Both the position numbers and the translations under genes were made by a program. The notes under the pieces were generated by a model that did no database searches, was not told where the DNA came from, and saw only the letters and a list, made by a program, of their open reading frames with translations. This document shows positions 1 to 64,000 of a DNA stretch of 64,000 nt, in pieces; position 1 is the stretch's first letter, and the number at the start of each line of letters is the position of its first letter. Origin of the DNA: Aromatoleum petrolei (GTDB lineage: Bacteria; Pseudomonadota; Gammaproteobacteria; Burkholderiales; Rhodocyclaceae); assembly GCF_017894385.1 (NCBI RefSeq), contig NZ_CP059560.1, forward strand, positions 4,038,501 to 4,102,500, read 5' to 3'.

Positions 1-1259
1 CGCTGCTCAGAGGCGATGCACAGCGTGCGTTGGTCGATGCGCATGCCGCTGCCGCGCACCTCGCCAGCGAGGTTGCCGATCGCTTTCGCGACTGGCAGCG
101 GCTGAGCGAATTGCGCCGGGCGGCCGAGCAGGATTCGGTGGCTTCCGAGCGCGAACGTGACCTGCTCGCATGGCAGATCGATGAACTGCGCAACCTCGCG
201 TTCGATGCCGGTGAGTGGTCCGAGATCAATCAGGAGCACGCGCGCCTGGCTCATGCGGCGGGTCTCATGGAGGGGGCGGACGAGGCCCTTGCCACGCTTG
301 GCGAAGGCGAGGTCGCCGTCACCTCCCTGTTGCGACACATCTGCGTGCGTGTCGACGCGATGGCCGACATCGATCCGGGGCTTGGGGACGTGCGCGAACT
401 GCTCTCCGGTGCAGCGATCCAGGCAGACGAGGCCCTGCATGCGCTGCGTCGCTATCGCGACCGCCTGGACCTGGATCCGCAGCGGCTCGCCGAGATTGAG
501 CGCCGCATCGAGGCCGTGACCGATCTTGCGCGCAAGTATCGGGTCGAGCCTGATGGCCTGCCCGACTTGCTCGACCAGTGGACACGGACGCTCGACGAAC
601 TGGTCGCGCAGGCGGACCCCGTCCATCTTGCCGAGCAGGAAGCGCAGGCAAGAGCGGCGTACGAACAGGCGGCCACACGCCTTTCGCTTGCGCGTCGCCC
701 GGCGGCCGAGCGCCTTTCGCGCGAGGTAAGTGAAGCGATGCAGGCGCTAGCGATGGCGGGCGGTCAGTTTGCCGTGGCGCTGGAACCATGTGCGCCGTCC
801 GCGCATGGCGTCGAGACTGTCGAGTTCCGCGTGGCTGCGAACCCGAGTCAGCCCTTGCGCTCCCTGGCAAAGGTCGCCTCGGGGGGCGAGCTGTCACGCA
901 TTGGTCTTGCGATCCAGGTCATGACGAGCCGCGATTCCGCGACGCCGACGCTCATCTTCGATGAAGTCGATGTCGGCATCGGCGGCGGTGTGGCCGAAAT
1001 CGTCGGGAAGCTCCTGCACCGGCTGGGCCTGGAGCGACAGGTGCTGTGCGTCACCCATCTTCCCCAGGTCGCCGCATGCGCCGACTGGCAATGGAACATT
1101 GCCAAGTCGAACCGCGGAAACGAGGTCGTGAGTGCCGTAACGCCGCTCGAAGCCGAAGGTCGGATCGAGGAGATTGCGCGAATGCTCGGGGGAGTCAATA
1201 TCACCGACACCACTCGCCGCCATGCCGCGGAAATGCTTGGGCTGAGCGCGGCGCTCTAG
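1..1259 (+). CDS. recN: DNA repair protein RecN, C-terminal three quarters (5' end cut off by window)
   Basis: RecN is an SMC-like ATPase that acts at double-strand breaks during recombinational repair. The reading frame is open from base 3, giving 418 residues, so the N-terminal Walker A half is missing because the window starts inside the gene. The middle is a long Glu/Arg/Ala-rich coiled coil. The C-terminal ATPase lobe is intact: the ABC-type signature ASGGELSRIGLA, the Walker B segment LIFDEVDVGIGG, and the switch histidine in CVTHLPQVAA. In-frame TTG and ATG codons downstream of base 3 are internal, because family similarity (LLRGDAQRALVDAH) extends to the window edge. It ends 31 bases from the end of the convergent fur gene. 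Confidence 0.95.
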   Translation, partial: LLRGDAQRALVDAHAAAAHLASEVADRFRDWQRLSELRRAAEQDSVASERERDLLAWQIDELRNLAFDAGEWSEINQEHARLAHAAGLMEGADEALATLGEGEVAVTSLLRHICVRVDAMADIDPGLGDVRELLSGAAIQADEALHALRRYRDRLDLDPQRLAEIERRIEAVTDLARKYRVEPDGLPDLLDQWTRTLDELVAQADPVHLAEQEAQARAAYEQAATRLSLARRPAAERLSREVSEAMQALAMAGGQFAVALEPCAPSAHGVETVEFRVAANPSQPLRSLAKVASGGELSRIGLAIQVMTSRDSATPTLIFDEVDVGIGGGVAEIVGKLLHRLGLERQVLCVTHLPQVAACADWQWNIAKSNRGNEVVSAVTPLEAEGRIEEIARMLGGVNITDTTRRHAAEMLGLSAAL

Positions 1260-1290
1260 TCGTCGAGGGTGCTTCGGGACGTCCGCGCCC

Positions 1291-1722
1291 TTACAGCTTG
1301 CGATTCGGGCAGTCCTTCCTGAGGCAATCGGCGTACAGGTACAGCGAATGTTCGCGGACTGCGAAACCCCGCTCCTGTGCGATCTGATTCTGCCGGCGCT
1401 CGATCTCCGCGTCGAAAAATTCCTCCACCTTGCCGCACTGCACGCAGACGAGGTGGTCGTGATGGCCGCTCTCCTTCAACTCGAAGACGGCCTTGCCCGA
1501 TTCGAAATAGTGCCGTTCCAGCAGACCCGCCTGTTCGAACTGCGTCAGGACGCGGTAGACGGTGGCAAGTCCGATGTCCATCCCCTCCGCCATAAGCAGA
1601 CGATACACGTCCTCGGCGGTGAGGTGCCTCAGGTCCGACGTCTGGAACAGATCAAGGATCTTCAGGCGTGGGTAGGTGGCCTTGAGACCTATATTTTTTA
1701 GGTTTTGCGAGTTTTCTGACAT
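1291..1722 (-). CDS. fur: Ferric uptake regulator Fur
   Basis: Fur is a dimeric metal-dependent repressor that uses Fe2+ as corepressor to control iron uptake. The protein is 143 residues, normal for the family. The N-terminal winged helix covers about residues 1-82 and includes [12 protein letters not shown] and the recognition helix area [15 protein letters not shown]. The dimerisation domain has [16 protein letters not shown] (Cys93 and Cys96) and a second pair, Cys133 and Cys138, near the C-terminus. These four cysteines are the structural zinc site of the Fur class. It is transcribed divergently from bamE, an arrangement common in Betaproteobacteria. I see no convincing Fur box in the 120-base intergenic region, so autoregulation is not supported here. 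Confidence 0.96.
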
Positions 1723-1842
1723 GGTCGCTCTGTTGGCTTGCAGTTCGCGCGGCCGCGTGGCTGCTGGCTACGTATGATATATTTTTTCGCCTTTGTCTGA
1801 AAAAAATACGCCGTTCGGCGCCAACGACCAAGATTTCCACTC
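1723..1842. promoter_or_regulatory. Divergent fur/bamE promoter region
   Basis: This 120-base interval separates the starts of the divergent fur and bamE genes, so it must carry both promoters. It holds an AT-rich block (about 1769-1810) unlike its GC-rich surroundings. On the minus strand TTTCAG-N17-TATCAT is a possible sigma-70 promoter for fur. On the plus strand TATGAT at about 1775 could be a -10 for bamE, without a clear -35. Assignment is tentative. Confidence 0.4.
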
Positions 1843-3101
<1,259 letters not shown>

Positions 3102-3127
3102 GCCGTTGCGGCGGTTCTTCGCCGTCG

Positions 3128-3156
3128 TTGCCTCGGGCGGCGCCAAACGATACAAT
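3128..3156 (+). promoter_or_regulatory. Sigma-70 promoter of carAB
   Basis: TTGCCT (3128-3133) and TACAAT (3151-3156) are separated by exactly 17 bases, a strong match to the sigma-70 consensus. Predicted initiation is near 3163, about 108 bases before the carA start and only about 10 bases before a terminator-like hairpin. Confidence 0.7.
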
Positions 3157-3173
3157 TCAGCGGTTTAGACAAG

Positions 3174-3209
3174 CGGGATTGGCCGACCAGCGGCTCGTCC
3201 CGTTTTTTT
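3174..3209 (+). terminator. Terminator-like hairpin in the carAB leader (possible attenuator)
   Basis: CGGGATTGGCCG (3174-3185) pairs with CGGCTCGTCCCG (3191-3202) across a 5-base ACCAG loop. Eleven of 12 positions pair if G-T is allowed. Seven T residues follow (3203-3209). The shape is that of an intrinsic terminator. It could simply end dapB transcripts, but it lies just downstream of the carAB promoter, so carAB transcripts must read through it. Confidence 0.7.
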
Positions 3210-3270
3210 CACGTTCGGGCAGGCCGGCTGCGCCTGTCCCTGTCTTTTCGGCTGAACTCAGGAGTTTGTC

Positions 3271-4413
3271 GTGACTGCTTCCCCGCCCGCCCTACTAGCA
3301 CTCGCCGATGGGACGGTATTTTTCGGCAAGGGAATCGGTGCGGCCGGCAGCACGGTTGGTGAGGTGATGTTCAACACCTCGATGTCCGGTTATCAGGAAA
3401 TCCTCACCGACCCGAGCTACTGCCGCCAGATCGTAACGCTGACTTATCCGCACATCGGGAATACCGGCGTGAACCGCGAGGACGTGGAGTCCGGGCGTGT
3501 GCATGCGGCCGGCCTCGTCATCCGCGATCTTCCCATTCTTCCGTCCAACTTTCGCATGGGTCAGACCCTCGATGCCTATCTCAAGGCCGAGAACGTGGTC
3601 GCCATCGCCGGCGTCGATACCCGCAAGCTGACGCGCGTGCTGCGCGAGAAGGGGGCCCAGGCTGGCTGCATCGTCACCGCGGCCGACGGAGCGCCGCTCA
3701 ATGCGGAAGCCGCGATCGCCCAGGCGCGCGCCTTCCCGGGGCTTGCCGGCATGGATCTCGCAAAGGTCGTGAGTGCAGATCGTGCCTTCGAATGGAGTGA
3801 AGGCGAATGGGTGCTCGGCTCGGGTTATCAGAACGACCCGAAGGCCCGCTTCCACGTCGTCGCCTATGATTTCGGCGTCAAGCGCAACATCCTGCGCATG
3901 CTGGCGAGCCGCGGCTGCAGGCTCACCGTCGTGCCCGCGCAGACTTCCGCAGCGGACGTGCTCGCGCTCAATCCGGACGGGATCTTCCTGTCGAACGGTC
4001 CCGGCGACCCCGAGCCCTGCGACTACGCGATCGCCGCGATTCGCGAGTTCCTCGCTCGTGGCATCCCGACCTTCGGCATCTGCCTCGGCCTTCAACTGAT
4101 GGCGCTTGCGTCGGGGGCGAAGACCGTGAAGATGAAGTTCGGCCATCACGGTGCGAACCACCCGGTCAAGGATCTCGACACCGGACAGGTGCTCATCACC
4201 AGCCAGAATCACGGCTTCGCGGTCGATGCCGACACTCTGCCGGCGAACCTGCGTCCGACCCATGTTTCCCTGTTCGACGGCAGTCTGCAGGGCATGGAGC
4301 GCACCGACGTGCCCGCCTTCTGCTTCCAGGGGCACCCCGAGGCGAGCCCGGGTCCGCACGACGTCGCCTACCTGTTCGACCGCTTCATCAAGCTGCTCGA
4401 AGCGCGCAAATGA
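3271..4413 (+). CDS. carA: Carbamoyl-phosphate synthase small subunit (glutamine amidotransferase)
   Basis: CarA hydrolyses glutamine and channels ammonia to CarB for carbamoyl phosphate, the precursor of arginine and pyrimidines. The 380-residue protein starts at GTG 3271 with an AGGAG ribosome site 7 bases upstream. The N-terminal CPSase domain (residues 1 to about 150) begins [13 protein letters not shown]. The class I glutaminase domain follows, with nucleophile Cys271 in FGICLGLQL and the His/Glu pair in [25 protein letters not shown] segment is typical. It is followed by carB after 54 bases. Control probably involves the leader hairpin at 3174-3209. Confidence 0.97.
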
Positions 4414-4467
4414 TTCGCAAGCGGCAGCCAGCGCTGCCGCTCTTCAACGCAAGACCGAGGTTAGGCA

Positions 4468-7691
<3,224 letters not shown>

Positions 7692-7695
<4 letters not shown>

Positions 7696-8168
7696 ACAAG
7701 ACACCCCTTACCGTGAACGGTGCGGAGAAACTCCGCACCGAACTGCACCGCCTCAAGACCGTCGATCGTCCGAACGTGATCGCTGCCATCGCGGAAGCGC
7801 GCTCGCATGGCGATCTCTCCGAAAACGCGGAATACGATGCCGCGAAGGAGCGTCAGGGCTTCATCGAGGGTCGGATCAAAGAAGTCGAGGGAAAGATTGC
7901 GAACGCGCAGATCATCGATCCGCGCCTTCTCGATGCCGACGGGCGGTGTGTGTTCGGTGCCACCGTCAACCTCGAGGACATGGAGTCCGGGCAGACGGTC
8001 ATCTATCAGATCGTTGGGGACGATGAAGCCGACGTCAAGGAGAATAAGATCTCCATCAGTTCGCCGATCGCCCGCGCGCTGATCGGCAAGTACGCCGGCG
8101 ATATCGCAGAAGTTCAGGCGCCGGGCGGCGTGCGTGAGTACGAGATTATCGAAGTGCTCTACATCTGA
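7692..8168 (+). CDS. greA: Transcription elongation factor GreA
   Basis: GreA rescues backtracked RNA polymerase by stimulating transcript cleavage. The 158-residue protein has the N-terminal coiled-coil hairpin with the tip acidic segment [17 protein letters not shown] (about residues 38-54), which holds the Asp and Glu that coordinate catalytic magnesium. The C-terminal FKBP-like domain includes the conserved [13 protein letters not shown]. Its ATG overlaps the carB stop in ATGA, the same carAB-greA order seen in other Betaproteobacteria. A strong hairpin with a T run follows at 8175-8206. Confidence 0.96.
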
Positions 8169-8174
8169 ATGCAA

Positions 8175-8206
8175 ACGGGCCGGGGGTGCAGTCCCCGGCC
8201 CGTTTT
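8175..8206. terminator. Bidirectional intrinsic terminator between greA and yhbY
   Basis: ACGGGCCGGGG (8175-8185) pairs perfectly with CCCCGGCCCGT (8193-8203) across a 7-base loop. TTTT follows on the plus strand and AAA precedes, so the structure can serve both greA and the convergent yhbY, although the yhbY stop is 45 bases away. Confidence 0.85.
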
Positions 8207-8250
8207 GCGACCCGGCTGCGGGGCTGCATTTGCCCCGCAGCAATCCTGCA

Positions 8251-8718
8251 TTACCTGCCGCCGAGCGGCCCCGTCTTGCGAACGACCTTTCTGGTGCGCT
8301 TTTCCGCCAGCCGCTTCTTGTCGGCGGCGGCCTTGATCAGTGCCGTGCGCCGCGCAGCCGCGGCGAAAGCACGGGCGGACTTTGCTTTCGCCGCTCCCGG
8401 CGCGTTGCCCGCCGAGGCAACCCTCGGCGCGGTGGTGGCTTGTTCTTCGCGACGTTCCCGCCACACGACGAGGATCGTCCCGATGTGCTGGACGGGCGCG
8501 GCGTCGAGCTCCGTGCAGATCGCCTGCATCAGTGCGTCGCGGTCGGAGCGCTCGATACCGTGAACCTTGATCTTGATAAGCTCGTGTGCTTGCAGGGAAC
8601 GGTCGATCTCGCCCAGGACGGTGGCCGTGAGCCCGTTGCCGGCGACGCTGACGACGGGGTTCAGATGATGGGCCGCGGCCCGCAATTCGCGGCGACGGGC
8701 AGGGGATAGGTCGATCAT
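8251..8718 (-). CDS. yhbY: YhbY/CRM-domain RNA-binding protein with basic C-terminal tail
   Basis: YhbY proteins are small CRM-domain RNA-binding proteins that associate with pre-50S ribosomes. The start is set by [20 protein letters not shown], the conserved N-terminus, giving 155 residues. The CRM domain covers about residues 1-95 and has the [12 protein letters not shown] region typical of the fold ([20 protein letters not shown]). The following roughly 60 residues are an Ala/Lys/Arg-rich tail, absent from the about 97-residue E. coli protein. It is divergent from rlmE with only 24 bases between the start codons, an arrangement conserved with rlmE-ftsH in many Proteobacteria. Confidence 0.92.
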
Positions 8719-8742
8719 CGTTTTCTCAAATCTTTCAGGGGC

Positions 8743-9381
8743 ATGGATTCTACTCCCATGACTAGGACCAAGACCAGCAAGGCATGGATGCACGAGCATG
8801 TGAACGACGCTTACGTGCAGCGTGCCAAGAGCGAAGGCTACCGTTCGCGTGCCGCATACAAGCTGATGGAGATCGACGACAAGGACCACCTGCTGCGTCC
8901 CGGCATGATCGTTGTCGATCTTGGTGCGGCTCCGGGGTCGTGGACGCAGGTCGCCTTGCAGCGCGTAGGCAGGGGCGGGCGCGTGTTCGCGCTAGACCTT
9001 CTTCCTGTCGAGCCCCTGCCGGGCATGGAGTTCATCCAGGGCGACTTTCAGGAAGATATCGTGCTGGCCGACCTCGAAAGCCGACTCGCGGGTGAGCCCG
9101 TCGACCTTGTACTTTCCGACATGGCCCCCAATATGTCGGGTATCGACACCGTGGATCAGGCGCGCTCGATCCATCTCGGCGAACTTGCGCTTGATTTCGC
9201 GGCGCGGCACCTGAAGCCCGGCGGCAACTTTCTCATCAAGGTGTTTCAGGGCGCCGGCTTCATGGAGTTCCGCAGCGAGATCCAGCGCCATTTCGCAACG
9301 CTCCAGGTGCGCAAGCCGAAGGCCTCGCGTGACCGCAGTGCAGAGGTTTATCTCCTCGGATTGAAGCGCAAGGCGGACTGA
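8743..9381 (+). CDS. rlmE: 23S rRNA (uridine-2552 2'-O) methyltransferase RlmE (FtsJ/RrmJ)
   Basis: RlmE methylates the ribose of U2552 in the 50S subunit. The 212-residue frame has the SAM motif [15 protein letters not shown], the catalytic K-D-K-E residues (Lys in SRAAYKL, Asp in [10 protein letters not shown], Lys in FLIKVFQG, Glu in SAEVYLLGL), and family-typical length. The start is uncertain: ATG 8743 has an AGGGG too close for comfort, while ATG 8758 gives the more conserved [15 protein letters not shown] but has no clear ribosome site. It is upstream of ftsH, the classic heat-shock pair. Confidence 0.94.
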
Positions 9382-9502
9382 GTGGGGCCTACGGTGCCGA
9401 TTGGCTGTCTTGATCGTGGCCATTGGTTTACGCAGCGGAACGTTCGCCACTAGAATGGGTCAATGTTTCGCTGCCCCCCCTACGGGCACATAAGGAAAGA
9501 AG

Positions 9503-11398
<1,896 letters not shown>

Positions 11399-11426
11399 TC
11401 CGATCGGCGATTGAAACGAACCGAAT

Positions 11427-11457
11427 CGGGCCGACAAGAGTCGGCCCGTTTCGTTTT
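11427..11457 (+). terminator. Intrinsic terminator after ftsH
   Basis: CGGGCCGAC (11427-11435) pairs perfectly with GTCGGCCCG (11440-11448) around an AAGA tetraloop, followed by TTTCGTTTT. Flanking AACGAA and TTCGTT extend the pairing. It ends 12 bases before the folP start, so folP either depends on read-through or has a promoter inside ftsH. Confidence 0.8.
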
Positions 11458-11469
11458 CAGGAGAAGGAA

Positions 11470-12303
11470 ATGGCGGTTCTCAAGTGTGGACGGTTCGATC
11501 TCGATCTCGAGCGCCCGCGCATCATGGCCATCATCAACACGACGCCGGATTCGTTCAGCGGCGACGGCCTGGGGCACGACCTCGATGCCGCCCTGAGACG
11601 CTGTGAGAGTGCTGTCGCGGCCGGTGCGCATATTCTGGACATCGGGGGCGAGTCGACCCGGCCGGGTTCAGATTCTGTCTCCGAACAGGAGGAACTCGAC
11701 CGGGTCATCCCGCTGGTCGAGCGCCTGGCCGGTTGGCCCGTTCCTGTCTCGATCGATACCGTTAAGCCCGCGGTCATGCGCGCCTCACTGGCCGCGGGTG
11801 GAAGCCTGATCAACGACATCAACGGATTCCGCGCCCCCGGGGCAATTGAGGCGGTCCGCGACTCCGATGCAGCCTTGTGTGTCATGCACATGCAGGGCGA
11901 ACCGCGCAGCATGCAGGCGGCTCCTCGCTACGACGACGTCGTAGGGGAGGTCGTCGATTTCCTGCTCAGACAAGTGCATGCCCTCGAGGTGCAGGGCGTC
12001 GCCAAGGCGCGCATCCTGCTCGATCCGGGTTTCGGCTTCGGCAAGACGCTCGAGCATAATCTCGCCCTTATGCGCGCACTCGATCACTTCCTCGAGACGG
12101 GATATCCGCTGCTGATAGGCGTGTCGCGCAAATCGATGCTGGGCGCGATTACCGGGCGCGGCGTTGACGAGCGGACCACTGCAAGCGTCGCCGCCGCCCT
12201 GGTCGCCATCGAACGCGGTGCGCGCATCGTCCGCGTTCACGACGTTGCTGCGACGCGCGACGCTGTCGCGGTGTGGGAGGCGGTGCAGTTCGGCGCATCC
12301 TGA
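11470..12303 (+). CDS. folP: Dihydropteroate synthase
   Basis: FolP condenses p-aminobenzoate with dihydropterin pyrophosphate in folate synthesis and is the sulfonamide target. The 277-residue TIM-barrel protein has the pterin-binding motifs IINTTPDSFSGDG near the N-terminus, GGESTRPGS, DINGFR, DPGFGFGKT and the Lys/Ser region IGVSRKSMLG. The start has a GGAG-type ribosome site (CAGGAGAAGGAA). It is followed after 63 bases by glmM, the usual ftsH-folP-glmM order. Confidence 0.96.
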   Translation: MAVLKCGRFDLDLERPRIMAIINTTPDSFSGDGLGHDLDAALRRCESAVAAGAHILDIGGESTRPGSDSVSEQEELDRVIPLVERLAGWPVPVSIDTVKPAVMRASLAAGGSLINDINGFRAPGAIEAVRDSDAALCVMHMQGEPRSMQAAPRYDDVVGEVVDFLLRQVHALEVQGVAKARILLDPGFGFGKTLEHNLALMRALDHFLETGYPLLIGVSRKSMLGAITGRGVDERTTASVAAALVAIERGARIVRVHDVAATRDAVAVWEAVQFGAS

Positions 12304-12366
12304 TCGGTGGGTGTCGCCGTGGCCGCCCGGGATGCGATAATTCGCCTTTTCTGATCGGAAGCAGTC

Positions 12367-13728
12367 ATGGCGCGCAAATATTTCGGGACCGACGGAGTTC
12401 GTGGCAAGGTCGGCGAGTCCGCGATAACCCCTGATTTCGTCATGCGACTCGGTTACGCCGCGGGCGTAACCTTGGTCGGGCGCGAGCAGCTGCCGCGGGG
12501 CGACCGTCCGGCCGTGCTGATCGGCAAGGACACGCGGATTTCCGGCTACATGCTCGAGGCCGCGCTGGAGGCGGGCTTTGCTGCTGCGGGAGTCGACGTG
12601 TTGCTCGCAGGCCCTGTTCCGACCCCCGCCGTGGCCTACCTCACGCGCGCCCTGCGCCTGCAGGCCGGAGTGGTGATTTCTGCGTCGCACAACCCCTATT
12701 ACGACAACGGGATCAAGTTTTTCTCGGCTGACGGAAACAAGCTGGCCGACGCCGTCGAGATGGAGATCGAGGCGCGCGTCGATCAGCCGATGGGCTGTGC
12801 GGAGTCGGCCAAGCTCGGCAAGGCGAGGCGCATTGACGACGCTGCGGGTAGGTACATCGAATTCTGCAAGAGCACCTTCCCGAACGAGCTCGATCTGCGC
12901 AAACTGAGGATCGTCCTCGACTGTGCCAATGGAGCGGCTTACCACATCGCGCCCAGCGTCTTTCACGAACTTGGCGCCGAAGTGGTTTCGGTGGGTGTCG
13001 ACCCCAACGGGCTCAACATCAACGAGTGCTGCGGCGCCACCTCGCCGGAACACTTGCGTGCCGCGGTTTTGGCCAACAAGGCGGATCTCGGTATCGCGCT
13101 CGACGGCGACGGTGACCGACTCATGATGGTCGACGCCAGCGGCGCGCTCTACGATGGCGACAAGCTGCTCTACGTGATCGCATCCGCGCAACGGACACTG
13201 GGGCGTCTGGATGGAGTTGTGGGCACCCTCATGAGTAACCTCGGATTCGAGCACGCCGTCGGCAGGCTGGGTGTGCCGTTTGCCCGGGCGAAGGTTGGCG
13301 ACCGCTACGTGCTCGAAATGCTCCAGGAGAAGGGCTGGAAGCTCGGCGGGGAGAACTCGGGGCACATCATCTGTCTCGACCGCCACACCACCGGAGACGG
13401 CATCATCTCCGCCCTGCAGGTCCTCGCAGCGCTGCAGTTCACGGGCAAGAGCCTGGCGGAGGCGTGTTCCGATCTCGTTTTCTATCCGCAGAAATTGATC
13501 AACGTTAAGCTTCCGGCCGGATTCAACTGGCAGGCGCACGCCGGTATCGCTGCGGCGGCTAGGGACGCCGAAGTGCGGCTGGGAAGCCGTGGTCGCGTGC
13601 TTCTTCGTCCTTCCGGGACCGAGCCGTTGCTTCGGGTCATGGTTGAAGGGCAGGATCGTGCCGAGGTCGACGGGCTTGCACGCGAGATCGCTGACTGCGT
13701 CGAGAAGGCCACTGTCGCGCAATATTAA
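12367..13728 (+). CDS. glmM: Phosphoglucosamine mutase
   Basis: GlmM converts glucosamine-6-phosphate to glucosamine-1-phosphate for UDP-GlcNAc, hence peptidoglycan and LPS. The 453-residue protein has all alpha-D-phosphohexomutase landmarks: FGTDGVRG at the N-terminus, the phosphoserine loop [16 protein letters not shown] (catalytic Ser107), the magnesium loop DGDGDRL, the sugar-binding GGENSGHI, and the phosphate-binding [15 protein letters not shown] near the C-terminus. Full length. No obvious terminator separates it from the downstream pst promoter. Confidence 0.97.
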
Positions 13729-13742
13729 TCCCGGTATATGAA

Positions 13743-13776
13743 CTGTCACATTCCTGAAATGTGTCGCAACTAAAGT
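13743..13776 (+). promoter_or_regulatory. Pho box and -10 element of pstSCAB
   Basis: CTGTCAC (13743-13749) and CTGAAAT (13754-13760) form two direct half-sites with a 4-base spacer, the layout of a PhoB binding site (CTGTCAT-N4-CTGTCAT). TAAAGT (13771-13776) lies 10 bases further on, the distance at which PhoB replaces a -35 element. Predicted leader is about 100 bases to the pstS ATG. Confidence 0.65.
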
Positions 13777-13886
13777 GTGCGCACTTCGGAATGCACCGGC
13801 CCGGCTGAGGTGTCGGCATGTCGTGCCGGCTTGGCCAGGTGCATCCGGTTCGGGCAATGACTCGGTTCATCCACTGGAGATTCACT

Positions 13887-14879
13887 ATGTCGGGTTTCAA
13901 GCAGACTGCTCTTGCAGCTGCCGTCCTCGTACTGGGAGCGCAAGCTGCGCATGCGCAGTCGCTGGTCAAGATCGACGGTTCGAGCACTGTGTTCCCGGTC
14001 ACCGAGGCGGTCGCCGAGGACTTCCAGTCCGCGAAGAAGGGTGCCGTGAAGGTTACGGTCGGCATCTCCGGGACCGGTGGTGGTTTCAAGAAATTCTGCC
14101 GCGGTGAGATCGACATCGCCGACGCCTCGCGCCCCATCCTGAAGAAGGAAATGGAGGCCTGCTCGCAAGCCGGGATCAAGTACGTCGAGCTGCCGGTCGC
14201 CTTTGATGCGCTGACCATCGTGGCGAATCCCAAGAACACATTCATCAAGCAGCTATCCGTCGAGCAGCTGAAGAAGATGTGGGAGCCGGGTGCGCAGGGC
14301 ACCATCAAGAGCTGGAAGCAAATCGATCCCTCCTTTCCGGATGCGCCACTCAAGCTGTTCGGTGCTGGGTCCGACTCGGGGACCTTCGATTACTTCACCG
14401 AGGCGGTCGTCGGCAAGGCGAAGGCCTCGCGCGGCGACTATACGGCGTCCGAGGATGACAACGTGCTGGTCCAGGGCGTCTCCCGCGACGTCAATGCGAT
14501 CGGTTACTTCGGTTATGCCTATTACGCCGAGAACCAGGGCAAGCTCAAGGCTGTGCCTATCGTCAACAAGGAAGGCAAGCCGGTCGAACCGGCTGCCGCG
14601 ACCGTGCTCGATGGTTCGTATAATCCCCTGTCTCGTCCGATCTTCATCTACGTAGCGGAAAAGTCCCTCGAAAAGGCAGAGGTCCGTGACTTCGTCACCT
14701 ACTATCTGAAGAATGCGAGCACGCTCGCGACCGAGGTCAAGTACGTTCCGCTTCCCGCCAAGGCGTACGAAATTGCCCTGGATCACGTCAACAAGAAAAA
14801 GCTCGGTACTGTTTTCGGTGGCGCAGCTGAAGTCGGTGTGACGGTCGATGCGCTCCTGGCTCGCGAAGCCAAGCTCTGA
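13887..14879 (+). CDS. pstS: Phosphate ABC transporter substrate-binding protein PstS
   Basis: PstS binds phosphate in the periplasm for PstCAB. ATG 13887 gives 330 residues starting MSGFKQTALAAAVLVLGAQA; upstream in-frame ATGs lack a ribosome site, whereas CTGGAG precedes this one. A signal peptide ends near residue 23 (AQAAHAQ). The mature N-terminus holds IDGSSTVFPVTEAVAEDF and GISGTGGGFKKFCRGEIDI, the phosphate-loop serines and the Asp region of the PstS/SphX-type binding proteins. GAGSDSGTFDYF supplies a further ligand loop. It is first in pstSCAB and preceded by a Pho box. Confidence 0.95.
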   Translation: MSGFKQTALAAAVLVLGAQAAHAQSLVKIDGSSTVFPVTEAVAEDFQSAKKGAVKVTVGISGTGGGFKKFCRGEIDIADASRPILKKEMEACSQAGIKYVELPVAFDALTIVANPKNTFIKQLSVEQLKKMWEPGAQGTIKSWKQIDPSFPDAPLKLFGAGSDSGTFDYFTEAVVGKAKASRGDYTASEDDNVLVQGVSRDVNAIGYFGYAYYAENQGKLKAVPIVNKEGKPVEPAAATVLDGSYNPLSRPIFIYVAEKSLEKAEVRDFVTYYLKNASTLATEVKYVPLPAKAYEIALDHVNKKKLGTVFGGAAEVGVTVDALLAREAKL

Positions 14880-14896
14880 TTTTGTCCGAAGCATGC

Positions 14897-14928
14897 GGTG
14901 CCCGGGTGTCTAGCCCGGGCGCCTCTTT
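14897..14928 (+). terminator. Intercistronic hairpin between pstS and pstC
   Basis: GGTGCCCGGG (14897-14906) pairs with CCCGGGCGCC (14914-14923) over 10 positions with one T-G pair and a 7-base loop, then TCTTTG. It is a weak terminator or an RNA-stabilising stem that would raise PstS output over the membrane components, as is common for binding-protein genes. Confidence 0.6.
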
Positions 14929-14946
14929 GTTGTTCGTAGGCGTCCA

Positions 14947-15906
14947 ATGCAAGAAACCAATTCCGGCGGTGCCGCCGCCCTCGCGTCCTACGGTCCGCTT
15001 TCCGTCAGCGACCGGCTCGCGAAGAAGGCACTGCGCAACTTCAAGGAGCGCGTCATAGAGCTCCTGCTCCTGGGGGCTGCGTGCGTCTCTGTTCTGACGA
15101 CCATCGGCATCATCTGGGTGCTCGTCAGCGAGTCGGTGAATTTCTTCGGCACCGTGTCGATCTGGTCCTTCCTTACCGACACCATGTGGACTCCGCTGTT
15201 CGCCGAGCCCCGCTACGGGATTCTGCCCTTGCTTGCGGGCACGCTGACGACGTCGCTCGTCGCGCTTCTCGTTGCGATTCCCCTGGGAACGACGATTGCG
15301 ATCTACCTCTCCGAATTCGCCCGCCCGACGGTGCGTGAGATCGTGAAGCCCTTCCTCGAACTGCTCGGTGGCATTCCCACCATCGTGTATGGGTACTTTG
15401 CCCTCATGGTCGTCATCCCGCTGCTCCAGCTGATCATGCCGGATCTGTCGGGGTTCAACATGCTCGGCGCCGGTATCGTCATGGGTATCGCCATCATTCC
15501 GTACGTCAGCTCGCTTGCCGAGGATGCCATGCGCGCGGTTCCGATGAGCATGCGCGAAGGCTCTTACGCGATGGGGGCAACCCGGCTGCAGACCGCATTT
15601 CGGGTGGTCTTTCCGGCAGCCTTGTCGGGCATCCTGTCGGCTTACATCCTGGGGATTTCGCGCGCAGTGGGCGAGACCATGATCGTGGCGGTCGCCGCGG
15701 GCATGCAGCCCAACTTCACCGTCAATCCGCTCGAGCCGGCCCAGACGATTTCCGCCTACATCGTCCAGGTCGCACTCGGGGATCTCCCGCACGGCTCGAT
15801 TGGCTACCAGTCGATCTTCGCGGCCGGCCTGAGCTTGATGCTCATGACGCTCGCACTGAATCTCGTCGGGCACGTCGTGCGCCGTCGATTCCGCGAAGCA
15901 TATTAA
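14947..15906 (+). CDS. pstC: Phosphate ABC transporter permease PstC
   Basis: PstC is one of two inner-membrane permeases of the high-affinity phosphate transporter. The 319-residue protein has a cytoplasmic N-terminus of about 45 residues, then six predicted membrane helices. The permease EAA loop is visible in MREGSYAMGATRLQTAFRVV. YGILPLLAGTLTTSLVAL and GGIPTIVYGYFAL are conserved in PstC. It lies 67 bases after pstS and 10 bases before pstA. Confidence 0.95.
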   Translation: MQETNSGGAAALASYGPLSVSDRLAKKALRNFKERVIELLLLGAACVSVLTTIGIIWVLVSESVNFFGTVSIWSFLTDTMWTPLFAEPRYGILPLLAGTLTTSLVALLVAIPLGTTIAIYLSEFARPTVREIVKPFLELLGGIPTIVYGYFALMVVIPLLQLIMPDLSGFNMLGAGIVMGIAIIPYVSSLAEDAMRAVPMSMREGSYAMGATRLQTAFRVVFPAALSGILSAYILGISRAVGETMIVAVAAGMQPNFTVNPLEPAQTISAYIVQVALGDLPHGSIGYQSIFAAGLSLMLMTLALNLVGHVVRRRFREAY

Positions 15907-15916
15907 GAAGAACGGC

Positions 15917-16840
15917 ATGAAAGCAGAAGACATTCCCCTGATCAGGAAGATTATCCGACGCAACAAGCGCCTTGAGCTGCTGTTCGCGGTTGCAGGCTTC
16001 CTTGCGTTGCTGGTGGGCGTGCTGACCTTCGTTGCGCTGTTTGCGCAGATGGCCGTCGCCGGCTGGGAGCGCATCTCTCCGGACTTCTTCACCAACTTCC
16101 CGTCGCGCCGTGCCGGACAGGCAGGCATCCTGTCAGCGTGGGTCGGCTCGCTGCTCGTGATGCTCGTCACGGCGGTCTCGGCCGTTCCGTTGGGCGTAGC
16201 CGCGGGGATCTACCTTGAAGAATATGCGCCGAAGAACCTGTTCACCGACGTTATCGAGATTAATGTGACCAACCTCGCCGGCGTGCCGTCGATCGTCTAT
16301 GGTCTGCTGGCGCTCGGCGTGTTCGTATACACCTTCGGATTCGGGCAGAGCATCCTCTCGGCCGGACTGACGCTCGGGCTGCTCATCCTCCCCGTGGTCA
16401 TCGTCGCGACGCGCGAATCAATCCGCTCTATTCCCTTGCATATCCGCGAGGCTGCTTACGGATTGGGCGCGACGCGCTGGCAGGTGACCCGCGACCACAT
16501 CGTTCCCTATTCGCTGCCAGGCATCATGACGGGCGTCATCATCGGCATGTCGCGGGCGATTGGCGAGACGGCCCCGATCATCACTATCGGAGCACTCACC
16601 TTCATCGCGTTCCTCCCCGAGTCGCCTATCGGACCGGAGTTCCCTTGGCTGAACTTCGAGTGGCTCAAGTCGGGTTTCACGGTGATGCCGATCCAGATGT
16701 TCAACTGGACCTCGCGTCCGGAAGAGGCTTTCCAGCAAAACGCTGCGGCAGCCGGTTTTATCCTCGTCCTGATGACGCTGGCAATGAACGCCGTCTCTAT
16801 CTGGATTCGTTACCACGTGCGCAAGGACATCAAATGGTAA
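15917..16840 (+). CDS. pstA: Phosphate ABC transporter permease PstA
   Basis: PstA is the second permease of the phosphate transporter. The 307-residue protein has about six membrane helices and the EAA loop [20 protein letters not shown], followed by [20 protein letters not shown], the PstA-specific segment. [20 protein letters not shown] mirrors the corresponding PstC helix. Its end overlaps the pstB start by 7 bases, so the two are translationally coupled. Confidence 0.95.
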
Positions 16841-17724
16841 GCGTTGCTACGATGCGAATGAGCGAACAAGCCGCTGCGGACTCCGCGGCGCATGCCGGCG
16901 GTGTCTCGGTTGAGGCGCGCAATCCCAACCCTTCCGACGTGGCTGCGAGGATTGGCAGCGGGGTCCCCGTGAAGGCGTCCGTGGAAAGCTTCAGTTTCTA
17001 TTACGGTGACTTCAAGGCGCTCAAGTCGATCTCCATGCCGGTGCACGAGAAGCGCGTGACGGCATTGATCGGTCCGTCCGGATGCGGCAAGTCCACCCTC
17101 TTGCGGACGTTCAATCGCATGCATGACCTTTATCCGGGGAATCGCTACGAGGGCACGATCCGGCTGCACCCGGACAATACCAACCTGCTCGATCCGGCCG
17201 TCGATCCCATCGAAGTGCGCATGCGCATCGGCATGGTGTTCCAGAAACCCAACCCGTTTCCGAAGTCGATCTACGAGAACGTCGCCTACGGCCTGCGCAT
17301 CCGGGGCGAGCGCAATCGTTCCGTGATTGACGACAGTGTCCGTGAGGCTCTGAGAGGCGCAGCCCTCTGGTCGGAAGTCGAGCACCGTTTGCACGACCCC
17401 GCCACCGCCTTGTCTGGGGGCCAGCAGCAACGGTTGTGCATTGCGCGCTGCCTCGCCACTCGGCCGGAAGTGCTGCTTTTCGACGAGCCGACATCTGCGC
17501 TCGATCCCATCGCCACGGCGAGCATCGAGGAGTTGATCCACGAACTGCGTGACAAGGTCACTATCCTCATCGTCACTCACAACATGCAGCAGGCGGCCCG
17601 TGTCTCCGATTACACCGCTTACATGTATCTCGGCGAACTGATGGAGTTTGGCGAAACGAACCAGATTTTCGTCAATCCGAAGCGCAAGGAAACCGAAGAC
17701 TACATCACCGGACGCTTCGGTTGA
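16834..17724 (+). CDS. pstB: Phosphate ABC transporter ATP-binding protein PstB
   Basis: PstB is the ATPase of the phosphate transporter. I chose ATG 16834 (296 residues), overlapping the pstA stop by 7 bases and preceded by AAGGA; ATG 16852 and 16858 are alternatives, and a longer frame from 16645 would lie inside pstA. An unusual Ala/Ser-rich stretch of about 45 residues precedes the ABC domain. Walker [10 protein letters not shown] is near residue 80, the signature [16 protein letters not shown] and Walker [14 protein letters not shown] follow, and [14 protein letters not shown] holds the switch His. No phoU or phoB follows; tpiA is next. Confidence 0.95.
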
Positions 17725-17817
17725 GCCGTATGGGGTCGCGTAGGCTGGCTCCCGGCGCGTCCTGTGGATGGTGGCGGATGGCGCGCTGACATTCTCCGAG
17801 ACTTGCTTGCAGAAGGG

Positions 17818-17840
17818 AGGGGCGCTGTTACAGTGCCCCT
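17818..17840 (+). terminator. Hairpin after pstB, possible terminator of pstSCAB
   Basis: AGGGGCGCTG (17818-17827) pairs with CAGTGCCCCT (17831-17840), 10 positions with one G-T, closed by a 3-base loop. The tail (CTCAGTCTTTGT) has only a weak T run, so efficiency is uncertain. Confidence 0.5.
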
Positions 17841-17865
17841 CTCAGTCTTTGTCCGGCCCGCTTCC

Positions 17866-17894
17866 TTTACCTAGCGAAGGGCTGCAGATACAAT
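17866..17894 (+). promoter_or_regulatory. Sigma-70 promoter upstream of tpiA
   Basis: TTTACC (17866-17871) and TACAAT (17889-17894) are spaced by 17 bases. The start site would fall near 17901, about 20 bases before the tpiA ATG. Confidence 0.55.
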
Positions 17895-17920
17895 CCAAAA
17901 ATTTGGCTGGGGCGCAGTGC

Positions 17921-18679
17921 ATGAAACGAAAGCTAGTCGTCGGTAACTGGAAGATGAATGGCGATCGTGCGCGCAATAGTGCTCTGTTGGACCAGTTGCT
18001 GGGTGCCATGCCCGCGGGCATGGACTGCGCGGTGTGTCCGCCGTTTCCGTACCTCTCGCAGGTTGGTGAAATCCTCCGTGGCAGTGATGTCGCGCTCGGC
18101 GCCCAGGATGTGAGCGAATTCGCCGACGGCGCCTACACAGGCGATGTCAGCATCACCATGCTCGGCGACTTCGGCGTGCGATTTGTCATTGTCGGCCATT
18201 CCGAGCGACGGGCGCTGCACGGCGAATCTGACGTGTTGATTGCCCGCAAGGCGGATGTGGTGCTCGAAGGTGGGCTTGTACCCATCGTCTGCATCGGCGA
18301 GACGCTGGCCGAACGCGAGTCCGGCGTAACGGAGCAGGTGCTCCACCGGCAACTCGATGCCCTCGCGGTCACGCTGTCGCCCGAGGCGCTGCAGCGTATC
18401 GTGCTCGCATACGAGCCTGTATGGGCGATCGGTACCGGACGTGCAGCGACGGTCGAGCAGGTGCAGGCGGTGCTCCGGTTCGTCAGGCGTTGGCTGGGGC
18501 GCCATGTTTCCGCGCCCGAGCGCAGTCAAGTCCTGTATGGCGGTAGCGTGAAACCCGAAACGGCAGGCGGGTTGTTCGGCCTGCCGGATGCGGATGGTGG
18601 CTTGATCGGTGGGGCTTCGCTCGACGCGCAGTCCTTTCTTGAAATCTGTCGAGCGGCAACGGTCGTGCAGGGCAGTTGA
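17921..18679 (+). CDS. tpiA: Triosephosphate isomerase
   Basis: TpiA interconverts dihydroxyacetone phosphate and glyceraldehyde-3-phosphate. ATG 17921 gives 252 residues beginning MKRKLVVGNWKMNG, the canonical N-terminus with catalytic Lys; an in-frame upstream extension to 17768 is rejected as it overlaps the promoter. The catalytic His lies in IVGHSERRA, the catalytic Glu in LAYEPVWAIGTG, and the phosphate loop in LYGGSVKPETAG. It is followed by secG after 21 bases, the common tpiA-secG pair ahead of nuo in Betaproteobacteria. Confidence 0.96.
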   Translation: MKRKLVVGNWKMNGDRARNSALLDQLLGAMPAGMDCAVCPPFPYLSQVGEILRGSDVALGAQDVSEFADGAYTGDVSITMLGDFGVRFVIVGHSERRALHGESDVLIARKADVVLEGGLVPIVCIGETLAERESGVTEQVLHRQLDALAVTLSPEALQRIVLAYEPVWAIGTGRAATVEQVQAVLRFVRRWLGRHVSAPERSQVLYGGSVKPETAGGLFGLPDADGGLIGGASLDAQSFLEICRAATVVQGS

Positions 18680-18700
18680 GATTCAAAACAAGGTCATATT

Positions 18701-19054
18701 ATGAGCAATTACTTATTTTCTATTGTCTTGACCGTTCATGTGCTGGTGGGACTCGGCATCATTGCTCTGGTTCTCATGCAGCATGGCAAGGGGGCGGACG
18801 CAGGTGCGGCATTCGGAAGTGGTGCATCGGGGAGTGTGTTCGGTGCCTCCGGTTCGGCAAATTTCCTCAGTCGCACGACGGGCGTGCTCGCTGCCGTATT
18901 TTTCCTGACTAGTCTCGGCCTGAGCTATTTGAGTAACGGTACGGCGGTCAAGCCTGCCAGTGTCATGCAGGACGCTGCCGTGACGGCGCCAGCTGGCGAG
19001 GGGGCTCCGGCAGGCATGGCGGACGATTCAAAGGCCCAGTCGATTCCCAAATAA
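18701..19054 (+). CDS. secG: Protein translocase subunit SecG
   Basis: SecG is an auxiliary membrane subunit of SecYEG. The 117-residue protein has two predicted membrane helices: about residues 3-22 (LFSIVLTVHVLVGLGIIALV) and 53-74. Between them is the typical cytoplasmic loop GKGADAGAAFGSGASGSVFG. The C-terminal 40 residues are Ala/Pro-rich and vary within the family. It sits between tpiA and tRNA-Leu. Confidence 0.93.
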   Translation: MSNYLFSIVLTVHVLVGLGIIALVLMQHGKGADAGAAFGSGASGSVFGASGSANFLSRTTGVLAAVFFLTSLGLSYLSNGTAVKPASVMQDAAVTAPAGEGAPAGMADDSKAQSIPK

Positions 19055-19069
19055 GTTCCCCTTGGGGCT

Positions 19070-19097
19070 TTGCGGGATACGGGAAAGGTCGTATAAT
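19070..19097 (+). promoter_or_regulatory. Sigma-70 promoter of tRNA-Leu
   Basis: TTGCGG (19070-19075), a 16-base spacer, and a perfect TATAAT (19092-19097) place initiation about 13 bases before the tRNA. Confidence 0.6.
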
Positions 19098-19116
19098 TTC
19101 GCGCTGTAACGAACGT

Positions 19117-19201
19117 GCCGACGTGGTGAAATTGGTAGACACGCCATCTTGAGGGGGTGGTGGCGAAAGCCGTGTGAGTTCGAGTCTCACCGTCGGCACC
19201 A
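19117..19201 (+). tRNA. tRNA-Leu (anticodon GAG)
   Basis: This 85-base gene has a 7-bp acceptor stem (GCCGACG with CGTCGGC), an encoded ACCA end, and a D loop with GGTAGAC. The anticodon stem CCATC/GGTGG has loop TTGAGGG with GAG at 19151-19153. There is a long class II variable arm, and the T arm contains GTTCGAGTC. It decodes CUC/CUU leucine codons. A terminator follows. No integrase or att-like duplication is seen next to it. Confidence 0.95.
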
Positions 19202-19212
19202 GAACACTGAAT

Positions 19213-19234
19213 CGCCCGCGAAAGCGGGCGTTTT
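19213..19234 (+). terminator. Intrinsic terminator after tRNA-Leu
   Basis: CGCCCGC (19213-19219) pairs with GCGGGCG (19224-19230) around a GAAA tetraloop, followed by TTTT. The AT-rich 60 bases after it, up to nuoA, should carry the nuo promoter, but I see no clear -35/-10 pair. Confidence 0.8.
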
Positions 19235-19294
19235 CATGCAGTGGGTTAATTAAAAAAACTAAAACAATCTGTATTTAAGACGGGGTGTCACGCA

Positions 19295-19669
19295 ATGCTG
19301 GAAAACTACTTTCCTGTTCTGATGTTCATCCTCGTGGGGCTTGGTTTTGGCCTTGTTCCCGTCATTCTGGGGCGTCTCGTTGCGCCCTATCGCCCTGGCA
19401 GCGAGAAACTGTCTCCGTATGAGTGTGGCTTCGAGGCCTTCGAAGATGCGCGCATGAAGTTCGATGTGCGCTACTACCTCATCGCGATTCTTTTCATCCT
19501 TTTCGATCTCGAAATCGCCTTCCTCTTTCCGTGGGCGACGGTGTTCCAGGAATTCATTGCGGCAGGTCAGGTCGCGTGGTTCGTATTCGGCTCGGTTATG
19601 GTCTTCATTGCCGTGCTGGTCATCGGTTATGTCGTCGAGTGGAAAAACGGTGCACTCGACTGGGAGTGA
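19295..19669 (+). CDS. nuoA: NADH-quinone oxidoreductase subunit A
   Basis: NuoA is a small membrane subunit of complex I at the junction of the membrane and peripheral arms. The 124-residue protein has three predicted helices. The conserved loop [20 protein letters not shown] contains the Cys and Glu/Asp residues near the quinone site, followed by [20 protein letters not shown]. It is the first gene of nuoA-N, with nuoB 3 bases downstream. Confidence 0.96.
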
Positions 19670-19672
19670 TGC

Positions 19673-20149
19673 ATGAGTATTGAGGGCGTCTTTCGCGAAG
19701 GGTTTGTAACCACTTCGCTTGATGCGGTAATCAACTGGACTCGCACGGGGTCGCTCTGGCCGATGACTTTCGGTCTGGCCTGCTGTGCAGTCGAGATGAT
19801 CCATGCGGGTTGTTCTCGTTACGACCTGGACCGCTTTGGCGTGGTGTTTCGGCCAAGTCCGCGCCAGTCTGACCTGATGATTGTTGCGGGGACTCTCTGC
19901 AACAAGATGGCGCCCGCGCTGCGCAAGGTTTACGAGCAGATGGCGGAGCCGCGCTGGGTGATTTCCATGGGCTCTTGTGCTAACGGTGGCGGCTACTATC
20001 ACTACTCCTACTCGGTCGTGCGCGGTTGTGATCGCATTGTGCCTGTGGATGTGTATGTCCCGGGTTGTCCGCCGACGGCTGAAGCGCTGCTCTACGGCAT
20101 CATTCAGCTCCAAAACAAGATCAAGCGCACGAATACCATCGCGCGCTGA
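19673..20149 (+). CDS. nuoB: NADH-quinone oxidoreductase subunit B
   Basis: NuoB carries cluster N2, the last iron-sulfur centre before ubiquinone. In the 158-residue protein the ligands are visible: the tandem Cys in [13 protein letters not shown], the Cys in [17 protein letters not shown], and the Cys in [13 protein letters not shown]. The start has GGGAG 7 bases upstream. It lies between nuoA and nuoC with short spacers. Confidence 0.97.
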
Positions 20150-20163
20150 CGGATGGTTCATCT

Positions 20164-20769
20164 ATGAGTCCCAAGCTTGAGCGTCTGAGCCAGGTCCTGC
20201 AAGAGGTCCTGGGTGACAAGTTGCGGTCGATTGTCGTCGATCGTGGTGAGGTGACTATCGACGTTGCGCCGGAAGATTATCTCGGTGTGGCCCAGTGCTT
20301 GCGTGATCACGCAGAGCTCTGCTTCGAAGAATTGATCGATGTGTCGGGTCTCGATTATTCGGCTTATGGGAATGGTGCATGGAGCGGAAAGCGCTTCGCG
20401 ATTGCCGTCCATCTCCTTTCGGTTGCGAAGAACTGGCGTCTGCGTCTGAAGGTCTTTGCTGACAACGATGATTTCCCGGTTCTGGAGTCGGTCGTGGGTG
20501 TCTGGCCGAGTGCAAACTGGTACGAGCGCGAGACCTTCGATCTTTACGGGATTATGTTCTCGGGTCACCCCGATCTGCGGCGGATTTTGACCGACTATGG
20601 CTTTGTCGGGCATCCGTTCCGCAAGGATTTTCCGGTCACCGGGTACGTCGAGATGCGCTATGACGCAGAACAGGGGCGGGTTGTGTATCAGCCAGTGACG
20701 ATCGAGCCGCGCGAAAACACGCCGCGCATCGTGCGCGAAGAGAATTACGGGGATGTCGGCCATGGCTGA
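20164..20769 (+). CDS. nuoC: NADH-quinone oxidoreductase subunit C
   Basis: NuoC is a peripheral-arm subunit that contacts NuoD. The 201-residue protein has the 30-kDa subunit signature [20 protein letters not shown] and the downstream [20 protein letters not shown]. It is separate from NuoD here, unlike the fused NuoCD of E. coli. Its 3' end overlaps the nuoD start by 8 bases. Confidence 0.96.
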
Positions 20770-22015
20770 GATTCGCAATTACACGATCAACTTCGGACCT
20801 CAACACCCGTCTGCGCACGGCGTGCTGCGTCTGGTTCTTGAACTCGACGGCGAAGTCGTCGAACGGGCGGACCCGCATATCGGGCTGCTGCACCGGGGAA
20901 CCGAGAAGCTTGCCGAGACCCGAACGTGGATCCAGTCCGTGCCATACATGGACCGTCTCGATTACGTGTCCATGATGTGCAACGAACATGCGTATTGCAT
21001 GGCGATTGAGCGGCTGCTCGGAATCGAGGTGCCAATTCGTGCGCAGTACATCCGTGTGATGTTCGACGAGATCACGCGGATCCTGAATCACCTTCTGGGG
21101 ATCGGTACGCACGCGCTCGACATTGGCGCGATGACGATGGTGCTGTACACCTTTCGCGAGCGGGAAGACCTCATGGATGTGTATGAGGCCGTTTCTGGCG
21201 CGCGTATGCATGCGGCATATTATCGCCCTGGCGGCGTGTACCGCGATCTGCCGGATCGCATGCCTCAGTACGAGGTCAACAAGTTCAAGAATGCCAACAC
21301 GGTTCGTCAGTTGAACGAAAACCGTCAGGGTTCGATGCTCGATTTCCTCGAGGATTTCACCAACCGTTTCAACGGTTACTGCGACGATTACGAGACGCTC
21401 CTGACCGACAATCGGATCTGGAAGCAGCGTACTGTCGGTATCGGCGTCGTGACGCCTGAACAGGCGAAGGCCTGGGGCTTCACCGGTGTGATGTTGCGCG
21501 GTTCGGGTGTGCCCTGGGATCTTCGCAAGAAGCAGCCGTACGAGGTTTACGACCAGGTCGAGTTCGATGTGCCGGTCGGCAAGACCGGCGATTGCTACGA
21601 CCGTTACCTCGTCCGGATGGAGGAGATGCGGCAGTCCAATCGCATCATCAAGCAGTGCATTGACTGGCTGCGCAAGAACCCGGGCCCCGTGATCGCCGAC
21701 AACCATAAGGTTGCCCCGCCGCCGCGCGAGCGGATGAAGGCCAACATGGAAGAGCTGATTCATCACTTCAAGCTCTTCACCGAAGGCATGCACGTCCCGG
21801 CGGGCGAAGTCTACGCGGCGGTCGAGCACCCCAAGGGCGAGTTCGGCGTGTATGCGGTGTCTGACGGCGCAAACAAGCCTTATCGGCTGAAGATGCGCGC
21901 ACCGGGCTTCGCTCACCTCGCGGCGATGGACGAAATTGCGCGTGGCCACATGATCGCGGACGTCGTGGCGATCATCGGTACCATGGATGTCGTGTTCGGC
22001 GAAATCGACCGCTGA
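20762..22015 (+). CDS. nuoD: NADH-quinone oxidoreductase subunit D
   Basis: NuoD forms the quinone chamber with NuoB and is related to [NiFe]-hydrogenase large subunits. ATG 20762 gives 417 residues with the conserved start [20 protein letters not shown]; an ATG 9 bases upstream is in frame but less likely. The segment [18 protein letters not shown] contains the quinone-site His and Thr, [16 protein letters not shown] follows, and the C-terminus has [14 protein letters not shown]. Its evolutionary relative HoxH is also encoded in this window. Confidence 0.97.
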
Positions 22016-22063
22016 ACGCTTGGCCTTGAAACGTCGGCAGGCAACCGGGAAGACGAGTACGAA

Positions 22064-22543
22064 ATGCTGAGTCAGGAATCGCTACAACAGATCGATCGCG
22101 AGATCGCGAAATATCCACCCGATCAGAAGCAGTCCGCCGTGATGTCTGCGCTGCGCATTGCCCAGATCGAGAAGGGCTGGCTGCCGAAGGAATTGATCGA
22201 GTTCGTCGCCAGCTACCTCCAGATGCCCGCGATTGCGGCCTATGAGGTGGCGAGCTTCTACAACATGTATGACCTCGAGCCGGTCGGGCGCCACAAGATC
22301 ACCGTGTGCACGAACCTCCCCTGTGCGCTGTCGGGTGGCGTGCATGCGGCCGACTACCTCAAGGAAAAGCTCGGCATCGATTTCAATGAAACCACCCCCG
22401 ACGGGAAGTTCACGCTCAAGGAAGGCGAGTGCATGGGCGCCTGCGGGGATGCCCCCGTGCTGCTCGTGAATAATCATCACATGTGCAGCTGGATGACGAA
22501 GGAAAAGATCGATCAGATCCTCGCGGAGCTGGCAGACAAATGA
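22064..22543 (+). CDS. nuoE: NADH-quinone oxidoreductase subunit E
   Basis: NuoE carries the [2Fe-2S] cluster N1a in the NADH dehydrogenase module. The 159-residue thioredoxin-like protein has the ligands CTNLPC and CMGACGDAP, that is C-x4-C and C-x3-C. The N-terminal helical bundle includes [19 protein letters not shown] and [18 protein letters not shown]. The stop overlaps the nuoF ATG as ATGA. Confidence 0.97.
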
Positions 22544-23853
22544 GCGCAAGCGGACTGATTCTCGCCGGTGTCGACGGCGATCGCACCTGGGGGCTGCAGG
22601 ACTACGTTGCGCGCGGTGGCTACTCCGCGCTGCGGAAGATCATCAGCGAAAAAATCCCGCCCGAGACGATCATTGCGGAACTGAAGGCGTCGTCCCTGCG
22701 TGGCCGCGGCGGCGCAGGATTCCCGACCGGTTTGAAGTGGAGCTTCATGCCGCGTTCCTTCCCCGGGGCAAAGTATCTCGCGTGCAACTCCGACGAGGGC
22801 GAGCCGGGCACCTTCAAGGATCGCGACATTCTGCGCTACAACCCGCACACCGTCATCGAGGGGATGACCATTGCCGCGTATGCGATGGGTTGCGAGCGTG
22901 GCTACAACTACATTCACGGTGAGATCTTCGAGGTGTATGAGCGCTTCGAAGCAGCCCTCGCCGAGGCTCGCGCGGCTGGGGTGCTCGGTCAGAACATCCT
23001 CGGATCGGATTTTTCCTTCGAGCTGTTTGCCCACCACGGGTACGGCGCGTACATCTGCGGCGAGGAAACCGCGCTGCTCGAGTCGATCGAAGGCAAGAAG
23101 GGCCAGCCGCGCTTCAAGCCGCCGTTCCCCGCCAGCTACGGCCTGTACGGGAAACCGACGACGATCAACAACACGGAAACTTTCGCTTCCGTGCCGTTCA
23201 TCATCAACATGGGCGGAGAAGGCTTCCTCAATCTCGGTAAACCGAACAACGGCGGGACGAAGCTGTTCTCGGTTTCCGGTCATGTGAATCGTCCGGGCAA
23301 TTACGAAATCGCAATGGGTACGCCGTTCTCCGAACTGCTGGAGATGGCGGGCGGGATGCGCGGCGGGCGCAAGCTCAAGGCTGTGATTCCGGGCGGATCG
23401 TCTGCGCCCGTCCTTCCCGGCAGCGTGATGATGGACTGCACGATGGACTATGACTCGATCTCCAAGGCGGGGTCGATGCTCGGTTCCGGCGCCGTCATCG
23501 TGATGGACGAAACCACCTGCATGGTGAAGGCGCTCGAGCGTCTGTCGTACTTCTACTTCGAAGAGTCCTGCGGCCAATGCACGCCCTGCCGTGAAGGCAC
23601 CGGCTGGCTATACCGCGTGGTCCATCGCATCGAGAATGGCCTCGGCCGGAAGGACGACCTCGATCTTCTCAATTCGGTGACCGGAAACATCATGGGGCGC
23701 ACGATCTGCGCGCTCGGCGATGCCGCATCGATGCCGGTGCAGAGCTTCGTCAAGCACTTCGGTTCCGAGTTCGAATACCACATCGAAAACAAGAAATGTC
23801 TAGTGCCGCCTGAAGTTCAGTATGAAGGCAGCCAAATCTACGTGAGACCGTAA
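22540..23853 (+). CDS. nuoF: NADH-quinone oxidoreductase subunit F
   Basis: NuoF oxidises NADH through FMN and carries cluster N3. I placed the start at ATG 22540 (437 residues), overlapping the nuoE stop; an upstream in-frame start lies inside nuoE. The FMN/NAD glycine loop [14 protein letters not shown], the NADH loop [15 protein letters not shown], and [20 protein letters not shown] are all present. Cluster N3 ligands are in [12 protein letters not shown] plus the later Cys in [10 protein letters not shown]. nuoG begins on the last base of the stop (TAATG). Confidence 0.97.
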
Positions 23854-26192
23854 TGCTAGAGATCGAAATCGACGGCAAGCAGGTGACGGTCGAGGATGGC
23901 AGCACCATCATGGATGCTGCCACCAAGATCGGTGCATTCGTTCCGCACTTCTGTTACCACAAGAAGCTCTCGATCGCGGCGAGCTGCCGCATGTGCCTGG
24001 TGCAGGTCGAGAAGGCTCCCAAGCCGCTTCCCGCGTGCGCCACGCCCGTGACCAACGGGATGAAGGTGTGGACCCGCTCGGAGCAGGCGGTGAAGGCCCA
24101 GAAGGGTGTCATGGAGTTCCTGCTGATCAACCACCCACTGGATTGTCCGATCTGCGATCAGGGCGGCGAATGTCAGCTGCAGGATCTGGCCGTCGGTTAC
24201 GGCGGGAGCCAGTCGCGGTATGAAGAAGAGAAGCGCGTCGTTCTGAACAAGAATCTCGGACCGCTCGTCTCGACCGACATGACGCGCTGCATCAACTGCA
24301 CGCGCTGTGTCCGGTTCACGACGGAAATCGCCGGCCAGATGGAACTGGGCCAGGCCTTTCGTGGGGAGCATGCCGAAATCATGCCCTTCGTCGAAAAGAC
24401 GGTGGACTCGGAACTGTCCGGCAACATCATTGATCTGTGCCCCGTCGGCGCGCTGACCTCGAAGCCGTTCCGCTTCTCCGCGCGGACGTGGGAGCTCGCG
24501 CGGCGCCGTTCGGTCAGCCCGCACGACTCGCTCGGCTCCAATCTGATCGTTCAGGTGAAACACGACGTCGTCAAGCGGGTGCTCCCGTTCGAGAACGAAG
24601 ATATTAACGAATGCTGGCTGTCCGACAAGGACCGCTTCTCGTACGAAGGCCTCAACAGCGAAGATCGCCTCACCGTCCCCATGCTCAAGCAGGACGGCGT
24701 GTGGAAGGAAACGGACTGGCAGACGGCACTCGAGTTCGCCGGCAACGGCCTGCGCAAGACCGCCAAGCAGAACGGTCCGGATTCGATCGGCGCCCTCGCG
24801 TCGCCGCATGCGACGGTCGAAGAGCTGTATCTTCTGCAGAAACTCACTCGCGCCATCGGCTCCGACAGTGTCGACTTCCGCCTGCGTCAGTGCGACTTCC
24901 GCGCAGACGGCTTCCGCGAAGGGGCTCCGTGGCTGGGCATGCCCATCAATGAGGTGGCCGGTCTCAACCGCCTGCTCGTAATCGGCAGCTTCCTGCGCAA
25001 GGATAGCCCGCTTCTCGCGCAGCGCGTGCGACAAGCCGCCAAGCGTGGCCTGCATGTCAGCGCCATCAGTGCGAGCGCCGAGGAATGGCTCCTGCCTGTG
25101 AAGAATCGCGTGCTGGCGGCGCCGTCCGCGATCGTTCCGGTACTGCTGCAGGTGGTTGCTGCCGTGGCAGCCGAGAAGGGTGTGCCGGTCGCGGAGCACC
25201 TCGCCGCCGCCATGCCCGCCTCGGTTTCCGACGACGCCCGCGCGATCGCCCAGAGTCTCTCTTCCGGCCGCAAGGTCGCGGTGTGGCTCGGCAACCTCGC
25301 GGTGCAGTGCGAGTGTGCGACCGAGATCCAGCAGCTTGCCGAGGAACTCGCGCGTCTGACCGAAGGCGCATTCGGCGTGATCGGGGAGGCGGCTAACAGT
25401 GTCGGCGGTTATCTCGCGAAGGCCGTGCCGTTGGTCGGCGGGCTAAATGCGAAACAGATGCTGGAGCAGCCGCGCAAGGGGTATCTGCTGCTTAATGCCG
25501 AGCCGGCTCTGGATTTTGCCAACCCGGTCCTCGCGCAATCGGTGCTGGGAGCAGCGCCGTTGGTCGTCGCCTTGTCGGCATTCAAGTCCGACTCGCTGCT
25601 CGCCGCCGCCGATGTGTTGCTGCCGATCGCTCCCTTCACCGAGACGTCGGGCACCTTCGTCAACTGCGAGGGGCGTGCGCAGAATTTCAACGCGGTGGCT
25701 CGCCCGCTCGGCGATACCCGTCCCGGCTGGAAGGTGCTGCGGGTTCTCGGCAACCTCCTGGAGTTCGAGGGTTTCGATCACAACGATTCGGAAGCGGTCG
25801 CCGCCGAGGCTCTGGGGGAAGGAAGTTGCCCGGATCTGGGCAATCGCCTGTTCGGTCTCGAGTTCAATTTCGCCGCCCGAACCGCAGCGGGACTCGAGCG
25901 TGTCAGCGATGTTCCGATTTATGCCGCCGACCCGCTCGTTCGGCGCGCAAAGTCGCTGCAGAAGACGCGCGACGCGAAGGCTCCGGCGGCCAGCGCGAGT
26001 GCCGCGACCCTCGCGGCGATCGGCGTCGAGTCGGGTGCACGTGTGCGCCTGAAGCAGGGGCAGGCTTCTGCCGAGGTGCCGATCGTCGCCGACGAATCGG
26101 TCGCGGCGAACTGCGTGCGCGTTGCTGCGGCCACCGCGGCAACCTCCGTCCTCGGCGCAATGTGCGGCGAGATCAGCGTGGAGCGTGTCTGA
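23853..26192 (+). CDS. nuoG: NADH-quinone oxidoreductase subunit G
   Basis: NuoG relays electrons through several iron-sulfur clusters. The 779-residue protein has the N1b ligands in [15 protein letters not shown] and the following ACATPV, the N5 His/Cys set in [18 protein letters not shown], and the N4 set in [10 protein letters not shown] with [11 protein letters not shown]. The C-terminal two thirds is a molybdopterin-oxidoreductase-like domain without cofactor, and its last 150 residues are Ala-rich. The stop overlaps nuoH by one base (TGATG). Confidence 0.96.
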
Positions 26193-27241
26193 TGGAAGCA
26201 TTGCTGGAACCTGTGTCCCAGTTTTTCGGGCCCGCGTGGCCCGCTGTCTGGACGCTGGCGAAGATCGTAGCGATCATCGCCCCGCTCATGATCGGCGTGG
26301 CCTACCTGACACTCGCCGAGCGCAAGGTCATCGGCTACATGCAGGTGCGTATCGGCCCGAACCGCGTCGGCCCGAAAGGGCTGTTGCAGCCGATCGCCGA
26401 CGGCATGAAGCTCCTGTTCAAGGAGATCATCGTTCCGTCCGGAGCGAGCAGGGGCCTCTTCATCCTGGGGCCGATCCTCGCAATCGCCCCGTCGCTGGCG
26501 GCTTGGTCGGTGGTGCCGTTCAATGACGGGGTGGTGCTCGCGAATGTGAATGCCGGTCTGCTGCTGTTGCTGGCGATCACGTCGATGGAAGTCTACGGCG
26601 TCATCATCGCCGGTTGGGCTTCGAACTCGAAGTATCCGTTCCTCGGGTCCATGCGAGCAGCGGCGCAGATGGTGTCGTACGAAGTGGCAATGGGTTTCGC
26701 GCTCATCTGCGTGCTGTTGATCTCGTCGAGCCTCAACCTGAGCGATATCGTGCATTCCCAGGGGCAAGGCAAATTCCATGAAATGGGGCTGTCGTTCCTG
26801 TCCTGGAATTGGCTCCCGCTCCTGCCGATGTTCATCGTCTTCCTCATTTCCGGCATCGCGGAAACCAACCGCGCGCCGTTCGACGTGGTCGAGGGCGAGT
26901 CCGAGGTCGTTGCGGGACACATGGTCGAGTATTCTGGAATGGCGTTCGCCCTGTTCTTCCTCGCCGAATACGCGAACATGTTCCTCGTGTCAGTGATGAC
27001 GTCGGTCCTCTTCATGGGCGGCTGGCTGTCGCCGATTGGTGGGATCCCCGACGGTTTCCACTGGCTGGCACTGAAGACTGCGTTCTTCCTGTTCGTGTTC
27101 CTGTGGGTACGCGCGACATTCCCGCGCTTCCGCTACGACCACATCATGCGGTTGGGTTGGAAGGTGTTTATTCCGATCACCCTGGTTTGGGTGATCGTGG
27201 TGGCGGTGTGGATGATGTCGCCGCTGTCTATCTGGAAGTGA
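26192..27241 (+). CDS. nuoH: NADH-quinone oxidoreductase subunit H
   Basis: NuoH is the membrane subunit that forms the quinone entry channel. ATG 26192 gives 349 residues starting [16 protein letters not shown]. About eight helices are predicted. Conserved segments include [20 protein letters not shown] with the family Glu/Arg residues, the acidic loop [20 protein letters not shown], and [19 protein letters not shown] at the C-terminal end. It overlaps nuoG by one base and is 7 bases from nuoI. Confidence 0.97.
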
Positions 27242-27248
27242 GAGGCTG

Positions 27249-27737
27249 ATGATGGGTGCGAAGGATTACATCGGTAGCCTGTTCCTAACGGAACTGATCA
27301 AGGGATTGGCGCTTACTGGGCGTCACCTGTTCGCGCGCAAGATTACGGTGCAGTTTCCGGAGGAGAAGACTCCGCAAAGCCCGCGTTTTCGCGGCCTGCA
27401 TGCCCTGCGTCGCTACCCCAACGGTGAGGAGCGCTGCATTGCGTGCAAGCTGTGCGAGGCGATCTGCCCCGCAATGGCGATCACCATCGAGTCCGATCAG
27501 CGCGATGACGGATCTCGTCGCACGACGCGATACGACATCGATCTGACGAAGTGCATCTTCTGCGGTTTCTGCGAAGAGGCCTGTCCGGTGGATGCGATCG
27601 TCGAGACGCGCGTGCTCGAGTACCACGGCGAGCAGAGGGGCGACCTGTATTACACGAAGCAGATGCTGCTCGCCGTCGGCGATCGGCACGAAGCTCAGAT
27701 CGCCGCCGACCGGGAAGCCGACTCGAAGTACCGCTAA
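27249..27737 (+). CDS. nuoI: NADH-quinone oxidoreductase subunit I
   Basis: NuoI holds the two [4Fe-4S] clusters N6a and N6b that feed N2. The 162-residue protein has an amphipathic N-terminus and two ferredoxin motifs: [12 protein letters not shown] and [19 protein letters not shown] 27252 is an equally possible start. Spacing to nuoJ is 30 bases. Confidence 0.97.
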
Positions 27738-27767
27738 GGGAGGGCGCCTGCGGGCGCCGCAAAGGAC

Positions 27768-28370
27768 ATGGATTTCAAGACCCTCGTTTTCTACATCCTG
27801 TCGGCGATCATGGTGTTCGCCGCGCTTCGGGTGATCACGTCACGGAACCCGGTGCATGCCGCACTGTTCCTCGTGCTCTCCTTCGTGACCGCTGGCGGCA
27901 TCTGGCTTCTGTTGGCCGCGGAGTTCCTCGCAATCGTCCTTATCATGGTGTACGTCGGGGCGGTCATGGTGCTTTTCCTGTTCGTCGTCATGATGCTCGA
28001 CATCAACCTCGATCGGTTGCGGGAGGGCTTCTGGAGCTACCTGCCGGTTGGCGCGCTGATTGGAATCCTGCTGGTCGTCGAAATGGCCCTGGTGCTTGGC
28101 GGCCGCTACTTCGGCCTCGAGGCGATGCCCGAGCCGCCCGCGGCGCAGGCCGGTTACAGCAATACGCGCGAACTGGGGCGCCTCCTGTACACCGATTACG
28201 TGTATCCGTTCGAACTTGCCTCGCTGCTGCTGCTGGTGGCAATGGTCGTTGCCGTGTCGCTTACCCTGCGTAAGCGCAAGGGGTTGCGTCGGGTGAATCC
28301 GTCGGATCAGGTGGCCGTCAAGCGTGGCGATCGCGTCGAACTCGTTTCGATGTCCGCCGAGAAAGAATAA
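27768..28370 (+). CDS. nuoJ: NADH-quinone oxidoreductase subunit J
   Basis: NuoJ is a membrane subunit near the quinone site. The 200-residue protein has five predicted helices. The typical segment is LAAEFLAIVLIMVYVGAVMV with its conserved Glu and Tyr, followed by LFLFVVMMLDINLDRLREGF. The C-terminal 35 residues are basic and cytoplasmic. It lies between nuoI and nuoK. Confidence 0.95.
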   Translation: MDFKTLVFYILSAIMVFAALRVITSRNPVHAALFLVLSFVTAGGIWLLLAAEFLAIVLIMVYVGAVMVLFLFVVMMLDINLDRLREGFWSYLPVGALIGILLVVEMALVLGGRYFGLEAMPEPPAAQAGYSNTRELGRLLYTDYVYPFELASLLLLVAMVVAVSLTLRKRKGLRRVNPSDQVAVKRGDRVELVSMSAEKE

Positions 28371-28416
28371 GAACTGCGGCAGTTTCGCGGGAACTGGTGC
28401 AATCAAGGGGTTATAG

Positions 28417-28722
28417 ATGCTTTCGCTTTCCCACTATCTGATTCTGGGCGCGATCCTGTTCGCGATCAGCGTGGTCGGGATCTTCCTGAACCGGAAGAAC
28501 CTAATCGTGCTGCTGATGGCGATCGAGCTGATGCTGCTCGCGGTGAATCTGAACTTCGTCGCCTTCTCGCACTATCTGGGCGATCTGGCCGGACAGATTT
28601 TTGTTTTCTTCATCCTCACCGTGGCGGCGGCGGAGTCTGCGATCGGTCTCGCGATTCTGGTCGTGCTGTTCCGCAACCTGCGGACGATCCACGTTGATGA
28701 TCTGGACAGCCTCAAGGGTTAA
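28417..28722 (+). CDS. nuoK: NADH-quinone oxidoreductase subunit K
   Basis: NuoK is an Mrp-type small membrane subunit in the proton path. The 101-residue protein has three helices with the two conserved membrane glutamates: one in [19 protein letters not shown] and one in [19 protein letters not shown]. It is 12 bases upstream of nuoL. Confidence 0.96.
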
Positions 28723-28734
28723 GGAAGCGGCTCG

Positions 28735-30756
28735 ATGACGGACATGCAAAAGCTCTATCTCCTGGTACCGCTAGCCCCTCTCGTGGGGGCGATTCTGGCG
28801 GGTCTGTTCGGCAAGGCCATCGGCCGTGCCGGTGCGCATATCGTGACGATCCTCGGTGTTGCGGTAGCGCTGGCCGCCTCGGTAGTGATCTTTCAGGATG
28901 TTCAGGCCGGCAATACTTTCAATGGCACGGTCTACACGTGGATGAAGAGCGGGAACCTGACCTTCGAAGTCGGTTTCCTGATCGACTCCCTCACGGTCAT
29001 GATGATGCTCGTGGTCACGTTCGTGTCGCTCATGGTGCACATCTACACCATCGGCTACATGCACGATGATCCCGGCTACCAGCGCTTCTTCAGCTACATT
29101 TCGCTGTTCACCTTTTCGATGCTGATGCTGGTGATGTCGAACAACTTCCTCCAGCTGTTCTTCGGCTGGGAAGCTGTGGGTCTGGTGTCGTATCTGCTGA
29201 TCGGCTTCTGGTATGAGCGTCCGACCGCGATCTACGCGAACCTCAAGGCATTCCTGGTGAACCGCGTCGGTGACTTCGGTTTCCTTCTCGGTATAGGCCT
29301 GATCGCCGCATACGCCGGCAGCCTCAACTATGCCGAGGTGTTCGCGAAGGGCAGCGAACTGGCCGCGCAGGAGATGGCAGTCACCGGGTGGCCGCTCATC
29401 ACTGCGATCTGCATCTGCCTGTTCATCGGAGCAATGGGCAAGTCGGCGCAGGTTCCTCTGCACGTTTGGCTGCCCGACTCGATGGAAGGTCCGACCCCGA
29501 TCTCGGCGCTGATTCACGCTGCCACGATGGTGACGGCCGGCATCTTCATGGTGGCGCGCATGTCGCCGCTGTTCGAACTCTCGGACGTGGCGTTGTCCTT
29601 TGTGCTCGTCATCGGTGCAACGACGGCTCTTTTCATGGGCTTCCTCGGCATCGTGCAGAACGACGTCAAGCGGGTCGTTGCGTACTCGACCCTATCGCAG
29701 CTCGGCTACATGACCGTTGCGCTGGGTGTCTCGGCCTACTCGGCGGCTGTGTTCCACCTGATGACGCACGCGTTCTTCAAGGCGCTCCTGTTCCTCGGCG
29801 CCGGTTCGGTGATCATCGGCATGCATCACGATCAGGACATGCGCAACATGGGCGGCCTGTGGAAGTACATGCCGATCACGTGGATCACCTCGCTCCTCGG
29901 TTCTCTGGCACTGATCGGTTTTCCGTTCTTCGCGGGTTTCTACTCCAAGGACTCGATCATCGAAGCGGTGCACGCTTCGCACATCCCGGGGGCAGGCTAT
30001 GCGCTGTTCTGCGTGCTGGCAGGTGTCTTCGTGACCGCGTTCTACTCCTTCCGCATGTATTTCCTGGTCTTCCACGGCAAGGAGCGGTTCGGCAAGAACC
30101 ATGATCACCACGACCACCAGGGTGACCACGACGACGAAGAGGTGTCGGCGGATCACCATCACGGTCTCGCACCCGGCCAGAAGCCGCATGAGTCTCCGTG
30201 GGTGGTGACGCTGCCGCTGGTGCTGCTCGCGGTGCCGTCGGTGGTTATCGGCTTCTTCACCATTGAGCCGATGCTCTTCGGTGACTGGTTCAAGGGCGTG
30301 ATCCATGTCGGCAGCAACCACGTCGGTCTTTCCGAGCTGGCGGAGCACTTCCATGGTCCGGTTGCGATGGCTCTGCACGGACTGCAGACCGCGCCGTTCT
30401 GGCTGGCGATGAGTGGCGTCGTGCTCGCATGGTTCTTCTACATGGTTCGTCCCGACATCCCGGCCGCGATCCAGCGTACGTTCCGCCCGGTGCATGCGTT
30501 GCTCGAGAACAAGTATTTCTTCGATCGTTTCAACGAGATCGTGTTTGCGGGAGGTTCGCGACTGATCGGTAAGGGCCTCTGGAAGGTGGGCGATCAGGGG
30601 ATCATCGATGGCGTGGCGGTCAATGGCACGGCGAGACTGGTGGGCTGGGTCGCACAGATCAGCCGTCTGTTCCAGACGGGTCACCTGTACCAGTACGCCT
30701 TCGCAATGATCATCGGGGTCTTCATTCTCCTCACCTTCTGGTTCAACCTGGTTTGA
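28735..30756 (+). CDS. nuoL: NADH-quinone oxidoreductase subunit L, with His-rich loop
   Basis: NuoL is an antiporter-like proton-pumping subunit with the long lateral helix. The 673-residue protein has the expected 15-16 helices. Motifs include NFLQLFFGWEAVGLVSYLLI with the pumping Glu, FIGAMGKSAQVPLHVWLPDS with the central Lys, and YSTLSQLGYMTVALG. Near residues 456-477 lies a His/Asp-rich cytoplasmic or periplasmic loop with eight histidines in 23 residues. Only the 69-base gap after it, before nuoM, is longer than average for the operon. Confidence 0.97.
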   Translation: MTDMQKLYLLVPLAPLVGAILAGLFGKAIGRAGAHIVTILGVAVALAASVVIFQDVQAGNTFNGTVYTWMKSGNLTFEVGFLIDSLTVMMMLVVTFVSLMVHIYTIGYMHDDPGYQRFFSYISLFTFSMLMLVMSNNFLQLFFGWEAVGLVSYLLIGFWYERPTAIYANLKAFLVNRVGDFGFLLGIGLIAAYAGSLNYAEVFAKGSELAAQEMAVTGWPLITAICICLFIGAMGKSAQVPLHVWLPDSMEGPTPISALIHAATMVTAGIFMVARMSPLFELSDVALSFVLVIGATTALFMGFLGIVQNDVKRVVAYSTLSQLGYMTVALGVSAYSAAVFHLMTHAFFKALLFLGAGSVIIGMHHDQDMRNMGGLWKYMPITWITSLLGSLALIGFPFFAGFYSKDSIIEAVHASHIPGAGYALFCVLAGVFVTAFYSFRMYFLVFHGKERFGKNHDHHDHQGDHDDEEVSADHHHGLAPGQKPHESPWVVTLPLVLLAVPSVVIGFFTIEPMLFGDWFKGVIHVGSNHVGLSELAEHFHGPVAMALHGLQTAPFWLAMSGVVLAWFFYMVRPDIPAAIQRTFRPVHALLENKYFFDRFNEIVFAGGSRLIGKGLWKVGDQGIIDGVAVNGTARLVGWVAQISRLFQTGHLYQYAFAMIIGVFILLTFWFNLV

Positions 30757-30825
30757 GCCAAAAGGCCGGTCTGTGAATAACGATAAACACGCGTCAGTTT
30801 TCGGCGCATTGAACGGAAAGTAACG

Positions 30826-32307
30826 ATGACGGGTATGCCATTCCTCAGCCTAGCGATCTGGATACCGATCCTGGGTGGGTTGCTCGTGCTAGCAACCGGT
30901 TCGGACCGTAATGCGCCGCTGGCGCGGTCCCTTTCCATGCTGGTTGCATTGGTCGGGTTCGCGGTGACGATCCCGCTGTTCACTCAGTTCGATGCAAGCA
31001 GCAGTTCGATGCAGTTCAGCGAGTTCCTGCCGTGGATTCCGCGCTTCAATATCAACTACCACCTCGGGGTGGACGGCATTTCGGTGCTGTTCGTGCTGCT
31101 GAACTCGTTCATCACGATCATCGTCGTGATGGCGGGCTGGCAGGTGATCCAGGAGAAAGTCGCCCAGTACATGGCCGCGTTCCTGATCATGTCGGGGCTA
31201 ATGAACGGGATCTTCTCCGCGCTCGACGGCATTCTGTTCTACGTGTTTTTTGAAGCCTCGCTGATTCCCCTTTACCTGGTCATCGGCATTTGGGGCGGAG
31301 CGAACCGCGTCTATGCCGCGATCAAGTTCTTCCTCTACACGCTGCTCGGTTCGCTGCTGATGCTGATCGCCCTGCTTTACCTTTTCATGGAAGCCGGCGG
31401 TAGTTTCAGCATCCTCGACTGGCACAAGCTGCCGCTGGCGATGCCCGCGCAGACGCTGATCTTCTGGGCCTTCCTGATCGCGTTCGCAGTCAAGGTGCCG
31501 ATGTGGCCGGTGCATACCTGGCTGCCCGACGCCCACGTCGAGGCGCCGACCGGAGGCTCGGTGGTGCTGGCGGCGATCGCGCTGAAGCTGGGGGCCTACG
31601 GTTTTCTGCGGTTCTCGTTGCCGATCGTCCCTGACGCTTCGCAGGCCATGGCGCCAATGATGATCGCGCTCTCGCTGATCGCCGTGATCTATATCGGTTT
31701 CGTCGCGCTGGTTCAGACGGACATGAAGAAGCTGGTTGCGTATTCGTCGATTTCGCACATGGGTTTCGTGACCCTGGGATTCTTCATGTTCAATGTCGTG
31801 GGGCTTGAAGGGGCACTGGTGCAGATGATTTCGCACGGTTTCGTTTCGGGCGCCATGTTCCTTTGCATCGGGGTGCTCTACGACCGCATGCATACGCGCA
31901 ACATCGCCGACTATGGCGGTGTCGTGAAGACGATGCCCAAGTTCGCCGCGTTCTTCATGTTGTTTGCGATGGCGAACGCCGGTCTTCCCGGTACCAGTGG
32001 TTTCATCGGCGAGTTCATGGTCATTCTCGGCGCCGTGAAATTCAATTTCTGGGTCGGGTTCGGGGCCGCGATAACGCTGATCCTGGGTGCGGCCTATACG
32101 CTCTGGATGTACAAGCGCGTCGTCTTTGGCGTAGTCGGCAACAGCCATGTCGCCGAACTCGAGGACATCGGCGGGCGCGAATTCGCGTTTCTCGGCATTC
32201 TTGCGCTGTGCGTGCTGGCGATGGGTTTGTATCCCTTCCCCTTCACGGAAGTGATGCATGCGTCGGTTAATGAACTCCTGCGGCATGTTGCCGTGAGCAA
32301 GCTCTGA
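30826..32307 (+). CDS. nuoM: NADH-quinone oxidoreductase subunit M
   Basis: NuoM is the second antiporter-like pumping subunit. The 493-residue protein has about 14 helices. The conserved Glu is in [17 protein letters not shown], the Lys in [20 protein letters not shown], and [18 protein letters not shown] is also typical. GGAAAG lies 6 bases before the ATG; a second ATG three codons later is possible. Confidence 0.97.
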
Positions 32308-32344
32308 GCGAGCGGGCAAGACACTTTTTCGGACTGGTCAGAAG

Positions 32345-33913
32345 ATGAATTTCGTCGTTCCCGACTTCTACCCCGCAGCGGCAGAGATTCTCGTTGCCGT
32401 GATGGCGCTGGTGATCATGCTGGCTTCCACGTTTGCACGACGCGTGGCCAGCGATCTCGCCTACGGGCTCACACAACTTACGCTTGTATTTGCTGCGCTG
32501 GTCAGCGTGCTTGTGAGTCCCAACCTTCTCGCAGCCGTTGCGGCGGTGATTTCCGAAGTGCCGTTGTTCGGCGTTCGTCTCGCCGAGGTGCTAATGAGCC
32601 TGGCGGAGGGCTATGCGGCGAACGAGGTGGTCGCGACCTTCAACGGGATGTTCATCGGCGACATGTTGGGTGGTCTGCTCAAGGTGTTTTCGCTGCTGGC
32701 GGTTGCGGTCGCGCTGCTTTACGGGCGGGGTTACCTCGCCGACCGCAAGATCGATCGGCCGGAGTACTACCTGCTGTCGCTCCTGATGAGCCTGGGCATG
32801 ATGGTGATGATCAGTGCGAATCACATGCTGTCTCTGTACATGGGCTTGGAGATGATGTCGCTGTCCCTGTACGGGATGGTTGCGTTCGATCGCGAGTCGG
32901 CGCGTGCGACCGAAGCGGCGATGAAGTACTTCGTGCTCGGTGCGCTGGCCTCAGGTCTCCTGCTCTATGGCATGTCGATGATTTACGGTGCCACGGGTAG
33001 CCTCGAGCTGTCGGGCATTGCACAGTCGATCTATCATCAGGCTGCGAACAAGACGGTACTCGTGTTCGGTCTGGTATTCGTCGTCGCCGGTCTCGCATTC
33101 AAGCTGGGAGTGGTCCCGTTCCACATGTGGGTGCCCGACGTCTATCAGGGCGCCCCGACGGCCGTGACGCTGATGGTTTCGTCAGCGCCCAAGCTGGCTG
33201 CGTTTGCGATGGCCATGCGTCTACTGGTCTACGGCTTGTTCGAACTGGCCGATCAGTGGCAGACGATGCTGATGTTCCTCTCGGTGCTTTCGATCGTACT
33301 CGGCAACCTGGCTGCGATTGCCCAGTCGAACATCAAGCGAATGCTGGCCTACTCCGGTATCTCGCACATGGGCTTCGTGCTGCTCGGTCTCCTCGCAGGG
33401 GTGGTCGACGGTGACCGCAATTTCGCGCTTAACGCCTACAGCTCGGCGATGTTCTATGCGGTGTCCTACGTCATCATGAGTCTCGCATCGTTCGGCATGG
33501 TGATCCTGCTGTCGCGTGCCGGCTTCGAGGCGGAAACCATCGAGGACTTCAAGGGCCTGAACAAGCGCAACTCCTGGTTCGCGGCGCTGATGATGATTGT
33601 GATGTTCTCGATGGCGGGTATCCCGTTCTTCATCGGTTTCTTCGCAAAGCTTTCTGTCCTGCAGGCTGTCGTCGCTGCGGGCCACGTCTGGCTGGCAGTC
33701 TTGGCGGTGATGATGTCGGTGATCGGCGCGTTCTACTATCTGCGCGTCGTGAAGGTCATGTACTTCGACGAGCCGACCGACAGCGCACCCATCAGGGCCC
33801 AGGGCGAGGTGCGGTTCCTATTGTCGGCGAATGGTCTCGCGATCGCAGTGCTCGGCCTGCTGCCCCAGGGTCTGATGTCGCTCTGCGCCTATGCGCTCCT
33901 TGCATCCCTCTGA
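32345..33913 (+). CDS. nuoN: NADH-quinone oxidoreductase subunit N
   Basis: NuoN is the third antiporter-like subunit and ends the nuo set. The 522-residue protein has about 14 helices and the motifs [18 protein letters not shown] (Glu), [20 protein letters not shown] (Lys) and [18 protein letters not shown]. At 522 residues it is slightly longer than E. coli NuoN. Its last 23 bases overlap the NUDIX gene in another frame. Confidence 0.96.
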
Positions 33914-34475
33914 GCGGGATCCGCTCGAGGAGAGTGAGCTCGAATCCTTTCCGGTCTACGACGGCGTCCTGCTGAAGGTCCGTCGGGACCGGGTTGCGCT
34001 TCCAGACGGCAGCGTATCGGTCCGCGAATACATTACCCACCCGGGTGCGGTGGTTGTCGTTGCTGTCCTGCCTGATGGTCGCCTGCTGTTTGAACGGCAG
34101 TTCCGTTATCCCCTGCGTCGTGCTTTTCTCGAGTTGCCCGCCGGCAAGATCGATGCTGGGGAGGATCTGCTCGCCTGCGCCCGGCGTGAGTTGCGTGAGG
34201 AGACGGGCTACGAGGCCGGCGAATGGCAGTACTTGGGGGTGATGCATCCCTGTATCGGCTATTCCGATGAGCGCATCGAGATGTACCTCGCCCGCGATCT
34301 CACCCACGTGGGCGATGCACTCGACGACGGCGAATTCCTCGAAATCCTGACGTTCTCGGCCGATGAAGCGGTTCGTGCGGTGATGGAAGGTGCGATTACC
34401 GACGCCAAGACGATCACGGCGTTGTTCCGCGCACTGCCCGAACTGGGGCTGGAAATTTCAGCGCGACCCGCATAG
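33891..34475 (+). CDS. NUDIX hydrolase, ADP-ribose pyrophosphatase type
   Basis: The 194-residue protein has a complete Nudix box near residues 84-106: it begins [17 protein letters not shown] and ends REETGYEAG, matching GX5EX7REUXEEXGU. Flanking features [43 protein letters not shown] and the acidic [10 protein letters not shown] region resemble ADP-ribose/NADH-type NudF pyrophosphatases, but substrate cannot be fixed from sequence. The ATG at 33891 overlaps nuoN by 23 bases; an in-frame TTG at 33900 is an alternative. It is probably the last gene of the nuo transcript. A role in nucleotide turnover next to an NADH dehydrogenase is inference. Confidence 0.88.
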
Positions 34476-34571
34476 TGCCCGTTCGCGCCGGGGCGACCCT
34501 GCCGGGTTTGACCACGGACCGTCGGTAGGCAGGCGAGCAGGCAAGCAAGGTGGGGCAGTTAGGCGGCCCGC

Positions 34572-34603
34572 AAAAAAAACGCGAACCATCCGGTTCGCGT
34601 TTT
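34572..34603. terminator. Bidirectional terminator between the NUDIX gene and nrdJ
   Basis: AAAACGCGAACC (34576-34587) pairs perfectly with GGTTCGCGTTTT (34592-34603) around an ATCC loop. Read on the minus strand the stem is followed by eight T residues, so it is an especially good terminator for nrdJ; read on the plus strand four T residues close the stem, serving the nuo/NUDIX transcript. Confidence 0.88.
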
Positions 34604-34638
34604 GCGTTGGGGCGTCCGAATCGACGCCCCGTCATCGA

Positions 34639-37506
34639 TCAACCGCAGGTGCCGACCGCGCCGCAGGCGGTGCAGAAGTCGCACCCGTCCTTGCGGATCA
34701 CCGCGTGGTTGCCGCATTCGCTGCACAGCCCGCCCTGCATGACTTTCGGGTCGCTGTTCTCGCGCGGCGCTTCGAGAATGCCCATCTCGCGCACCGGGTA
34801 ACCTTGCTCGTCAAGCACACCGAGCATGGCGTAGCGGTGGATGATGAGTTGCGCCATGTAGGCCACGGTGCTCGGGTAGTTCTGCTGGCGGCGAGTACCC
34901 GGGACGAAGGCCATGAAGTCGCCGAGCGGTTCGGGGTAGTTGAGCAGCTTGCGTAGCTTCATACCGACCCATGCCGGATCCATGACGCGCATGTCGAGCG
35001 ACAGGATGCGGGTAAGTCCGTCGAGGGCGCGCGGATAGTTGCCGGACAGCCAAACCGAGTAGGGGCGGGTCACGCCGTCGGGCAGCGTGATTTCCTTCAG
35101 GCCGAGGACGAAGTCTTCGCCGGTTGCCGGGTTGGAGATATCGACGGTCCAGGACAGCGTGCCGTCGGTGCCGGTCTTGGGCTCTTGCAGGCTGAAGAGG
35201 GTGTCGAGCACCGGTGTCGGCGTGTCATTCACCTCGAGGGCGCCGAGCTTCTCGCAACGGTAGCGGACCACCTGGGCAAAAGCGGAGACTACGCCGGGGA
35301 ACATGGTCTTCTCGCCGTGCGGCGGGAAGGGCATCTCGAAGGATTTTTCGCCGATCGTGCGCGCCAGGGTCTCGAGCTTGAGCTTGAGCCAGCCGCGGTC
35401 GTTCGCGCGCATGTCCATCGACAGGGTCTTGGCGACGGCGCCGAGGCCGCGCGGCTGGTCTGCGCCGTTGACCCACACTTCGAACGGGAAGGAGCCGCCG
35501 TTGTTGCCGACCTGGCCGACGAAGAGGGCGAAGTCGCCGGTCGGGGTGCCGAGCATGTAGGTCCAGGCCATGTTGCCATCCGGCAGCTCAGGGCGGCCGG
35601 GCCAGCGCAGGCTGGAGAGGACGGGGGCGGGCAGGCTGTTGATCGACAGGCGCTTGTTCGGTCCGGAAAGTTCGACGTCCTGCGGCTGCTTTTGTTCGGA
35701 CGACGGGCTTACCGAGAGCACCGAGCCCAGCACGGAGTTGGGGCGATAGGTCGCGAGCCCCTTGAGGCCGGCCTTCCAGGCGGAGAGGTAGAGGTCCTCG
35801 AACTCGGCGTAGGGGTAGTCCTCGGGGACGTTTACGGTCTTGGAGATCGAGGTGTCGATGAATGGCGCGACTGCGGCCACCATGTCTTTGTGGGCCTGCG
35901 CCGAGATTTCGAGCGCGGTGACGAAGTAGGGCGGCAGGTTCGCGACGTTGCCGCCGAGGTGCTTGTACAGGCGCCACGCGTAGTCTTCGACTGCGTATTC
36001 CTTGTAGGTGCCGTCCGCCATGCGCTTGCGGCGCGTGTAGGTGTAAGAGAAGGGCGGTTCGATGCCGTTCGAGGCGTTGTCCGCGAAGGCGAGCGAGATC
36101 GTGCCGGTCGGGGCGATCGACAGCAGGTGCGAATTGCGCAGACCGTGCTTGCGGATCTTGTCCTTCACTTCGGAAGGCAGGCGCGAGGCGAAGTTGCCGC
36201 CGGACAGGTAGAGATCGGCATTGAACAGCGGGAAGGCTCCGCGTTCCCTGGCCAGTTCGACCGAGGCGAGGTAGGCGCGGTCGCGCATGTATTCGGAGAT
36301 CTTCGCGGCGACGGTACGGGCCTCGGTGCTGTCATAGCGCTTGCCGAGCATGATCAGGGCGTCGCCCAGTCCGGTGAAGCCGAGACCGACGCGGCGCTTG
36401 GACTGGGCTTCGTTCTCCTGTTGCTCGAGCGGCCAGTGCGTGACGTCGAGCACGTTGTCGAGCATGCGGATGGCGATGTCGACGATCTTGCCGAAGGCCG
36501 CATAGTCGAAGTCGGCCTTGTCGGTGAAGGGGTTCTTCACGAAGGGCGTGAGGTTGATCGAGCCGAGGTCGCAGCAGCCGTAGGGGGGCAGGGGCTGTTC
36601 GGCGCAGGGGTTGGTCGCCTCGATGGTTTCGCAGTAGTACAGGTTGTTGTCCTGATTCATGCGGTCGAGGAAGAGGATGCCCGGCTCGGCATGGTCGTAC
36701 GTCGAGCGCATGATTTGGTCCCACAGCTCGCGTGCACGGAGCTTGCGGTACACCCACAGGCCGTCGTCGCGCTGGTAGGCGCCTTCGGCCTTCAGCTCGT
36801 CGATCGGTTCGGCCTTGTGCGTGAGTTCCACGTCGGTGTCGGTGTCGACGGCTTCCATGAAGGCGTCAGTGACGCCGACCGAGATGTTGAAGTTCGTCAG
36901 GTCGCCATGATCCTTGGCGTGGATGAACTCCTCGATGTCCGGGTGGTCGCAGCGCAGCACGCCCATCTGGGCGCCACGGCGTGCGCCTGCGGACTCGACC
37001 GTCTCGCACGAGCGGTCGAAGACGCGCATGTAGGACACGGGGCCGGAGGCGTTGGAGAGGGTGCCCTTCACGAGGGCGCCCTTCGGACGGATGCTGGAAA
37101 AATCGTAGCCGACACCACCGCCGCGGCGCATGGTCTCGGCGGCCTGGGCGAGCGCGGTATAGATGCCGGGGCGGTCGTCGACGGCTTCCGACACGGAATC
37201 GCCGACCGGCTGGACAAAGCAGTTGATCAGGGTTGCCTGCAGCTTGGTGCCGGCGGCGCTGTTGATGCGCCCTGCGGGGACGAAGCCTTTTTCCTGGGCT
37301 TCGAGGAACTTCGCTTCCCAGTGGGCGCGCTTTTCCTCGGCTTCCACGGCTGCGAGGGCACGCGCCACGCGCGTGCGGACTTCGGCGACGGTCTGTTCGT
37401 CGTCCTTGGCATATTTTTCGAGGAGAACTTCGCCCGCGATTTCCTGCGGGGCGAGCGTGGAGGCGTCTGCCTTGCCTTTGGCCTGCGAATTGATCGTCGT
37501 GCTCAT
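34639..37506 (-). CDS. nrdJ: Adenosylcobalamin-dependent (class II) ribonucleotide reductase
   Basis: NrdJ reduces ribonucleotides with a radical made from coenzyme B12, independent of oxygen. I set the start at ATG 37506 (955 residues, [12 protein letters not shown]); an upstream in-frame extension of 99 residues runs through the promoter and is rejected. The barrel has [22 protein letters not shown] (split: first redox Cys in LINCF), [20 protein letters not shown] and the radical-site region [20 protein letters not shown] near residues 295-315. The C-terminal third carries two related domains (about 635-720 and 775-860). The tail has CSECG and [14 protein letters not shown], the redox and zinc-like cysteines. 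No nrdA/B or nrdD lies in the window. Confidence 0.95.
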
Positions 37507-37613
37507 GGTCTTTTTGAGTCCGTGTGTGAGTCCGTTCGATGGTGTGTATTTCGGGGTGAAGAATAGCTCGCGAAAGTTGATTTTGCAAAAAAATAAATAT
37601 GCGTAAAAACAAG

Positions 37614-37640
37614 ATGTTAATGGTTTATGCGGTATGTCAA
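37614..37640 (-). promoter_or_regulatory. Promoter of nrdJ
   Basis: On the minus strand a perfect -35 TTGACA (37640-37635) is followed after 15 bases by TAACAT (37619-37614). The spacing is short, so the exact -10 may be shifted by a base or two. The predicted leader is about 100 bases and AT-rich. Confidence 0.55.
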
Positions 37641-37653
37641 GCTTTGTTGAATC

Positions 37654-37665
37654 ACTAGATCTAGT
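37654..37665. promoter_or_regulatory. Palindromic operator candidate upstream of nrdJ (NrdR-box-like)
   Basis: ACTAGATCTAGT is a perfect 12-base palindrome 13 bases upstream of the nrdJ -35. It fits the NrdR box core CWATATAWG-type pattern at most positions, but the second box normally found about three helical turns away is not visible, so assignment to NrdR is only a suggestion. Confidence 0.4.
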
Positions 37666-37810
37666 AGTGTATTTGGGTGGTCCGCGACGCTGAAAGTCGC
37701 GCCCGCCAAGGGTTTCGGCGGGGTATCGCTGCGCCGGCTGCGGTGCTCGTCGCTCGGGCGCGACGAAAATATTTGCTTCGCTCCGTACGATGCGATGCAG
37801 CAACGCTTGC

Positions 37811-37826
37811 TGGTAGAATCATTGCA
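37811..37826 (+). promoter_or_regulatory. Sigma-54-like promoter element of hoxFUYHW
   Basis: TGGTAGAATCATTGCA has GG and GC separated by exactly 10 bases and a perfect TTGCA at the -12 side, matching TGGCAC-N5-TTGCA at the invariant positions but with mismatches between. Initiation would be near 37837, leaving a 13-base leader with the GGAG ribosome site. The same bases also read as an extended -10, TGG-TAGAAT, for sigma-70, so the two readings compete. Confidence 0.45.
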
Positions 37827-37849
37827 TAGCGCAGCTCCGGAGTTTGCCC

Positions 37850-39643
37850 ATGCAAGATGCCGAGCGGATAGCAGCACAGGCGGTCGAGCGCCATCGGCGG
37901 GAACCGTCACAACTACTTCAGATCCTTGTCGAAACCCAGGACGGCATCGGCTATCTGCCTGCGGAGGCGCTGACCCGCATTGCGGATCTGCTCGAGTTGC
38001 CGCGGGCGCGTGTCGAAGGTGTCGCCGGGTTCTACAGCTTTCTATACACGGAGCCGGTCGGCCATTACCGCATCCTCTTTTCCGACAATATCATCGACCG
38101 GATGCTGGGCAGCCGGGGATTGATGGAAAGCCTCTGTCGACGGTTGGAGGTCTCGCCGGGACAGGTGTCGTCCGGCGGAGAGGTGAGCGTCGATGCGACG
38201 TCATGCACGGGAATGGGGGATCAGGGGCCGGCGGTGCTGGTCAACGGCGTTGCCGTGACGAGGCTGGACGAGGCGCGGGTAGAGCGCATCGCATCGCTGG
38301 TACGTGCCGGCACACCGCTGGCCGAGTGGCCGGCGGAGTATTTCTGCGTCGATGACAATATCCGCCGGCGCGGGGCGCTCCTCGGTGACGATTTCGTTCC
38401 CGGAGCCGCATTGCAGGTTGCGATGGCACGCGGGCGGCAGGGATGGCTCGAGGAAATACGCATTTCCGGCTTGCGCGGGCGCGGCGGAGCGGGCTTCACC
38501 ACGGCGGTGAAATGGATGGCCTGCCGCGATGCACCGGGCGCCGACAAGGTGGTGGTGTGCAACGCGGACGAGGGCGAGCCGGGCACGTTCAAGGATCGGG
38601 TACTGTTGGCGAGCCAAGCTGAACGGGTCTTCGAAGGGATGACCCTTGCGGCCTGGGCAACCGGGGCGCGGCAGGGCTTGCTGTATCTGCGGGGCGAGTA
38701 TCGTTACCTGCTGAAGCACCTGCGGGCGGTGCTGGCGCTGCGGCGTGCGGCGGGACTGCTTGGCGCGCGGATCCTCGGGGAAGCGGGATTCGACTTCGAC
38801 ATTGACATCCATCTGGGCGCCGGGGCCTACGTGTGCGGTGAGGAGACGGCCCTGCTCGAGTCGCTCGAAGGCAAGCGCGGCACGCCGCGGATCCGGCCGC
38901 CGTTCCCGGTCACGCATGGTTATCTCGGACGCCCGACGGTGGTGAACAACGTCGAGACGCTGGCGAAGACCACCCTAATCGCCCTGCAGGGCGGCACGGC
39001 CTTCGCGGCGACGGGGACGCCGCAGTCCACCGGCACGAAGCTCCTTTCGATTTCGGGGGACTGCGCGTATCCCGGGGTGTATGAGTATCCCTTCGGCGTG
39101 ACGATCGAGCATGTGCTGGAGGATTGCGGGGCACACGACCCGCAGGTCGTGCAGGTGGGCGGCGCGTCGGGTGTGACGATTGCGGGTCACGAGTTCCATC
39201 GGCGTATCGCGTTCGAGGACGTGCCGACGGCCGGTGCGTTCATGGTGTTCGACGGGCGCCGCGATCCGTTCGAGATGGCGCGCAATTTCGTGCATTTCTT
39301 CGCGCACGAGAGTTGCGGGTTCTGCACGCCGTGCCGTGTCGGGACGGCATTGCTCAAGGGCTACATGGACAAGCTCGCGAGCGGTAAGGGGGCGAAGATG
39401 GATCTGGCCGACATCGAGTGGCTGGACCGGCTGCTGAAGAACGCGAGCCACTGCGGGCTTGGGTCAAGCGCGCCGAATCCGGTGATCGACACGCTGGTCA
39501 AGTTCCGGCCGGCCTACGAGCGGCGGCTCGTTTCACTCGACTTCAAACCGGCGTTCGATCTCGATGCGGCGCTCGAAACGGCGCGGCGCATGACCGGTCG
39601 CGACGATCCGGGCGCGCACCTGGATTGGCGGGAGGAGGTGTAG
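37850..39643 (+). CDS. hoxF: NAD-reducing hydrogenase diaphorase subunit HoxF (NuoE-NuoF fusion)
   Basis: HoxF is the FMN and NAD(H)-binding subunit of the soluble hydrogenase. ATG 37850 (597 residues) has GGAG 7 bases upstream. Residues 1 to about 160 form a NuoE-like domain (QDGIGYLPAEALTRIADLL, GVAGFYSFLYTEPVGHYRI), but only one of the usual four cluster cysteines remains (TSCTGMGDQGPAV), as in the Ralstonia/Cupriavidus HoxF. The NuoF-like part follows: [14 protein letters not shown] near residue 210, [35 protein letters not shown], and the [4Fe-4S] ligands ESCGFCTPCRVG near 487 plus ASHCGLG. The fused N-domain explains the lack of a separate hoxE. It is first in hoxFUYHW. Confidence 0.96.
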   Translation: MQDAERIAAQAVERHRREPSQLLQILVETQDGIGYLPAEALTRIADLLELPRARVEGVAGFYSFLYTEPVGHYRILFSDNIIDRMLGSRGLMESLCRRLEVSPGQVSSGGEVSVDATSCTGMGDQGPAVLVNGVAVTRLDEARVERIASLVRAGTPLAEWPAEYFCVDDNIRRRGALLGDDFVPGAALQVAMARGRQGWLEEIRISGLRGRGGAGFTTAVKWMACRDAPGADKVVVCNADEGEPGTFKDRVLLASQAERVFEGMTLAAWATGARQGLLYLRGEYRYLLKHLRAVLALRRAAGLLGARILGEAGFDFDIDIHLGAGAYVCGEETALLESLEGKRGTPRIRPPFPVTHGYLGRPTVVNNVETLAKTTLIALQGGTAFAATGTPQSTGTKLLSISGDCAYPGVYEYPFGVTIEHVLEDCGAHDPQVVQVGGASGVTIAGHEFHRRIAFEDVPTAGAFMVFDGRRDPFEMARNFVHFFAHESCGFCTPCRVGTALLKGYMDKLASGKGAKMDLADIEWLDRLLKNASHCGLGSSAPNPVIDTLVKFRPAYERRLVSLDFKPAFDLDAALETARRMTGRDDPGAHLDWREEV

Positions 39644-39645
39644 CG

Positions 39646-40350
39646 ATGGGCGGGAAGTTCCTGTTCGACGGGCGGCCGGTGCCGTTCGAGGAGGGCCAGA
39701 CGATCCTTGAGGCCGCACGCGCGGCCGGCCACTATATTCCGCACCTGTGCTGGCACCCGGATTTTCCGCCGCACGGCTCGTGCAAGCTGTGCGTCGTGAA
39801 AGTCGGCGGGCGCCACGTTTCGTCCTGCGCGTTGCCGGCGCGGGACGGGATGGAGGTGGAGAGCAATACGCCGGAGATCAACGGCGAGCGGCGGGCACTG
39901 CTGCAGATGCTGTTCGTCGAGGGCAACCATTTCTGCCCGTCGTGCGAGAAGAGCGGCAACTGCCAGCTGCAGGCGCTGGCCTACGAGCTGGACATGAGCA
40001 GCGCGCGCTTCGCGCACTTCTATCCGGACCGGCCGGTCGACGCCTCGCATCCGGACGTGCTGCTGGATTTCAATCGCTGCATCTTCTGCGAACTGTGCGT
40101 ACGGGCGTCGCGCGACGTGGATCACAAGGGCGTGTTCGCGCTGACCGGTCGCGGCATCCGCAAGCATCTGGTGGTGAATGCGGAGTCGGGGCGGCTGGCT
40201 GATACGGATTTCGCGGTCAGCGATAGGGCTGCGGACATCTGCCCGGTGGGCGTGATCCTGCGCAAGCGGGTGGGGTTCGCCGTGCCGATCGGCGAGCGCA
40301 AGTACGACGAGGCCGCGATCAGCAGCGTTGCGATGGAGAAGGGCGAATGA
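39646..40350 (+). CDS. hoxU: NAD-reducing hydrogenase diaphorase subunit HoxU
   Basis: HoxU is the NuoG-like electron-transfer subunit linking HoxF and HoxY. ATG 39646, 2 bases after the hoxF stop, has GGAGGAGG upstream and gives 234 residues, the same as the Cupriavidus protein. Ligands visible: [2Fe-2S] in CWHPDFPPHGSCKLC and SSCALPA; a His/Cys cluster in GNHFCPSCEKSGNCQLQ; and a [4Fe-4S] set in CIFCELCVRASRDV with DICPVGVIL. The stop overlaps the hoxY ATG as ATGA. A longer frame that begins inside hoxF is not used. Confidence 0.95.
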   Translation: MGGKFLFDGRPVPFEEGQTILEAARAAGHYIPHLCWHPDFPPHGSCKLCVVKVGGRHVSSCALPARDGMEVESNTPEINGERRALLQMLFVEGNHFCPSCEKSGNCQLQALAYELDMSSARFAHFYPDRPVDASHPDVLLDFNRCIFCELCVRASRDVDHKGVFALTGRGIRKHLVVNAESGRLADTDFAVSDRAADICPVGVILRKRVGFAVPIGERKYDEAAISSVAMEKGE

Positions 40351-40901
40351 GCGACAGCATGAGTTTGTCCCGCGTGCGTGTTGCGACGACCTCGCTGGCG
40401 GGATGTTTCGGCTGTCACATGTCCTTCCTGGACATGGACGAGCGCCTGCTCGAGCTGGCCAAGGTGGTGGAGTTCGATCGGTCGCCGCTCACCGACATCA
40501 AGCATTGCGGGCCGTGCGACATCGGCCTGATAGAGGGGGGCGTGTGCAACGCGGAGAATGTGCACGTGCTGCGCGAGTTCCGCCGCAACTGCAAGACACT
40601 GGTTGCGGTCGGTGCGTGCGCGATCAATGGTGGCCTGCCTGCGCAGCGCAATCACCTCGATCTCGGTGATTGCCTGCAGCAGGTGTATGTGAAACGCGAC
40701 GGCGTGGAAGAGGGGGGTGTGCCGGATGATCCCGAACTGCCCTTGCTGCTCGACCGCGTTCACCCGATCCATGAGGTGGTGCGGGTGGATTACTTCATCC
40801 CGGGTTGTCCGCCGTCGGGCGACGCGATCTGGAAGTTCCTGACGGACCTGATCGGCGGCCGCACACCGCGTCTGCCACATCCCTTGTTACGTTTCGATTG
40901 A
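40347..40901 (+). CDS. hoxY: NAD-reducing hydrogenase small subunit HoxY
   Basis: HoxY carries the proximal [4Fe-4S] cluster next to the NiFe site. The 184-residue protein has ligands in AGCFGCHMSFLDMDE, GACAINGGLPAQRN and YFIPGCPPSGDAIW, with further conserved cysteines in KHCGPCDIGLIEGGVCN. It lacks a twin-arginine signal and the C-terminal medial/distal cluster domain, as expected for a cytoplasmic group 3d enzyme. It overlaps hoxU by 4 bases and is 8 bases before hoxH. Confidence 0.95.
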   Translation: MSDSMSLSRVRVATTSLAGCFGCHMSFLDMDERLLELAKVVEFDRSPLTDIKHCGPCDIGLIEGGVCNAENVHVLREFRRNCKTLVAVGACAINGGLPAQRNHLDLGDCLQQVYVKRDGVEEGGVPDDPELPLLLDRVHPIHEVVRVDYFIPGCPPSGDAIWKFLTDLIGGRTPRLPHPLLRFD

Positions 40902-40909
40902 GGCATTGC

Positions 40910-42370
40910 ATGGATTCGTCGCTTGAAACGGCTGCCGGCAGGGAGCAATTGCGTCGGGTGGTGATCGACCCGGTGTCGCGGGTCGAAGGGCATGGCAAGG
41001 TGACCTTGCTGCTCGACGAGGACGACCATGTCCGCGAGGCGCGCCTCCATATCGTGGAGTTCCGCGGCTTTGAGGTGTTCATTCAGGGGCGCCCGTACTG
41101 GGAGGTTCCGGTGATGGTGCAGCGCTTGTGCGGGATCTGCCCCGTCAGCCATCACCTTGCGGCATCGAAGGCGATGGACCGGGTGCTGGGCATCCCGATC
41201 ACGCGCTCGGCCGAGAAGCTCCGGCGCCTGATGCATTACGGGCAGATCCTGCAATCGCACGCGCTGCACTTCTTCCACCTGTCGTCACCGGACTTGCTGT
41301 TCGGCTTCGAGTCCGAGGTTGGCAAGCGCAATATCGTCGGGGTTGCCGCGGCCTACCCGGAGGTGGCGCGGCAGGGGGTGCTGCTGCGCAAGTTCGGGCA
41401 GGAGGTGATACGTGCGACCGCCGGCAAACGCATCCACGGTACGGGCTCGGTGCCGGGAGGGATGAACCGGCACCTCGCGGTGGAGGACCGGGACGCGCTG
41501 CGCGCAGAGATCGACCACATGGTGGAGTGGAGCCGCGCGGCGGTTGAGCTGGTGAAGCGTCTGCATCGGGCCGATCCCGCCCTGTACGACGCGTTCGGGT
41601 GTTTTCGCGCCAACGTGATGAGCCTGGTGCGGAGCGACGGGGCGATGGACCTGTATCACGGGGCGCTGCGCTTCCGCGATGCGGACGGCAAGATCCTGAT
41701 CGACAAGGTGCCGGACCAGTCGTATCGGAGTCTAATCCGGGAGCAGGTCAAGCCGTGGAGCTACATGAAGTTCCCGTACCTGCAGCAGTTGGGGCCGGAC
41801 GAGGGGTGGTACCAGGTGGGGCCGCTCGCGCGGGTGCAGAACTGCGACTTCATCCCGACGCCGCTGGCCGAGGCCGAGCGCCGGGAGTTCATCGATCACG
41901 GGCGGGGGGAGCCGGTCAGGGCGACTCTGGCCTACCACTGGGCGCGGATGATCGAGATGCTGCATGCGGCGGAGGTGATCCGCGACCTGCTCGGCGACGG
42001 CGACCTGCTGGAGGGGGCGCTGCTGGCGGACGGGGAGCGCGGGAACGAGGGGGTCGGGATCATCGAGGCGCCGCGCGGAACGCTGATCCACCACTATCAG
42101 GTCGGGGACGACGACCTCGTCACGATGTGCAACCTGATCGTGTCGACGACGCACAACAACCAGGCGATGAACACCGCGGTGCGGGAAGTCGCGCGCCGTT
42201 ACCTCGACGGGCGCAAGCTGACCGAGGGCCTGCTCAATCATATCGAGGTGGCGATCCGGGCTTACGATCCGTGCCTGTCGTGTGCGACGCACGCACTGGG
42301 CAAGATGCCGCTGGTGCTTGAACTGGCCGATGCGGGCGGCGAGGTCGTGGATCGGGTGGTGCGTGACTGA
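40910..42370 (+). CDS. hoxH: NAD-reducing hydrogenase large subunit HoxH ([NiFe] active site)
   Basis: HoxH binds the NiFe(CN)2CO centre. ATG 40910 gives 486 residues, close to Cupriavidus HoxH; in-frame sequence upstream lies inside hoxY. The N-terminal motif RLCGICPVSHHLAASKAMD (about residues 72-90) and C-terminal motif DPCLSCATH (453-461) supply the four nickel cysteines. After His461 there are 25 residues beginning ALGKMPLVL that should be cut off by HoxW after nickel insertion. DPVSRVEGHGK is typical of the family. It overlaps hoxW by 8 bases. Confidence 0.96.
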   Translation: MDSSLETAAGREQLRRVVIDPVSRVEGHGKVTLLLDEDDHVREARLHIVEFRGFEVFIQGRPYWEVPVMVQRLCGICPVSHHLAASKAMDRVLGIPITRSAEKLRRLMHYGQILQSHALHFFHLSSPDLLFGFESEVGKRNIVGVAAAYPEVARQGVLLRKFGQEVIRATAGKRIHGTGSVPGGMNRHLAVEDRDALRAEIDHMVEWSRAAVELVKRLHRADPALYDAFGCFRANVMSLVRSDGAMDLYHGALRFRDADGKILIDKVPDQSYRSLIREQVKPWSYMKFPYLQQLGPDEGWYQVGPLARVQNCDFIPTPLAEAERREFIDHGRGEPVRATLAYHWARMIEMLHAAEVIRDLLGDGDLLEGALLADGERGNEGVGIIEAPRGTLIHHYQVGDDDLVTMCNLIVSTTHNNQAMNTAVREVARRYLDGRKLTEGLLNHIEVAIRAYDPCLSCATHALGKMPLVLELADAGGEVVDRVVRD

Positions 42371-42887
42371 TTCCGGCCGACTGGTGATCTTCGTCACCGG
42401 CAACGAGTCGCGCGGGGACGATGCGGCAGGGCCGCTCTTGTTGCAGCGGCTGGAAGCCGATTTGCCGGCAGGGACGCGGGTCGTCCGGGAGTTTCAACTC
42501 CAGGTCGAGCATGCGCTGGAATTGTGCGGCGCCGATGTGGTGCTGTTTGTCGATGCCGCCTGCGCATTGGAGACGCCGTTCGAGTTCTGTGAGGCGGAGG
42601 GGAAAGGGGCTGTCTCGAGTTTTTCCCACGCGCTTTCGCCTGCGGCGGTGCTCGACGTGTTCCGCCGCATCGAGGGGACGGAGCCTCCCCCTGCCTTCAT
42701 CCTGGGGCTGCACGCGGTCCGCTTCGAGTTGGGCGAGGCTTTGTCAGCGCCGGCCGAGGAGGCGCTCGGGGAGGCCCTTGCGTTTGCCCGTGCGCTCTTC
42801 GCGTTGCCGCGGTCGGAGTACTGGCGCGAGATGGCTCAGGCGTGCGCGCGCTCGTTGCCCAGGTTCGGGAAGAAGAGGGCGGTGTAG
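42363..42887 (+). CDS. hoxW: Hydrogenase maturation endopeptidase HoxW
   Basis: HoxW belongs to the HyaD/HybD protease family that removes the C-terminal extension of the large subunit. I chose GTG 42363 (174 residues), which overlaps the hoxH stop by 8 bases and starts the conserved strand VTDSGRLVIFVTGNESRGDD; a longer frame inside hoxH is rejected. The metal-binding acidic residues are Glu in GNESRGDD and Asp in LFVDAAC, and a His is in LGLHAVRFELG. The last 52 bases overlap the 3' end of the convergent HDOD gene. Hydrogenase hyp genes are absent nearby. Confidence 0.88.
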   Translation: MTDSGRLVIFVTGNESRGDDAAGPLLLQRLEADLPAGTRVVREFQLQVEHALELCGADVVLFVDAACALETPFEFCEAEGKGAVSSFSHALSPAAVLDVFRRIEGTEPPPAFILGLHAVRFELGEALSAPAEEALGEALAFARALFALPRSEYWREMAQACARSLPRFGKKRAV

Positions 42888-43705
42888 CCCGCCAGGTCGA
42901 GTTCGGCGCTTTCGCGAATGCGGCGCAGGTTGGCGGGCTCCATTTCGAGCAAGGCCCAGATCGTGGGGTCGATGCGCTCGGCGGCGGCGGTGCTCGATTC
43001 GTTTTCCTGGTCCGCCTCGGCAATGCGCGCGGCGACGTGCACCATCGCGGCCTCGTACACGTAGTCGCCGCCTAGGCGCGGCGTGGTCTGTGCGCCGATG
43101 ATGTCCACGAAGCTCGTCGGCAGGCGCCAGTGCGCCATCAGTGCAGCACCGACTTCGGCGTGGTCGCAACCGACGATGCGGCGTTCCGCGAGGTGCAGTG
43201 ATTCACCGCTGCCGGCTGCGACGACGCGCGCTTCGCGCGTGAGCTCAGGGATCGTCTGGTACATCACCAGGTGACCGATGTCGGATAGCAGGCCGATGAC
43301 GAACAGCCGCTCGACCCCGATCATGCCCTGGCTGCGGCCGATCTCGCGTGCAGCGAGTCCGCGCATGACGCTTCCGCGCCAGAAGCGCGGCATGTCGAGG
43401 TGGCGCGGCGCAAAGAGGGTAAACGTGCCGCTCACGGAGATGGCCAGCACGAGGTCATGCACCTGCTGGATGCCGAGAACAGTGACGGCGCGCGAGATCG
43501 TTTCGATCCTTCCTCCGTAGCCGTAGAAGGCACTGTTCGCAAGGCGCAGCAGGCTGGAGGCGATTGCAGGGTCGGTGCTGATGGCGTGGGCGACGCTCGC
43601 CGTCGAACCGGCGGGGGCGTCGAGTTCGTCGCGAATGCGCAGATAGACGCTCGGCAGGGTGGCGAGCGTGGTGACGTTGGCGACGAGTTCCTGGGCGGAG
43701 TGCAT
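42836..43705 (-). CDS. HDOD domain signalling protein
   Basis: HDOD proteins are relatives of HD phosphohydrolases used in signalling and stress responses; most have no shown catalysis. ATG 43705 gives 289 residues beginning MHSAQELVANVTTLATLPSV. The HDOD core covers about residues 15-210: LPSVYLRIRDELD, ISTDPAIASSLLRLANSAFYG, AVTVLGIQQVHDLVLAISV, VIGLLSDIGHLVMYQ, and CDHAEVGAALMAHWRLP. The remaining C-terminal part is helical without a recognisable output domain. A DUF2189 gene lies 23 bases upstream in the same direction. Its 3' end overlaps hoxW tail to tail. Confidence 0.88.
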   Translation of the reverse strand: MHSAQELVANVTTLATLPSVYLRIRDELDAPAGSTASVAHAISTDPAIASSLLRLANSAFYGYGGRIETISRAVTVLGIQQVHDLVLAISVSGTFTLFAPRHLDMPRFWRGSVMRGLAAREIGRSQGMIGVERLFVIGLLSDIGHLVMYQTIPELTREARVVAAGSGESLHLAERRIVGCDHAEVGAALMAHWRLPTSFVDIIGAQTTPRLGGDYVYEAAMVHVAARIAEADQENESSTAAAERIDPTIWALLEMEPANLRRIRESAELDLAGYTALFFPNLGNERAHA

Positions 43706-43728
43706 GACGATGTTCCGATAGGGCGTGT

Positions 43729-44541
43729 TCAATGTGTTGCCGTCGGGGGCGAGCCGTCCCCGGTGGGGGCGACGAGGTCGCGGTAGGCGTGCCAGCTGGC
43801 ATGACCGACGATGGGCATCAATACGACCAGTCCGAGATGGAAGCTGAGGAAGCCAATTATAGTCAGTATGACTATGAGCGAGGCCCAGACGAGCATGGCG
43901 CCGGGGTTGCGAGCGAGGGCGCCGATGCTGGCGAGCATGGAGGAGATGGCGTCCTGGTTGCGGTCGAGCATGAGCGGGACGGAAATCACGCTCGCAGCGA
44001 ACACGATGCAGGCGAACAGCAGGCCGACGCAGAAATACACGAGCAGGAACTCGAGGTTTTCGAGCGTCACGAGTTGGTTGAGAAAGCCGCTGAGGTTGGG
44101 CAGCTCGTTGGTATAGAAAAGTGCGAAGATGACCAGCGATGCACGCGCCCAGACGAGGAACACCACGCCGAGGACGACCGCGAAGATGCCTATGTTGCCG
44201 GCGTTGCGCCGCCACACCGTGAGCGTCGGCAGCAGGGCGCAGGCCTGCCCTTCTTCACGCCGGCGGCTGATCTCGTAGAGGCCCATCGCGAGGAAGGGGC
44301 CGAGCAGCAGGAATCCTGAGGTCATCGCGGCGGTGTATTCGTAGGCGTGCTCGAACACCATCGTGACGAGCAGGCCCATCGCCGCGAAGCAGAAGCCGTA
44401 GAAGAGGCTGGGAATCGGACATGCGCGGAAATCGCCTATCCCGCGCCCGATCCAGCGCAGGGGGGCGCCCGCATCGACTTCGCGGACGGTCGGAAAGACA
44501 GGTTCTTCAGCTGTCGTACCCGTATCGTTCTGCAGCGACAT
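43729..44541 (-). CDS. DUF2189 integral membrane protein
   Basis: The function of this family is not established. ATG 44541 with the ribosome site CAGGAGAG gives 270 residues. After a soluble N-terminus comes the family segment APLRWIGRGIGDFRACP and about six hydrophobic helices, including SLFYGFCFAAMGLLVTMVF, GIFAVVLGVVFLVWARASLV and LIVILTIIGFLSFHLGLVVL. The C-terminal motif PIVGHASWHAYRDLV is typical of DUF2189. It is followed by the HDOD gene and probably shares its transcript. Confidence 0.85.
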   Translation of the reverse strand: MSLQNDTGTTAEEPVFPTVREVDAGAPLRWIGRGIGDFRACPIPSLFYGFCFAAMGLLVTMVFEHAYEYTAAMTSGFLLLGPFLAMGLYEISRRREEGQACALLPTLTVWRRNAGNIGIFAVVLGVVFLVWARASLVIFALFYTNELPNLSGFLNQLVTLENLEFLLVYFCVGLLFACIVFAASVISVPLMLDRNQDAISSMLASIGALARNPGAMLVWASLIVILTIIGFLSFHLGLVVLMPIVGHASWHAYRDLVAPTGDGSPPTATH

Positions 44542-44599
44542 GGTTCTCTCCTGTTGGGGCTTGTCGTGCGGCGGCGAACGGGGCTTCCTTGTTGTTGTG

Positions 44600-45409
44600 T
44601 TATGCGCTGGTGAGGAAGCCTCGCATGGCATCGCCGACCGCATCGGGCGCTTCGGCCATCATCGCATGACCGGCGCCTTTGATCACTATCATACGCGCGC
44701 CGCCGGGAACCTTGGCGAGCGCTTCCTGCAGGGGTTTGACTGCCTTGCGGGGCGTCATCTGGTCGCGTTCGCCGCACAGCATCGCGCATGGCACGGCGAT
44801 GCGCGATGCGGCCTCAAGGCCGCCCTGGTAGGCATTGCAGGCGGCGAGGTCGTTGGCGAGCACGCCTTCGCGCTGGCGCTCCATGAGGCGCTGGTTGAGA
44901 CCGGTGAGGGACACGCCGGGAATGGGGCTCGCGCCGAGTTGCGAGGCGGGGGTGTAGGACCACTGGTTGATCATCCCGTGCGCAAGCTCGCGTGCGTTTG
45001 CAGCGGCGCCGAGGAGCGGTGGCGCGACGGGCATCGGGGCGACGCTGCCGATGAGGATGAGTTTCCGGATGCGTTCGGGAGCCTGCGCGGCGGCCTGGAG
45101 GGCGACGAGCGAACCCATGCTGTGGCCGGCGAGGGCGGCGTGGACGACGCCCGCCGCGTCGAGCAGGGCCTCGACCCAGTCCGCAAGGGCCTCAATGGTG
45201 GGCAGCGGGCTGCCCTGCGAGCGGCCGTGACCGGGGAGGTCCGGTGCAAGCACGGCAAGGCCGTGGTGCGCGAGCTGGCGGGCCTGGTAGTTCCACACGC
45301 TGTGGTCGTGGCCGGCGCCGTGGATGAGGACGACGACGGGCAGTTGGCGGTCGAAGGGGCGGCCGCCAGTGTAGAGGTAGACGGGCGTGTCGTTGATGCT
45401 CAGTTCCAT
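44600..45409 (-). CDS. Alpha/beta hydrolase
   Basis: The 269-residue protein starts at ATG 45409, 4 bases after the metY stop, so the two are almost surely cotranscribed. It has the alpha/beta hydrolase layout: oxyanion region LIHGAGHDHSVW, DLPGHGRSQG, nucleophile elbow AGHSMGSLVA (Ser near residue 98), an acid candidate in CGERDQMTP, and the catalytic His in IKGAGHAMMAEAPD. The substrate cannot be told from sequence. The link with metY suggests a hydrolytic or acyl-transfer step in sulfur or homoserine metabolism, but it does not have the length or motifs of homoserine O-acetyltransferase MetX. Confidence 0.85.
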   Translation of the reverse strand: MELSINDTPVYLYTGGRPFDRQLPVVVLIHGAGHDHSVWNYQARQLAHHGLAVLAPDLPGHGRSQGSPLPTIEALADWVEALLDAAGVVHAALAGHSMGSLVALQAAAQAPERIRKLILIGSVAPMPVAPPLLGAAANARELAHGMINQWSYTPASQLGASPIPGVSLTGLNQRLMERQREGVLANDLAACNAYQGGLEAASRIAVPCAMLCGERDQMTPRKAVKPLQEALAKVPGGARMIVIKGAGHAMMAEAPDAVGDAMRGFLTSA

Positions 45410-45413
45410 GGGT

Positions 45414-46718
45414 CTAGCCCTGCACGACGCGACTGGCGGCGTAGAGGCCGCGGTCGAGGTCTTCGATGAGGTCGTCGGCGCTCTCCAGCCCGACCGACAG
45501 GCGCACGGTGCCTTCTCCGATGCCCGCGGCGGCGAGATCCTGCGCGGACATGCGGAAATGGGTGGTGCTCGCGGGGTGGATGACCAGGGACTTGGCGTCG
45601 CCGACGTTGGCCAGATGCGAGAACACCCGCAGGCCCTCGATGAAGGCGCGGCCGGCGGCGCGGCTGCCCTTGAGCTCGAAGGACAGCACAGAGCCCGCAC
45701 CGTCGGGCAGCAGGCGGGCGGCAAGCGCGTGGTCGCGATGGCTGGCGAGGCCGGGCCAGGCGACATGCGCGACGAGTGGATGGGCTGCGAGGTGCTCGGC
45801 AACCCGGCGCGCGTTGGCGACGTGGGCACGCATGCGCAGCGGCAGGGTCTCCATGCCTTGCAGGATCTGGAAGGCGTTCATCGGCGACAGGCAGGCGCCG
45901 AAGTCGCGCAGGCCTTCACGCCGTGCGCGCAGGAGGAAGGCGGCGATGGGGGATTCCTCGGCGAAATCCATGCCGTGGAAGCCGTCGTAGGGTTCGGTGA
46001 GCGTGGGGAAGAGGCCGGAGGCTTCCCAGTCGAAGCGCCCGCCATCCACGAGCAGGCCGCCGACCGCGACGCCATGGCCCCCGAGGAATTTGGTCGCCGA
46101 GTGCAGCACGAGGTCGGCGCCGAGGGCGAGCGGGCGCTGCAGGCAGGGGGTGACGAGGGTCGCGTCGACCAGCAGCGGCACCCGATAGGCGTGCGCGATG
46201 TCGGCGACCGTGGGGATGTCGAGCACGTCCAGGCCGGGGTTGCCGAGCGATTCGCCGAAGAAGAGGCGTGTCTCGGGGCGGACGGCGGCGCGCCAGGCGT
46301 CCGGGTCGTGCGGATCGACGAAGGTGGTGGTGATGCCGAAGCGCGGCAGGGTGTAGGCGAGCAGGTTGTGCGAGCCACCGTACAGCGCGTGCGAGGCGAC
46401 GATGTGGCCGCCAGCGCCCATCAGGGTGGTGATTGCCAGATGCAGGGCGGCCTGTCCGCTCGCGACGGCGATTGCTCCGACTCCACCTTCGAGGGCGGCG
46501 ATGCGTTCCTCGAGCATCGCGTTGGTCGGGTTGGAGATGCGCGTATAGACGTGGCCGGGGCGCTCGAGGTTGAACAGCGCGGCGGCGTGGTCGGTGTCCG
46601 GGAAGACGTAGCTTGTGGTGAAGTAGATGGGGGCTGCGCGGGCGCCAAAGGCGGGGTCGGGGGACTGGCCGGCGTGGAGCGCGAGAGTTTCGGGTCCGAA
46701 GGTCTTGGGTTGGGTCAT
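45414..46718 (-). CDS. metY: O-acetylhomoserine (thiol)-lyase / sulfhydrylase MetY family
   Basis: MetY uses pyridoxal phosphate to make homocysteine from O-acetylhomoserine and sulfide. The 434-residue length fits MetY rather than the about 390-residue cystathionine enzymes. Motifs: [20 protein letters not shown] at the N-terminus, [47 protein letters not shown], and the PLP lysine in [17 protein letters not shown]. The C-terminal [20 protein letters not shown] is typical. A related cystathionine-type activity cannot be excluded by sequence alone. Confidence 0.92.
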
Positions 46719-46755
46719 CGGCGGGGCTGCGGATTGTCCTCGGCGCGAGCGGGGC

Positions 46756-46971
46756 TCACGCCAGTTCGTCGGGGTCGAGCATGCGCTGGATGACGGAGAT
46801 GCGGTCCTTGAGGGCGAGCTTGCGCTTCTTCAGACGGCGCAGCAGCAGTTCGTCTTCCTGCGGGGAGCCCTGCAGACGCGTGATGGCGTCATCAAGGTCG
46901 CGGTGCTCGTTGCGGAGCTCCGTGAGCCGGATCTGCAGGCTGGTGACGTGGTCGAAGGCTTCCTCTGTCAT
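46756..46971 (-). CDS. YdcH-family small protein (DUF465)
   Basis: This 71-residue protein is mostly a charged helical hairpin, with the DUF465 signature around HRDLDDAITRLQG, then ELLLRRLKKRKLALKDRISV. The family has no fixed function. It precedes metY by 37 bases in the same direction. Confidence 0.85.
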   Translation of the reverse strand: MTEEAFDHVTSLQIRLTELRNEHRDLDDAITRLQGSPQEDELLLRRLKKRKLALKDRISVIQRMLDPDELA

Positions 46972-47063
46972 CGGGTACCTGCTCGGGGTGGGCGTATGTA
47001 CGCCGTTGGAGGGACAGTCAGACCGGTAATCTTATGCGCCGCGCGGGGCGATGACAACTCGTT

Positions 47064-47077
47064 GCGCCGCGCGGCGC
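47064..47077. repeat. GC-only 14-base palindrome after the radical SAM gene
   Basis: GCGCCGCGCGGCGC is a perfect palindrome; its first 11 bases are repeated at about 47036-47046. No T run follows on either strand, so it is not an obvious intrinsic terminator. Confidence 0.4.
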
Positions 47078-47086
47078 TGCGTTCCG

Positions 47087-48682
47087 TCAGACGGTGTCGC
47101 GAACCACCCCGGATGCGTCTTTGCGGGTGATGGAGACCGGCGTGGCCGAACGTGCCTTGTCGGCCAGCAGTTCCGCGCCGAGATGCGCCTTCAGTTCCGC
47201 CGGCTGGCGCGGGTGGGGGGGGAAGTCGCGGCGCGCGGCTTCGAGCTGCGCGCGGTTCGCGCTGAAGTAGCGCGCGGCCTTGACCGCACGCGGGAGGTTG
47301 CGGATCAGGTGCCAAAGGCTCCAGCGGTGTTCCCACAAGCGGCGGGCGAAGCGACGGCGGTAGCCCTCGCTGTCGTAGAAGCGGCGGACGTGCCAGTTGT
47401 AGAGGGCGTCCATCTCCTCGCGCGAGGCGAAGCCTGCAGGACGGTATACGAAGTTGAGGCAGTTCATCAGGCGCCAGTCCTCGCAGAAGTCGCCGCTGCT
47501 GCCGTCGACGCATTCGTCCCAGATCGGCGCGCCGTACATGGGGCTGAACTTGGTCATGTTCATCTCGTCGAGGTCCAGCGAGAGGATGAAGTCGCTGGTC
47601 GCGCGCAGCGTCTGCGGCGTCTCGCCGGGCAGACCGAAGATGAAGAGGCCCTTGGCGCGCAGCCCCGCGGCGTGGATCTTGCGGACGGTGTCGCGCACGG
47701 CGTCGAGAGTGACGCCGGCCTTGTGGCGTTCCATCATTGCAGGATCGGCGGACTCGATGCCGAGCGAAACCATCAGCGCGCCGGCGCGCTTCAGCTGGTG
47801 CAGCATCTCCTGCGAGGTGTGGCCGGTGCGGATCGCGCAGTTGAACTGCATGCCCAGGGGCTTTTCGATGAGCAGGCAGCACAGTTCGTCGACGCGCTTG
47901 CGGCTGGCGGTGAACAGGTCGTCGTAGAAGTTGATGTGGTGAACGCCGAACTTGTCGCGCAGGTGCTTCATGTGCGCGTAGATGTAGGCGGCGGAATTCA
48001 CCTTGTAGAGGCGCTCGAACACGGTGCGGTCGCAGAACGAGCAGGTGTAGGGGCAGCCGCGCGAGGTGATCATCGTGGCGCCGTGGCGTTTGGCGTAGGA
48101 GAAGAGCGGGAGGTGGTAGCCGGCGGGGAAGCCGGCGAGCTTCTCGTAGGCGGGGAAGGGCAGTTCGTCGAGGTCGAGGATGCGCGGCCGCCGCGGGTTG
48201 GAGACGATGCGCGAGCCGTTGCGCCACACCAGGTTGTCGATCGCGGCGAGGGGCTTGCCGTCGGCGAGGTCGAGCAGGGGGCCTTCGCCTTCGCCGATGC
48301 TCAGGTAGTCGATCTCGGGGAAGTGCTCGAGCAGCGCCGCGCCGATGGAGGAGGCATGGACGTTGCCGAGCACGATGCGGATGTCCGGGCGCCGGCCTCG
48401 GATGCTCGTTGCCATGTCGACGGCGTCCATGAACGCCGAGGTCGTCGCGGAGAAGCCGACGAGTTCGGGGTCGGTGGCGAGGATGGCGTCGACGTTGGCT
48501 TCGATGCCGGACGGCGCGAACGGTCCTAGGCAGTCGTGGACGGCTGTTTCGTGACCGTGCTTGTCCAGCCAGGCGGCGAGCGACAGGATGCCGATCGGCG
48601 CCATGCGGTTGGCCAGCACCGAGAAGTCGGGTTGTCCGGGGACGAAGTTGAAGCCGGCCGGATGGACGAGGGTGACGCGCAC
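47087..48682 (-). CDS. B12-binding-domain radical SAM protein
   Basis: The 531-residue protein starts at GTG 48682, 7 bases after the stop of the HDOD gene. Residues 1 to about 150 are a cobalamin-binding-like Rossmann domain (LANRMAPIGILSLAAWLD, LVGFSATTSAF, LGNVHASSIGAALLEHFPEI, IGEGEGPLLDL), but the classical DxHxxG cobalamin His motif is not visible. The radical SAM core has SRGCPYTCSFCDRTVF, with the three cluster cysteines near residues 207-214, and later SLGIESADPAMMERH and GLFIFGLPGETPQTLRAT. The C-terminal 130 residues are basic and unassigned. Relatives include BchE-like methylases and cyclases; substrate unknown. It is in a tight group with HDOD and HD-GYP genes. Confidence 0.87.
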   Translation of the reverse strand: MRVTLVHPAGFNFVPGQPDFSVLANRMAPIGILSLAAWLDKHGHETAVHDCLGPFAPSGIEANVDAILATDPELVGFSATTSAFMDAVDMATSIRGRRPDIRIVLGNVHASSIGAALLEHFPEIDYLSIGEGEGPLLDLADGKPLAAIDNLVWRNGSRIVSNPRRPRILDLDELPFPAYEKLAGFPAGYHLPLFSYAKRHGATMITSRGCPYTCSFCDRTVFERLYKVNSAAYIYAHMKHLRDKFGVHHINFYDDLFTASRKRVDELCCLLIEKPLGMQFNCAIRTGHTSQEMLHQLKRAGALMVSLGIESADPAMMERHKAGVTLDAVRDTVRKIHAAGLRAKGLFIFGLPGETPQTLRATSDFILSLDLDEMNMTKFSPMYGAPIWDECVDGSSGDFCEDWRLMNCLNFVYRPAGFASREEMDALYNWHVRRFYDSEGYRRRFARRLWEHRWSLWHLIRNLPRAVKAARYFSANRAQLEAARRDFPPHPRQPAELKAHLGAELLADKARSATPVSITRKDASGVVRDTV

Positions 48683-48689
48683 GGGGGCG

Positions 48690-49550
48690 TCAGCCGCAGA
48701 GCGCAGCGAGGATCAGCTGGCGGTTTTCGCGGGTCGATTCGAGCAGGTGGTTCAGGTCCTGCTGGTTGATCCCGTGCGTGGCCGCGTCGAGCAGGTTGGT
48801 ACGGTGGTCCAGCCCGAGAAGTTTGTCGAAGGGGTTGGGCGTTTCGGCGGCGAGTTCCGCAACGAAAAGGATGTCGGCGAGGTTGGCGGGGGGCCAGGAA
48901 CCGCCGTAGGGGTTGCTGCACTCGAACGCGTCCAGGATCGATTCGGGCAGTTCGAATACGTCCAGGACGGCCTCGCTGACGGGTTCGCTCCAGGTGGTCA
49001 CGAACTCGGCAAAACGCGGCAGGTCGTCTTCGAGGGCGGGGTATTCCGCCGCGCGGGCGAGCAGCAGGAACTGCCCGATATCGGCCAGCATGCCTGCGAA
49101 CATCGCGGTGTCGGGATTGGCGACGCGCAGTTCACGGGCGAGGGCGGAGGACCACGCGGCGACGTCGACCGAGTGCATCCACAATCCTGAGGCGATGGCG
49201 CGCATCTTGGGCGAGCGGTGATCCTGAGCGAGCTGTTCCGCCGCTACCGCGAAGGCCAGGCAACGCAGCGACGAAAGGCCTATGCGACGCACGGCATCGG
49301 CGACATTGGTGATGGGGGTCGCATGCGGATTGAGCGCGACGGCATTGGCCATGCGCACGGTCTTGGCACTGAGGACGGGCTCGGTCTTGACCGCCGCGGC
49401 GATCTCTTCCAGCGAGGATGCGGGGCTGTCGGCGAGCCGCTTGATGCGCAAGGAGACATCGAGGGACGTGGGGAAGCTGAGATGCCCTTCGGCAATCTCG
49501 GCTTCGATCTGCTCGCCGAATGCTCGTGCCTGAGATTCGAAATCCTGCAT
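48690..49550 (-). CDS. HDOD domain protein, second copy
   Basis: ATG 49550 gives 286 residues; a longer frame upstream runs antisense to nothing recognisable and overlaps the HD-GYP gene, so it is rejected. The HDOD core includes FPTSLDVSLRIKRLADSPAS, AVKTEPVLSAKTVRMANAVA, ITNVADAVRRIGLSSLRCLA, MHSVDVAAWSSALA and MFAGMLADIGQFLLLARA. It is divergent from the HDOD protein at 42,836 and shares little beyond the fold motifs. It lies 32 bases after the HD-GYP gene and 7 bases before the radical SAM gene, so the three are likely one transcript. Confidence 0.86.
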   Translation of the reverse strand: MQDFESQARAFGEQIEAEIAEGHLSFPTSLDVSLRIKRLADSPASSLEEIAAAVKTEPVLSAKTVRMANAVALNPHATPITNVADAVRRIGLSSLRCLAFAVAAEQLAQDHRSPKMRAIASGLWMHSVDVAAWSSALARELRVANPDTAMFAGMLADIGQFLLLARAAEYPALEDDLPRFAEFVTTWSEPVSEAVLDVFELPESILDAFECSNPYGGSWPPANLADILFVAELAAETPNPFDKLLGLDHRTNLLDAATHGINQQDLNHLLESTRENRQLILAALCG

Positions 49551-49582
49551 CACGCCCCCGGATGGAAGTTGTTCTTGACAGT

Positions 49583-50911
49583 CTACCCCGCTTGCACGGC
49601 TGCCGCCGGGACTTCGTTGTGCGCGGAAGCGGTCTGCGGGCTGATCGTCGCGGCCGTGTTGCTTCCGTCGAGTTCGTGAATCAGCGGAGCGAGCCATTCG
49701 AGCGGCGTCCCTTCGGCTTGGGCTTCGGCGCGAAGGTGCAGATTGCGCGCAAGGTTGCGCATGCGCCACTCGATTTCGCGGATCACGAGATTGATCTCCG
49801 CGATGAGTTCGCCGTCGAGGTTGCCGGCTCCGAGGGAATTGGCCTCGATGACGCCGGTGGAGCGCAGCGACTTGAGCAGGTTGTGGAGCAGTGCGAGGGC
49901 GTTGGTGGCCGTTTGCCGCAAGAAGGGTGTCTGCCCTTTGGCAATCAGCAGTTCGGCCTCGGTTATCGCGGCGTTCATGCGCCGGCAGCTTTCCTGGATG
50001 CGCGTGGCGAAGTCGCCCTCGGGCGTGGTTCCGAACACGTCTTCGCCATTGCGCAGGGCCTGGGTCACGACTGCAACCGCGTCGTGGTCGAATTCTTCGG
50101 GAACGATGCGCAGCGCGAGCGATGCGCGCAGTGCAGCGCCATCGTCGCCGCGCGCAAGGATGGCGCCCACGGAATCGGCGACCGCGAGCCACGAACCGAG
50201 GCGGCTGTGGCTGCTGCGCCCCACCTGATTCGGGTAGCCGCTGCCGTCGAGGCGTTCGTGGTGGTGGGCGACGCATTGACCGATGGCGGCCGGCAGCGTG
50301 GTGAGTTCGGCAATGAGGAGCTGGCCGACGCGGGGATGGCTGGCCACGTGCTTCCATTCCCCCGGCTGGAGGCGGTAACTGTCGCGCAGGAAGTCCGGGT
50401 TGATGTACATCTCGCCGAGGTCGTGCACCAAGGCCGCGACCAGCAGGAGTTGTGCGTCGTGATCACTCGCGTTCAGGCGTGCGGCAATTCCGGCGCAGAT
50501 GACGACCGCGCTCAGGGCATGCTTGAAGCTGCCGCTGCCCTTGGCATGCGCGGCGGTAAGCAGCAGGCGCAACGGCGGCGGGAGCGGCACGTTGCGCATA
50601 TTGTTGATGAGCCCCATCGCGTCGCGGTTGACGATGCGGCCAAGCAGCGGATTCTGTTCGATGTGCGCGCTGCAGGCGCTGGCGACGTCACCGAATGCGA
50701 TGGCGCCATCGACGGTAAGCGTGGCCTCGAGCGGTTTCGCCAGCTTTCGGCGGAGGAGCTTCTCCTGCAGATCGGCGGACACGGGCTTGCCCTTCGCCCA
50801 GAGTTTCATCCCGCGCTCATCGTAGATGTCTTCGGCAGCCTCCACCGTTCGCGTTTCGGCGAGTTCTACGATGCGTCCAAGGCAGTGCTGGTTGACCGAA
50901 TTGAATAGCAT
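49583..50911 (-). CDS. HD-GYP domain protein, putative cyclic-di-GMP phosphodiesterase
   Basis: ATG 50911 (MLFNSVNQHCLGRI) gives 442 residues. Residues 1 to about 130 are an unassigned helical N-domain. The HD-GYP domain follows: LVHDLGEMYINPDFLRDS, where the canonical HDxGK Lys is replaced by Glu, LIAELTTLP, and AHHHERLDGSGYPNQ, which holds the HHExxDGSGYP signature. The final 120 residues are helical. Canonical members hydrolyse cyclic di-GMP at a bi- or trinuclear metal site; activity here is plausible but the Lys change deserves attention. First gene of the trio with HDOD and radical SAM. Confidence 0.88.
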   Translation of the reverse strand: MLFNSVNQHCLGRIVELAETRTVEAAEDIYDERGMKLWAKGKPVSADLQEKLLRRKLAKPLEATLTVDGAIAFGDVASACSAHIEQNPLLGRIVNRDAMGLINNMRNVPLPPPLRLLLTAAHAKGSGSFKHALSAVVICAGIAARLNASDHDAQLLLVAALVHDLGEMYINPDFLRDSYRLQPGEWKHVASHPRVGQLLIAELTTLPAAIGQCVAHHHERLDGSGYPNQVGRSSHSRLGSWLAVADSVGAILARGDDGAALRASLALRIVPEEFDHDAVAVVTQALRNGEDVFGTTPEGDFATRIQESCRRMNAAITEAELLIAKGQTPFLRQTATNALALLHNLLKSLRSTGVIEANSLGAGNLDGELIAEINLVIREIEWRMRNLARNLHLRAEAQAEGTPLEWLAPLIHELDGSNTAATISPQTASAHNEVPAAAVQAG

Positions 50912-51045
50912 GATGTGCTCGTCCTGGCGGAGGTGCCGGCAGCTGGGATGCGACCGGCACGATACCAACGGGATTTTGGGCGCTTGCTGCGGGGGGATCA
51001 ATAGGTAATTTCGCCCCCCGCGCGGCGTGCCGCCCGATCAGGCGA

Positions 51046-51459
51046 TCAGAGGCTGATCGAGGCTCCGATTGCGGCGATGCCTGCGCGCGCGATCAGGGCG
51101 TCGTCGGAGGATTTGACACCGGAGACACCCACTGCGCCGATCACTTCGCCGCCGACGACGATCATCTCGCCGCCTTCGAGCGGGGTGACGGGCAGGCCGA
51201 GGCCGGCGAAGCGCCCGTTGTTCACCATGTCTTCGATGGCCTTGCTGGGTTTGCGCATCATCACGCAGGTGCGGGCCTTCTCGGGCGCGACGCAGGCGCT
51301 CGACGGGGGCGCGTTGTCCAGGCGCTGAAGCCACAGCAGGTGGCCCCCTTCATCGCAGATCGCGATCGTGACGGCCCAGCCGTTGCGCAGGGCTTCGGTT
51401 TCCGCCGCGTTGGCGATCTTGCGTGCATCGTCGAGGGTCAGGACCTGGCGGGTCTTCAT
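51046..51459 (-). CDS. GlcG/HbpS-family protein (DUF336)
   Basis: The 137-residue protein begins MKTRQVLTLDDARKIANAAE, the standard start of the family; an upstream in-frame extension is discarded. It has the glycine-rich core GLPVTPLEGGEMIVVGGEVIG and the end GVSGVKSSDDALIARAGIAA. HbpS members bind heme and GlcG occurs with glycolate oxidase genes, yet the family role is broad. It stands alone 135 bases upstream of the HD-GYP gene on the same strand and may have its own promoter. Confidence 0.88.
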   Translation of the reverse strand: MKTRQVLTLDDARKIANAAETEALRNGWAVTIAICDEGGHLLWLQRLDNAPPSSACVAPEKARTCVMMRKPSKAIEDMVNNGRFAGLGLPVTPLEGGEMIVVGGEVIGAVGVSGVKSSDDALIARAGIAAIGASISL

Positions 51460-51734
51460 CTTGGGGCTCTCCAAAGGGCAAAAAGGGCGCAATTGTGCAG
51501 CGTGTGGCCGCTTTGGAGAAGCGTGCATAGGTGACCGAGCCGGGCGAGGGGGCCCGGGATGTCGGGGGGTGTGACGAATGCATGGGGTGCATGCACATTC
51601 TTGATGCGGATCACGTACATCTGTAGAAAACCGAAATACGCTGTCAATGCATCCCGTGCGCCGATTCCGAAAGAATACGCAAGGGAGATCCAGTTACCGC
51701 CTGAATGTGTGCGGAGCTGTTCGTGGAGAGAAAC
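51460..51734. other. 275-base intergenic region between DUF336 gene and chemoreceptor
   Basis: No gene, RNA or repeat is evident. It must hold the divergent promoters of both neighbours. A flagellar sigma-28 site was looked for in front of the chemoreceptor: GCCGATTC at 51660 resembles the -10, but no TAAA lies at the required distance. Confidence 0.5.
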
Positions 51735-53750
51735 TTGAAACTGATCTTTGCACCCGCCGTGGGGCTGATGAATCGCTGCAGCTACCCGGTGAAGTTTGGT
51801 CTGCTTGGGCTCATCATGCTGGTGGCCTTTGCGAGCCTGATGCTGACGCTGGCACGCCAGCTAAATGCAACGATAGAGCGGACGGAGCGCGAACTCGTCG
51901 CTTCCGAGTTGTCGCGGCCGATCTCCAGGGTGGTGGAGCTGATGCAGCAACATCGTGGCTTGTCGTCGGCGATGCTCGGGGGCCTGGAGAGCGCCAAGGC
52001 AACGCGCGCCGACAAGGCGGGCGAGGTCGACGGTGCGTTCGAAAAACTGGATGCTGCGCTTCCGCAGTCCGCGCGCGACCGGGAGTGGGGCGACATCCGT
52101 TCGCGCTGGAATGTGTTGAAGCAGGACGGGTTGAAGCTGAGCCAGCCGGAGAATTTTCAGACGCATACCGACTTGATCCACGACCTACTGGATTTCCAGA
52201 TCGCGGTGGCGGACGAGTTCGGATTGACCTTTGATCCGCAGCAGGACAGCTACTACCTCATGTCGACGGCTGTGATCCGCATGCCCTACCTGCTGGAGCG
52301 CATGGGCCAGCTTCGTGCGCGGGGGGCGGCCGTCCTCGCACGCGGCACGATAGATGACGCGGGCAAGTTGAAAGTGAGTGTGCTTGCGGGTGATGTGAAC
52401 GAGGCGCTCGGCGACCTGGACACCAATATTCGCAAGATCGTCGCGCAACGGCCGGATCTCGCGCAGCGGCTGGAATCATCGGTCGCCGAACTGAAGCAGA
52501 AGCTCGCCACGGTGAATGGCGTCGTCAGCGAGATCGTCAGCGGAAATCTTCAGAGTACCCTTTCCTCTGCGTATTTCGGGATGGCGACCGAGGCTATCGG
52601 CGTGGGCTACCGGCAGATGAACGAGCTCCTGCTGCCGACCCTGGATGACCTGCTGCGCCAGCGCATTGCCGAGGCGCAGCGCGTGCTGAATTTCAACATC
52701 GCGGTGCTGGTGGTGGTTGCGATCGCAATCGCCTACCTTTCGATCGGGGTGTATCTGTCCATCATGGGCAGCGTGAAGCGGCTGGCGGAAGGGAGCCACC
52801 GGCTGGCGGCCGGCGACCTGACGACGGCGATCCGACTGCAGGCACGCGACGAACTGCACGTGATCGCGGACAGCTTCAATGAAATGGCGACGACGATGTG
52901 CCGCCTGATCACGAGCATCCAGGGCAACTCGGGTCAGGTGGCGGAGACGGCCCGCGGCATGGTGGAGTCGGCACGCCAGATCGATACGGCCTCGCAGCGC
53001 CAGAGCGAGGCGGCTTCGAGCATGGCGGCGGCGGTGGAGGAGATGACGGTGGGTATCGACCATATCGCCGGCAATGCGACCAACGCGAACGAGATCGCGC
53101 GGCGCTCGGGCAAGTTGTCGGGCGAGGGGGGCGAGGTCGTCGAGTCGGTGGTTGCCGACATCGGGGAGATCGCCCGCGCAGTGTCCGGGTCGGCCGATAC
53201 CATCGCCGAACTGGACCGCAGCTCGGAGCGGATTTCGGCGATCGTGAACGTGATCAAGGAGATCGCCGACCAGACCAACCTGCTGGCGCTGAACGCGGCG
53301 ATCGAGGCCGCGCGCGCGGGCGAACTGGGGCGTGGCTTCGCGGTGGTGGCGGACGAGGTGCGGAAGTTGGCCGAGCGCACGACGCACTCGACGCAGGAGA
53401 TCGCACAGATGGTCGGGGCGATTCAGCGCGATGCGCGGGATGCCGTGAATAGCATGCAGGGTGGGGTCGCGCGGGTGAATACGGGCGTTGTACGTGCCCA
53501 GGAGGCGGGTGCCGCGATGGCGAGCATCCGCGACGAAGCGGGCCGGGTCGTGGAGACTGTGGCTGAGATCTCCGATGCCTTGCGCGAGCAGAGCGTGGCG
53601 TCGACGGAGATTGCGCGCAACGTCGAGACGATTGCGCGCATGGCCGAGGAGAACAGCGCGGTTGCGGTGCAGAGCCACCAGACGGCGGACCGGCTGGAGA
53701 GCCTCGCTGAGCGTCTGCTCGCGGATGTGAGCCGCTTCAAGGTGGCGTGA
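51735..53750 (+). CDS. Methyl-accepting chemotaxis protein
   Basis: I prefer TTG 51735 (671 residues) because GGAGAG precedes it and it yields the family-like start [17 protein letters not shown] 51705 is in frame without a ribosome site. A first membrane helix ([20 protein letters not shown], about 20-40) and a second ([20 protein letters not shown], about 325-345) enclose a 280-residue periplasmic helical sensor. The sensor contains [16 protein letters not shown], reminiscent of the Q-x2-R-G start of NIT-type nitrate sensors. HAMP then the signalling domain follow; the hairpin tip is [20 protein letters not shown]. No terminal CheR-binding pentapeptide is seen. It ends 15 bases from the AraC gene, convergent. 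Confidence 0.94.
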
Positions 53751-53765
53751 GCGCGTCGGCAGCGC

Positions 53766-54788
53766 CTATGCGTGGGTGATGGGGGGCGACTGACGCAGCG
53801 TCTCGGAGGGTAGCTCGCCGAACATGGCACGGTAGTCCGACGCGAAGTGCGACAGGTGCCAGAAGCCCCAGCGCGCGGCGATGTCGGCGATCTGGTGGCT
53901 GGCGGGATCGGCGGACTTCAGTTCACGACGCACGCCGTTGAGGCGCAAGGCCCGCAGGAAGCTGACGGGGTTGAGGTTCAGGATGTCCTGGAAGCTGTAC
54001 TGCAGCGTGCGCCGGGACACGCGCAGCTCGGTGCACAGGTCGGCGACGGTGATTGGTTCGTCGATGTGTGCACGCATGTACTCGCGTGCGCGGTCGACGA
54101 TGAGCTGGCGCGTGCGGCAGGGCGTGGCCGGGCGGGGGGTGTCGTCGCGTGGCGTGATGGCGGCGACGATGCTGGCGTAGATTGCCTGCTCAAGCCCCTT
54201 GCGCATCTGCGGGTGGCGCAGCAGATCGGGGGTGGCCTCGAGGCTGGCAAGCACGGTGAGCAGGAAGCCGCGCAAGGTGGCGGCCTGGTCCGCGGTCGCG
54301 GCGATGACGCGCCGCTTGCCGATTTCGGCTTCAACGTCCCGGTGTTCGACGCGGAAGGCGTAATCGGTGAAGGTTTCGATGTCGGTCGTTACGGCGACGA
54401 TGTCGTGCAGGCGCGGGGTGCGGTAGTCGAGATCTTCTCCGCCCTTGAGGGTGATGATCGAATCGAGCTCGCACGTCTCGCCGCAGTACCAGCCGGTACC
54501 GTCGATCTCCACAGGTACGCCGATCGTGCGAGAGCCCTCCCACGACATGCCAATTTCATGAACGACCTGGTTGGTCCGTTCGCGGAATACCTGCACGTTG
54601 TCGAACCAGAATTCGTCGAAGCGCCCGGCGAAGGAGCCGGCGGAAAGCTGGTCGTAGCGCTGTCTCCAGTGTTGCAGGCAGGCTGCGTGGTCGTCTGCGT
54701 CGCGCGTGTCGAGATGCACGACGGAATACGCGTCATCGCCGGTTGTGCGCGCAATGTTGTCGCACCCGACGAGGGGGTGAGCATCCAT
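53766..54788 (-). CDS. AraC-family transcriptional activator (QhpR/FeaR-like)
   Basis: The 340-residue protein has an N-terminal AraC-binding-like domain (about 1-215; for example AGRFDEFWFDNVQVFRE and VHEIGMSWEGSRTIGVPVEI) and a C-terminal AraC DNA-binding domain with two helix-turn-helices: ITVADLCTELRVSRRTLQYS and HQIADIAARWGFWHLSHFAS, then DYRAMFGELPSETLR. The ribosome site GGAG lies before ATG 54788. It diverges from the DUF1329 gene, so it most likely activates that operon. Since the operon leads to an amine dehydrogenase, a role like QhpR (amine-responsive activator) is reasonable inference, not proof. Confidence 0.9.
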   Translation of the reverse strand: MDAHPLVGCDNIARTTGDDAYSVVHLDTRDADDHAACLQHWRQRYDQLSAGSFAGRFDEFWFDNVQVFRERTNQVVHEIGMSWEGSRTIGVPVEIDGTGWYCGETCELDSIITLKGGEDLDYRTPRLHDIVAVTTDIETFTDYAFRVEHRDVEAEIGKRRVIAATADQAATLRGFLLTVLASLEATPDLLRHPQMRKGLEQAIYASIVAAITPRDDTPRPATPCRTRQLIVDRAREYMRAHIDEPITVADLCTELRVSRRTLQYSFQDILNLNPVSFLRALRLNGVRRELKSADPASHQIADIAARWGFWHLSHFASDYRAMFGELPSETLRQSPPITHA

Positions 54789-54819
54789 TTTCCGATTATC
54801 TCCTGACCGGAAAGGGCCG

Positions 54820-54849
54820 TTTGTAGTTATCGCTTTGATTGTTTTTCAA
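54820..54849 (-). promoter_or_regulatory. Possible promoter of the AraC-family gene
   Basis: On the minus strand TTGAAA (54849-54844) and TACAAA (54825-54820) are 18 bases apart. It is a moderate match in an AT-rich patch, placing initiation about 25 bases before the start codon. Confidence 0.35.
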
Positions 54850-54911
54850 AACTAATACAAAAGTCGCACGCCGAACAGTGAAATCTTTCTAATGAACTGT
54901 GTCGTGTGCCC

Positions 54912-54932
54912 CATCCGAAGCTCGCCCGGATG
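54912..54932. repeat. Inverted repeat CATCCG-N9-CGGATG in the AraC/DUF1329 control region
   Basis: Six-base perfect arms at 54912-54917 and 54927-54932, with a 9-base spacer. It sits about 50 bases upstream of the candidate -10 at 54982, a plausible place for an activator, although AraC proteins more often use direct repeats. Confidence 0.4.
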
Positions 54933-55088
54933 CCTCGCTGCGGATTGCCGATTTCGGATAACGCCCCTGGAGCCCGCTTCCTACAATCGCCTCCATCGGT
55001 TGTGCCGCCGCGTGAGGACGCGGTCGGGAACATCCGGAAAAAAAAGCCGAACCGAACGGCACATCACTTCAAGTGAGGAGACGACAAC

Positions 55089-56465
55089 ATGACCAAGACG
55101 ACGAGCTCGCCTCGCCGCGCGCTTATCTGTATCACGCTCGCCGCGGTGCTGGGCAGCGGGGGGGCGCGTGCGGCAGCGACCGAGGCAGAAGCGGCTGCGC
55201 TGGGCAAGAACCTGACGCCAGTGGGAGCCGAGGCTGCTGCGAGCAAGGATGGCGCCATTCCGGCATGGGCGGGCGGAATGACGCAGGTGCCCGCCGGCTG
55301 GAAGCCGGGGTACCTGGATCCCTTCAAGGACGACAAGCCGCTGTTTTCGATCGATGCGGCCAACGTCGACAAGTACGCGGACAAGCTCTCGGCTGGCCAG
55401 CTCGCGCTGATCAAGACGTACAAGGGTTACCGTATGGACGTCTATCCGAGCCGGCGCAGCTGTCCGGTGCCGGATTTCGTGGCTGCACAGACGAAGAAGA
55501 ACGCGACCGCGGCGAAGCTGGGGGCGGACGGCTGGCAGCTCGAGCAGGTGTTCGGCGCGGGCGTGCCTTTCCCGATCCCGAAGACGGGCGCGGAGGCGAT
55601 GTGGAACTACAAGCTGCGCTATACGGGCCTGGGGCGCCGCGCGCAGATCTCGGCGCTGATGCCCGAGAAGGACGGCAGCTACGTCGAGAACAAGCAGTGG
55701 GCGTACGAGATGTATCCGTTCAACGATCCCAAGGTGAACGGGCCGGCGGATGTGGGCGGGGTGGAGTCGAAGCTGCTGTACGACGTGCTGACGCCGCCGT
55801 CGCGCGCGGGCGAGGGCTACCTGATCCACGCCTACATCGACAAGCCGCAGGATGCCTGGATCTATTTCCCGGGCCAGCGCCGCGTGCGCCGCTCGCCGAC
55901 CTTCGCCTATGACAATCCGATCGCGGGTTTCGACAACCTGTATTTCGTCGATCAGATCAACATGTTCACCGGCGCGCTCGACCGCTACGACTACAAGCTG
56001 GTGGGCAAGAAGGAGATGTACGTGTCGTACAACTCCTACAAGCTGATCAACAAGAAACAGAAGTTCAAGGACATGCTCGGGCCCGAGTATGTCAATCGCG
56101 ATCTGATGCGCTACGAGCCGCACCGCGTGTGGGTCGTCGAGGCGACGGTGAAGGCGGACAAGCGCCATTCCTTCGCGAAGCGGGTGTTCCACTTCGACGA
56201 GGACTCGTGGGCGCTGCTGCAGGTGGATATGTACGACGCCAAGGGCAACCTGTGGCGCGTGCAGGAAGGCAGCCTGTGGGCGGCGCCGGACGTCGGGGCG
56301 TGCATCGCGTACGAGACGCAGATGTACGACCTGGTCGCGCGCCGTTACGTGGTCGACAACTGGACGGCCGAAGGCGAGGTGCTGGACCTGACCGCCGCCA
56401 AGGACGGCCGGATCACCGCAGCCAACTTCACGCAGGACGAGATGCGCCGCCGCGGCGAGCGCTGA
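55089..56465 (+). CDS. DUF1329 periplasmic protein (LolA/LolB-like)
   Basis: The 458-residue protein has a clear signal peptide (about residues 1-28, cleaved near GARAA). The mature protein begins with the DUF1329 segment LGKNLTPVGAEAAASKDGAI followed by PAWAGGM, and later has VYPSRRSCPVPDF, SYVENKQWAYEMYPF and QRRVRRSPTFAYDNPIAGF. DUF1329 is related to the LolA/LolB fold that carries hydrophobic ligands across the periplasm, and it is usually found next to DUF1302. It is first in the operon, 27 bases before the DUF1302 gene. Confidence 0.9.
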   Translation: MTKTTSSPRRALICITLAAVLGSGGARAAATEAEAAALGKNLTPVGAEAAASKDGAIPAWAGGMTQVPAGWKPGYLDPFKDDKPLFSIDAANVDKYADKLSAGQLALIKTYKGYRMDVYPSRRSCPVPDFVAAQTKKNATAAKLGADGWQLEQVFGAGVPFPIPKTGAEAMWNYKLRYTGLGRRAQISALMPEKDGSYVENKQWAYEMYPFNDPKVNGPADVGGVESKLLYDVLTPPSRAGEGYLIHAYIDKPQDAWIYFPGQRRVRRSPTFAYDNPIAGFDNLYFVDQINMFTGALDRYDYKLVGKKEMYVSYNSYKLINKKQKFKDMLGPEYVNRDLMRYEPHRVWVVEATVKADKRHSFAKRVFHFDEDSWALLQVDMYDAKGNLWRVQEGSLWAAPDVGACIAYETQMYDLVARRYVVDNWTAEGEVLDLTAAKDGRITAANFTQDEMRRRGER

Positions 56466-56492
56466 TCCGCACACCACCAAGGGAGAATCTCC

Positions 56493-58268
56493 ATGAAGAA
56501 AAGGACGATTTCGGATCGTCGGGGCACGCTCGCGCCTTCGATCCTGGCTGTGGCGGTTGCGGCGGCATGCTGGTCGCCCGCCAGTTATGCGTTTCGCTTC
56601 GGTTCGGAAGAGGGATTGTCGGGCAGCTTCGACAGCACGGTGTCGTATGGCGTGATCAGCCGCCTGCAGTCGGCGGGCTGCAAGACCATCGGCAATGACA
56701 GCGGCGGCTGCAACAACACGACAAACAACGAGTTGATGACCAAGCAGGCGGGGAACGGTTACGCCAATGCCGATTTCAACTTCACGAACTTCGATGACGG
56801 CAATCTGAACTACAAGAAGGGCGACATCGTGTCGGCAGTGCTGAAGGGCACGCACGACCTGTCGCTGAAGTATCCGGGCGGGTGGAGCGCGCTGGCGCGC
56901 TTCAACTGGTTCGTGGATACGAAGTCGGACGACACGCGGCGCACCGACGTCGCGAGCGAGGCCTCGGGCGAGACGACGCTGCTCGATGCGTGGGTGGCGA
57001 AGGAATTCACGCTGGGCGATCGTCGCGGCAAGGTGAAACTCGGCAACCAGGTGATCTCCTGGGGCGAGGACATCTTCATCATCGGCGGCGTGAACCAGAT
57101 CAACGCAATCGACCTGCAGAAGTTCCATGTGCCGGGCACGCAGCTGAAGGAGATCTTCATCCCGGCGCCGATGCTGTCGGCGTCGCTGGGCCTGACGGAG
57201 AACCTCGGCGCGGAGGCCTACTACCAGTTCGGGTGGAACGGCTTCAAGTTCGACCCCGTGGGCACCTTCTTCTCTGCGGCCGACGTGCTGGGCAAGGGGC
57301 GGCGGGTGGCCTATGTGCCGACCAGCATCATCGAGGACTTCGCCGGCCCCGGCGCCTGCGCGGGGCTGCCGAGCGGGCATTGCGGCGACAATCCGGGCAT
57401 CTCCGATGCGGACGCGATCGCGGCCGGCATCGCGGTGCCTTACCTGCGGACGGATGCGCCCAAGAACACCGGCCAGTACGGCGTGAACTTCCGCTACAAC
57501 GCGGAGGAGATCGACACCGAGTTCGCCTTCACGTACCAGCGCTACCACGACAAGCTGCCTTTCCTCGGCTTCACCGGCAACGCCGCAGGCGCGGTGACCG
57601 GCTACTTCATCGCCTACGGGGAGGACAAAGACCTGTACGCGATCTCCGCGAACACGAAGATCGCGAACGTGGCGGTCGGCGCGGAGCTGTCGTACCGGCC
57701 CAACGACAGCGTCGGTATCGACCCGACGGTGCCCTTTGCCGGGAAGTACAGCATCTACCGCGATGGCGGCAGCAATCCGGGCTTCGTCGAGGAGGAGAAG
57801 TACCAATTCCACCTGACGGGCTTCTACACCTTCTCGCACAACGACCCGCTGGGCGGGTTCGCCAAGGCGCTGGGGGCAACGGACGGTTTCATCCTCGCGG
57901 AAGCTGCGGTGGCGCATTACCCGGGGCTGGATAACAGCGGGGTGACGCCGTACTTCCTGCCGAACTATGAACTGCCGGACAAGACCTCGTGGGGTTACGT
58001 GGTGGAAGGGGCGCTGAACTACCCGAACGTGTGGGGCACGGGCGTGACGCTGACGCCGCAGATCGACTGGTATCACGACGTCCATGGCACGACGCCGAAC
58101 GGGCTGCCCTTCGTTGAGGGGCGCAAGGCGCTGACGCTGTCGCTGTTCGCAAACTATCGCGACGCGTGGAAGGGCGGGATCCAGTGGGTGACCTTCTATG
58201 GCGGCGGCGCCAACAACCTGATGCGCGACCGCGACTTCCTGTCGGCGAGCGTTTCGTACTCGTTCTGA
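56493..58268 (+). CDS. DUF1302 outer-membrane beta-barrel protein
   Basis: The 591-residue protein has a signal peptide ending near residue 33 (ASYAF). The mature chain begins FRFGSEEGLSGSFDSTVSYG, typical of DUF1302, and alternates short amphipathic strands, for example GKVKLGNQVISWGEDIFI. It ends in an aromatic residue, ASVSYSF, the C-terminal signal for BAM-dependent insertion. DUF1302 proteins are predicted outer-membrane barrels for hydrophobic compounds. It lies between the DUF1329 and MMPL genes. Confidence 0.9.
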   Translation: MKKRTISDRRGTLAPSILAVAVAAACWSPASYAFRFGSEEGLSGSFDSTVSYGVISRLQSAGCKTIGNDSGGCNNTTNNELMTKQAGNGYANADFNFTNFDDGNLNYKKGDIVSAVLKGTHDLSLKYPGGWSALARFNWFVDTKSDDTRRTDVASEASGETTLLDAWVAKEFTLGDRRGKVKLGNQVISWGEDIFIIGGVNQINAIDLQKFHVPGTQLKEIFIPAPMLSASLGLTENLGAEAYYQFGWNGFKFDPVGTFFSAADVLGKGRRVAYVPTSIIEDFAGPGACAGLPSGHCGDNPGISDADAIAAGIAVPYLRTDAPKNTGQYGVNFRYNAEEIDTEFAFTYQRYHDKLPFLGFTGNAAGAVTGYFIAYGEDKDLYAISANTKIANVAVGAELSYRPNDSVGIDPTVPFAGKYSIYRDGGSNPGFVEEEKYQFHLTGFYTFSHNDPLGGFAKALGATDGFILAEAAVAHYPGLDNSGVTPYFLPNYELPDKTSWGYVVEGALNYPNVWGTGVTLTPQIDWYHDVHGTTPNGLPFVEGRKALTLSLFANYRDAWKGGIQWVTFYGGGANNLMRDRDFLSASVSYSF

Positions 58269-58328
58269 TGCACTTGCCGGCGCCGGGGGAGGCAGTCTCC
58301 CCTGCGCCGGCCCAATGGATATCCCGAC

Positions 58329-60692
58329 ATGATCGAGAAACTCGTGCTGGCGATGCAGCGCGTGTGCTTCAGGCACCGCCTGCTGATCCTGCTGGCGCTG
58401 CTCGGCTTCACGGTGGTCATGGCGCTGTTCGCGTCGCGACTGCACATGAGTGCCGGCTTCGACAAGCAGTTGCCGCAAGACCACGAATACATCCAGACCT
58501 TCAACCAGTATCGCGAGGTGCTGTTCGGCGCGAACCGCATCATCGTGACCGTCGAGGCGACCAAGGGCGATATCTGGAACGAGAAGGCGCTGACCAAGCT
58601 TTATGACGTGACGCAGGCGCTCTTCTTCATGAAGGGCGTGGACCGGCGCACGGTCACGTCCTTGTGGACACCGAACACCCGCGCGGTCCAGATCACCGAG
58701 GAGGGCATGAAGGCCGAGGACGTGATCGGCGGCGACGTGACCGTGAAGGCGCTCACGCCGGACAACATCACCGCGATCCGCGAGCGCACGATCGTCGGCG
58801 GCTTCATCGGCTCGCTGGTCGCGAACGACTCGTCGTCGGCGATGGTGGTGGCAGAGCTGGCGGACCCCGATCCGCAGACCGGTGAGCGCCTCGATTACGC
58901 CGAATTCAGCCAGAGGCTGGAAACCGAGGTGCGTGACACCTTCAGCGACGCCGACGTGAAGATCCGCATCATCGGCTTTGCGAAGCAGATGGGCGACATC
59001 TCGGAAGGGGCGACCAGCGTGATCGAGTTCTTCGCGCTGGCCTTCCTGCTGACCGCCGCCGCCGTCTATTGGTATACGCGCTCGTGGCTCTTGACCTTCC
59101 TGCCGCTGTCGTGCTCGCTGGTTTCGGTGGTGTGGCAGTTCGGCACGATCACGCTGCTGGGCTTCGGCCTCGACCCGCTGGCGATCCTGGTGCCCTTCCT
59201 GGTGTTCGCGATCGGGGTGTCGCACGGCATCCAGCAGGTGAATTACATCGCCAAGGAGGTCATCAACGGCGCGGACGGCTACACGGCGGCGAGCCGCAGC
59301 TTCACCGGGCTGCTGGTCCCGGGGACGCTGGCGCTGATCACGGCCTTCGTCGGCTTCGCGACGCTGGTGCTGGTGCCGATTCCGATGATTCGCGAGCTGG
59401 CGATCACCGCGTCCGTGGGTGTGGCGTACAAGATCGTGACGAACCTGATCATGCTGCCGGTGCTGGCGAGCTATTTCCGCTTCGACGAGCGCTTCATCGT
59501 GCGTGCGACGAAGATGGAGGGCCTGCGCAATCGCATGATGGCGTCGCTGGGCGTACATATCGCCAATCCACGGAACGCCGCGATCGGCACGCTGGTGTGC
59601 CTCGCGCTGCTGGTGGTGGCGGTGTGGCAGAGCCAAGGGCGGCACGTAGGCCACGTGCTGCCGGGCGCGCCGGAGCTGCATGACGATTCGCGCTACAACC
59701 AAGACGTCGAAGCGGTGGTCGCGCGCTATGCGCTGGGGCTGGACCTGCTGACCGTGGTGGTCGAGTCGCCGGCCGACGGCTGCTATCGCCACGACGTCAT
59801 GAGCCATGTCGACCGGCTGACCTGGTACCTCGCGAACGTGCCGGGCGTGCTCTCGGCGCAGTCGCTGCCGGCGATGACGAAGCTGGCTGCGTCGGGTGTC
59901 AATGAAGGTAATCCGAAGTGGGCCGCGCTGCCGCAGGAGGAGCTGACCCTGGGCGAGGCGGTGCGCCAGGTGCCCGAGGGCATGCGGCTCTTCAACGCGG
60001 ACTGCACCTTGCTGCCGGTGAACCTGTATCTGGCGGACCACAAGGCCTCGACGATCAAGGAGGTGGTCGCCGCGGTGAAGCACTTCCGCGAGATGCAGCC
60101 CTTCCCCGGAGTGACCGTGCGGCTCGCCAGCGGCAATGCCGGCGTGCAGGCGGCGACCAACGAGGTCGTCGAACATTCCGAGCTGCCGATGATGCTCTAC
60201 GTGTATGCGACGATCCTGGTGCTGGTGTTTGCGGTGTATCGCGACTGGCGCGCGATGGTCGCGTGCTGCGTGCCGCTGACGCTGGCGACTTTCCTCGGCT
60301 ACTGGTTCATGAAGGAACTGGACATCGGCCTGACGGTGGCGACGCTGCCGGTGATGGTGCTGGCGGTGGGGATCGGCGTCGATTACGCGTTCTACATCTA
60401 CAACCGGCTGCAGATGCATCTGGCGCACGGCGAGGACATCGTCACGGCGTTCAAGCAGGCCCTGCGCGAGATCGGTGTGGCGACCGTGTTCACGGCGGTG
60501 ACGCTGTCGATCGGCGTGGCGACCTGGTCCTTCTCGGCGCTGAAGTTCCAGGCCGACATGGGGATGCTGCTGACCTTCATGTTCATGATGAACATGATCA
60601 TGGCGATCACGCTGCTGCCGGCACTGGCCGTGACGATAGACATTCTGATCCCAAGGCGCAGCCCGGTTCGCGCGCCGCTCATGGCGCACTGA
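58329..60692 (+). CDS. RND/MMPL-family transporter
   Basis: The 787-residue protein has two repeats of one helix, a large periplasmic loop and five helices, about 12 helices in total. Repeat 1: helix near residues 17-37, loop to about 230, then LAFLLTAAAVYWYTRSWLL, IAILVPFLVFAIGVSHGIQQ and PGTLALITAFVGFATLVLVP. Repeat 2 has YATILVLVFAVYRDWRAMV, VMVLAVGIGVDYAFYIYNRL and TLSIGVATWSFSALKFQADM with MGMLLTFMFMMN. These match the MMPL branch that exports or moves lipids and hydrophobic compounds, not the tripartite drug pumps: no membrane-fusion protein is encoded beside it. It follows the DUF1302 gene by 60 bases and YCF48 by 11. Confidence 0.92.
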   Translation: MIEKLVLAMQRVCFRHRLLILLALLGFTVVMALFASRLHMSAGFDKQLPQDHEYIQTFNQYREVLFGANRIIVTVEATKGDIWNEKALTKLYDVTQALFFMKGVDRRTVTSLWTPNTRAVQITEEGMKAEDVIGGDVTVKALTPDNITAIRERTIVGGFIGSLVANDSSSAMVVAELADPDPQTGERLDYAEFSQRLETEVRDTFSDADVKIRIIGFAKQMGDISEGATSVIEFFALAFLLTAAAVYWYTRSWLLTFLPLSCSLVSVVWQFGTITLLGFGLDPLAILVPFLVFAIGVSHGIQQVNYIAKEVINGADGYTAASRSFTGLLVPGTLALITAFVGFATLVLVPIPMIRELAITASVGVAYKIVTNLIMLPVLASYFRFDERFIVRATKMEGLRNRMMASLGVHIANPRNAAIGTLVCLALLVVAVWQSQGRHVGHVLPGAPELHDDSRYNQDVEAVVARYALGLDLLTVVVESPADGCYRHDVMSHVDRLTWYLANVPGVLSAQSLPAMTKLAASGVNEGNPKWAALPQEELTLGEAVRQVPEGMRLFNADCTLLPVNLYLADHKASTIKEVVAAVKHFREMQPFPGVTVRLASGNAGVQAATNEVVEHSELPMMLYVYATILVLVFAVYRDWRAMVACCVPLTLATFLGYWFMKELDIGLTVATLPVMVLAVGIGVDYAFYIYNRLQMHLAHGEDIVTAFKQALREIGVATVFTAVTLSIGVATWSFSALKFQADMGMLLTFMFMMNMIMAITLLPALAVTIDILIPRRSPVRAPLMAH

Positions 60693-60703
60693 GGAGGCCC
60701 GAC

Positions 60704-61672
60704 ATGACATCGATGCAAATCGGGCGGACCCTGGTCGGCCTGTGCCTGGCGGCAAGTGCTGCCGTGTTCGCGGCCGCCCCGGCCGATGCGGCCAAGGTGC
60801 CGGCGCCGGCGATGAAGGCGCGGCTGGCGGCGAAGGTGCCGGTGACCGGGCTGGTGCGCGCGGGCAATGCGCTCGTCGCGGTGGGGGACTACGGCACGAT
60901 CGTGCGCTCGACCGACGAGGGCAAGACCTGGCAGCAGGCCGAGGTACCGCTGAGCACGCTGCTGACCGCGGTGCATTTCGTCGACGAGATGCGCGGTTGG
61001 GCGGTCGGGCATGGTGGCGTGATCCTCGCGACCACCGACGGCGGTGCGAACTGGCAGCTGCAGGCGACGCTGGACGAAAAGCCGGTGCTGCTGTCGGTGT
61101 ATTTCGCCGATGCGCAACGCGGCTATGCGGTTGGCGCCTATGGCGCAGCCTTCGTGACCCTGGACGGTGGTCACGTGTGGAAACCGTTGGCTGTGGGCAG
61201 TGGCCGGGACGGCGATTTTCACCTCAACCACATCTTCGGCACGCGCGACGGAAAGCTCTTTATCGCCGCGGAAACCGGCGTCGCGTTCCGTTCCACCGAT
61301 CGCGGTACGAGCTGGACCAAGCTGGCGACCGGCGTGTCGGGCTCGCTGTGGAGCGGGCTCGAACGGGCGGACGGCGAGGTCGTGCTGCTGGGCATGAGCG
61401 GGCGCGTGCTCGCGAGCCGCGACGGCGGCACCACCTGGCAGGTACGCGAGACGGGGACCGAGCAGTCGCTGACCTCCGGAATCGCGCTCGCGAACGGCGG
61501 GATGATCGTCGTCGGTGCGGGCGGGGTCGTGCTGCGCGGCAGCGGGACGGCGCCCTACCAGCTGGAGGTGCGCCCGGACCGTCAGAACCTCGCGGCCGTC
61601 GTCGCGGCGCCGACGGGGGCGGTCGTCGTCGGTGGCCAGCTCGGTGTCGAGCGCCTCGCACCCACCAAATAA
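60704..61672 (+). CDS. YCF48-family beta-propeller, exported
   Basis: ATG 60704 with GGAGG gives 322 residues; a longer frame inside the transporter gene is rejected. A signal peptide ends near residue 30 (PADAAK). The rest is a beta-propeller of WD-like YCF48/sialidase-type repeats: VRSTDEGKTW, LATTDGGANW, FVTLDGGHVW, FRSTDRGTSW and LASRDGGTTW, about 40-45 residues apart. YCF48 in phototrophs assists photosystem II assembly; in heterotrophs such proteins are found beside MMPL and DUF1302 genes. Likely a periplasmic scaffold of the transport system. Confidence 0.88.
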   Translation: MTSMQIGRTLVGLCLAASAAVFAAAPADAAKVPAPAMKARLAAKVPVTGLVRAGNALVAVGDYGTIVRSTDEGKTWQQAEVPLSTLLTAVHFVDEMRGWAVGHGGVILATTDGGANWQLQATLDEKPVLLSVYFADAQRGYAVGAYGAAFVTLDGGHVWKPLAVGSGRDGDFHLNHIFGTRDGKLFIAAETGVAFRSTDRGTSWTKLATGVSGSLWSGLERADGEVVLLGMSGRVLASRDGGTTWQVRETGTEQSLTSGIALANGGMIVVGAGGVVLRGSGTAPYQLEVRPDRQNLAAVVAAPTGAVVVGGQLGVERLAPTK

Positions 61673-61693
61673 CAGGGACAGGGAGACCCGCGC

Positions 61694-62173
61694 ATGCTCA
61701 CCAAACTGATGGCGCTGCTGTCTGGCGAACTCCATGCCGAAGGGCTCGAAACGGGCCCCTTCGAGCGCCGGCACATCGCCGTGGCGGCACTGCTGCTCGA
61801 AGCGATGTACATCGACCACCGCGCGAGCGAGCGCGAGCAGGGGGCGATCAGGCGCCTGCTGTGCGAGCACTTCGCGCTGCCCGAGGAGGCCGCCCGCAAG
61901 CTCGTCGAGGTGGCCGACGAGCGCTTTGCGGAGGTGCTGGACGACTGGGAGTTCGCCGAGGCCGTGCGCGCCGGTTTCAACGCCGCCGAACGGCGCGAGG
62001 TGCTGACGATGCTGTGGGAGGTCGCCTACGCGGACGGTGATCTCGAACGGCTCGAGGAGCGGCTGGTGTCGCGCCTCGCGCATCAGCTGGACATCGACGC
62101 GGAAGGAGCGGATGCAGCACGCGCGACGGCGGTGGCGCGCGCGGGGCTGATCGACGGCGGACCGGACGCGTGA
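61694..62173 (+). CDS. TerB-like helical protein
   Basis: The 159-residue protein matches the TerB/DUF533-type seven-helix fold: HIAVAALLLEAMYIDHRASE, then EVLDDWEFAEAVRAGFNAA, and MLWEVAYADGDLERLEERL with the acidic D-x-D-x2-L metal motif. It has no signal peptide, so it is cytoplasmic. The ribosome site is ACAGGGAGAC. It lies 21 bases after the YCF48 gene and 48 before the aldehyde dehydrogenase. Tellurite resistance is not implied; family members appear in many contexts. Its role in this operon is unknown. Confidence 0.8.
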   Translation: MLTKLMALLSGELHAEGLETGPFERRHIAVAALLLEAMYIDHRASEREQGAIRRLLCEHFALPEEAARKLVEVADERFAEVLDDWEFAEAVRAGFNAAERREVLTMLWEVAYADGDLERLEERLVSRLAHQLDIDAEGADAARATAVARAGLIDGGPDA

Positions 62174-62221
62174 TTCCAGGTCGATAAAGAAACCAACCCA
62201 TAAGACAGAGGAGACAGGTAC

Positions 62222-63724
62222 ATGGAGAGTTACCACGGACAACTGCTGAGCGAAGGCACGCGGCGCTTTCTGGAGCGCCCGCGGCGCATGCTGATCGGCG
62301 CCGAGTGGGTCGAGGCGGCGAGCGGCGAGACGCTGGCGGTGGTCGATCCGGCCAATGGCGAGAAATTTGCCAGCGTGCCGGCGGGCGGGGCGGCGGACAT
62401 CGACCGTGCAGTCGCTGCGGCGCGCCGCGCTTTCGAGAGCGGTGACTGGCCGAAGATGCGCCCGGTCGATCGCGAGCGGCTGCTGCTGAAATTCGCCGAC
62501 CTGGTCGAGGCGAATGCGCAGGAGCTTGCGGAGATCGAGTCGCTCGACAACGGCAAGCCGGTGACGATGGCTCGCCACGTCGACGTCGCACTGGTGGTCG
62601 ATTTCCTACGCTACATGGCGGGCTGGGCGACCAAGATCGAGGGCTCGACGATGGACGTGTCGGTGCCCATCATCCGCGATCGCGAGTTCTTCGGCTTCAC
62701 GCGCCGCGAACCGGTCGGCGTGGTCGGCGCGATCATCCCGTGGAACTTCCCGCTGCTGATGGCGGCGTGGAAGGTGGCGCCGGCCCTCGCCACCGGCTGC
62801 ACGATGGTGCTGAAGCCCGCCGAGGAGACGCCGCTGTCGGCGCTGCGCTTCGCGGAACTCGCGCTGGATGCGGGCTATCCGGCGGGCGTGCTGAACGTCG
62901 TCACCGGCCTCGGACACACCGCGGGCGCGGCGCTGGCGTCGCACAAGGGTGTCGAGAAGGTCGCCTTCACCGGTTCGACCGAGATCGGCAAGCTGGTCGG
63001 CAAGGCAGCGCTCGACAACATGACGCGCGTGTCGCTGGAACTGGGCGGCAAGAGCCCGGTGATCGTGCTCGACGACGCGGACGTGAGTGCGGCAGCAGCA
63101 GGGGCGGCGCAGGCGATCTTCTTCAATCAGGGGCAGGTGTGCACGGCCGGTTCGCGGCTCTTCGTGCATAAGAGCCGCTTCGACGAGGTCGTCGAGGGGC
63201 TGTCGGGGATCGCCGCCGGCATGAAGCTCGGTGCCGGCATCGACCCGACGACGCAGATCGGCCCGCTGGTGTCGGCCACGCAGCAGAAGCGCGTGCTGGG
63301 CTACATCGAGAGCGGCTTCGCCGAAGGCGCGCGGGCCGCGACCGGCGGCGCGGCGGGCGAGGGCGCGGGCTACTTCGTGAAGCCGACGGTGCTGGTCGAC
63401 ACGACGGACGACATGAAGGTCGTGCGCGAGGAGATCTTCGGACCCGTCGTCGTCGCGATGCCCTACGAGGATCTCGACGAAGTCGCTCGTCGCGCGAACG
63501 ACACGCCCTACGGGCTCGCCGCGAGCATCTGGTCGAACGACCTGTCGCGCGTGCATCGCCTGATCCCCAAGATCCAGGCCGGCACCGTGTGGGTGAACTG
63601 CCACAACATCCTCGACAACGCGATGCCCTTCGGCGGCTTCAAGCAGTCCGGCATCGGGCGCGAGATGGGGCGCGCGGTGCTCGACCTATACACCGAATCG
63701 AAGTCCGTGATCATGGCTTTGTGA
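62222..63724 (+). CDS. NAD-dependent aldehyde dehydrogenase (phenylacetaldehyde dehydrogenase-like)
   Basis: The 500-residue enzyme oxidises an aldehyde to its acid. The general base Glu273 is in LELGGKSPVI, the nucleophile Cys307 in FFNQGQVCTAGSRL, and GAIIPWNFPLLMAAWKVAPA, FTGSTEIGKLVG and EEIFGPVVVAMPY are standard ALDH motifs. The N-terminus (RRMLIGAEWVEAASGETLAV) and the C-terminal PFGGFKQSGIGREMGRAVL resemble phenylacetaldehyde dehydrogenases (FeaB/PeaE). Next to an amine dehydrogenase it would oxidise the aldehyde released from the amine. The exact substrate is inference. Confidence 0.92.
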   Translation: MESYHGQLLSEGTRRFLERPRRMLIGAEWVEAASGETLAVVDPANGEKFASVPAGGAADIDRAVAAARRAFESGDWPKMRPVDRERLLLKFADLVEANAQELAEIESLDNGKPVTMARHVDVALVVDFLRYMAGWATKIEGSTMDVSVPIIRDREFFGFTRREPVGVVGAIIPWNFPLLMAAWKVAPALATGCTMVLKPAEETPLSALRFAELALDAGYPAGVLNVVTGLGHTAGAALASHKGVEKVAFTGSTEIGKLVGKAALDNMTRVSLELGGKSPVIVLDDADVSAAAAGAAQAIFFNQGQVCTAGSRLFVHKSRFDEVVEGLSGIAAGMKLGAGIDPTTQIGPLVSATQQKRVLGYIESGFAEGARAATGGAAGEGAGYFVKPTVLVDTTDDMKVVREEIFGPVVVAMPYEDLDEVARRANDTPYGLAASIWSNDLSRVHRLIPKIQAGTVWVNCHNILDNAMPFGGFKQSGIGREMGRAVLDLYTESKSVIMAL

Positions 63725-63788
63725 GTGCGGCGCGCCGCCCCGGATTTGCCGTGGCGGCGCTTTTCCTCACCGGAGACTGGAGACAGAA

Positions 63789-64000
63789 GTGAAGGCGCAG
63801 ACCACACAACACACGCGCAGGCGACTGCGCATTGCCGGCGCCGTGGCGCTGGCCCTGGGAATGGCGGGCTCGCTGCCGGCCGCGGCGGCGCAGGATCCCG
63901 GCCGCGACGTCATCGACAAGAAGTGTGCGAGCTGTCACCTCGAGGACGGCAAGCTCACGCGCATCCCGGAGATGCGCAAATCGCCCGAAGGCTGGGACAT
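63789..64000 (+). CDS. qhpA: c-type cytochrome, probable quinohemoprotein amine dehydrogenase alpha subunit (3' end cut off by window)
   Basis: Only the first 70 codons are in the window. GTG 63789 has GGAGAC 7 bases upstream. A signal peptide (about residues 1-34, RRRLRIAGAVALALGMAG then AAAAQ) is followed by a heme c site CASCH (46-50) and by LTRIPEMRKSPEGWD. That segment matches the alpha subunit of quinohemoprotein amine dehydrogenase (Paracoccus: CAACH, then R-x-ARKTPEGWDMT). The enzyme oxidises primary amines in the periplasm through a CTQ cofactor in a small gamma subunit. If right, qhpD, qhpC and qhpB-type genes should lie just past the edge. A different dihaem cytochrome cannot be excluded on 70 residues. 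Confidence 0.75.
   Translation, partial: MKAQTTQHTRRRLRIAGAVALALGMAGSLPAAAAQDPGRDVIDKKCASCHLEDGKLTRIPEMRKSPEGWD

What the first reader, a model, noticed from the sequence alone, without database searches (positions are those of the whole stretch)
55089..64000. A hydrophobic-compound envelope system embedded in an apparent amine-oxidation operon
Seen in sequence: eight same-strand genes or gene starts run without strong breaks from DUF1329 and DUF1302 (outer-membrane barrel) through an MMPL pump, an exported YCF48 propeller and a TerB-like protein to an aldehyde dehydrogenase and a probable quinohemoprotein amine dehydrogenase, diverging from an AraC activator. Established: DUF1302, DUF1329, MMPL and YCF48 genes recur side by side in Proteobacteria without a settled function; amine dehydrogenase plus aldehyde dehydrogenase forms a known two-step pathway. 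Inference: the four envelope proteins form one trans-envelope conduit (barrel, LolB-like shuttle, pump, scaffold) that moves the hydrophobic amine, its aldehyde or acid product, or another membrane-active compound. The fixed linkage of conduit and periplasmic amine oxidation would be a new functional assignment.
Basis: partly seen in the sequence, partly recalled or inferred. Interest (0 to 1): 0.7.

Follow-up and report, generated by a model that had tools for sequence, protein, structure and literature searches.

The report
Amine-oxidation operon with hydrophobe pump module
A bacterium carries one operon that joins a periplasmic amine-oxidising enzyme to an envelope pump module of a kind known to protect against oily compounds, and two further genes of that operon may let the enzyme's built-in cofactor be made without oxygen.

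Summary
AraC, DUF1329, DUF1302, an HAE3-like MMPL pump, YCF48, TerB and a StyD-like aldehyde dehydrogenase run, with 11-64 bp gaps between the co-directional genes, into a complete quinohemoprotein amine dehydrogenase (qhp) operon. The linkage is not unique: 12 of 12 betaproteobacterial qhpA loci with full flanks carry the module, 0 of 36 others, in several arrangements. All 18 linked DUF1329 proteins in a tree fall in one subclade; its other member from this genome sits beside a flavin amine oxidase and an aldehyde dehydrogenase. Cargo and direction are not shown; the closest precedent, AmeABCD, points to outward transport of hydrophobes.

More novel are two genes after qhpE, outside the window: one clearly UbiU-like, one with a UbiV-like cysteine pattern but no significant family match. 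In 79 qhp loci the pair occurs in 17 and the O2-dependent hydroxylase QhpG in 38, never both; some other operons carry both. In the genus 10 of 17 genomes have the pair and no QhpG. The pair is a candidate O2-independent maturase for the CTQ cofactor (inference).

The parts
53766..54788 (-). AraC-family regulator, EutR-like, divergent from the operon
   Evidence: PF12833 78.6 bits; NF007522 EutR 204 bits, below its cut-off 319; an AraC gene stands divergent in the Aromatoleum operon I loci whose stretch reaches it
54945..54987 (+). Conserved element TTGCCGATTTCGGATAACG (54945-54963) and TACAAT (54982-54987); reading them as activator site and -10 is inference
   Evidence: Alignment of 8 Aromatoleum intergenic regions, nearly invariant; position; the consensus scan found no sigma-70 site
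55089..56465 (+). DUF1329 protein (AmeB-like, LolA superfamily), signal peptide by eye
   Evidence: PF07044 457.9 bits
56493..58268 (+). DUF1302 outer-membrane-barrel type protein (AmeA-like)
   Evidence: PF06980 485.4 bits
58329..60692 (+). MMPL/HAE3-like RND pump (AmeD-like), 787 aa
   Evidence: PF03176 86.2 bits; TIGR00921 HAE3 169.8 bits, below its cut-off 351.9
60704..61672 (+). YCF48 beta-propeller with signal peptide by eye (AmeC-like)
   Evidence: PF14870 77.5 bits; ATG at 60704
61694..62173 (+). TerB-domain protein, no signal peptide by eye; role unknown
   Evidence: PF05099 99.4 bits; in all 16 Aromatoleum operon I loci (window plus 15 loci)
62222..63724 (+). Aldehyde dehydrogenase without visible export signal, closest to phenylacetaldehyde dehydrogenase StyD
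   Evidence: PF00171 599.5 bits; NF045735 StyD 750 bits, below its cut-off 850; in 11 of 16 Aromatoleum operon I loci (window)
63789..64000 (+). Start of qhpA, QHNDH alpha subunit; continues to G000:C1:4103902. Then, all outside the window: QhpD 4103918-4105345, gamma to 4105662, beta 4105666-4106754, ABC exporter (QhpF position) 4106765-4108483, QhpE 4108480-4109175, U32V 4109172-4110074, U32U 4110077-4111123
   Evidence: TIGR03908 733 bits, TIGR03906 741, NF037958 160, TIGR03907 499, NF049966 244, all above cut-off; U32U PF01136 144 bits; U32V 300 aa and U32U 348 aa

Best explanation
This is an AraC-controlled operon for growth on primary (probably aromatic) amines. Shown by sequence: QHNDH subunits, their maturases and an aldehyde dehydrogenase. 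From established knowledge: QHNDH oxidises the amine in the periplasm, and the aldehyde is then oxidised in the cytoplasm. Shown by survey: a subclade of AmeABCD-like envelope modules stays beside qhp across Betaproteobacteria in several gene orders, which suggests that selection keeps the link. Inferred: the module moves the membrane-active compound that periplasmic amine oxidation produces or handles, most likely the hydrophobic aldehyde, out of the inner membrane and periplasm through HAE3-like pump, DUF1329 carrier and DUF1302 barrel, with YCF48 as assembly or docking partner. Inferred: the two genes after qhpE, one UbiU-like and one with a UbiV-like cysteine pattern, hydroxylate the CTQ-precursor tryptophan without O2 in place of QhpG, so that the enzyme can be made under denitrifying conditions.
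For: Complete qhp set above curated cut-offs. Module beside qhpA in 12 of 12 betaproteobacterial loci with at least 9 kb on both sides, 0 of 36 others, and in 16 of 17 Aromatoleum genomes (window). Arrangements: upstream, downstream, divergent, and across an ALDH from the U32 pair. In Rhodocyclaceae MAG STA_62 the only DUF1329 found is the qhp-linked one. DUF1329 tree: all 18 linked rows (16 with qhp genes seen, 2 beside the U32 pair at a contig end) in a 22-row subclade, none among the 27 rows outside. The own-genome member of that subclade lies by a flavin amine oxidase (PF01593, Tat-like RRNFLR start) and an ALDH. AmeABCD deletion lowers growth on monoterpenes and raises Nile Red load in CCCP-treated cells. 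Pair versus QhpG: 17 loci pair only, 38 QhpG only, 0 both of 79; genus: 10 pair only, 6 both, 1 QhpG only, 0 neither. U32U against UbiU: hhalign 99.7%, E 3.6e-27.
Against: No cargo or direction was tested. A P. putida set of the same families is needed to use Tween 20, which may mean uptake. Own operon II, EbN1-like operon II and nine loci of genus group g446 have qhp without the module in the stretch fetched; Glaciimonas KJC.1 has qhp and the pair but no DUF1329 found. The beta-only distribution is partly phylogeny. Subclade support is 92/91 and the qhp label needs 5 changes on the tree. U32V is not recognised by Pfam or NCBIfam; it matches UbiV no better than UbiU (5.5% each), and 45% with a deeper profile. 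Six pair-bearing Aromatoleum genomes also hold a QhpG. Operon II here and in EbN1-like G328, and three g446 loci, carry both near qhp. A weak terminator-like site lies before qhpA.
Confidence: 0.6

Rival explanations
1. The module is an uptake route: barrel and DUF1329 bring a hydrophobic amine or precursor to the periplasm, with the MMPL protein working as importer partner.
For: P. putida PP_0765/PP_0766 (DUF1302/DUF1329) with PP_2018/PP_2019 are needed for metabolism of Tween 20, and co-folding suggested contacts.
Against: AmeABCD deletion acts as loss of tolerance: growth with limonene up to 5 mM is regained when acetate is added, and dye load rises in CCCP-treated cells; but real-time dye efflux was alike in both strains. 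Small amines should need no dedicated barrel (general knowledge).
Confidence: 0.25
2. The linkage is inherited from one ancestral betaproteobacterial operon and has no functional meaning for amine oxidation.
For: Within Aromatoleum the module proteins are 68-98% identical to those of the window, and the module is absent from 36 of 36 fully flanked loci outside Betaproteobacteria.
Against: Gene order and orientation differ between lineages, which a neutral link would hardly survive. A member of the same DUF1329 subclade lies by an unrelated flavin amine oxidase.
Confidence: 0.12
3. The pair after qhpE has another role, and QHNDH in species without QhpG uses an unrecognised hydroxylase.
For: U32V is not a detectable UbiV by curated models; Fe-S binding and hydroxylation were not tested. 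Nine fully flanked non-beta loci have neither protein within about 10 kb; of three such genomes searched, two hold a QhpG elsewhere and one small MAG does not.
Against: In the family-level search 18 of 23 non-Aromatoleum U32V loci hold qhp genes in the fetched stretch and the other 5 are cut by a contig end. Pair and QhpG do not overlap in 79 loci. The nearest curated families of U32U are UbiU and TrhP, both hydroxylases.
Confidence: 0.3

Closest known systems
qhp operon of Paracoccus denitrificans and Pseudomonas putida (QHNDH; PMC7876137, passages read)
   Same: Alpha, beta, gamma subunits, QhpD, QhpE, ABC exporter; the CxDxCWW stretch of gamma is in 72 of the 73 surveyed loci where gamma was found
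   Different: QhpG not in this operon; two U32-type genes after qhpE; envelope module, TerB and ALDH in front
AmeABCD, apolar monoterpene efflux, Castellaniella defragrans (PMC6394551, parts 1-3 of 5 read)
   Same: DUF1302, DUF1329, COG4447 (YCF48-type) and HAE3 RND pump, of near-equal lengths (605, 451, 316, 787 aa against 591, 458, 322, 787)
   Different: Gene order here is B-A-D-C; amine rather than monoterpene genes beside it; the Ame sequences were not compared directly
PP_0765/PP_0766 with PP_2018/PP_2019, Pseudomonas putida (PMC10866462, passages and section 12 read)
   Same: DUF1302 and DUF1329 with a periplasmic protein and an efflux transporter, proposed as a transport system
   Different: Two separate loci in P. 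putida, linked to Tween 20 use
UbiU-UbiV O2-independent hydroxylase of Escherichia coli (PMC6747719, PMC10470549, passages read)
   Same: A U32 protein with CX6C beside a second protein of about 300 aa with CXnCXnCX3C; predicted barrels
   Different: Own genome has a separate UbiU-UbiV pair, named from its cysteine pattern; U32U is far below the UbiU cut-off; U32V is a motif-level match only
QHNDHs of Aromatoleum aromaticum EbN1 (Schmitt et al. 2019)
   Same: By its title two QHNDHs start anaerobic degradation of aromatic amines (title in a reference list); an EbN1-like genome, G328, has both operon types
   Different: Paper not held, so whether it discusses the two genes could not be checked

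Membership tests
QHNDH enzyme | Alpha, beta and gamma subunits above curated cut-offs | tested here: met
   TIGR03908, TIGR03907, NF037958
QHNDH enzyme | Radical SAM QhpD and protease QhpE | tested here: met
   TIGR03906 741 bits, NF049966 244 bits
Canonical qhp operon of the P. putida / P. denitrificans type | QhpG flavoprotein in the operon | tested here: not met
   None beside operon I; the only strong QhpG match in this genome is in operon II at 192741-194060
AmeABCD-type four-part HAE3 system | All four components adjacent | tested here: met
   DUF1329, DUF1302, MMPL, YCF48 consecutive
AmeABCD-type four-part HAE3 system | Pump is an HAE3 member over the curated cut-off | tested here: not met
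   TIGR00921 is the best NCBIfam match but 169.8 bits against cut-off 351.9
AmeABCD-type four-part HAE3 system | Pump lies in the AmeD lineage | not tested
   No AmeD sequence was used
AmeABCD-type four-part HAE3 system | Efflux of hydrophobes | not testable with these tools
   Needs a mutant
UbiU (O2-independent hydroxylase) | U32 domain and UbiU-family similarity | tested here: met
   PF01136 144 bits; hhalign 99.7% with UbiU
UbiU (O2-independent hydroxylase) | UbiU equivalog | tested here: not met
   NF047963 75-88 bits, cut-off 440
UbiU (O2-independent hydroxylase) | Cysteine motif CX6CX16CX38C | tested here: inconclusive
   CX6C exact and invariant in 12 of 12; the next cysteines differ in spacing (C179, C186, C200, C255 in L058 numbering; C200 in 11 of 12)
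UbiV (O2-independent hydroxylase partner) | Cysteine motif CXnCX12CX3C | tested here: inconclusive
   CXnCX18CX3C; C72, C224, C243, C247 invariant in 38 of 38
UbiV (O2-independent hydroxylase partner) | Homology to UbiV | tested here: inconclusive
UbiU-UbiV | 4Fe-4S clusters, heterodimer, O2-independent hydroxylation | not testable with these tools
   Needs purified proteins or mutants
QhpG | NF049967 over cut-off | tested here: met
   Own operon II copy 419 bits, G338 copy 411 and stand-alone A. toluolicum copy 550 bits, cut-off 240; none of these is in an operon like that of the window

The most novel reading that the evidence does not exclude
The two genes after qhpE encode a dedicated O2-independent peptidyl-tryptophan hydroxylase, a U32-type iron-sulfur hydroxylase acting on a protein, which replaces flavoprotein QhpG and lets betaproteobacteria build the CTQ cofactor without oxygen; and one subclade of AmeABCD-like modules is dedicated to periplasmic amine oxidation.
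Probability: 0.5. Interest if true: 0.85.

Novelty: new variant of a known kind. Interest (0 to 1): 0.64.

Why it matters
QhpG takes both oxygen atoms of CTQ from O2, so how denitrifiers make QHNDH without O2 is a question that this gene pair makes testable. The survey also gives one subclade of the poorly understood DUF1302/DUF1329/MMPL/YCF48 modules a chemical context, periplasmic amine-to-aldehyde oxidation, shared in this genome by two unrelated amine-oxidising enzymes.

Tried and rejected
U32V against NCBIfam and Pfam: no family for the query; of 12 members one matched PF01136, at E 0.044. Profile searches of PDB sequences with U32U and U32V gave nothing below E 0.04. U32V on plasmids: no match. 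The class-level sample of 369 genomes had 2 with qhpA, the own genome among them, and the order sample 3 of 300 over cut-off, the own genome among them: too few for an unbiased test. The U32 column came from a wrong reading frame and is void; it was redone. Rejected: 'QhpG and the pair always exclude each other', since own operon II, EbN1-like operon II and three g446 loci have both (in the three the QhpG match lies at the edge of the stretch). Rejected: 'the module type is for amines only', since 13 DUF1302-DUF1329 pairs exist here; their neighbours were listed as ORFs and only those of L050 were scanned. Before the tree five spurious ORFs were dropped, and L105, though labelled linked, gave no row. 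L060, a MAG labelled Lysobacteraceae with near-Aromatoleum genes, was counted as non-beta. Limits of the searches: mostly the 61 best candidates per genome were scored, the 6 best; one search kept the best 80 of 92 relatives.
Full report
What is there. The window lies at G000:C1:4038501-4102500 of a 5.4 Mb one-contig genome. A 300-aa protein 96% identical to U32V of A. evansii KB740 is listed for Aromatoleum evansii on a 5,407,429-base contig, so the host is probably A. evansii or very near it (inference). The gene cut at the window end is the alpha subunit of quinohemoprotein amine dehydrogenase; next come QhpD, gamma, beta, an ABC exporter and QhpE, all but the ABC protein over curated cut-offs. 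The co-directional genes are 11 to 64 bp apart; a weak terminator-like site, at a chance-level count for the region, lies before qhpA. Between AraC and DUF1329 an element at 54945-54963 followed by TACAAT at 54982-54987 is nearly invariant in 8 Aromatoleum loci; reading it as activator site and -10 is inference.

Is the linkage chance? qhpA loci were drawn from named genomes with a 20-sequence profile: 92 stretches encoded a relative, the best 80 were kept, 79 distinct loci. Of those with at least 9 kb on each side, 12 of 12 betaproteobacterial loci and 0 of 36 others hold two or more module genes. I assigned 'betaproteobacterial' from record titles, and L070 from its later placement in the same family. 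Over all 79 loci, 17 of 19 beta loci hold at least one module gene and 0 of 60 others do; the two beta loci without are L068 (Glaciimonas KJC.1, in whose genome no DUF1329 was found) and L070, both cut close upstream. In the genus, 17 of 17 genomes have qhpA; 16 have the operon of the window, counting the window and 15 fetched loci, while G338 has only the second type. The module is downstream of qhp in Herminiimonas, Glaciimonas KJS.1 and two Rhodocyclaceae MAGs (L146-L149), divergent upstream in three relatives where only DUF1329 and DUF1302 fell in the stretch (L183-L185), and upstream of an ALDH and the U32 pair in two more whose contigs end there, so that qhp itself was not seen (L186, L195). 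TerB is in all 16 Aromatoleum operons, the ALDH in 11 of 16.

Which module is it? The genome holds 13 DUF1302-DUF1329 pairs and 12 near-full-length MMPL relatives, the window's own included, so the module type is not special to amines. A tree of 49 DUF1329 proteins (54 collected, 5 spurious ORFs dropped, no row from L105) puts all 18 linked rows in a 22-row subclade (support 92/91); 16 of the 18 have qhp genes in view and 2 (L186, L195) the U32 pair only. None of the 27 rows outside is linked, but the label still needs 5 changes. Of the 4 unlinked members, three come from MAG contigs (L213, L219, L220) and one from this genome (L050). L050 has an aldehyde dehydrogenase on one side and on the other a flavin amine oxidase that begins with a twin-arginine-like stretch. 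The outside rows come only from qhp-bearing genomes, so the subclade may have members elsewhere that I did not sample.

How it may work. AmeABCD of Castellaniella defragrans (parts 1-3 of 5 read) is DUF1302, DUF1329, a COG4447 protein and an HAE3 pump; its deletion lowers growth on non-functionalised monoterpenes and raises Nile Red load in CCCP-treated cells, though real-time dye efflux was alike in both strains. P. putida relatives are needed for Tween 20 metabolism and were proposed as a transport system (passages and one section read). In Methyloversatilis universalis, also Rhodocyclales, a table lists qhp transcripts about 10-fold changed between methanol and methylamine growth (passage seen). 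QHNDH works in the periplasm while the aldehyde dehydrogenase here has no export signal by eye, so a reactive hydrophobic aldehyde must lie in or cross the inner membrane. I take outward movement of that compound, or of the amine, as most likely; it is not shown.

The unexpected part. Two genes follow qhpE: U32V (300 aa) and U32U (348 aa). QhpG, identified by its P. putida copy matching PDB 7ctq, puts two O2-derived oxygens into the CTQ-precursor tryptophan (passages of PMC7876137). In the 79 loci 38 have QhpG only, 17 the pair only (16 beta, 1 Brevibacillus MAG), none both, 24 neither; of the 24, three are beta loci cut short (L061, L073, L105) and 21 are others, nine of them fully flanked. 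Whole-genome search of 28 genomes found QhpG at E below 1e-100 in 9 and a weaker match (1.8e-35) in one mixed MAG; in the other 18 only partial matches of 1.4e-10 or weaker were listed, mostly from the 61 best candidates per genome. Among the 9 are Glaciimonas KJC.1, which also has the pair, and two genomes whose qhpA locus had neither (G323, G325). Seven more Aromatoleum genomes: QhpG in 4. In four of the six with both, QhpG stands apart from qhp: two by their fetched neighbourhoods (L168, L169) and two by coordinates (G333, G334). A family-wide search found U32V in 36 of 395 genomes; of 23 non-Aromatoleum loci fetched, 18 hold qhp genes in the stretch and 5 are cut by a contig end. Genus group g446, where nine loci have qhp without the module, is Thauera by a contig-length match to a named protein (inference).

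Prior knowledge. [quoted passage not shown] I recall, without a call, that it reports CTQ maturation without O2. G328, with a 4,296,230-base contig, has both operon types; that this is EbN1 is recalled. Searches for U32 with cysteine tryptophylquinone and for peptidase U32 with amine dehydrogenase found no paper in the held library, and the listing of 13 papers with UbiU and UbiV showed none on QHNDH by title. Most subscription papers are not held, so prior mention is not excluded.

Verdict. Observation confirmed and extended; conduit reading partly supported; the novel candidate is the pair after qhpE as O2-independent CTQ maturase.

Noticed in passing
L040/L041, genome 192741-207035 (-): Second qhp operon with AraC, U32 pair, ALDH, qhpADCBFE, a 735-aa ORF and QhpG; the nearest module, a distant paralogue, starts about 10.6 kb from QhpG. 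In the G338 counterpart (L162) the 734-aa protein at that place matches Cytochrom_C_asm.
   Followed up: partly
L050, genome 425048-435720 (-): Module of the qhp subclade beside a flavin amine oxidase with Tat-like start and an aldehyde dehydrogenase; substrate unknown.
   Followed up: partly
L176, genome 2478633-2483166 (-): Four U32-domain matches in a row, with a similar row in A. evansii KB740, G300; role unknown.
   Followed up: no
L168:9827-11182: Stand-alone QhpG (550 bits, cut-off 240) in A. toluolicum, next to a 1967-aa RTX-repeat protein and no other qhp gene in the stretch; A. tolulyticum also has a QhpG without qhp genes in its stretch (L169).
   Followed up: partly
L135:9452-16092: Brevibacillus-labelled MAG contig with divergent qhp genes and the U32 pair; its gamma subunit lacks the CxDxCWW motif as searched.
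   Followed up: no
window 51046-53750: HbpS-like protein (-) and a methyl-accepting chemotaxis protein (+) just before the AraC gene; a link to amine sensing was not tested.
   Followed up: no
L094, L095, L100, L127 and other Emcibacter-type loci: Some alphaproteobacterial MAGs hold two qhpA loci, one of them without a QhpD match near by.
   Followed up: no
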